NCBI GenBank assembly: GCA_003153975.1
Contig: PMBZ01000030.1
Span: 365-38,447, forward strand
Length of the DNA stretch: 38,083 nucleotides
Direction of reading: 5' to 3'
Origin: Hyphomicrobiales bacterium
Lineage (GTDB): Bacteria; Pseudomonadota; Alphaproteobacteria; Rhizobiales; Rhodomicrobiaceae
Shown: piece after piece, positions 1 to 38,083 of the stretch
Layout: every line of letters starts with the position of its first letter
Position numbering within the stretch: the stretch's first letter is position 1
Notes under the pieces: generated by a model
Database searches by the model: none
Told to the model about the DNA's origin: nothing
The model's input: the letters and a program-made list of their open reading frames with translations, nothing else
Translations under genes and position numbers: made by a program

Positions 1-206
<206 letters not shown>

Positions 207-255
207 TCATGACTCCTTGAATGATGTTGAAATTTGTAGGGTGTACTTCGTTGGC

Positions 256-585
256 TTAGGCGGCTTTCTTCTTGCCCTTGCCGCCTTCGGCAGCGCCGAT
301 CTCGATAACACCGAGAATGTCGCTTTCCTTCATAATCAGAAGGTCTTCGCCGTCGATCTTAACCTCGGTGCCGGACCACTTGCCGAAAAGAACGCGGTCG
401 CCTTCCTTGACATCGAGCGTGACGAGCTTTCCCTCTTCGTTGCGGGCGCCAGGACCCACCGCGACAACTTCACCCTGCTGAGGCTTCTCTTTGGCCGTAT
501 CTGGAATAATGATTCCGCCCTTCGTGCGCTCTTCTTCCTCAAGACGGCGCACTACCACGCGGTCATGCAGCGGCCTAAATTTCAT
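256..585 (-). CDS. groES: Co-chaperonin GroES
   Basis: [46 protein letters not shown]...; ATG at 585 preceded by AGGAGGATTCCG ribosome-binding site. Confidence 0.98.
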
Positions 586-674
586 CGGAATCCTCCTCAA
601 TCGAATATGCAATTGGCCGAGTCGGGCGCGGCTTTAGCCGGGCCGCTCTCGTGGGTCAGAAATATTTAGGCTTG

Positions 675-701
675 TTAGCACTGTCAAGGGGTGAGTGCTA
701 A
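675..701. promoter_or_regulatory. CIRCE operator (HrcA binding site) upstream of groESL
   Basis: TTAGCACTG-TCAAGGGGT-GAGTGCTAA, matching the CIRCE consensus TTAGCACTC-N9-GAGTGCTAA with one mismatch. Confidence 0.95.
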
Positions 702-796
702 TCTTTTCCACTCACCCGCTGTTTTTGAAGCCCAGCGCTCACCCACGGAGCCCCCGCAGCCCTTGCCGCGGGGTGCCTTCCCTGCTTCCGATGGCG

Positions 797-979
797 TTAA
801 GCTTGGCGCGGTCCGCGCATCTGCATCAAAATCGCTTCAATGCGCCGCCAGCGATCCGCCTGCTCGCGGTCGCTATTTTTCTCAAACTCGGCGGCCTTGT
901 GCGCGGCCTCCGCGATGGCCTTCGGGCCGCGTGCCTTCCAAAGCTCCCGTGCATGGACGTGGATGTCGCTCTCTTGCAT
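797..979 (-). CDS. Small hypothetical protein (about 60 aa)
   Basis: MQESDIHVHARELWKARGPKAIAEAAHKAAEFEKNSDREQADRWRRIEAILMQMRGPRQA from an internal ATG of the 92-aa ORF; amphipathic, charged, protein-like composition. Confidence 0.6.
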   Translation of the reverse strand: MQESDIHVHARELWKARGPKAIAEAAHKAAEFEKNSDREQADRWRRIEAILMQMRGPRQA

Positions 980-1110
980 GGCATGGTCCTCCTGGGCGCG
1001 TCCGTCCCTCTCCAGATCGCGCCGACCGGCATGCCCCCACACCGTCAAGTGGCGATACATTACACCCTGTGGCACGCCGGTTGCAATGCGAAGCGGCGTG
1101 CCGGGCTCCG

Positions 1111-1413
1111 TCAGGCGGTGGACAAAATTGTAAATCCCAGAGGCGTCGAGCCGCCTTCCTCGATGACCGACACCTCATGCACTCTTGCGGCTGGCGGACC
1201 TTCGCGGCAGCACCGCAACATGTCGTCGACGTTCGCACGGGGCCCCGAGAACAGCGCCTCGACCGCGCCATCGCGGCGGTTACGGACCCAGCCGCTAAGC
1301 CCCCTGGCCGTCGCGGTGCGTTCGGCCCAGGCCCGGTAGGCCACGCCTTGCACCCGGCCAGTAATGAGCACGCGCGCAGTGCGCTGTTCCAGGTTCTTTT
1401 TGCTCGCATTCAT
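1111..1413 (-). CDS. Acylphosphatase
   Basis: [46 protein letters not shown]...; GRVQGVxYRxW and GWVRNRxDGxVE signature motifs. Confidence 0.95.
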
Positions 1414-1675
1414 AGAGGTGCAACTCCGATTGCAACCAGCTTTGTGCCCCCAGCAACTATGATTAACGGAACGTAGCACGAAACCGATGAAGGCGATGCT
1501 ACCGCCGCGGCCAACATTTTCACTTTTATTCCAATCTCCTACTTTATATTGTCTACTGCCGTATGTAAGCTGGATGGAAGCGGCACGACATGTTCGGGCC
1601 AATTTAGGTTGGAATTATGCTGGAGATTTTTTTGGTGCATGCCTTGCGTCAGTCAGCCTTGAGGCAGGAGGGGCG

Positions 1676-4603
1676 ATGTATTCTTCGAGCATAGCTGAGG
1701 ACAACGCCCGGCATGGGGCAACTCGCGATTCAGGGCTCGAAGCCGTCGGGGCCATCCCCTGGGGCACGCATTTCTGCCAATTCCACTCAGGCAAGGACGA
1801 TCTCCTAGAAACGATTGTCCCCTATATGAAGGCGGGGCTGGAGGCGAACGAACTTTGCCTTTGGATCACCTCCGATGTGCTGGGCATCCACGCGGCCGAA
1901 GATGCGCTGCGCAACGCAATCCCTGAGTTCGGCCGCTACCTGGCGGAAAAGCGGATCGAAATCGTTCATAGCAGCCAATGGTACGGCAGCGACGGCAGTT
2001 TCGACGCGGACCAGTTGCTAGAAAGCGCCGCGAACATACTCGATGCAGCGCTAAGACGCGGCTTCGAGGGTTTGCGGACAACTGGCGATCTTTCTTGGCT
2101 GGGGCGGGAAGGCTGGAAGGAATTTATCCGTTACGAATGCGGTTTGGACAGCGCCGTAAACTCCAAGCCGATACTGGTTCTCTGCACATATCCGCTCAGC
2201 AAATGCGGTCCTCGCGAAATCATCGATGCCGCCGCCAATCACGAGTTCGCGTTGATACGCGGCGCTGAAGGCTGGGAGGTTCTGGAGAACACGGCCCGGC
2301 GCAGGATCGAACGGGAGTTCAAGAAGTTCGTATCTCTGGCCGGCAACAGCTCGGAATTCATCGGCATTTGCGACATGGATTTCGCGCCGTCCTACATCAA
2401 CGATGCGGGCTTGCGGATGGTTGGGCTCGACAATCTGGCCCAACTCCAGGAGGCATCGGCTGGCGCTCTCTTTTTTCCCGAAGATCGCCGGTTCGTCCAC
2501 GATGAGTTCATACCGCGCGTCTTCGCCGAAGGCCGGGCCGAAACCGTGATCCGCTTCCGTCACTTCAAGACGGATGCGCCTTTGTGGATGATCTGCAACA
2601 TTTTTTTCCTCAAGGGAGACAAGGGCGAGCCTACGGGGCTTGCAACCGTCAGCCGGAACATCACCGAGCACAAGCTTGCCGAAGATGCCGCCAAATGGAA
2701 TGCGCGGCGCAACGAACTGCTCTCCAGCGTAGCTGCCCGCCTGCTCAGAACTCGCGATGCCGAAGCCGAGGTTGAAGAGCTTTGCCGGAAGGTCATGACC
2801 TTTCTCAATTGCGATGTGTTCTTCAATTTCCTCGCGGACGAAAAAGAGAAACGGCTGCGCCTCAACGCTTCCGCCGGCGTTTCCCCCGGGCAGATCCAGG
2901 GTATGGAAACGATCGCTTATGGAGCCACGATCTGCGGCACGGTTGCCCGCGATAGATACCGGATCATCGCCGAATACATTTCAAGCAGCGATTCACCGCT
3001 GACGGCCAGAATCAAGTCCTTTGGCGTCGAGGCCTATTGCTGCCATCCGCTCATGGCTCAAGACCGGGTCATCGGCACATTGGCGTTCGGCACACGCACC
3101 CGGCAGAGATTTACCAGCCGCGAGGTCCAGGTCATGGCATCGCTGGCGGACCTCGTGGCGATGGCGATGAATCGCATCCAGACCGAGAAGGCGCTGTGTG
3201 AAAGCGAGAGGCAACTCAGGCAGCTGGGCGACAGCCTACCGGACAGCGCCGTTTACCGCTATGGCCACGAACCCGATGGCTCGCCGCGCTATTATTACCT
3301 GAGCGCCGGCATCGAGCAGTTGAACGGTGTCAAGATCGATGACGTGCTGGGGGATGCGGGCACGCTTCACCGGCAGGTTCTGCCGGAATACTTGCCCCGC
3401 CTCATCGAGGGCGAGCGGCGAAGTGCACGGGAGCTATCGGACTTCGAAATGGAAATTCCCATGCGGCGGACGGATGGCGAAATCCGCTGGATGCGATTGA
3501 AGTCCCGGCCGCAAAGGATGCCGGATGGGCGCGTCATATGGGACGGGGTGCAAACCGATATCACCGCGCGGAAAAACATGCAGGAGACCCTGCGTGTGAG
3601 CGAGGAGCGGCTCCGCGCCATCGTAGGCACGGCCATGGACGGCATCATCGTCATCGACTCGCTAGGGGAGATTCAGTCCATCAATCCCGCGGCGGAGCAG
3701 ATGTTTGGGTACAGCTCGGCGGATGCGGCCGGGCAGAGCATGACGATGTTCATGCCGGAGCCCTACCGGCTGAGGCACCGCCTCCGGGTCGCGGCTTCGC
3801 TCAACAATCCCGTGGCCCCACGGTTTCAGCAGGTTGAGGTCGAGGGACTTCGCCGGGACGGCTCGATATTCCCGGCGGAGCTTTCGGTGGCGCCCTGGGA
3901 TGCCGATGGCGAGCGCTACTTTACAGGGATCATCCGCGACGTTACCCAGCGCAAACGGCGCGACGAGAAGATCAATGTGCTGTTGCGGGAGGTTAATCAC
4001 CGCTCCAAGAACATGCTGAGCCTGGTTCAGGCGATCGCGTCGCAGACCGCCGCCAGAGACCCCGCCGAGTTCGTCCGCCACTTCTCCGAGCGCATACGCG
4101 CACTGGCCGCAAGCCAGGACTTGCTGGTCAAAAGCCAATGGCAGGGCATCAGCATCGAGGAGCTGGTGAAATCGCAGCTTGCATACTTCGGCGATCTATT
4201 GGGCAGCAGGATCGAACTTAAGGGGCCGCCGCTGCGCATTGCGGCTCCGGCAGCGCAGTCGATCGGCATGGCGCTGCACGAGCTTGCGACGAACGCCGGG
4301 AAATATGGCGCGCTCTCAACCGGCGCGGGGCGGATCGCAATCGGCTGGAGCCTTAACAACGGCCCATCAGGTAAGCTCCGCTTCGACCTGCGCTGGACGG
4401 AGAGCGGGGGGCCGGCCGTATCGGTGCCAACGCGCCGGGGGTTCGGTTCGATCGTCGTCGAAACCATGCCGCGCATGGAATTGGACGCCGGCGCCGAGTT
4501 GCACTACGCACCGGAAGGACTGCGCTGGCATCTCGACTGTCCGGCGGAGGCCGTGCTTGAGGCTGGCGACGATCCATCCGCGTTCAGGATGATCGCGCAA
4601 TAA
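1676..4603 (+). CDS. Multi-domain sensor histidine kinase: MEDS (DcmR-type) + PAS + GAF + PAS/PAS + HWE/HisKA_2-type kinase
   Basis: N-terminus GAIPWGTHFCQFHSGKDDLLETIVPYMKAGLEANELCLWIT (MEDS-like); several PAS segments with PAC-like ends; LLREVNHRSKNMLSLVQAIASQTA (HWE/HisKA_2 phosphoacceptor); ATG at 1676 follows GGCAGGAGGGG. Confidence 0.9.
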   Translation: MYSSSIAEDNARHGATRDSGLEAVGAIPWGTHFCQFHSGKDDLLETIVPYMKAGLEANELCLWITSDVLGIHAAEDALRNAIPEFGRYLAEKRIEIVHSSQWYGSDGSFDADQLLESAANILDAALRRGFEGLRTTGDLSWLGREGWKEFIRYECGLDSAVNSKPILVLCTYPLSKCGPREIIDAAANHEFALIRGAEGWEVLENTARRRIEREFKKFVSLAGNSSEFIGICDMDFAPSYINDAGLRMVGLDNLAQLQEASAGALFFPEDRRFVHDEFIPRVFAEGRAETVIRFRHFKTDAPLWMICNIFFLKGDKGEPTGLATVSRNITEHKLAEDAAKWNARRNELLSSVAARLLRTRDAEAEVEELCRKVMTFLNCDVFFNFLADEKEKRLRLNASAGVSPGQIQGMETIAYGATICGTVARDRYRIIAEYISSSDSPLTARIKSFGVEAYCCHPLMAQDRVIGTLAFGTRTRQRFTSREVQVMASLADLVAMAMNRIQTEKALCESERQLRQLGDSLPDSAVYRYGHEPDGSPRYYYLSAGIEQLNGVKIDDVLGDAGTLHRQVLPEYLPRLIEGERRSARELSDFEMEIPMRRTDGEIRWMRLKSRPQRMPDGRVIWDGVQTDITARKNMQETLRVSEERLRAIVGTAMDGIIVIDSLGEIQSINPAAEQMFGYSSADAAGQSMTMFMPEPYRLRHRLRVAASLNNPVAPRFQQVEVEGLRRDGSIFPAELSVAPWDADGERYFTGIIRDVTQRKRRDEKINVLLREVNHRSKNMLSLVQAIASQTAARDPAEFVRHFSERIRALAASQDLLVKSQWQGISIEELVKSQLAYFGDLLGSRIELKGPPLRIAAPAAQSIGMALHELATNAGKYGALSTGAGRIAIGWSLNNGPSGKLRFDLRWTESGGPAVSVPTRRGFGSIVVETMPRMELDAGAELHYAPEGLRWHLDCPAEAVLEAGDDPSAFRMIAQ

Positions 4604-4620
4604 ATGCGCTCCAAGCAGGC

Positions 4621-4668
4621 TTGACAGGGCGCGGTGGATGGCCCAATTATGTGAATGTAACTTACATT
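4621..4668 (+). promoter_or_regulatory. Candidate sigma70-like promoter with overlapping palindromic operator
   Basis: TTGACA (4621), 18-nt spacer, AATTAT (4645), then the perfect palindrome AATGTAA-C-TTACATT (4654-4668). Confidence 0.55.
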
Positions 4669-4685
4669 TACATAGAGGTTACGTG

Positions 4686-5102
4686 ATGCACTTGGTTGCG
4701 AAACTGGACGATATCGGCAAGCCCGCATGGATCGCGCTTACGGCCGTCTCGTTCATGATCTGGTGGCCGGTAGGCTTGGCCGCCTTGGCTTTTACGATAG
4801 GGAGCGGACGCATGGGATGCGGATGTCACGGAAATGTGAGCTGGCGTGAGCGCCGCGAGCGCTGGCGGGCGATGCGCGATGAGTGGCGGGCGACGAGATG
4901 GGGCGGCTACGGGGCAGCGCCAAGCACGGGGAACGCCGCATTCGATGACTATCGCAACGAAACGCTGAAACGCTTGGAAGACGAACAGAAGGAATTCACG
5001 GGTTTTCTCGACCGCCTGCGCCGGGCCAAGGACCAGGCGGAGTTCGACCAGTTTATAGCAGGGCGCCGGAATTCCCCTCCAGGCGAACTGTCCCAGAGCT
5101 GA
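4686..5102 (+). CDS. DUF2852 domain-containing membrane protein
   Basis: KLDDIGKPAWIALTAVSFMIWWPVGLAALAFTIGSGRM typical of DUF2852; ATG at 4686 preceded by GAGG. Confidence 0.85.
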   Translation: MHLVAKLDDIGKPAWIALTAVSFMIWWPVGLAALAFTIGSGRMGCGCHGNVSWRERRERWRAMRDEWRATRWGGYGAAPSTGNAAFDDYRNETLKRLEDEQKEFTGFLDRLRRAKDQAEFDQFIAGRRNSPPGELSQS

Positions 5103-5109
5103 AACGGGT

Positions 5110-5127
5110 GGGCGCCGCAGGGCGCCC
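5110..5127. terminator. GC-rich hairpin after the DUF2852 gene
   Basis: GGGCGCC-GCAG-GGCGCCC, 7-bp perfect stem 8 nt after the stop codon; weak T-tract. Confidence 0.5.
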
Positions 5128-5339
5128 TCTTCGTAAGAGGCACTTTCGACGCATGAGTTCTTGAGTCTTCCACCGGGCGGTAACCGAGTCAAAACGCCGC
5201 GCCCATAATTTTGAACGCACCTGTGTCACTCCCGCTACAGCCAAGGCCGTGCCTTCCGCACTAGCATACACATACGAATAAAAAAATATCCGCAGCAATG
5301 GCATAGCGGACAAAGTAGAGTCTGGGAGTAGGGGGTAAA

Positions 5340-6602
5340 GTGAAGTTGGATTTCAGGCTTTCAGCCGCGGCTATTGCGCTGGCTGCGGGCGTAGGCAGCA
5401 CTGCGGCGTACGCCACCGACGGCTATTTCATGAATGGGTACGGCGCAAGCCAAACCGCACTTGCGGGCGCGGGCGTTGCCTACAGCCAGGATGCCATGGC
5501 CATCACGCTGAATCCGGCGGGCCTTGTGCACGTGGACGATCAGACTGTGGCGGGGGTGGCGGTGTTCATGCCGTTCCGCTCTTATGAGGCCAGTGCCGGT
5601 GGCATGGTTGATCCGGGCTCCCACAGTTCCGGCAACAACTGGTTCCCTGTCCCCGATTTTGCCTGGACCAAGCATCTGGGTCCGGACACCGTGCTGGGCG
5701 TCGGCGTTTACGGCAACGGCGGCATGGATACCCGCTATACGAACCCCGTATTCGGCGGCGGGGTTACGGGCGTGGACCTGAACCAAGCTTTCATGTCGGT
5801 ATCGCTGTCTCAGCGTTTCGGCCAGTTCTCCGTTGGCGTCGCGCCCGTTCTTGCGATGCAAATATTCAACGCGCGGGGGCTTGAGGGCTTTAAGGGGATG
5901 TCCGTCAGCGGCGATAACGTGACTGGCGGCGCCACCGATTTCTCCTTCTCCTATGGTGGGGGTGTCCGCGCCGGCGTCGAATACGATGTGACACCGGCCC
6001 TGCGCGTGGCTGTGGCTGGTACCAGCCGCATGTACATGACAAACTTCGAAAGATATAAGGGGCTCTTTGCCGGCGGCGGTAACTTCGACATTCCCGCAAC
6101 GGTGACGGCTGGTATCTCCTACAATGTGCGGCCGAACATCACTGTAATGGCCGACTATAAGCACATCTTCTACAGCGATGTTGCTTCCATCGCAAATCCG
6201 TCCACGAATCAGGCGCCATTCGGCTCAAGCAATGGTCCAGGCTTTGGCTGGCACGACATCAACGTCTACAAGTTCGGCGTGGATTGGCGCTACAACCCGC
6301 TGTGGACCTTGCGGGCTGGCTATTCCTACAACGACAGCCCGCTGGACAAGCGGGATATCATGATGCACATCCTCACCCCCGCCACCGTTCAGCACCACAT
6401 TACTGGCGGTGTTAAGTACCGCTGGTCGGACAACATGGATGTCGAGTTCTCCGCGATGTACGCTCCAGAGAAATCGTTTTCTGGAGACGCGCCTGCCGCT
6501 TTTGGCGGGCAGCATATCGACGTCCGCATGTACGAGGTCGAGGCATTGGCAGGCATCGTCTACCATTGGAATGGCCGCCGGGAGCTTGAGCCCCTTAAGT
6601 AG
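5340..6602 (+). CDS. OmpP1/FadL family outer membrane transporter
   Basis: Signal peptide then ATDGYFMNGYGASQTALAGAGVAYSQDAMAITLNPAGL; beta-barrel pattern; GTG start. Confidence 0.92.
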   Translation: MKLDFRLSAAAIALAAGVGSTAAYATDGYFMNGYGASQTALAGAGVAYSQDAMAITLNPAGLVHVDDQTVAGVAVFMPFRSYEASAGGMVDPGSHSSGNNWFPVPDFAWTKHLGPDTVLGVGVYGNGGMDTRYTNPVFGGGVTGVDLNQAFMSVSLSQRFGQFSVGVAPVLAMQIFNARGLEGFKGMSVSGDNVTGGATDFSFSYGGGVRAGVEYDVTPALRVAVAGTSRMYMTNFERYKGLFAGGGNFDIPATVTAGISYNVRPNITVMADYKHIFYSDVASIANPSTNQAPFGSSNGPGFGWHDINVYKFGVDWRYNPLWTLRAGYSYNDSPLDKRDIMMHILTPATVQHHITGGVKYRWSDNMDVEFSAMYAPEKSFSGDAPAAFGGQHIDVRMYEVEALAGIVYHWNGRRELEPLK

Positions 6603-6672
6603 CGCAGTGCCGCAATAGCGAACCCTGGGCGCACCGTTCGAAACCGATCGAGCGCTGCGCTTCATAGCCCGG

Positions 6673-6699
6673 AAAAAGCAGCCAAGCGGCTGCTTTTTT
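6673..6699. terminator. Rho-independent terminator
   Basis: AAAAAGCAGCC-AAGC-GGCTGCTTTTTT, usable in either direction. Confidence 0.9.
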
Positions 6700-6853
6700 C
6701 GCGATTCCTGAAATCCCGCAGGAGCTTTGCTACTCGCTCCCACGGAGCGCAAACGCATTTCAATTGGGAAGTTAAGTTCCACCAACGCTCTGATAAAACA
6801 GAAGAAATTGTACCGCCTGCTGAAGGGCTCCGGCAGGGAGCGTCGCTATCGCG

Positions 6854-6869
6854 ATACTGCGCGCAGTAT
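6854..6869. repeat. 16-bp perfect palindrome in intergenic region
   Basis: ATACTGCGCGCAGTAT. Confidence 0.7.
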
Positions 6870-7097
6870 ATAGACGCGACAATATAATATATTCAGGTCG
6901 TTGCGGCGCATATTTGAGGACCTGAGCGAAGATCGATACGAGAGTTTGGGGGCTACAAAACTGTTGTGGCGAAACGCGTCATTCAGGTATTAATTTGATT
7001 CTGGCAGCATAGAGATAGGTGTAAACCGCACGGCATGAGAAGATGGGTTGTTGCGCTTGTTGTTGCTTTGGCCTAAACGGAGCGCAGAGGGGAACCG

Positions 7098-7406
7098 ATG
7101 CTAAAGCTTTCCGAACTGCGCAAACGCACCCAGCCGCTTAAGCACCGCCGCATCGCCGCGCACGTCACGGACGCTGAGCACGCCCTCATTCAGCACGCCG
7201 CTGACTTGCAAGGCCAGTCGCTCACCAGCTTTGTTTTGGCCACGCTGCAAAAAGAAGCGAGACAGGTCATTGAAACGATGGAAATGGTCCGGACGAGCGC
7301 ACTGGAAAGCAGCAAGCGCGCCGAAACGCTTCCTCAAGCTTCGCGCGAGCAGGTTGGCTTCCGGCTTGGCGCTAATGCAGACCGCGGCAAGACCGTGCGT
7401 TCCTAA
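7098..7406 (+). CDS. DUF1778 (TacA-like, ribbon-helix-helix) antitoxin-type protein
   Basis: RRIAAHVTDAEHALIQHAADLQGQSLTSFVLATLQKEARQVIE resembles the DUF1778 RHH core. Confidence 0.7.
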   Translation: MLKLSELRKRTQPLKHRRIAAHVTDAEHALIQHAADLQGQSLTSFVLATLQKEARQVIETMEMVRTSALESSKRAETLPQASREQVGFRLGANADRGKTVRS

Positions 7407-7473
7407 CATCAAGGGGAGATCCCTTGGCTCTGCTTGTTTAGCAGCATGGCACTCAATGTTTCACGCCATAACC

Positions 7474-7905
7474 TTAAGCAGTGCCAATGAAATCGAGTTC
7501 AAGCCGGCGCCGGTAAGGTGCCGCGCGATGCTCGATCAGATAGACCTCCTGCCAAGTTCCCAGCGCCAGCCGGCCGCCGCGCACAGGCAGTGAAATTTGC
7601 ACCGCGGTTAGCATGGTCTTTATATGCGCCGGCATATCGTCGGGGCCTTCGCTGCGGTGCCGGTAGGGCCCGCCTTCTGGCGCAAGCCCTCGCAACGCGG
7701 CCGAAAGATCGGTCAGCACATCGGGGTCGGCATTCTCCTGCACGCAAAGCGAAGCCGAAGTGTGGGTGCAAAACACCGAAAGAAGCCCGGAACCGGCGTT
7801 TCGGCGCGTAAGGAAGCGCTGCAACTCGGGCCCCAGCGCGTAGAAGCCCGCCCCGCGCGTCTCGATGCTCACTGTGCCGCATATGTGAAAGGTGCCAGGG
7901 CTCAT
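7474..7905 (-). CDS. YjbQ/UPF0047 family protein
   Basis: SVFCTHTSASLCVQENADPDVLTDL...YRHRSEGPDDMPAHIKTML...LALGTWQEVYLIEHR; ATG at 7905 preceded by GGAGGAATC. Confidence 0.93.
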   Translation of the reverse strand: MSPGTFHICGTVSIETRGAGFYALGPELQRFLTRRNAGSGLLSVFCTHTSASLCVQENADPDVLTDLSAALRGLAPEGGPYRHRSEGPDDMPAHIKTMLTAVQISLPVRGGRLALGTWQEVYLIEHRAAPYRRRLELDFIGTA

Positions 7906-8043
7906 GCTTAAGATTCCTCCAAAAAAATAGTCCGATTTTAGCCGGCGTTTACGCCGTGTTTGCATTTCCTAAGCATAGTAACGGCTTAGTGGCGGAAAAG
8001 CACCTTCAAGGGGGGCCGCGGAAGAGCACGCGTTCTAGGATCT

Positions 8044-10167
8044 ATGTCTCAGCAAGGCACAGCGAAAGCCGGGCATGGCGGCAGCGCCAGCAGCGGTAAT
8101 GGCGGCGGAACGGCCAGGGAAGACCTGGCTGCCGGGACCGTGCGCGAAAGTATTGCCGGGACGGACCCTTCGGCTGAGGATAGCCAATCCCCAATATTCG
8201 GCGACGGCCAGAGCGAAGCAGAGGCTCAACTTTATGCGCGCCTCGATTTGGTGAGCAATTATCAGCGTCCGAGCGGTTTCCCGCCGCTTGACGCATTGAA
8301 TGCCAGGCTGAACGAAGAGGCGTACCGGGACAGTCTGCTTTTTCCCCGTTCCGCGGAGGATTTGGCCTTTTCTCTCCCGGGCGATGACGATGTTTTGGAT
8401 CTGGACGGGGAACTGGCCGGCGAGCCCCACGGCGGCCTGTTGTGGATCGACCATCGTTTTACGGAACTCAAGCTCCTTCTTTCGCGGAGGGAAGAGGGCC
8501 AGCGCGAGCTTGAGCAGATCAAGGCAAGCCTAGGCGAAATTCTCGTTCGCCTCGAAAAGCTCGCGGCGGAAGTGCCAAGCGGCAAGGCTCTGGAATCCGT
8601 GGAAAGCAAGCTCGATACGTTGTCCGGCTCCGTCGAGGCGGCGCGGGAGCAATCCACCACCGATGCCAGCCGGATTTCGCGGGCCGCCGAGGAACTTCTC
8701 GCCGCCAGCGTCAGGTTTCAAGAAGTGCCCGCAAGGTTCGAGGCGGCCGCGCGCCGCACGGTGGAAGGCCTGGGGCAAACCGTGGCCGCTACAGCGTCGC
8801 GGGCGGCGATGATGACCGCGCATCATGTCGGCGCGCAGCAGAAGCCGGCCGTCGAAGCAGACACGGCGGAGCGACTGGAGGCCGAGCTGCGTGCACTGAA
8901 CCTGCAGTCGCGCGAGACCGGCGAGCGCACAGAGGCGGCACTCGATCGCGTCCATCACACGCTCAAGGATTTTCTCGGCCGGGACCCCGGTCCCCGCGCC
9001 GATGTCAACACACAACCTCCCAGAAAAAGAGCAGGCCTGCACGTGCCAATTTCCGGTAATTCCGCTGTCTACAAGCGCGGCGATACGGGCTTCGGCGCCG
9101 CCCCCGCAAGCGAGGCGCGGCTCGACACGCTTTTGAGGCGCGATCCACCGCCTTCCGATCCCGCCCTTTTCCAGGCACTGCGCGAGGCGGATCTGAAGTA
9201 CGGCCGGAAAACACAGCAAAATAGGCCGCAAACAGCCGGCGGGCGGCAGGCTTTCGCGGGTGCATACGCTCTCCTCGACGACGAGAAGACCGTGCCGCTT
9301 GGCGGCATAGCGGCGGTTGCGTTCATCTTGCTTCTGGTAAGTGCCGCACTGTTCTACCTTCACACTCAGGGCCGCATCGACGTACGTATTTCGGAAGTGC
9401 CCGCGGCAATCCAGCAACTGGCTCATGCGCCCGCGCAGCCGGCTCCGGCGGCGGTGGCATCCGCCGGCGTGAGGCAGAAGGGTCCCGCGTTATTGGCCGC
9501 CGCCGATGGCAGCAACGGCGTGCAAGCCGCTTCCCCCGCCGAGGAACTGGAGGCGCTCGAAGCCGCCGCGCGCCACGGCGACCGCGACGCGCAATTCCGC
9601 ATTGGCGTGCGCTTCCTGAACGATGGCGGCGTGGACGGCGGACCGTCGGCGGCCGCGCGCTGGTTCTCCAAGGCCGCGATGCAAGGGCATAACGAGGCTC
9701 AGTTCATGCTGGCGTCGATGCTTGAGCGCGGCGCGGGCGTTGAAAAGGACGAAGCGAAAGCCGTCGTGCTCTACCGGCAGGCTGCAAGTGCCGGGCATGT
9801 GCGGGCGATGCACAATCTTGGCGCCATGCTCTTGAAGAACGCCACGGCGCTGGCCTATCGCGAGGCGGCCTCGTGGTTCGGGCAGGCGGCGGCGAAGGGC
9901 TTTCCCGACAGCCAGTATAATCTTGCGCTGCTCTATGAACACGGGCTTGGCATCGAGCAGGATTTGTTCCGCGCCTATCAGTGGTATATCGAGGCAGCCA
10001 AGGCGGGGGTGAAAGAAGCGGCGGTGAAGGCCGAACAGCTCCGGCGCATGCTGCCTTCCGCGCAAAATGCCCCAAGCGGCGGGAAGGCCGGTCAATTCGG
10101 TTCCTGGCGGCCGGTCGTTGTAGACACAAAGAAAAACGCCAGCCTCCGCGGCGCCACCCGGGGCTGA
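8044..10167 (+). CDS. SEL1-like repeat membrane protein with long N-terminal, partly coiled-coil region (PodJ/localization-factor-like architecture)
   Basis: Heptad-rich N-terminal part; single TM VPLGGIAAVAFILLLVSAALFYL; C-terminal SEL1 repeats (AQFRIGVRFLNDGGVDGGPSAAARWFSKAAMQGHNEAQFMLASMLERGAGVEKDEAKAVVLYRQAASAGH...). Confidence 0.85.
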   Translation: MSQQGTAKAGHGGSASSGNGGGTAREDLAAGTVRESIAGTDPSAEDSQSPIFGDGQSEAEAQLYARLDLVSNYQRPSGFPPLDALNARLNEEAYRDSLLFPRSAEDLAFSLPGDDDVLDLDGELAGEPHGGLLWIDHRFTELKLLLSRREEGQRELEQIKASLGEILVRLEKLAAEVPSGKALESVESKLDTLSGSVEAAREQSTTDASRISRAAEELLAASVRFQEVPARFEAAARRTVEGLGQTVAATASRAAMMTAHHVGAQQKPAVEADTAERLEAELRALNLQSRETGERTEAALDRVHHTLKDFLGRDPGPRADVNTQPPRKRAGLHVPISGNSAVYKRGDTGFGAAPASEARLDTLLRRDPPPSDPALFQALREADLKYGRKTQQNRPQTAGGRQAFAGAYALLDDEKTVPLGGIAAVAFILLLVSAALFYLHTQGRIDVRISEVPAAIQQLAHAPAQPAPAAVASAGVRQKGPALLAAADGSNGVQAASPAEELEALEAAARHGDRDAQFRIGVRFLNDGGVDGGPSAAARWFSKAAMQGHNEAQFMLASMLERGAGVEKDEAKAVVLYRQAASAGHVRAMHNLGAMLLKNATALAYREAASWFGQAAAKGFPDSQYNLALLYEHGLGIEQDLFRAYQWYIEAAKAGVKEAAVKAEQLRRMLPSAQNAPSGGKAGQFGSWRPVVVDTKKNASLRGATRG

Positions 10168-10386
10168 GCGTCCTGGTGCGCCCTGCCTCTCAAGATCTGG
10201 CGGCTGCTTCGTTCCCGGACCATCGATCGTGCGCTGCCATTGAATTTGTCCCCGATCCTTGCCGGGATATGCCAGCCTGATCCGGTTCTACTTCACGGGC
10301 GATGAAGCCGCTGTAGCAGCGCACGTATGCCGGTGCGGCAAACGGGAGCACCGCGGGGTGTCCCCTCCACTTGGCTGGATGTACCG

Positions 10387-10878
10387 CTATTTTCCCTCGT
10401 AATAGGGATGCAGCTCCACCTCGGCCACAGCCACCGCGGCATTAAGGCCGGTCTGACCCTGGAGGCTGAGCGGCTGTAACGAGATGGTGTTGCCTGATCC
10501 GCCGGCCAATACATTCGCGCCGCCGCCGACAACCGCCGAGGCATCCGCCGCCACGCCGTAATACTTGCCCGCGAGTGCGCCGGCCCCAACGCGAGATGGC
10601 GCGAACACGGTCCAGGTCAGATACGCGTTGTTGGTAATGCCGAGATCGAGGCCGTATTTGTGGATCGAGCCTTCGTAGCGCTCGCCTTCGTCGCCTGGGC
10701 TCGCGCGGAACAGGCAGCGTAGCTCCCGCGTGGAACCGAAGATGAAGCTCGCTCCACCTTTCACGCCGCAGGTGAGCAGCCCTATCTCGACTCTTTCTCC
10801 CGCGATGGCGCCGGACGCGAATGTCACGCTTACCGCAGCGGTTGCGGCCGCCACGATCTTCAGTAGTCTTCCAGACAT
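10387..10878 (-). CDS. DUF992 domain-containing secreted protein
   Basis: Signal peptide then VEIGLLTCGVKGGASFIFGSTRELRCLFRASPGDEGERYEGSIHKYGLDLGIT; ATG at 10878 preceded by GGGAGGTGAAA. Confidence 0.88.
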   Translation of the reverse strand: MSGRLLKIVAAATAAVSVTFASGAIAGERVEIGLLTCGVKGGASFIFGSTRELRCLFRASPGDEGERYEGSIHKYGLDLGITNNAYLTWTVFAPSRVGAGALAGKYYGVAADASAVVGGGANVLAGGSGNTISLQPLSLQGQTGLNAAVAVAEVELHPYYEGK

Positions 10879-11002
10879 TTTCACCTCCCAGGCTCCCTCA
10901 TGTCCGGGATTCTCTTTAGCACCTTTTAAATAATAGGAAAACATAAGCTTGTACTCGGGATCGCCGGGTTCCTGCTATCTGGAGCTAGCAACCCCACCCC
11001 AG

Positions 11003-11145
11003 CTCTCCCCATGGGAGAGGGAGTCTCGCTGTGCGCGTTGAGAAGGCGTCCCCTCTCCCGTCCATATCCGCTAGCGGATATGGACACTTTTGAGTGGCAA
11101 GCTCGCCAAGGCAAGCTTGCGTGGGAGAGGGACGAGGTGAGGGGC
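11003..11145. repeat. Composite intergenic repeat with nested palindromes (REP-like)
   Basis: CTCTCCC-CAT-GGGAGAG (11003-11019); perfect 26-bp palindrome GTCCATATCCGCTAGCGGATATGGAC (11060-11085); GCAAGCTCGCC-AA-GGCAAGCTTGC (11097-11120); the last two flanked by CCCTCTCCC and GGGAGAGGG. Confidence 0.75.
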
Positions 11146-11158
11146 GTGACCGTAGAAT

Positions 11159-14100
11159 TTACTTCTCCGGCAACAGCTTGCCATCGTCCCGCAGCACGAT
11201 GTAGATCGCGGGGATGACGAGCACCGTCAGCAGTGTCGAGGAGGCGAGCCCGAACAGAAGCGAGATCGCCAGTCCCTGGAAGATCGGGTCGGCCAGGATC
11301 ACCGCCGCGCCGATCATGGCGGCAATCGCCGTCAGCAGGATCGGCTTGAACCGGATCGCGCCCGCCTCAAGCAGCACCTGACGCAAGGGCGTATCCGCGT
11401 CCCGCCGCTCGCGGATGAAGTCCACCAGCAGGATCGAGTTGCGCACGATGATGCCCGCCAGCGCGATGAAGCCGATCATCGAGGTCGCGGTGAACGGCGC
11501 GCCGAACATCCAGTGCCCCAGCATGATGCCGATCAGCGTGAGCGGTACCGGCGTCAGGATCACCAGCGGCAGCTTGAACGAGCCGAACTGCCCGACCACG
11601 ATGAAGTAGATGCCCAGGATGGCGATGGCGAAGGCCGCGCCCATGTCGCGGAAGGTGACGTAGGTCACTTCCCATTCGCCGTCCCAAAGCATCGTGGGCT
11701 TGGATTCGTCGTCCGGCTGTCCGTGCAGCGTGATCTGCGGCTTCTCGCCAGGCCCCCAGTTCGCTTTGTTTATGGCGTCGCGCACCGCGAGCATTCCATA
11801 GACTGGCGCTTCATAAGCGCCGGCAAGCTCCGCCGTCACCATTTCGGCGGGGCGGCTATTGTGCCGGAAGATCGGGAAGGAGGCCCGCTCCTTCGACAGG
11901 CTCACCACATCGCCCATTTCGACGATGGAGCGGTTGCCGGGGATGGCGTTGGCCGGCACCGGCGTGGAGAGCGTGTGCTGCGAGACCGAAAGCTCCTTCT
12001 TGGGCAGGGCGATGGCGATCTCGACCGGATGGCGGCCCTCGCCACGGTAGGAGTAGCCCACCGGCACGCCGGAGAGATAAGCCTGGATCGTGTCGTAGAC
12101 ATCGCGCTGCTCGACCTTGAAAAATTCGAGCTTGTCCTGGTCGATGGCGACGCGGAGCCGTTCGGCCGGCACGCCAAAGCTGTCATCCACATCCACAATG
12201 AACGGGATGCTTTCGAAGATTTTACGGAGCTTCGCCGCTGTTGCACGGCGTGCCTCTGGCGTGGGGCCATAAACCTCCGCCAGGAGCGTCGACAGCACTG
12301 GCGGTCCAGGCGGAACCTCGACCACCTTCAACGCCGTGCGCGGCGGCAGTTCAAGGCCCTTCAGCCGCTCGCGGACATCGAGCGCGATCTGATGGCTCGT
12401 GCGGCTGCGCTCCGCCTTGGGCGTGAGATTGAGCTGCAAATCGCCCTGCTCCGGGTTGCTGCGGAAGTAATAGTGGCGCACCAAGCCGTTGAAATTGAAC
12501 GGCGCGGCCGTGCCGGCGTAAGACTGGATCGTGGTCAGCTCCGGCAAGGTTTTGACGCGCCCGGCTACCGCCTGCAGGATGCGATCGGTTTCCTCAAGGG
12601 AGGAGCCCTTGGGTAAGTCGATCACAATCTGCATCTCCGACTTGTTGTCGAAGGGCAAGAGCTTCACCGTCACCGCCTTGAAATAGAAGAGCGTCAACGA
12701 CAGAAGCGTGGCGACGCCAACGCCGATGAGGAACCGCAGCGCCACTTTCCGCGTCCGCAGGATAGGCCGCGCGGCGGACAGGTAGGCGCGCGCGAGAAAA
12801 CCGCCGCCCTCGTCATGGTTGTGGCCGCCGGCGTCCGGCTTCACGAAGCGCACCATCAGCCAGGGCGTCACCATCACCGCCACGAAGAACGAGAAGATCA
12901 TGGCGGCCGACGCGTTGGCCGGGATCGGGCTCATATACGGCCCCATAAGCCCCGAGACGAACAGCATGGGCAAGAGCGCCACCACCACGGTGAGCGTGGC
13001 GATGATCGTTGGATTGCCCACCTCGGCCACGGCCTCGATCGCGGCCTGCACCCGGCTGCGTCCGTCGTGCATCGCCCAGTGCCGCGAGATGTTCTCGATC
13101 ACGACGATGGCATCGTCGACCAGGATGCCGATGGAGAAAATCAGCGCGAACAGGCTCACCCGGTTGATGGTGTAGCCCATGATCCACGAGGCGAAGAGTG
13201 TGAGCAGGATCGTGGTGGGGATCACGATCAAGACGACGGCGCCCTCGCGCCAGCCGATGGCGAACACGATCAGCGCCACGATGGAGACGGTCGCGAGGCC
13301 TAGGTGGAACAACAGCTCGTCGGCCTTGTCGCTCGCGGTCGCGCCATAGTTGCGCGTGACCTCCACGTTAATGTCGCTGGGAATCGAGTTCCCCCGCAGA
13401 AGGTCAAGCTTCTCGACGAGCTTGGCCGCGATATCGACCGCATTGGCGCCGGCCCGCTTGGCGATGGCGACGGTGACGGCCGGAACGCGGTTCAACTCCC
13501 CATCCGGGCCTTTGGAGAAGTTCCAGGACTGCAACTCCAGCGGCTTGCCACCCACCACGATGTTCGCCACGTCGCGCACGTAGACGGGGCGGCCGTCGCG
13601 GGTCGTAAGCAGCAGCAGGCCGATATCGGGGATGCCGTGCAGCGTCTGCCCGGCCACTACCGGCAGGGCGTGATCCCGGTCGCGGATTTCGCCCGCCACG
13701 AAGGAGCGGTTCGCCGATTTCACCTTGTCCACGAGCTGGGCCAGCGTGACGCCATACAGCGAAAGCTTTTCGGGATCGGGCTCGACGCGGATCTGATCGG
13801 GCGTGCCGCCAACAAGATAGGTAAGGCCCGCGTTATCGGCCTTGGCCAGCTCGATGCGCAGGTTCTCCGCCAGATGATAAAGCGCGTTCGGCGTCCATCG
13901 GTCCGCCGCTTCCGGCTTCGGCGACAGCGTTACCGATAGGATCGCCACGTCGTCGATGCCGCGGCCCACGATGAGCGGCTCGGGGATTCCAATGGGAATG
14001 CGGTCGAGATTGGCGCGGACCTTGTCGTGCACGCGCAGGATCGCTTCGTCCGCCTTGGTGCCCACAAGGAAGCGCGCCGTCACCAGCACCCGGTCGTCAT

Positions 14101-14407
14101 AGGTGGTGCTGTATACATGCTCGACGCCGTTGATCGCCTTGACAATGGTCTCAAGCGGCTCGGTCACAAGCCGGGCCGCATCCTGGGCCTTGAGCCCATC
14201 GGCGCGGACCTGGATGTCCACCATCGGCACCGAAATCTGCGGCTCCTCCTCGCGCGGCAGCATGACAAGCGCGATGCTGCCGAGCGCCAGGGCAGAAAGC
14301 AGGAGAAGGGGCGTCAGCTTGGAGGAGATGAACGCCTTGGTAAGGTTTCCGGAGATGCCGAGTTTCGGGGCGCTATCGCCGTTCGGGTTACTTGAGCGCG
14401 GCTTCAT
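11159..14407 (-). CDS. RND efflux transporter permease subunit (AcrB/HAE-like, 1082 aa)
   Basis: FISSKLTPLLLLSALALGSIALVMLPREEEPQISVPMVDIQV...; IGILVDDAIVVIENI; IALAGIIVRNSILLVDFI. Confidence 0.96.
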   Translation of the reverse strand: MKPRSSNPNGDSAPKLGISGNLTKAFISSKLTPLLLLSALALGSIALVMLPREEEPQISVPMVDIQVRADGLKAQDAARLVTEPLETIVKAINGVEHVYSTTYDDRVLVTARFLVGTKADEAILRVHDKVRANLDRIPIGIPEPLIVGRGIDDVAILSVTLSPKPEAADRWTPNALYHLAENLRIELAKADNAGLTYLVGGTPDQIRVEPDPEKLSLYGVTLAQLVDKVKSANRSFVAGEIRDRDHALPVVAGQTLHGIPDIGLLLLTTRDGRPVYVRDVANIVVGGKPLELQSWNFSKGPDGELNRVPAVTVAIAKRAGANAVDIAAKLVEKLDLLRGNSIPSDINVEVTRNYGATASDKADELLFHLGLATVSIVALIVFAIGWREGAVVLIVIPTTILLTLFASWIMGYTINRVSLFALIFSIGILVDDAIVVIENISRHWAMHDGRSRVQAAIEAVAEVGNPTIIATLTVVVALLPMLFVSGLMGPYMSPIPANASAAMIFSFFVAVMVTPWLMVRFVKPDAGGHNHDEGGGFLARAYLSAARPILRTRKVALRFLIGVGVATLLSLTLFYFKAVTVKLLPFDNKSEMQIVIDLPKGSSLEETDRILQAVAGRVKTLPELTTIQSYAGTAAPFNFNGLVRHYYFRSNPEQGDLQLNLTPKAERSRTSHQIALDVRERLKGLELPPRTALKVVEVPPGPPVLSTLLAEVYGPTPEARRATAAKLRKIFESIPFIVDVDDSFGVPAERLRVAIDQDKLEFFKVEQRDVYDTIQAYLSGVPVGYSYRGEGRHPVEIAIALPKKELSVSQHTLSTPVPANAIPGNRSIVEMGDVVSLSKERASFPIFRHNSRPAEMVTAELAGAYEAPVYGMLAVRDAINKANWGPGEKPQITLHGQPDDESKPTMLWDGEWEVTYVTFRDMGAAFAIAILGIYFIVVGQFGSFKLPLVILTPVPLTLIGIMLGHWMFGAPFTATSMIGFIALAGIIVRNSILLVDFIRERRDADTPLRQVLLEAGAIRFKPILLTAIAAMIGAAVILADPIFQGLAISLLFGLASSTLLTVLVIPAIYIVLRDDGKLLPEK

Positions 14408-15465
14408 GGCTTCACCAGCCTGTCGCCGGCCCTCAAGCCGCCGAGCACCTCGACAAAGTCCGAGCCTCCCTCCTCAAGCTGTGCGGGCTGGCCGAGTTGA
14501 ACCACGGTGTCGACGGTCTTGCCGTCCTTGCCTTGGAGCCGCGCATAGTCGAGGCCGAAATGCTTGAACAGATAGGCGCGCGGCACGGCGATGGTCTGCC
14601 GCTTGCCGCCCGAAATCCAGACGAGAACCCGCTCGCCCACGAAATATTTGCCAAGGCCATCGGCTTGCGCATCCGCGATAACGCGGCCGTCCTGCAGCTC
14701 GGGATAGACAAGGCTGATGATGCCCTTGCCGACGGGGGCATCGCCGCTGGCGGACATCTCCCGGCCGGCGACAACGACCGGATCGCCCGTCTTGATGAAG
14801 CGCGCGTGGCGCTCCGGCAGCTCAAGGCGCAGCACATAGGCGTTGGCCGCGATCTTGGCGATGGCCTCGCCCGGCATGACCACGGAGCCGGCAGTGACCG
14901 GAATGGCAAGAACCCGGCCATTCGCTGGCGCGAGCACGTCGCCTTCCTGAACCTGCTGGGTAATCACCTGGCGTTCGGCTTCGGCCGATTTGAGCGCGTT
15001 CGCTGCGACCTCGGACTGGGCGCGCGCCTCGTCGAGCTTGGCGCCGGCCGCGTAGCCCTTCTCGGCAAGCTGCTCCTGGCGTTGCCGCTCCGCGCGCGCG
15101 GTTTCGGCGCGCGACTTGAGCCCGACGATCTGCGCATCGAGCGCCCGCATCCGGAGCGCCAGCTTCTGGTCGGTGACCGTGGCGAGCACGTCGCCCATCT
15201 TCACCTCGGCGCCCTTGGTGATGGCGAGCGAGGCGACGGTGCCGCCGGTGCGCACGCGGGCATAGATCTCGTCGGTGCTGCGGACGGTGCCGAACACCGC
15301 CTTGAGATCGTCGACGCCGCGCTCCTCGACCAAGAACGTATCGGCAGCCGCGGCCATGGCTGGGGCGCCGGCCAGGATTAAAGCGGATAGCGCGCCGGCA
15401 ATCGCGTGGCGGCTAGTGGAAAGCAAGTGGATAGTGCGGGCACTTTTGGTCACGCCGGTCTCCAT
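14404..15465 (-). CDS. RND/HlyD-type periplasmic adaptor subunit
   Basis: VRTGGTVASLAITKGAEVKMGDVLATVTDQKL...coiled-coil...VLAPANGRVLAIPVTAGSVVMPGEAIAKIA; overlaps the permease start by 4 nt (translational coupling). Confidence 0.95.
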   Translation of the reverse strand: METGVTKSARTIHLLSTSRHAIAGALSALILAGAPAMAAAADTFLVEERGVDDLKAVFGTVRSTDEIYARVRTGGTVASLAITKGAEVKMGDVLATVTDQKLALRMRALDAQIVGLKSRAETARAERQRQEQLAEKGYAAGAKLDEARAQSEVAANALKSAEAERQVITQQVQEGDVLAPANGRVLAIPVTAGSVVMPGEAIAKIAANAYVLRLELPERHARFIKTGDPVVVAGREMSASGDAPVGKGIISLVYPELQDGRVIADAQADGLGKYFVGERVLVWISGGKRQTIAVPRAYLFKHFGLDYARLQGKDGKTVDTVVQLGQPAQLEEGGSDFVEVLGGLRAGDRLVKP

Positions 15466-15786
15466 TGGGGGGAAATTGTGGGCGAGATTAAACGGTTAGC
15501 AGGCTGCTGTCTGTGACTTTGTCACGCCTGCGATTTTTGAGGCTTGCGGCATTGCAAGCGCTGGAAAAAATAGGGGTTTAACCAAATGCAGGCCGCAGCA
15601 ATGCTCGGAGCTAAGCAGTCTGCCTTAGCCCCAGGAAGTATGTTGAGCAGCTTGCGCCATGGGACCGCCCGCGATGCCTTAAAGGGCCGCCTTATGAGCA
15701 TAAAGCGGAACGGCGGGAGGGATTCGAGTGACGCTCAAAGTGTCCCAATGCGGACTTTGCCTGAGCAGGACATCCGCGGTGCACAC

Positions 15787-16032
15787 TTAAGCGCGCGTAT
15801 TCCCAAGAAGTTCGGAGGCGATCTTGTCGCATGCCGACTCGTCGAACTCTTGCTTGAGGTCTTTCGTTTGCATCAAGCGGAGCTGATATTTCAAATTGTC
15901 TGGAGAATATTTTTGACCGACCATAACCTGAATTCTGAAAGCCAAATCCTGAAACACCGCCGGGCTTAAAGTAGCCGGAATGTGCCAATGCTCGCGCAAG
16001 ACTGCTTCTACTTTATCGGAATTAACCGCCAT
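15787..16032 (-). CDS. Hypothetical protein (81 aa)
   Basis: MAVNSDKVEAVLREHWHIPATLSPAVFQDLAFRIQVMVGQKYSPDNLKYQLRLMQTKDLKQEFDESACDKIASELLGNTRA; protein-like composition, co-directional with 16091..16531. Confidence 0.65.
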   Translation of the reverse strand: MAVNSDKVEAVLREHWHIPATLSPAVFQDLAFRIQVMVGQKYSPDNLKYQLRLMQTKDLKQEFDESACDKIASELLGNTRA

Positions 16033-16090
16033 CGCGGATGCCTCTCGGTTATTTAGTGTATGTTAAAGCAAAAGGGGGAAGTAACAAACG

Positions 16091-16531
16091 TCATTCCGCC
16101 CAGTTCACGCACCCGCCCGTCTCGCAGCGGCCCTTCATATGCCCATTGTGAGCCGCGATCGACAGGTGCAGCCGTCCCTTGCAGGCGGGGCATACGACAA
16201 TCTCGGCGTGGGAACGGCCTTGATGCTGAACCCGCCAAGGCGCGATGCCTGCCTTGACCGACTTCACCAAGCTTTCCCGGTCCTCGGCCGATTGCTTGTA
16301 CAGGGCAACTTCTTCGTCGGTTGGCGCCCTGAAATGCTCACAATGAAGACGCTGCCCAGGTTTTTCGCCGGGTCTGATGAAACACGGCAGTTGGTACATC
16401 CGGCGATATTCCGATCCGCCGTTGAGCACGGTGTAATCGATGCCGGATTCGCACGTCTGATGCCGGGCCATCGATCGAAAATGGACGCACCAATCGGGTG
16501 CAAAGCCAGAATCGCTGGCGGTTTTAGCCAT
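16091..16531 (-). CDS. Cysteine-rich, putative zinc-binding hypothetical protein
   Basis: MAKTASDSGFAPDWCVHFRSMARHQTCESGIDY...LPCFIRPG...HCEHFRAPT...VVCPACKGRLHLSIAAHNGHMKGRCETGGCVNWAE; C-terminal CxxC...CxxxxC pattern; GGAAGG upstream of ATG. Confidence 0.7.
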   Translation of the reverse strand: MAKTASDSGFAPDWCVHFRSMARHQTCESGIDYTVLNGGSEYRRMYQLPCFIRPGEKPGQRLHCEHFRAPTDEEVALYKQSAEDRESLVKSVKAGIAPWRVQHQGRSHAEIVVCPACKGRLHLSIAAHNGHMKGRCETGGCVNWAE

Positions 16532-16736
16532 TGGACGCCTTCCCTTCATATACCGCTAAGAGGTCGATCGGCGCCGCCACGGCAAACCGGCAGGCGCATT
16601 AACGCCCAAACCATCGGGTCCCGCAAGACATTGCTGGCGGGGAACGGCCTTTTTCCGTCTCGCCGGCCCACTTTGGATAGCAATTTGCTCCGTCTCCCTC
16701 GAAGGCGGGCGAAATGCGGCGAGAGGCCATCCGCCC

Positions 16737-18035
16737 TCAACGCTTCGCTTCCATCGCGATCATGGCGAGCGTCGCCAGGACAACGGCGATGTTCTTCGTC
16801 AGCGGCCCAAGCGGCTCGATCCAGGCCTCCGGCACGGCAAAGCAGGCGAGGATCGTGAAAACGGCGACAGTGGCAAGCTGAAGAAGGCCGGTTTGGACGG
16901 GCCTGATATTGAGGAGAAGCGCGAGCCCGAGCACGCCGTCCACGGCCGCTCCGCCATAGACAAGGGCCGCGGCCTGCCAGCCAGATACGCCGAGCCCGGC
17001 GGCCATCGCCACGCTCTTTTCCAGCGGATAGACGAAGGCCGACACGATGGCCGTGGCAATCCAGACGATGGCAAGGCCGATGCGAAGCGCCGGGCGCAGG
17101 AAGAACAGGCGCGCGTGCCAGAGCGCGGCTTCGGAGGACGGCTCGGAGGCAAGCGCCGCCCCGAGTTCGCGCGGCGTCCAGCCGAGGGCTTCGGCCATGG
17201 GTGCGGCGGGCGCCGTGTTGCCGCGCCTGAGCATGGTGAGGCTGTCCCGCGACAGCGCATCGAAGCCGAGCAGCCGCGCGAGCGGGATCGAAGCCCGAAG
17301 CACCCATTCAGGCACGGAAAACGCGCGCGCTGGCGCCAGCCCCAGCCATCGCCGCAGCGCTTGCGTCAGCCCATCCGTGGTCATGGGCACGGGGCCAACC
17401 AGGTCCAGCAGGGGCGGCGCGCTTCCCTCGCGCTCAAGCAGAAGCCGCGCCGCGTGGACGAGATCCGCAACATGGATCGGCTGCACCCGCCAGCTTCCAT
17501 CGCCCAGCCGCGGCGTCCATGGCAGGGCGGCAAGCGCGGCGAATAGTGCCGTGCTCTGCCCGCCCTGGCCGATGACGAGCGACGGCCGGATGACGGTCCA
17601 GCCGGTGAGGCCATGCTCTCGCGCGAGCTGCATGCAGCGCTGGTCCGCCGCTGCTTTTGTGAGGTGGAATTGCGTCTCTGCCCCCTCCTCCGCGCCGAGC
17701 GCCGAAATCTGGATAAGCTTGGGAATTTTTAGCGCCGCGCAGGCTCCGAACAGCGCGGCCGGGCCGGCCATGTGCACCTGCTCGAAGCTGTTCGCGCCAT
17801 GGTCCCGGAAAATGCCGGCGGCGTTGACAACGGCGTCCACATTCGCAAGCCGCGCCTGCCAATCGCCGGCACTGTCCCTCGCGAAGTCGCAAGCGATGGC
17901 TTCGGCATTGGGAAAAAGACGCTGGAGCAAGACCGGATCGCGCCCGCAAGCAACGATCTCGTGGCCCGCGCCCAGCAGCGCCGCCGCGATCCTTGCGCCG
18001 ATAAAGCCGCCTGCCCCTGCAATCAGAATGCGCAT
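16737..18035 (-). CDS. NAD(P)-binding SDR/epimerase-type protein fused to a DoxX-like membrane domain
   Basis: MRILIAGAGGFIGARIAAALLGAGHEIVACGRDP (Rossmann GxxGFIG); C-terminal hydrophobic segments ALRIGLAIVWIATAIVSAFVYP...LLQLATVAVFTILACFAVPEAWIEPLGPLTKNIAVVLATLAMIAMEAKR. Confidence 0.88.
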   Translation of the reverse strand: MRILIAGAGGFIGARIAAALLGAGHEIVACGRDPVLLQRLFPNAEAIACDFARDSAGDWQARLANVDAVVNAAGIFRDHGANSFEQVHMAGPAALFGACAALKIPKLIQISALGAEEGAETQFHLTKAAADQRCMQLAREHGLTGWTVIRPSLVIGQGGQSTALFAALAALPWTPRLGDGSWRVQPIHVADLVHAARLLLEREGSAPPLLDLVGPVPMTTDGLTQALRRWLGLAPARAFSVPEWVLRASIPLARLLGFDALSRDSLTMLRRGNTAPAAPMAEALGWTPRELGAALASEPSSEAALWHARLFFLRPALRIGLAIVWIATAIVSAFVYPLEKSVAMAAGLGVSGWQAAALVYGGAAVDGVLGLALLLNIRPVQTGLLQLATVAVFTILACFAVPEAWIEPLGPLTKNIAVVLATLAMIAMEAKR

Positions 18036-18265
18036 GCGGCTCCCCTTAAACGGCCGAACGCCGGTTTCCGTGGCGGTCCCAGGGGACGGCTATGAGTACC
18101 TGTGTAATGCAAAATCAACCTTCCCTGCTGGTCCGGCTACGCAAAATAAGCATTTTTTGATTTTGAAGCAATATAACATAGAAGTCCTAAGTATTCATTA
18201 AGTGTCATATGGTGGCGTATATCATTGACATATAACGCTTTTTAGCCGAATCGCGGGCTGCTTTC

Positions 18266-18438
18266 GTGGTTAAAATCAAACCTGCTGCTATATTTAACGG
18301 GATTCTTGAAACGCAGAAAACGACCCAAAATCGAAAAAAAATCGCAGAAATGTGCCTCTGGTACGCATGCGATACATGCGTTTACCATATTCGAATTAAG
18401 CATAACGGGCGCCTACGGGAAATATACGGATTGTTAAG
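18266..18438 (+). repeat. AT-rich element, copy A of a two-copy element in this window
   Basis: Shares ordered blocks with 26428..26255 (-): TGGTTAA, ATATTTAA, CGACCCAAA, TTTACCAT-N7-TTWASCAT and TGTTAAG, at near-identical spacing. Confidence 0.65.
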
Positions 18439-18887
18439 GCATCAGGCGCCGTGGCCGGGTTCTTAAGCGATCTTGCTTCGCCAGCCGATGTTTGGCGGTT
18501 CGGGGCCACCTTCTCTCCTCCCGTTGCAGCCCAAAAAATGTCTCTCCAGGGGCGCAACCTGCCATTCAAGGAATCCGAACCAAGTTTTGAAGCCCCCCCC
18601 CCAACAAGCGGGAGTGGCGAGCCTGCCGCACGGCTTATTGAGAACTATACACGCATAGCTGAATTTCATAACTCTATCCTGCATCCGCACTCGCAAAAAT
18701 GGGCGCCGTAAGATCCTGGGACGCCGACATCTACGTTCTTGCATTGTCCGCACGGAGCTTGCGCGGGCCTTGTCGCAGCGCTTTTCTGCAGCTTATTCGT
18801 GTAGAGTTGCCGGATGTCCGGTAAGGTTGTGGAAAACTTTCCTGTTCCGGTTGTGTTCTGGGCGAATTGGCGCCATCCTGTGCCCAT

Positions 18888-18935
18888 CCGCAAAGCATCC
18901 CGGAATTGCCGGGTATAATTCCGGGATGCTTGCGG
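18888..18935. repeat. Strong intergenic hairpin/inverted repeat
   Basis: CCGCAAAGCATCCCGGAATT-GCCGGGTAT-AATTCCGGGATGCTTGCGG; 19-bp arms with one bulged A. Confidence 0.85.
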
Positions 18936-19171
18936 AGTTCTTTGAAAGAGTGGGCGTATTGTGGAGAATAAGATAGGTTATTCTATCGTCTCCGATGCCG
19001 CCTGGTAGATTAAATGCCGTTACGGGGATGAACGATATCTGGCGTTGGAGATGGCAAATCCATCGCTGGCGGACGGCCGCCCTGCCCCCGGTGAGAGACG
19101 GTATCGCCAGCAGCGCGGGAGTCCGCTTGCGGCCTGGAGGCGAGGCATCCGGCCGGATTTGACGCACTTTG

Positions 19172-20071
19172 CTAAGGCCACTTCACCTCCGGCGGCATGG
19201 ACGACAAAATCGAATCCACGTTCCCGCCGGTCTTCAGCCCGAAGATGGTGCCGCGGTCGTAGAGCAGGTTGAACTCCACATAGCGGCCTCGGCGCACAAG
19301 CTGCTCCTCGCGGTCCGCCTTCGTCCACGGCGTGTTCATGTTGCGCCGCACGAGCTGAGGGTAAATGCCGAGGAAAGCGCGGCCCACGTCCTGCACGAAG
19401 GCGAAATCGGCGTCCCAGTCGCCGGAGTTTTGATAATCGAAGAAAATGCCGCCGATGCCGCGCGGCTCATTCCGGTGCCTGAGCCAGAAATACTCGTCGC
19501 ACCATTTCTTGTAGCGGGCGTAATCGGCAACCGCGTGGCCGGTGCAAGCCGCCTGCATGGCGGCGTGAAAATCCAAGCTGTCCGCGTCTTCCTGCATGCG
19601 CCGCCTGTCCAGCACCGGGGTCAGGTCCGCGCCGCCGCCGAACCACCATTTCGAAGTGACGATGAAGCGCGTGTTCATGTGCGCGGCGGGCACGTTGGGA
19701 TTGTGCGGATGGGCGATCAGCGAGATGCCCGACGCCCAGAACGCGGGGTCTTCCTCCGCCCCCGGAATTTGCGCCCGGAATTCAGGCGCGAACTCGCCGT
19801 GGACGGTGGAGACGTGCACGCCAACCTTCTCGAACACGCGGCCGGCCATGATGGCCATGGTGCCGCCGCCGCCATCGCCGCCAGGGTGATTGTCACGCTT
19901 CCAGGGCTTCCGCTCGAACCTGCCCGCGGGCAGGCTGGCCGTGGCCCCCGCCCCAAGCTCATCCTCGACGCGCTCGAACTCCGCGCAAATGTCATCCCGA
20001 AGCGCCGCGAACCAGGCGCTCGCTTTCGATTTTTTTTCCGCAATGTCTTCGAGCGTCGAGGAGTCTCGCAT
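19172..20071 (-). CDS. hemF: Oxygen-dependent coproporphyrinogen III oxidase
   Basis: [43 protein letters not shown]...[11 protein letters not shown]...[25 protein letters not shown]. Confidence 0.97.
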
Positions 20072-20098
20072 GTGCGCCGCATCGGGCCGATTGCGCGG

Positions 20099-20160
20099 CG
20101 AAGCCCCCCTCGCCGCGTCCCTCTCAACGGCTGCGAGAGGGCTGGGGTGAGGGGGCTTCA
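20099..20160. repeat. Imperfect palindromic intergenic repeat (REP-like)
   Basis: GAAGCCCCCCTCGCCGCGTCCCTCTC-AACGGCTGC-GAGAGGGCTGGGGTGAGGGGGCTTC; related to the 11.0 kb repeat through the CCCTCTC/GAGAGGG and CTGGGGTGAGG modules. Confidence 0.7.
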
Positions 20161-20174
20161 GCCGCTGCTCAGCG

Positions 20175-20639
20175 TTATGTGAGGCGGGAAAAGCCGCCCG
20201 TTTGTCTCATGGCCTCACCTAATACCATCGACAGCGCCACGGCAACATTCAGCGACCTCAAATCTTCGCGCATGGGAACGCGGACGCGCAAGGCCGCCGC
20301 GGCGTGGACCTCCTCCGGCACGCCCGCACTTTCGCGCCCAGCGAGCAGGATGTCGGAGGGCTCATATTGCACCGCAGTATAGGGCTCAGCCGCTTTTGTG
20401 GTCAGCAAGACGATGCGCGCGCCGCGTTCCCGCGCATCGTTCCTGAACTCCGCGAAAGTGCTCCAGCGGGAAATATCCACAGCCTCGATATAATCGAGCG
20501 CGGCCCGTTTGAGCGCGCGCGACGACATGTCGAATCCCGCGGGCAGGATAACATCCACGCCGGCATTCAGGCACGCCGCGAGCCTCAAAATGGTTCCTGT
20601 ATTCTGCGGGATATCGGGCTGAAAGAGAGCCACGCGCAT
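20175..20639 (-). CDS. trmL: tRNA (cytidine(34)-2'-O)-methyltransferase, SPOUT family
   Basis: [50 protein letters not shown]...[16 protein letters not shown]...[27 protein letters not shown]. Confidence 0.95.
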
Positions 20640-20758
20640 TGTTGCAAGTCCGACGAATGGCCTAGCGCTGATTTGCACCATGGACATAACATTCAAGAAC
20701 TGCAATAAGTCCACCGATTTCGTACCCTCCGCAATCTGTCCTCAAAGGTTGAGACCTC

Positions 20759-21343
20759 ATGGCAACGACGATCGACGACGATCAGCAAGGCGGCATAAAC
20801 CGCAGGGACTTCATCTACATCGGCACTGCGGCCTTCGCGGCAATCGGCGGCGCGGCCGCGATGTGGCCTTTGATCGATCAGTGGAACCCGGATGCCTCCA
20901 CATTGTCGCTCGCCTCGATCGAGGTCGATCTTGCGCCCATACAGCCCGGTCAGGCCATCACCGTTCTGTGGCGCGGCAAGCCGATCTTCATCCGGAACCG
21001 CATGCCCGAAGAGGTCGAAAAGGCGAAGGCCGTCGATGTCAAGGAGCTGAAGGACCCGGACGCCGAGGTCATTGGAACGGCCAACCTGCCCGCCACCGAT
21101 GCGAACCGCACCAAGCCCGGCAAGGAAAAGTGGCTGGTCATGATCGGCATCTGCACGCATCTCGGCTGCATTCCAAAGGGCCAGTCGGCCGGCGACGAGA
21201 AGGGTCCGTATGGCGGCTGGTTCTGTCCGTGCCACGGCTCGGCCTACGATACGTCCGGCCGCATCCGCATGGGTCCGGCTCCGCGCAATATGGAAATCCC
21301 GCCCTACCGGTTCGTCGAGGATACCAAGATCAAGATCGGTTAA
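20759..21343 (+). CDS. petA: Ubiquinol-cytochrome c reductase, Rieske iron-sulfur subunit
   Basis: Tat-like RRDFIYIGTAAFAAIGGAAAMWPLIDQWNP; Rieske motifs CTHLGC and CPCHGS. Confidence 0.97.
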   Translation: MATTIDDDQQGGINRRDFIYIGTAAFAAIGGAAAMWPLIDQWNPDASTLSLASIEVDLAPIQPGQAITVLWRGKPIFIRNRMPEEVEKAKAVDVKELKDPDAEVIGTANLPATDANRTKPGKEKWLVMIGICTHLGCIPKGQSAGDEKGPYGGWFCPCHGSAYDTSGRIRMGPAPRNMEIPPYRFVEDTKIKIG

Positions 21344-21370
21344 TTCCAAGCCATTCGAGAGAGCCTTTCT

Positions 21371-22678
21371 ATGTCTAATGAATCCATCGCATCCGTGACA
21401 CACGAACCTGGGTCATTCGAACACACCTACCAGCCGAAGACGGCGTTCACTCGCTGGCTCGACGCGAGGTTGCCGGTCATCCGCTTCGCCGCTCACTTCA
21501 TGGCCATGCCGACGCCGCGCAACATCAAGTATGTCTGGGCCTTCGGCGCAATCCTGGCCTACTTCCTCGTGGTGCAGCTCTATTCGGGCATCATTCTCGC
21601 GATGCACTACGCGCCGAACTCGGCGATTGCGTTCGATTCCATCGAGAAGCTGATGCGCGACACCAGCTACGGCTGGCTGATGCGCTACACGCACGTGGTC
21701 GGCGCCTCGCTGTTCTTCTTCGCGGTCTACATCCACATGTTCCGCGGCATGTACTACGGCTCCTACAAGTCGCCGCGCGAGGTGCTGTGGATGATCGGCG
21801 TGGCGATCTTCCTCTGCATGATGGCGACGGCCTTCATGGGCTACTCGCTGGTCTGGGGCCAGATGAGCTTCTGGGCCGTGACCGTGATCACCAACCTGTT
21901 CTCGTCATTCGACTCGATCTATCCGGGCCTTGGCACCGCCATCGTGCAGTGGATTTGGGGCGGTTTCTCGGTGGACAACCCGACGCTGAACCGGCTCTTC
22001 AGCTTGCACTACATGGTGCCCTTCGTGCTCGTGGCGCTCGTCGCGCTGCACGTCTGGGCCTTGCACGTTGTGGGCAGCAACAATCCCACCGGCATCGAGG
22101 TGCGGGATGTGAAGAAGGAAACTCTGCCCTTCCATCCCTATTTCACCACGAAGGACATGTTCGCCATCGCCGCGATCGCGATCCTGTTCGCCTATATCGT
22201 CTTCTGGATGCCGAACTACCTGGGCGACGTGGTGAACTACGAGCCGGCGAACCCGTTGAAGACGCCGCCTCACATTGTGCCGGAATGGTACTTCCTGCCC
22301 TTCTACGCGATCCTGCGCGCCATTCCGTCCAAGCTCGGCGGCGTGATCGCGATGTTCGGCGCAATCGTGGTTCTGTTCTTCATACCCTGGCTCGACACGT
22401 CGCGCGTCCGCTCGTGCCGCTACCGCCCGATCTTCAAGTGGCTCTTCTGGGTATTCGTTTTCGATGCCCTGGCGCTGGGCTATATCGGTTCGCAGCCTGC
22501 AGAAGGTTCCTGGGTCTTCTGGGGGCAGGTCTTCACGGTTTACTACTTCGTACACTTCCTCGTACTCATGCCCCTCGTGGGCCTGATCGAGACGCCAAGC
22601 CCCATGCCTGAATCTATTGAGGACGATGTCAAGCGCAAGGCGAAATCCACGCAACCTCAAGCCGTGCCTGCCGAGTAG
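21371..22678 (+). CDS. petB: Ubiquinol-cytochrome c reductase, cytochrome b
   Basis: Multi-[49 protein letters not shown]. Confidence 0.98.
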
Positions 22679-22689
22679 GAGAGGGGATA

Positions 22690-23562
22690 ATGACCACTAT
22701 CAAGACAACCCTGATGGGTTTGGCGGCAGGCCTGCTGTTGTCAATCGCTCCCGCCGCGGCGGCCGAGCAAGCCGCTGCCGGTCACGAGGAGCACTACCAG
22801 ATCCCGCGCCTGAAATGGACCTGGGGCGGTATCTTCGGCTACTTCGACCAGCAGCAGCTTCGCCGCGGCTTCAAGGTCTATAAGGAAGTCTGCTCCAACT
22901 GCCACAATCTGGGGCTTTTGTCCTACCGCAACCTTGGCGAGCCGGGTGGGCCGGGCTTCTCGCCGGAAGAGGTGAAGGCGATTGCCGCTGAGGTTCAGGT
23001 CTTCGAGGGCTTCGACGAGCAGGGCAACATCGCCATGCGCGCCGGCCGCCCCGCCGACAATTTCGTGTGGAAGTTCAAGAACGCCAAGGAAGCCGCCGCG
23101 GCGTTTGGCGGCGCGGTTCCTCCAGACCTTTCGCTCATAACCCGTGCGCGCGGGATCGAGCGCGAGTTTCATTGGTACGAGTACCCGCTCGTGATGGCGA
23201 AAGACTTGGCAACGCAGTATCAGGAGCAGGGGGCGGACTATCTTCACGCCCTGCTGTTGGGCTATGTCGACCTGCCGGCGGGCAGGAAGATCGCTGACGG
23301 CCTCAACTACAACCGGGTTTTCCCGGGCAACCAACTCGCCATGCCGCAGCCTCTCTCCGACGGGCAGGTGGAATATGGCGACGGCACGCCGAACACGCTC
23401 GACCAGGAGGCAAAGGACGTGACCGCGTTCCTGGGCTGGGCCGCGGAGCCGCACCTCGCCGAGCGCAAGAAGATGGGCGTCTGGGTCATCGTTTATCTTG
23501 CCGTACTTGCCGGCCTGCTTCTCCTCTCGAAGAAGGTCCTGTGGCGGAATATCGAGCATTAG
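22690..23562 (+). CDS. petC: Ubiquinol-cytochrome c reductase, cytochrome c1
   Basis: Signal peptide; CSNCHNLGLLSYRNL haem motif; PPDLSLITRARG; C-terminal TM. Confidence 0.97.
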   Translation: MTTIKTTLMGLAAGLLLSIAPAAAAEQAAAGHEEHYQIPRLKWTWGGIFGYFDQQQLRRGFKVYKEVCSNCHNLGLLSYRNLGEPGGPGFSPEEVKAIAAEVQVFEGFDEQGNIAMRAGRPADNFVWKFKNAKEAAAAFGGAVPPDLSLITRARGIEREFHWYEYPLVMAKDLATQYQEQGADYLHALLLGYVDLPAGRKIADGLNYNRVFPGNQLAMPQPLSDGQVEYGDGTPNTLDQEAKDVTAFLGWAAEPHLAERKKMGVWVIVYLAVLAGLLLLSKKVLWRNIEH

Positions 23563-23570
23563 GCTCAACT

Positions 23571-23733
23571 AGTGGCCTGCGTCAGTCAAAATGAACAGTT
23601 ATGACGCCGGGATTTTTTGACATAGTGAAGGTGAACGGCGCTGGCTGTACTGGACGTACAGCCGAGCCGTTCGGCTTTGCTACGGCGAAAAAGACCAAGT
23701 CAGAACTACTCATTTTGGCTGACGCAGGCCACT
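23571..23733. mobile_element. MITE-like palindromic element
   Basis: Termini AGTGGCCTGCGTCAGTCAAAATGA...(T/C)CATTTTGGCTGACGCAGGCCACT; inverted symmetry continues to the centre GGCTGTAC-TGGAC-GTACAGCC (23643-23663); no ORF. Confidence 0.8.
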
Positions 23734-23760
23734 GGGCCGCAGAAAACGCACGCTTTGCTT

Positions 23761-23784
23761 AGGCCGCCGCTTTGGCGGCCTTTT
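23761..23784. terminator. Rho-independent terminator, probably of petABC
   Basis: AGGCCGCC-GCTT-TGGCGGCCTTTT. Confidence 0.8.
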
Positions 23785-24054
23785 CTTTGGTGGTGCGCCA
23801 GGCATGACGCGTAGCGCCGCAAGGCGCCCCTCTGCCCGATAGCACAACCCCGGCGGACATTGTGGCGCGGATGCCGCGCTTGGCAACAATGAGCGCGACT
23901 TCGCATGCGGCCTAGTCCCATTTCGCTCCAGGCCAAGACGTGCTGCCCTGGAAGGCCTATGGGTGATCCGGTGGGGCTCGATCCGCGCGGCGGACGAACC
24001 GGAGCTTGGCGCCTGGCAGCCGTCCGGCGCAGCCCGTCGAACAGGGGTTGGTGG

Positions 24055-24792
24055 ATGAAAATGCTTTCCGGGATTCTGGGCTTGGCGCTGGCGAGCGCCA
24101 CCGCCATAGCTTCGGCGAATGCGGCCGATATGCTTCGCGCGCCGGCGGGCGGCTACAAGGACACCCCTGCTTACGTGGAAATGGACTGGAGCGGCGCATA
24201 TCTTGGCGGACACGCTGGCGGCGTCCGGGCTAGCGATAAGGTAACCGACCTGGAAGGCTATGGCTTCTTCCCGTCGCTCACGAACAACGCAAGCGGCGCT
24301 TTTGGCGGTGGCCAGCTCGGCTATAATTGGCAGCGCGGCAATATCGTGTTCGGTGTGGAAGCCGATCTCGGCGTGATGAGCATAAACCATACCGCGACCG
24401 AACGGATTCCCGCTAGCATCAAGGACAATTTTTACGCCGATGTGACGGGCCGCCTGGGCTACGCTTCCGGTTCCACCCTGGTTTACGCCAAAGGCGGCGT
24501 TGCGTATTTCAACGGCGAGGCAAAGGTGGTCAATCCTGGCCGCACCTTCACCGCGGCCAAGGATTTTACCGGCTGGACGGTTGGCGGCGGTCTCGAATAT
24601 GCCCTAAGCCCCGCCTGGAGCGTTAAGGGCGAATATCAGCATTTTGATTTCGGTACTGAGAAGTCCGCCATATATGGCTGCTGCACGGCGGGCAACATGT
24701 ACAACTTCCACTACGGGCACGGCCTGACCGCGGACGCCGTGAGCGCCGGTGTGAATTACCACATTACTTCTGGCTACGAGCCTTTGAAATAG
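24055..24792 (+). CDS. Outer membrane beta-barrel protein (Omp25/RopB-like porin)
   Basis: Signal peptide MKMLSGILGLALASATAIASANAAD; WSGAYLGGHAGG; FGGGQLGYNWQRGNIVFGVEADLG; GWTVGGGLEYALSPAWSVKGEYQHFDFG. Confidence 0.9.
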   Translation: MKMLSGILGLALASATAIASANAADMLRAPAGGYKDTPAYVEMDWSGAYLGGHAGGVRASDKVTDLEGYGFFPSLTNNASGAFGGGQLGYNWQRGNIVFGVEADLGVMSINHTATERIPASIKDNFYADVTGRLGYASGSTLVYAKGGVAYFNGEAKVVNPGRTFTAAKDFTGWTVGGGLEYALSPAWSVKGEYQHFDFGTEKSAIYGCCTAGNMYNFHYGHGLTADAVSAGVNYHITSGYEPLK

Positions 24793-24818
24793 CCAGCCCC
24801 CCCAGGCTGGTTATGCGG

Positions 24819-24843
24819 CGGCGCCTCTGGGCGCCGTTTGCTT
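24819..24843. terminator. Hairpin terminator after the porin
   Basis: CGGCGCC-TCTG-GGCGCCG followed by TTTGCTT. Confidence 0.65.
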
Positions 24844-24947
24844 GCCGTGCCGTGCCGGACCGGACCGGCACGCGCCATGGGCTTCACAGAGCTGCCATTT
24901 CCGATTACGCAATGGCCAAACAATCGGCCCAGCGGGTAGATGGCGGC

Positions 24948-25436
24948 ATGAACTCGATTACTTTGATCCCAATAGGCACGGTGCGCTCGACGCGAAGTGC
25001 CGCGGCGGACGGCAACTGGGACACCGAGCGCGCCGCAATCGAACTCGACCCGGCACAATTCACCCCGGAGGCCCTTTCCGGGCTCCAGGACTTTTTCCAT
25101 GCCGAAATACTTTTTTATATGGATAAGGTAAACCCTGCGAAAGTGGAGAAAACGGCCCGTCATCCGCGCAACAATGCGAGCTGGCCCAAAGCCGGCATCT
25201 TCGCGCAGCGCGGAAAGAACCGGCCGAACCAGACCGGCGCAACGATTTGCAGGATCGTGAGGGTGGAGGGGGTGAAACTTTTCGTCGAAGGACTCGATGC
25301 GATCGATGGCACGCCCGTCCTCGACATAAAGCCGTGGTTTACGGAGTTCGGCCCGCGCGGATCGGTGTTTCAACCGCAATGGGTTTCGGAATTGATGCGA
25401 GGCTATTGGCGCCTCGAAGCTGGAGAGCCGGCGTAA
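24948..25436 (+). CDS. TrmO/TsaA (UPF0066) family tRNA methyltransferase-like protein
   Basis: MNSITLIPIGTVRSTR...FHAEILFYMDKV...ARHPRNNASWPKAGIFAQRGKNRPNQTGATICRIVRVEGVKLFVEGLDAIDGTPVLDIKPWFTEFGPRG. Confidence 0.88.
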   Translation: MNSITLIPIGTVRSTRSAAADGNWDTERAAIELDPAQFTPEALSGLQDFFHAEILFYMDKVNPAKVEKTARHPRNNASWPKAGIFAQRGKNRPNQTGATICRIVRVEGVKLFVEGLDAIDGTPVLDIKPWFTEFGPRGSVFQPQWVSELMRGYWRLEAGEPA

Positions 25437-25469
25437 CAACAAAATTCACGGACTTGATGGGCCGGCGGG

Positions 25470-26204
25470 ATGAAGACTCAAGAGCACTACGACAATCATC
25501 TGTCTTCCTTTTATTCCTGGATGATCGGCGACTTCGGCAAAGCCGTTGCTTCGCAAAGGGAGCTGTTCGAAAAGTATGGGATCGCCCCGCGAGCCTCCGG
25601 GATAGCCATCGATCTCGGCTGCGGCACGGGTCTGCAATCCCTGGCTCTTTCGGAGCTGGGATTCGATGTTCACGCAGTCGATTTCTCGCTGCCGATGCTC
25701 GGCGAGCTTCGCGCGCGTTGCCCCCGGATCGAGACCCGGCAGGGCGATTTGAGAGACCTCGAATTTGCCAAGTTTCTCGCCCCGGAGGTTATCGTCTGCA
25801 TGGGAGACACGCTCACCCATCTCGATTCCAAATCCAGCGTCGAATCTCTCGTCCAGGACTGTGCTTCACTGCTCCAGCCGGATGCTCGTCTCATCCTGAG
25901 TTTCAGGGATTTAAGCCGCCTGCCGGCGCTCGCGGACCGCTTCATGCCGGTGCGAGCGGACGAGGACAGGATTTTGACCTGCTTCCTTGAAGACGCAGGC
26001 GAAAAGGTGCGCGTGTTCGATTTGCTTTATGAAAAGCAGGGGCCGGCCTGGAAGCTCAAAAGCAGCTATTATGAGAAGCTCAAGCTGGCTGCGGGGTGGG
26101 TGCGGCAGCTTCTGCAATCTGGCTTCGAAGTTTCCGGCGAGACGTTGCCAGGCGGGCAAGAGCTGATTGTTGGCCGGAAGCGGGCGGCACCCGGCGCGCT
26201 GTGA
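25470..26204 (+). CDS. Class I SAM-dependent methyltransferase
   Basis: AIDLGCGTGLQSLALSELGFDVHAVDFSLPMLGELRAR (motif I and acidic loop). Confidence 0.9.
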   Translation: MKTQEHYDNHLSSFYSWMIGDFGKAVASQRELFEKYGIAPRASGIAIDLGCGTGLQSLALSELGFDVHAVDFSLPMLGELRARCPRIETRQGDLRDLEFAKFLAPEVIVCMGDTLTHLDSKSSVESLVQDCASLLQPDARLILSFRDLSRLPALADRFMPVRADEDRILTCFLEDAGEKVRVFDLLYEKQGPAWKLKSSYYEKLKLAAGWVRQLLQSGFEVSGETLPGGQELIVGRKRAAPGAL

Positions 26205-26254
26205 GAGCCGGCACCGGCTTCAACCAGCTTTCGCCCGGTTTGCCGCGGCCACGG

Positions 26255-26428
26255 CTTAACAAACCGTTCATTTTGCGTAAGCGCGCATGATGGTAAATTC
26301 CGTCATGGTAAACGCGAAATACGCACGTTTGCCGCACGCCGATTTTTGCGAAATTTTCCGCGCTTTGGGTCGATTTTCGCGGTTCCAAAATCGCCTTTAA
26401 ATATGATCGCAGATCGCGAATTAACCAT
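26255..26428 (-). repeat. AT-rich element, copy B of a two-copy element in this window
   Basis: See 18266..18438. Located between convergent genes (methyltransferase and HIT). Confidence 0.65.
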
Positions 26429-26441
26429 AAGCGCGCAGCCA

Positions 26442-26461
26442 GCTGCGGCGCACGCCGCAGC
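26442..26461. repeat. Perfect hairpin GCTGCGGCG-CA-CGCCGCAGC between convergent genes
   Basis: 9-bp perfect stem followed by ATTTTACT on + strand; possible terminator. Confidence 0.55.
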
Positions 26462-26598
26462 ATTTTACTCGCAAACTCAAAGCGTTACACTGGCAGCCCG
26501 CACTTAACGCTTCTTCAAAGCGCATCTGCTAAACTTATTCAACATCGAAAAGCGCCGCAAAATCGCGGTCCAGCCTGGCAGACAGGGTTAACAGGTGC

Positions 26599-27024
26599 TT
26601 AAGCCATGGCGGTGCGAAGCTTGGCGGCGTGCTGCTCCAGAAGTGCTGCATCGGCCATCACACCGGCCGGGCGCAGGGCGACGCCTTCGAAGCGCGGGAT
26701 GACATGGACGTGCAGATGGAACACGACTTGGCCGCCTGCCGGCTCGGAGAATTGCGAGATGGTCATGCCATCGGCGTTGAAGGCATTCTTCGCGGCGATG
26801 GCGACGCGCTGCACGGTCTGCACGAGCGGCACGAGCAAGCCCGGCTGGGCATCGAGAATGTTGCGCGCCGGACTCTTCGGAATGACAAGCGCGTGGCCGT
26901 CCGAGCGGGGCATGATATCCATGAAAACGAACGTATCCGCGTCCTCCCAGACGAAGTTGCAGGGGATTTCCTTGCGCAGGATTTTCGCGAAAATGTTGTT
27001 CGGATCGTATGCTGGCGTGTCCAT
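26599..27024 (-). CDS. HIT family protein
   Basis: NIFAKILRKEIPCNFVWEDADTFVFMDIMPRSDGHALVIPKSPARNILD...HLHVHVIPRFEG. Confidence 0.95.
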   Translation of the reverse strand: MDTPAYDPNNIFAKILRKEIPCNFVWEDADTFVFMDIMPRSDGHALVIPKSPARNILDAQPGLLVPLVQTVQRVAIAAKNAFNADGMTISQFSEPAGGQVVFHLHVHVIPRFEGVALRPAGVMADAALLEQHAAKLRTAMA

Positions 27025-27224
27025 GAGCGTCTCCACCGGCTTCAAGCTTGGCCCCTTTTGGCCCCACTCCGGCACGCCGGTCAAGCGGCGCTGCTGCGGG
27101 GGCAGTGGAGAAAGCCGCTTTTCTTCGCCTGGGCGCCCCCGGCCCATCCGCCGCAAAATTTGCATGCCGGTGGTGCAAATCGCGGAAATCCCGCTAACCT
27201 ATGACAAGACCGCTCCATGGAGAG

Positions 27225-28070
27225 ATGCCCGTGCTCTCGTCTGACGAAATCAAACGCTACAAGCGCCACCTGCTTTTGAAAGAGATCGGCGGGCAGGGCC
27301 AGCAGAAGCTCAAGGCTGCCCGCGTGCTCGTGGTGGGCGCGGGCGGGCTAGGATCGCCGCTCCTTATGTATCTGGCCGCTGCCGGCGTCGGCGCCATCGG
27401 CATCATCGACGACGACCGTGTGTCCATCGGCAATCTGCAGCGCCAGGTGGCCTACACCACGGCCAGCGCTGGAGAGCCCAAGGCCGAGCGCGCGGCGGCC
27501 TTCTGCCGGAGTCTCAACCCGCATGTGACGCCCGAGGCCATGCCCTTCCGGCTCACGGCGGAGAACGCGCTCGAAATCGTCTCGCGCTACGATATAGTCG
27601 CCGACGGCTCCGACAATTTCGCTACCCGCTACCTCGTCAACGACGCCTGCTACTTCGCGAGGAAACCCATGGTTTTCGCGGCGCTGGGCCAGTTCGACGG
27701 CTATCTCTCCACCTTCCGCGCCTTCGAGATGGACAAGGAGGGGCAGCCGCTGCCGAGCTACCGCTGCCTTTTCCCCGAGCCGCCGCCGCCAGGCACGGTG
27801 GCAAGCTGCGAGGAGGCCGGAGTGCTGGGGCCGGTTGCGGGCGTGCTCGGTACGCTCCAGGCAGTGGAAACGATCAAGGAAATCCTCGGAATCGGCGAGG
27901 GGCTGGTGGGCAAGCTCCTGATGTACGAGGCGCTTTCCGCACGCTTTCAGACCATCGCGCTCAAGTGGGACCCGGACAATCCGCTCAACGGCCGCAATCC
28001 CACCATCCGCGACCTGTCCATCCACCGGCATGAGCAGTCCGGCGAGGGGTGTGCGCCATCGGCCGGCTGA
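27225..28070 (+). CDS. MoeB/ThiF/HesA family adenylyltransferase (E1-like)
   Basis: YKRHLLLKEIGGQGQQKLKAARVLVVGAGGLGSPLLMYLAAAGVGAIGIIDDDRVSIGNLQRQVAY...VADGSDNFATRYLVNDACY; no C-terminal rhodanese domain. Confidence 0.93.
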   Translation: MPVLSSDEIKRYKRHLLLKEIGGQGQQKLKAARVLVVGAGGLGSPLLMYLAAAGVGAIGIIDDDRVSIGNLQRQVAYTTASAGEPKAERAAAFCRSLNPHVTPEAMPFRLTAENALEIVSRYDIVADGSDNFATRYLVNDACYFARKPMVFAALGQFDGYLSTFRAFEMDKEGQPLPSYRCLFPEPPPPGTVASCEEAGVLGPVAGVLGTLQAVETIKEILGIGEGLVGKLLMYEALSARFQTIALKWDPDNPLNGRNPTIRDLSIHRHEQSGEGCAPSAG

Positions 28071-28215
28071 TTACTGCTCCGCTTTCGCCTTGACATAATA
28101 TAAGAAAATCACGCAAAAATGTTTCAAGCTAACCAGCCAAGCTGTGACATGCGGCTTCGCCAAAACGAGAAAAACTCCTTTCGTTTTTCGTCCAATATGA
28201 GAGGCGTCCGGCGAG

Positions 28216-28698
28216 ATGATCTACGACAGGCTAATCGCTCAGTCTAGGAATCCAATTTTTTATACGCAGATGGGCGTCCCGGACGATTTGAGCGGGCGCT
28301 ATAACATGATAGTTATTCATATGCTTATTTTATTTACATCCACAAAAGGACTCGATGGCGGCGATGCCCAAGGGCTCAGGCAGCAGGTGTTTGAAAGATT
28401 CATTCGAGAAATGGAGTCCATGGTGCGCGACTTCGGCGTGGATGACGCCCGCGCTCAGGACGAGGTCAGGCATATTGTAGACCTCTGCTCGAAGCAAATA
28501 ATGGCCTATGATAACGCCATCGCTACCGGAGACAAAAAAAATCTGTCTGCTGAGATACTTACAGCCTTCCAGCAAGTACACGATAATTCGCAGGCCGATA
28601 CGGATGCCCTGGCCGGATACATTCTGAATGCCGTGGCGAGCGTGCAAGCCCAGCCCAGGGCCTCGATACTGAACGGACACATCGAGTTTCCGGCATAG
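28216..28698 (+). CDS. Ubiquinol-cytochrome c chaperone (CBP3-like) family protein
   Basis: IYDRLIAQSRNPIFYTQMGVPDDLSGRYNMIVIHMLILF...FERFIREMESMVRDFGVDDARAQDEVRHI resembles the Ubiq_cyt_C_chap pattern. Confidence 0.72.
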   Translation: MIYDRLIAQSRNPIFYTQMGVPDDLSGRYNMIVIHMLILFTSTKGLDGGDAQGLRQQVFERFIREMESMVRDFGVDDARAQDEVRHIVDLCSKQIMAYDNAIATGDKKNLSAEILTAFQQVHDNSQADTDALAGYILNAVASVQAQPRASILNGHIEFPA

Positions 28699-28892
28699 AA
28701 GAGGCGGCGGGACAGGGGCCTCGGTTCTGGAAAAATACAGTCAATTTGTAAGCGTTTCCGGCAGTCTTCCGGGACTTCGGGCGGCCGGCAGTACATATCC
28801 CGTCACTGCGCCATGGTTTTGCCCAAATGCCGGGTGTCATCCCAAGCATGTCTACGAAAGCTCATCCTTTTAGAGATTGCTGGAGGCGATCC

Positions 28893-30083
28893 ATGAAAAA
28901 GCCCTTGCTCAGCGCTGTCCTGGCCGCAGCGCTTCTTACCGGAGTGGCGGAAAGCGGCACCGCATGCACCAATACGGGCAGTTTCGACCGCTGGCTCACC
29001 CAATTCAAAGCCGAAGCGCGCAAGGAAGGCATCTCGCCGCGCGCGATCGCGGCGCTGGACGGCGTGACGATCGATCAATCCGTGATCGGCGCCGACCGCA
29101 AGCAAAGCGTGTTCAGCCAGAGCTTTCTCGAATTCTCGGATCGCATGGCTAACAAGAACCGGATCGCGGCCGGCAGCGGCAAGATCGCGAAAAACAAAGC
29201 GATTTTCCAGAAGATCGATGAGAAATGGGGCGTGCCGGCAGCGGTAATCACGGCCTATTGGGCGCTCGAAACCGACTTCGGCGCCAATAACGGCAACCAA
29301 TCCACGCTGCGCTCGCTCGCCACGCTCGCCTACGACTGCCGCCGCCCGGAGAAGTTCCGCGCCGAACTGATGGACGCGCTGCGCATCGTGGAGCGCGGCG
29401 ACATGCCGCCCGAGGAAATGAAGGGGCCTTGGGCCGGCGAGATGGGCCAGACGCAGTTCGTGGCCTCTATCTATCTGAAATACGGCGTCGATTTCGACGG
29501 GGACGGCCGGGTCGATCTCATCCGCAGCGTGCCGGACGTGCTTGCATCGTCGGCGAACTACCTGAACGCCCTTGGCTGGCGGCGCGGCGAGCCCTGGCTC
29601 AAGGAAGTGCGCATCCCCGAGCATATGGACTGGGCCGAGGCCGACCTGAACATCGAGAAGCCGGTGAGCGAGTGGGAGCGCAAGGGCGTGCGCATCGCGG
29701 ATGGCAGCAAGGTTCCGGGCAGCCTGCCCGCGGCGCTGCTCCTGCCGATGGGAAAGAACGGCCCGGCCTTCCTCGTCTTCCAGAACTTCAAGGTGTTCCT
29801 GGAATGGAACCAGTCGCTCGTCTATTGCACGACGGTGGCCTATCTCGCCTCGCGCATCGACGGCGCGCCGGCCGTCACCCGCGGCCATGCGGTGGGCTTC
29901 GGCTATGAGCCAACCAAGGAACTGCAAACGCTGTTGCGCGGGCGCGGCTTCTATGACGGCGAGGTGGACGGCAAGCTCGGCCTTGCCACGCGTGCCAGCG
30001 TGCGGAAGGCACAGCAGAAATTCGGCCTGCCCGCGGATGCCTACCCAAGCCCCGAGCTGATCGCCCGCCTGCAATCGCGGTAA
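28893..30083 (+). CDS. Lytic murein transglycosylase (MltB-like) with C-terminal peptidoglycan-binding domain
   Basis: FDRWLTQFKAEARKEGISPRAIAALDGV...VPAAVITAYWALETDFG...GEMGQTQFVASIYLKYGVDFDGDGRVDLIRSVPDVLASSANYL; LQTLLRGRGFYDGEVDGKLGLATRASVRKAQQKFGL. Confidence 0.95.
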   Translation: MKKPLLSAVLAAALLTGVAESGTACTNTGSFDRWLTQFKAEARKEGISPRAIAALDGVTIDQSVIGADRKQSVFSQSFLEFSDRMANKNRIAAGSGKIAKNKAIFQKIDEKWGVPAAVITAYWALETDFGANNGNQSTLRSLATLAYDCRRPEKFRAELMDALRIVERGDMPPEEMKGPWAGEMGQTQFVASIYLKYGVDFDGDGRVDLIRSVPDVLASSANYLNALGWRRGEPWLKEVRIPEHMDWAEADLNIEKPVSEWERKGVRIADGSKVPGSLPAALLLPMGKNGPAFLVFQNFKVFLEWNQSLVYCTTVAYLASRIDGAPAVTRGHAVGFGYEPTKELQTLLRGRGFYDGEVDGKLGLATRASVRKAQQKFGLPADAYPSPELIARLQSR

Positions 30084-30098
30084 AGGCGCTCCACTGTG

Positions 30099-30128
30099 AC
30101 GGCGCGTGCTGGATCAGCCACGCGCCGT
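30099..30128. terminator. Hairpin between convergent genes
   Basis: ACGGCGCGTGCTG-GAT-CAGCCACGCGCCGT, long stem with one bulge. Confidence 0.6.
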
Positions 30129-30129
30129 G

Positions 30130-30507
30130 CTATCTGTCTCTTGAAATTTCTTCGATAAAGCGAAAGCGCCGGTCCGTATATGGATGGCTGCCCGAGAAGA
30201 AATACGAGGCAAGATCGAAGAGCAGTCGAAAAGCATCCTGGTAGTATTTCTCGGGGAACTCCCTTGGGAAATTTTCGTGAGTTGCCCACGACTGGACGAA
30301 CCACGAGACATACCAAAATCCATCCGCAACCCAGCGCTCGACTTGCTCCGCGCCTTCCAAATCCGCGCAGCATTGGTCCATGGCGGTGACAAGCCGCAGG
30401 AACGCGGCGCGGTCCCACTTTAAGCCGCACCGCAACTGAATGAGAAAAGAGCCATCCTCCGCGGCGAACTCATCACGCAGAATTGCGAAATTGGGCTTCT
30501 CCGCCAC
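30130..30507 (-). CDS. Hypothetical protein (125 aa)
   Basis: MAEKPNFAILRDEFAAEDGSFLIQLRCGLKWDRAAFLRLVTAMDQCCADLEGAEQVERWVADGFWYVSWFVQSWATHENFPREFPEKYYQDAFRLLFDLASYFFSGSHPYTDRRFRFIEEISRDR; GTG start with GGAG upstream, 28 nt after prfB. Confidence 0.75.
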   Translation of the reverse strand: MAEKPNFAILRDEFAAEDGSFLIQLRCGLKWDRAAFLRLVTAMDQCCADLEGAEQVERWVADGFWYVSWFVQSWATHENFPREFPEKYYQDAFRLLFDLASYFFSGSHPYTDRRFRFIEEISRDR

Positions 30508-30534
30508 TTCGGACTCCAGCTTCAGCCGGATTCA

Positions 30535-31666
30535 TTAATCCAAATCCGCGACCGATGCCGGCCCGCCGCCGTGGACGCGCTGCGCGAGCGCCGCCTCGAT
30601 GAACGGCGTTATAGCGCCATCGAGCACTTCGGGCGGGTTCGTGCTGACCACGCCTGTGCGCAGGTCCTTCACCATCTGATAGGGCTGCAGCACGTAGGAG
30701 CGGATCTGATGCCCCCAGCCGATTTCGGTCTTGGACGCCGCCGCCGCCTGCGCCGCATCCTCGCGCTTCTTCAGCTCCATCTCGTAGAGCCGCGCCTTCA
30801 GCATCGCCCAGGCCGTGGCCCGGTTCTTGTGCTGCGAGCGCTCGTTCTGGCATTGCACCACGATGTTGGTGGGGATGTGCGTAATACGCACCGCGCTGTC
30901 GGTGGTGTTCACGTGCTGGCCGCCGGCTCCGCTCGCGCGGTAGGTGTCGATCCGGCATTCGCTTTCGTTCACGGCGATGTCGATGGCCTCGTCCACCACC
31001 GGATAGACCCACACCGAGGCAAAGCTCGTGTGCCGGCGTGCGTTGGAGTCGTAGGGCGAGATGCGCACCAGGCGGTGCACGCCGGACTCGGTCTTGAGCC
31101 AGCCATAGGCGTTCTGGCCCTTGATCTGGATGGTCGCCGACTTGAGGCCCGCCTCCTCGCCTGCGTTGCTTTCGATCAGTTCGACCTTGTAGCGCTGCTC
31201 GTCGGCCCAGCGCATGTACATGCGCAAGAGCATCTCGGTCCAGTCCTGGCTCTCCGTGCCGCCGGCGCCCGCGTGAACCTCAAGGAAGGTGTCGTTGCCG
31301 TCGGCCTCGCCCGAGAGCAGTGCCTCCACCTCGCGGCGCTGAGCCTCGGCCTTAAGCGCGGCCAGCGAGGCTTCGGCATCGGCAACCACCTCCTCGTCGT
31401 GCTCCTCCTCGCCAAGCTCGATGAGTCCGGTGGCGTCGTTCAGCCGCGAATCGAGCTGGGAATAGGAGGTAAGCGCGGTGTCGAGATGCTGGCGCTCGCG
31501 CAGGACCTTCTGGGCGCGTTGAGGATTTTCCCAAAGTGCCGGGTCCTCGGCCGCCGCGTTCAGCTCCTTGAGACGGATCTGCGCCTTATCCCAGTCAAAG
31601 ATACCTCCGCAGAAGCGACAGGGATTGCTTGATTTCATCGACGATGGCGAGTGTTTCAGGGCGCAT
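30535..31666 (-). CDS. prfB: Peptide chain release factor 2, with programmed +1 frameshift at 31600..31594
   Basis: Frame 0 [26 protein letters not shown] (31666..31595) joins +1 frame [35 protein letters not shown]...; GGQ motif [23 protein letters not shown]; slip site CGGAGGTATCTTTGAC. Confidence 0.95.
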
Positions 31667-31758
31667 TTCAAAGGTCCATTCGCGGTAATGGCCGGTGCGG
31701 ACGCGGGCGTCCAACTCCAGCCAGTCAGAGAGCTTCGTTCCGATGAGGCCAAGGCCGG

Positions 31759-34506
31759 CTAGTACACGTCTCCCGTGCCCGGTGCCCGGCCGTAAGGCCG
31801 CGGATAGCCATTCCCGGGCGGCGGATAGGTATTGCCCGCGCTCGGCGGATAGGGTTGCGTCGAGCCGCCTCCCGTTGGGTAGGGCTGCGGGGAACCGCCG
31901 CCAGATCCAGAGGGCGTGCCGCTTCCCCAAGGGGCCGTTCCCCCATTCGGGTCTTCACCGCCCTCGGCAACGGGATAAGTTCCTTCCGCAGGCTCCGTGC
32001 CCGGCTTGAAGTACTCCTCGATGGCGTCGGGGTCGTTCCGTTCCGTCCTGAGGCCAGTTTTTTTATTCACCATCACCATCCGGATGTCGGGCGGCGTACG
32101 GAACGGAATAGCGGGCTTATCCTTCAAGGCGAGCTTGAAAAAGTCCGCGAAAATCGGCGCGGCGAGTTCGCCGCCGGTTTCGCCGTGGCCCATCGGCTGC
32201 GGGTTGTCGTAGCCGATGAATACGCCCATGGCGATGTCGGGCGAGAAGCCGATGAACCATGCGTCCTTTTCGTCGTTGGTCGTGCCGGTCTTGCCGCCCA
32301 GTGGCTTGCCAACCCTCTTGTGGATGAGGGCGCCAGTGCCGCGAAGCGCCACACCTTCCAGCATCGACGTGACCTGGTAGGCGGTCATCGGGTCGACGAT
32401 CTGCTGGCGGTCGTCGGCAAGCTGCGGCACTTCCTGCCCACGCCAGGCATCCGCATCGCAATTGTCGCAGGTGCGGCCATCGTGCCGCCAGACGGTCCGG
32501 CCGTAACGATCCTGGATACGGTCTATGAAGGTCCATTTGATCTTCTTGCCGCCGTTCACGAACATGCTGTAGGCTGCGGTCAATCGCATGAGCGTCGTCT
32601 CGCCGGCGCCAAGGGCCATCGAAAGCAGCGGCGGCAGGTCGTCGTAGACGCCGAAGCGGTGGGCATATTCGCTCACGATGGGCATGCCCACATCCTGCGC
32701 GAGCCGGATGGTCATCAGGTTCCGCGACTTCTCGATGCCGATGCGCAGAGGCTGCGGCCCGTGCACTTGCTTGTCGTAGTTGGCCGGCCGCCACAGGCCT
32801 TGGTTGTTGCCCTGGTCGATGGCGATGACGGCATCGTTCACAATCGTGGACGGCGTATAGCCGTTGTCGAGCGCGGCCGCATAGACGATGGGCTTGAACG
32901 AGGAGCCGGGCTGCCGACGCGCCTGCACCGCGCGGTCGAACTGGCTTTCCGCGAAGCTGAAGCCGCCGACCAGTGCCAGAATCCGGCCGTTATGCGGGTC
33001 CATGACCACGGTAGCGCCGCCGATTTGCGGGACCTGCATCAGTTGCCACGGCGGCGGAATGAGCTTCGGCTCGCCCTTGGGCGGCTTGCCGCCGGGCGGG
33101 GTTTCCCTGACCTCCCTCACGGGCGGATCAAGCTCGGTCGGCGGTGAAACGTAGACAACGTCACCGGCGGACAGAACGTCGTTCACGCCAAGCGTGTTTT
33201 TGGGCCTGGCCTTGAGCTTCGGGGTGTCGAAAGCCCATTTGACGCCCTCGATTGGTAGTTCGGTCGTCTTGCGGCCCGCGTCGACCGTGCCATTCGGCAG
33301 CCGCGCCGGCTCCAGGCCGATAACGGCCTTGTCCTTGCCCGCTTGCAGCACAACCCCGAGACGCCATGGCTCGACATCCGACAGGGCCGGTATCTCCACG
33401 AGCTTTTTGCCCCAGTCGCCCTCCGCAACGTCGATGTGCGAAAGAGGCCCGCGCCAGCCGCCATGCTTCCGGTCGAAATTCACAAGCCCCGCGCGAAGCG
33501 CCGCGCGCGCCATCAACTGCAAGTCGGGATTGAGCGTGGAGCGAACCGAGTAGCCGCCGGTCAGAAGGCTTGAGTTGGTGGGATCGTTCTCGTCCTGGCC
33601 GTAGATGTCGACCAGCGAGCGCCGCACCTCCTCGGCGAAGTATTCCGCGGCAAAGGTAGACGGCCCGACCTGCCGGGTCGTCATCTCCAGCGGCATCTTC
33701 TTGGCGTTTTCCGCATCGGCAGCCGTGATGAATTTCAGCTTCACCATGTTGTCGATGGTGTCGTTCCGGCGTCCCAGCGCGCCTACGTAGTGCTTGGAAC
33801 CAGGCCGCGCCGTGGTTAGCTGGTACTTCGAGGGCTCCTTGGGCAGCGCCGCGAGATAGGCGGCCTCATGGATTTCCAGCTCGTGCAGTTCCTTGCCGAA
33901 ATAGCGCAAGCCCGCCGCCGCCACACCGTAGGCGCCGGCGCCGAGATAGATTTGATTGAGATAAAGGTCGAGGACTTGATCCTTGCTGAAGGTGCGGTCG
34001 ATGCGGATCGCGAGGATCGCCTCCTTCGCCTTGCGCCAGTAAGTTTGCTCGCTCGAAAGCAGGAAGTTCTTGGCCACCTGCTGAGTGATCGTGGAGGCGC
34101 CTTCCTTCTTGTGCCTGATCAGGTTGTTGTAGGCCGCGCGCGCGACGCCCTGCATGTCGATGCCGTTGTGCTCGTAGAAGTGCTGATCCTCCGCGGCCAG
34201 GAACGCATTGATCACCATCCTGGGCATGACCTGGACGGGCACGTAGATGCGGCGCTCCTTGGCGAACTCCGCGATCAGCCTGCCGTCGCCCGCGTGCACG
34301 CGCGTGATGACGGGCGGCTTATAATTCCGCAGCCTTTCGTAGTCAGGCAAATCCTTGGAGACCTGCCATAGAAGATACGCCGCGCCGCCAGCGGCAGCGA
34401 GGAATACAAAAACGCCTGCGGTGAACGCGAAGCCCAAGAAACTCAACAACCAGTTTCTGCGCCGTCTTTTCTTGACGGGTGGCTTCACGGATAAATTGAT
34501 TCGCAT
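31759..34506 (-). CDS. mrcA: Penicillin-binding protein 1A (bifunctional transglycosylase/transpeptidase)
   Basis: NAFLAAEDQHFYEHNGID...GASTITQQVAKNFLLSSEQTYWRKAKEAILAIRIDRTFSKDQVLDLYLNQIYLGAGAYGV; RQPGSSFKPIVY; GKTGTTNDEKDAWFIGF. Confidence 0.97.
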   Translation of the reverse strand: MRINLSVKPPVKKRRRRNWLLSFLGFAFTAGVFVFLAAAGGAAYLLWQVSKDLPDYERLRNYKPPVITRVHAGDGRLIAEFAKERRIYVPVQVMPRMVINAFLAAEDQHFYEHNGIDMQGVARAAYNNLIRHKKEGASTITQQVAKNFLLSSEQTYWRKAKEAILAIRIDRTFSKDQVLDLYLNQIYLGAGAYGVAAAGLRYFGKELHELEIHEAAYLAALPKEPSKYQLTTARPGSKHYVGALGRRNDTIDNMVKLKFITAADAENAKKMPLEMTTRQVGPSTFAAEYFAEEVRRSLVDIYGQDENDPTNSSLLTGGYSVRSTLNPDLQLMARAALRAGLVNFDRKHGGWRGPLSHIDVAEGDWGKKLVEIPALSDVEPWRLGVVLQAGKDKAVIGLEPARLPNGTVDAGRKTTELPIEGVKWAFDTPKLKARPKNTLGVNDVLSAGDVVYVSPPTELDPPVREVRETPPGGKPPKGEPKLIPPPWQLMQVPQIGGATVVMDPHNGRILALVGGFSFAESQFDRAVQARRQPGSSFKPIVYAAALDNGYTPSTIVNDAVIAIDQGNNQGLWRPANYDKQVHGPQPLRIGIEKSRNLMTIRLAQDVGMPIVSEYAHRFGVYDDLPPLLSMALGAGETTLMRLTAAYSMFVNGGKKIKWTFIDRIQDRYGRTVWRHDGRTCDNCDADAWRGQEVPQLADDRQQIVDPMTAYQVTSMLEGVALRGTGALIHKRVGKPLGGKTGTTNDEKDAWFIGFSPDIAMGVFIGYDNPQPMGHGETGGELAAPIFADFFKLALKDKPAIPFRTPPDIRMVMVNKKTGLRTERNDPDAIEEYFKPGTEPAEGTYPVAEGGEDPNGGTAPWGSGTPSGSGGGSPQPYPTGGGSTQPYPPSAGNTYPPPGNGYPRPYGRAPGTGDVY

Positions 34507-34747
34507 CAGTTCCTAGCCTGTTCATGCGGTAGGCGCCGCGGGGCCGGGCCGCGGCCGCGGACATCTACGCCAGCATCACGACCATAGCCGCATAGCCAAA
34601 TTGTGACAGCACATTATGTTCGTTGCCGGCGGCAAATCACAAGTTGGAACCGGCAGCAACCGTAAGTTAACGTAACTTTCCGGTCAGCGCACCTAAAGCG
34701 TGCGCAGATCCTGTTGCCATTCCGCAACGCCGGCGGCCCCGCGTCCT

Positions 34748-36010
34748 TTACAACGGTATCCGGGCGATCCGCTCCGACATGAACTCGGACACGGCGGCGG
34801 CCAGCGCCGTGGCGGTTTTCGCACGCCACTCCGGCGAGGTTAAGAGCTTTTCGTCCTCGATATGGCTCAGGTAGCCGAGTTCGATGAGTATCGCCGGCAC
34901 GCCCGCCGCCTTCAGCACGCGCAGATTGGCACTGCGCTGCGGCCGGAGATTGAATTTCATTTTGTCTTTCATGTGTTCGATCAGATAGTTGGCAAGTGCT
35001 AGCGACCTGTTCTTCTTGCCCCGGTTTTCAAGCTCGCCCAAAATGCTGCTGATCTCGGCCTTGACGGTGGCCGGCAGCGGCTGCTCGTTGCCGACACCGG
35101 CTTGCAAATCGGCCTTGTTCTCGTTTTGCGCGATCAGTTTTGCCTGCTCGTCGGACGCCGTTTCCGACAGGGTGTAGATCGTGCCGCCACGCACCTCTTG
35201 CACGTTCTTCTCGCCAAGCTTCTTCACGTCGAGCGCGTCGGCATGGATGGAGACGAGAAGGTCGGCCGTGGTCTCCGAGGCCATCCGCGCCCGCTCGTCG
35301 AGTTCCACGAAATCGTCGGTCGTTCTCGTCACGATAATGCGGAATTTCCCGGATTCCTCCAGTTTCTCCTTGAATACCTTACAAAATTCGAGCGTGACAT
35401 CCTTTTCAGGCGTGTTCGTGGAGTGGCCGTGCGCGCCTGCGTCAACCCCTCCATGCCCCGGATCGACGACGATCACCGGCCTTTTGTCTCCCAAATCTCT
35501 TTTCTGCTGGGAGGCGGCCTGCCCCTGATTCCCGGACTCCGGTGGCGGCGGCGCCTTGATCTTGGCGAGGAACGCTGTGTGGGTCGATTTCGTAAGCTCG
35601 ATCACCAGCCTGGCCGGCAACCCGTTTTCCGGCGGCAGCACGCCGGATTTCTCCACAAGCGCGGGCTCCGCCAGATCGATCACGATGCGCGACTTTCCCG
35701 CCGCGAGCCGTCCTGAGCGCGACGACAGCACGAGGCCGCGCCCGCCGGCCGGCACCTGGATATTGGCTTCGGGAAGATCGACGACGACCCTGTAGGGATC
35801 GCTGATGGAAAAGATGCGATACTCGGTGTTTTTCGAAAGGAAGGCCACATATCTCGTGTGCTCGCCGTCGCCACCGATCTCGGCAGTGACCGCGACCTGA
35901 CCGGCGGCCGCCACGGACGCTCCGGCCGGCAGCAGGGCAAGCAGGATCGCCCCGCAGTATGCCAGCTTCCTGGCTTGGCCTCCAACACTTCCCATGCGCC
36001 GTCTCTCCAC
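34748..36010 (-). CDS. N-acetylmuramoyl-L-alanine amidase (AMIN + Amidase_3, AmiC-like)
   Basis: RPVIVVDPGHGGVDAGAHG...ETTADLLVSIHADAL...VPAILIELGYLSHIEDEKLLTSPEWRAKTATALAAAV; N-terminal AMIN-like segment. Confidence 0.95.
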   Translation of the reverse strand: MERRRMGSVGGQARKLAYCGAILLALLPAGASVAAAGQVAVTAEIGGDGEHTRYVAFLSKNTEYRIFSISDPYRVVVDLPEANIQVPAGGRGLVLSSRSGRLAAGKSRIVIDLAEPALVEKSGVLPPENGLPARLVIELTKSTHTAFLAKIKAPPPPESGNQGQAASQQKRDLGDKRPVIVVDPGHGGVDAGAHGHSTNTPEKDVTLEFCKVFKEKLEESGKFRIIVTRTTDDFVELDERARMASETTADLLVSIHADALDVKKLGEKNVQEVRGGTIYTLSETASDEQAKLIAQNENKADLQAGVGNEQPLPATVKAEISSILGELENRGKKNRSLALANYLIEHMKDKMKFNLRPQRSANLRVLKAAGVPAILIELGYLSHIEDEKLLTSPEWRAKTATALAAAVSEFMSERIARIPL

Positions 36011-36596
36011 ACCCGCTTGCAGCCTTGCGGTTATATCACTGTGTGGAACCGCGTCCAGAGCACTCGCCCCGGCAGCTACTTTTTAACATTTCGCAATCAC
36101 CCGCTTAGGTCTTGCTTGCGAGCAAGGCGAACACAACGTATTAGTGATATGTCAACCCTCTCCGGGTAAAGGATGGTTCTAAGCTGAGCCATCGGGTAGT
36201 CCGGGATCAGCGGGTGAAAATTTGGCAATCGCAAGGCACCCCCGATTCGGATCGGTGTGAAGTGGCGGTTGCCGGAAAACGCAACCAGGATGCTGAGTCC
36301 TGTACGGAAATAAAAAAGGGTAACGCCGCCTCACCGGCCAAAACGGCCGGCGGGCAGACGGCGATCCAGAAAAAAACGAATGTCAACCTCGCGCTTCAAC
36401 CCGCCTCGTTCGAAGAGTGCAAAATGCAGCCCGGCAACCGTGCCGGGGAACGGGAAGGCTTTTTCCAGCTTGACGCTGGAAGTACGCGGAACGCGCGCGA
36501 TCAACAAAAGCGGCCCCCGGCACAGCGGCCCGTTCGATCATGGGATCATGATTGCGAGGCCGGTTTTTGCCTATGGCGGCCCAGAAAGAATTCGCA

Positions 36597-38083
36597 ATGG
36601 GAAACAAGATGTTAATCGATGCCACCCACCCGGAGGAGACCAGGGTGGTGGTGACGCGCGGCAATCGGGTTGAGGAGTTCGACTACGAATCGGCGACGCG
36701 CAAACAGCTCCGCGGAAATATCTATCTCGCTAAAATCGCTCGCATCGAGCCCTCTCTGCAGGCCGCGTTCGTAAACTATGGCGGAAACCGCCATGGCTTC
36801 CTGGCCTTCGCTGAAATCCACCCGGACTATTACCAGATCCCGGTGGCCGTCCGCGAAGCGATGATGAAGGAAGATGCCATCGACCGTCAGAACGACGCTT
36901 CCAATGGCGATAACGGGCATTCGGCAGAGGCGGCGCATGCCGGGGTAGAGCACGCGCCGGACGGCGTTTCAGAAGAGTCGCACGAAGAGTTCGCGGATGA
37001 CGCCGCCGCATCCCCCGAGGAGGCCGGCGAGGTGCAAGCCCAAGCGGCTGAGGAGGGGGACGGAACGCCTTCGCTGGAGGCGGTGCCCGAAAATACGCCG
37101 GAAGCCGGGGCAGAGCCGGAGCCCGTAAGCCCGGCCGCGCCCGTCAAGGCGTCCGGCAGGAAATCGCGCGAAGCTCCGATGCCGCTCGAAGCTACCTTGC
37201 CTGCCGTTATTTACGAGGAATTCACCGCCGCCGTGGCCCGCGCGGAAGAAGCCCGCGACGAAATCCCGGCGCATCCGGACGATGTCGAGACTCCCGAGGA
37301 GCGGGAGGCGGCGCAAGCCGCTTCCAGGCATGAGGATGCCGATGCTCCAGCCGCTCAAGAAGGGGAGCCGGCCGAAGCCGCCGCCGTCGCGCGGGAAACC
37401 TCTGGCGAGGAAGGCGAGCACGATCGCGGCGACGAGCACGAGCACTGGGAGCACCACAAGCGGGCGCACAGCGAAGGCGGCGGCGTGATCTCCGTGCCCG
37501 AAGCGCCAACCCCGGCCCCGGTCGAGGTTATAGGCTCCGAGGACGCGCTCGAAGAACTGCCGCAGCGGCACAAGAGGCGCTGGCGCCACTACAAGATCCA
37601 GGAGGTCATCAAGCGCAACCAGATTGTGCTGATCCAGGTTGTGAAGGAAGAGCGCGGCACCAAGGGCGCGGCGCTAACCAGCTATCTCTCGCTCGCCGGC
37701 CGCTACACCGTGCTGATGCCGAATACGCCGAGCGGCGGCGGCATCTCGCGCAAGATCACGGTCCCCGCCGACCGCAAGCGCCTCAAGGAGATCGCGCAGG
37801 AGCTGGAAGTACCGGAGGGCATGGGGCTCATCATCCGCACGGCCGGCGCCTCGCGCACCAAGGCCGAGATCAAGCGCGACTTCGAATATCTGCTGCGCCT
37901 GTGGGAGAACGTACGCGACCTGACGCTCAAATCGACCGCGCCCTGCCTCGTTTACGAGGAAGGCAACCTCATCAAGCGCTCGATCCGCGACCTCTATAAT
38001 AAAGACATCGACGAAATCCTGGTCGCGGGCGACGATGCGCACCGCGAGGCCAAGGAGTTCATGCGCATGCTCATGCCGAGCCA
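36597..38083 (+). CDS. rne: Ribonuclease E/G, N-terminal part (truncated by window edge), with acidic insertion in the S1 domain
   Basis: MLIDATHPEETRVVVTRGNRVEEFDYESATRKQLRGNIYLAKIARIEPSLQAAFVNYGGNRHGFLAFAEIHPDYYQIP...YKIQEVIKRNQIVLIQVVKEERGTKGAALTSYLSLAGRYTVLMPN...GISRKI. Confidence 0.96.
   Translation, partial: MGNKMLIDATHPEETRVVVTRGNRVEEFDYESATRKQLRGNIYLAKIARIEPSLQAAFVNYGGNRHGFLAFAEIHPDYYQIPVAVREAMMKEDAIDRQNDASNGDNGHSAEAAHAGVEHAPDGVSEESHEEFADDAAASPEEAGEVQAQAAEEGDGTPSLEAVPENTPEAGAEPEPVSPAAPVKASGRKSREAPMPLEATLPAVIYEEFTAAVARAEEARDEIPAHPDDVETPEEREAAQAASRHEDADAPAAQEGEPAEAAAVARETSGEEGEHDRGDEHEHWEHHKRAHSEGGGVISVPEAPTPAPVEVIGSEDALEELPQRHKRRWRHYKIQEVIKRNQIVLIQVVKEERGTKGAALTSYLSLAGRYTVLMPNTPSGGGISRKITVPADRKRLKEIAQELEVPEGMGLIIRTAGASRTKAEIKRDFEYLLRLWENVRDLTLKSTAPCLVYEEGNLIKRSIRDLYNKDIDEILVAGDDAHREAKEFMRMLMPS

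Follow-up and report, generated by a model that had tools for sequence, protein, structure and literature searches.

Intergenic DNA elements with a predicted IHF site and spacers that vary in whole helical turns form a dispersed family in a Rhodomicrobiaceae genome

Two AT-rich intergenic segments in a 38,083-nt stretch of DNA from a Hyphomicrobiales bacterium of the Rhodomicrobiaceae (contig PMBZ01000030.1, assembly GCA_003153975.1; hereafter the window) raise the question of what kind of feature they are. A first-pass annotation had described them, as elements A and B, by an ordered series of shared blocks, and had recognised no feature type that would explain them. Both the places and the block order given there are correct. 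Local alignment of A with the reverse complement of B scores 77, against a mean of 19.9 (SD 2.5) and a maximum of 36 for 1000 pairs of dinucleotide shuffles, and the segments are as AT-rich as described, with a GC content of 41% in A and 45% in B compared with 61.5% for the window. A lies upstream of a minus-strand SDR-DoxX gene (16737-18035), and B between the convergent ends of a HIT gene (26599-27165, minus strand) and a methyltransferase gene (25470-26204, plus strand). The pair also has further relatives: searching their own genome (4.77 Mb in 268 contigs) with A by blastn returned 40 matches at E below 5e-10, and a sequence-only profile of 31 cores gave at least 148 matches at E below 0.01. 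A and B are members of a dispersed family of non-coding intergenic DNA with about 150-200 copies, fragments included.

The segments first reported make up only the right-hand core, 171 nt long, of a longer element, whose conserved blocks reach about 170-215 bp further to the left (Table 1); conservation ends at the right edge of the core and goes on leftward. The whole element measures about 340-390 bp and runs through blocks L0, L1 and L2, the last an IHF-consensus site followed by an A/T tract, into the core. Anchoring with position matrices defined the left-hand blocks as L0 gTaAcgccatgTTAACnctcc, L1 CgAttTTGAantAATnTAGCAgAanngtcTTgagnAAncgTTAAg and L2 TAnnnnATTGAtata. The left-module model R2 matches the window at 18100-18229 in copy A (E 1e-14) and at 26490-26595 in copy B (E 6e-13). 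In copy B the stop codon of the HIT gene falls inside the first TTAA of L0, and the core carries a one-base insertion compared with most copies. A third candidate in the window (15924-16066) had come in by profile iteration and is not counted as a copy, as a model built without it gives no match there.

Table 1 Positions of the blocks of copies A and B in the window, and of a separate repeat family in the congener G001
Feature	Position	Strand	Basis
Copy A, block L0 (GTAATGCAAAATCAACCTTCC; family consensus gTaAcgccatgTTAACnctcc)	18104-18124	+	Sequence; family block from 60 copies
Copy A, block L1 (family consensus CgAttTTGAantAATnTAGCAgAanngtcTTgagnAAncgTTAAg)	18158-18202	+	Sequence; family block; left-module model R2
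Copy A, block L2, IHF-like site on YAANNNNTTGATW strand	18218-18230	+	Coordinates read from sequence
Copy A, A/T tract 8 bp past L2	18239-18244	+	Read from sequence
Copy A, 171-nt core (element A)	18267-18437	+	Profile match, E 7e-35
Copy B, block L0, TTAAGCACCTGTTAAC, exact TTAA-N7-TTAAC	26587-26602	-	Sequence; family block
Copy B, block L1	26503-26547	-	Sequence; family block; left-module model R2
Copy B, block L2, IHF-like site TAACGCTTTGAGT	26475-26487	-	Coordinates read from sequence
Copy B, A/T tract	near 26461-26466	-	Read from sequence
Copy B, core (element B)	26256-26427	-	Profile match, E 9e-32
G001 palindromic repeat copies	L165 12581-12745; L180 17904-18073; L176 5854-6082; L168 16539-16857		

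We collected 124 distinct core matches for study, 122 of which score above 60 bits. No insertion or deletion is found across the 171 nt in 88 of the 124, the median pair among the first 31 copies is about 65% identical, and the closest pair differs at 9% of positions. Invariant columns are scattered through the core (TGGTTAA, TATATTTAAnGG, CGTTnACC, ATTnACCAT and TTAA), with phased A-tracts within columns 50-85; a sinusoidal periodicity of about 11 bp in core base composition was near the shuffle limit. In a second subfamily (41 of 121 copies) the L1 region looks different, while L2 and the core are mostly unchanged. Twelve nearly whole contigs (708 kb) hold 27 core and two left-only matches, a density of about one per 24 kb, and about a fifth of all matches are fragments or strongly diverged copies. 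The left-module profile finds 102 places, nearly all adjoining a core. About a dozen are orphans, L0-L1 modules with no recognisable core nearby (C98:4003-4116, C69:11006-11108, C124:1522-1619 and C180:6945-7022 of the same genome, among others), and these are either decayed copies or a module used independently.

The spacers between the blocks fall into discrete length classes. L0 and L1 are mostly 33-34 or 43-46 apart (60 copies), L1 and L2 are separated by 0-3 or 10-14, and L2 and the core by 1, 10-12, 20-24 or 31-35 (79 copies in each case), so that all three spacers vary in steps of about 10.5-11 bp. The Rayleigh p-values (below 1e-20) are nominal and inflated by shared descent, and two further tests were therefore run. 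Among 23 pairs of nearest relatives, with no member shared between pairs, spacer lengths differed by more than 3 nt in 17 cases, by 9, 10 (three), 11 (nine), 12, 24 (two) and 33, and the other non-zero differences were only 1-2 nt. The second test used the 41 copies of the second subfamily, which had played no part in defining L1 and L2, anchored on the fixed IHF consensus. In the 28 usable copies the distance from IHF site to core is 35-36, 46-47 or 57-58, coinciding with the main subfamily. On a tree of the cores, itself weakly informative, the spacer classes switch at least 23-24 times; for L1-L2, shuffled labels yield about as many changes. A DNA complex with fixed faces demands whole-turn steps; no constraint from RNA or coding that would produce them is known to us. 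Helical phasing at a bend is normally shown site by site, with insertions of 5 or 11 bp; more than 100 natural copies in one genome amount in effect to the same phasing experiment, in which only whole-turn changes have been kept.

These spacings also bear on two of the original suggestions, a family of small RNAs and decayed short coding elements. GC-rich inverted repeats do occur in the L0-L1 spacer of individual copies, where stems of at least 6 bp are found in 22% against 10% of shuffles, as a family of structured RNAs might show. However, neither strand of the core, nor the GC-rich left spacer, shows conserved pairing or a consensus structure, no match to Rfam was obtained, and the spacers change by 10-11 rather than by pairs of bases. 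No reading frame stays open across copies, and none of 122 cores overlaps a gene called with our own codon-usage gene caller. A reading of the family as structured small RNAs or decayed small genes is already contradicted by these data, and we regard it as highly improbable.

The L2 block follows the pattern YAANNNNTTGATW, which is the IHF consensus WATCARNNNNTTR read on the opposite strand. This pattern is fitted at eight or more of nine positions by 74% of 121 copies, compared with 6% of shuffles, and the fit is confined to the L2 region and to one orientation (7% in the other). A/T-rich columns 24-29 lie 8 bp beyond L2, at the far side of the WATCAR half, and an A/T tract is placed likewise beyond the lambda H' IHF site. 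The genome itself encodes IHF-alpha (above the family cut-off) and two further DNABII proteins. The consensus fit suggests that IHF may bind at L2.

Resident copies are under selection. In 14 non-overlapping pairs of up to 25% divergence, differences per site fall from 0.40 in the most variable to 0.03 in the most conserved columns, a contrast somewhat inflated by defining the column classes on the same copies. The difference rate of close pairs is thus about 13-fold lower at invariant columns, indicating that the resident copies are constrained, and the trend is also present in the three pairs under 15% divergence. Gene neighbourhoods, by comparison, are varied: the flanking pairs of 109 copies are tandem in 61 cases, divergent in 26 and convergent in 22. 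Promoter-bearing gene pairs are not enriched at the copies relative to other intergenic regions, orientation is random, and no GC-skew or strand bias was found. With 22 of the 109 copies between convergent genes and no orientation bias, the first-pass view that a shared promoter role is unlikely holds. Regular spacing along the chromosome was hinted at by contigs with two or more copies, and was dropped when the full contigs (708 kb, 29 elements) did not differ from random; selection bias probably explains the early hint. For many copies the end of the contig is no more than a few hundred bases away (for example C236:208, C147:608, C229:57451, C233:52164 and C43:103), which probably biased that spacing test.

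Since the site is intergenic, in either orientation and beside any neighbours, folding or anchoring is likelier than an effect on local transcription. We lean slightly towards the interpretation that each copy is a nucleoprotein site, bent by IHF and occupied by several proteins, with an architectural, chromosome-folding role, possibly linked to the cell cycle; of the three guesses first offered, the nucleoid site, in what was put as a nucleoid or segregation site, comes nearest. IHF or an IHF-like DNABII protein would bind the central L2 and bend the DNA, bringing the left arm (L0 and L1) against the right-hand core to form a loop, and we infer that one or more proteins reading TTAA-type motifs contact both arms. 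Such a complex would need its contacts on the same face of the helix, so that spacers on either side of the bend could shift only by whole turns and the core would tolerate almost no insertions or deletions. It would work at intergenic positions irrespective of its own orientation and of the function of the adjacent genes. Three findings stand against a folding site: the family does not occur in four congeners, an odd gap for a housekeeping site maintained over long periods; the share of fragments and diverged copies is what gain and loss over time would leave; and the full contigs lack the regular spacing that an anchor might show.

A candidate for the partner protein is CtrA, which the genome encodes (as found with an approximate query sequence). 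TTAA-N7-TTAA with 11-bp half-site spacing is the CtrA form (PMC7200025, PMC1914354), and in Hyphomonas neptunium 211 of the 222 CtrA sites are intergenic and the motif is TTAA-N7-TTAAC (PMC7200025). Here, L0 reads TTAA-like-N7-TTAAC, exactly TTAA-N7-TTAAC in copy B, and the 11-bp spacing is kept in L0, at the end of L1 and at the right end, with half-sites that are mostly imperfect. The strict TTAA-N7-TTAA count is 0.26 per element, compared with 0.01 in shuffles and 0.00 in flanks, and that of TTWACCAT is 1.27 per element against 0.05. The copies might accordingly be read as a regulatory set of enhancer, silencer or titration sites for a transcription factor such as CtrA, acting with IHF, a view that partly overlaps the folding-site interpretation. 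We consider it unlikely, as GTAA or TTGA, rather than TTAA, predominates among the first half-sites, and the excess of loose TTWW-N7-TTWW comes mainly from phased A-tracts and is unspecific, N6 equalling N7. Furthermore, no box lies within 400 bp upstream of the genome's own ctrA, copies between convergent genes are as common as for other intergenic regions, and the congeners have CtrA without the element. CtrA as the partner is suggestive only, a lead and not a finding.

Outside its own genome the family was not found. Neither model matched the four congeners or three other genomes of the same family, and 398 genomes of the order contained no family member. The sole match there, in G099 (E 2e-5), is partial, extends over the boundary of a called gene, comes with neither a left module nor additional copies, and was taken as chance. 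No match was obtained in 385 genomes from the class under stricter filters, the core pattern gave one match over 84,980 GTDB species, about the number we estimate for chance, and it was not found in viral contigs, plasmids or phages. A look for orthologous or empty sites found the HIT locus not syntenic in the congeners and no flanking gene pair adjacent in a 400-kb sample of congener G001, and no similar family is present in that sample. As the searched sets may omit records very near the window's genome, we give the range as this species and perhaps close relatives.

Copies that are dispersed, strictly intergenic, restricted to one lineage and accompanied by fragments also recall mobile DNA, and mobile repeats with IHF sites have been described, the 155-bp Correia element among them (PMC2229807). 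The chief competing view is that of an IHF-assisted mobile element: a non-autonomous, MITE-like element would be mobilised in trans by a putative recombinase, its synaptic complex requiring the IHF bend and helical phasing, and insertions into genes would have been purged. There is, however, no young burst, given the distance between even the closest copies. Resident copies stay constrained after they separate and hold their length, where neutral decay would scatter insertions and deletions, and no inverted-repeat ends were seen on reading the consensus. We therefore regard mobility as somewhat unlikely to account for the family.

Among known elements, RIB/RIP of E. coli are BIMEs that carry an IHF site and are built of REP palindromes. 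The present family resembles them in being dispersed, intergenic and multicopy, with one IHF site (here predicted) in each copy and a suspected nucleoid role, but it is longer, lacks palindromic units and conserved pairing, and has spacers quantised in helical turns. Should the elements be architectural, they are countable, sequence-defined folding stations in a bacterium; should they be mobile, their geometry is constrained to a degree unusual for a mobile DNA family. It is a more tentative proposal that they constitute a previously undescribed kind of site, in which 150-200 lineage-specific, host-maintained, IHF-centred loops with selected helical register and a dedicated partner protein would organise the chromosome or couple it to the cell cycle. 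The Correia/NEMIS elements of Neisseria are likewise non-coding and almost exclusively intergenic with an IHF site (here predicted), but have terminal inverted repeats, target duplications and a length of about 105-155 bp (PMC2229807), whereas no terminal inverted repeats were seen here on reading the consensus of an element of about 340-390 bp. The Caulobacter origin Cori, with its CtrA sites and one IHF site (PMC1914354), is an alphaproteobacterial intergenic multi-protein site of a few hundred base pairs with TTAA-N7-TTAA-type boxes, as here; unlike this multicopy family with imperfect boxes, it is single-copy and has DnaA boxes, which in our elements occur at chance (0.07 against 0.09 in shuffles, one mismatch allowed). 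The CIR of Caulobacter and Brucella are also intergenic repeats of alphaproteobacteria, but are CcrM-associated, about 110 bp long, with two long inverted repeats and a conserved GANTC, and are kept between species (PMC2229807); neither that size nor those inverted repeats, conserved GANTC or cross-species conservation is seen here. GANTC shows no excess over shuffles (1.10 against 1.11 per element). This CcrM site was observed at two preferred positions, in core columns 35-46, in about half of the copies.

Congener G001 has repeats of its own. A different, palindromic intergenic family (GCGCATACGTTTG ... CAAACGTATGCGC and a second inverted repeat) is present in at least four copies in 400 kb (Table 1). 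Three similar intergenic stretches on L173, all within 10 kb (3017-3298, 7485-8072 and 12807-13155), look, by eye, like putative cobalamin riboswitches, and L175 carries two stretches (8164-9501 and 18251-19377) with internal tandem repeats of about 69 bp, and the two stretches match one another in many registers.
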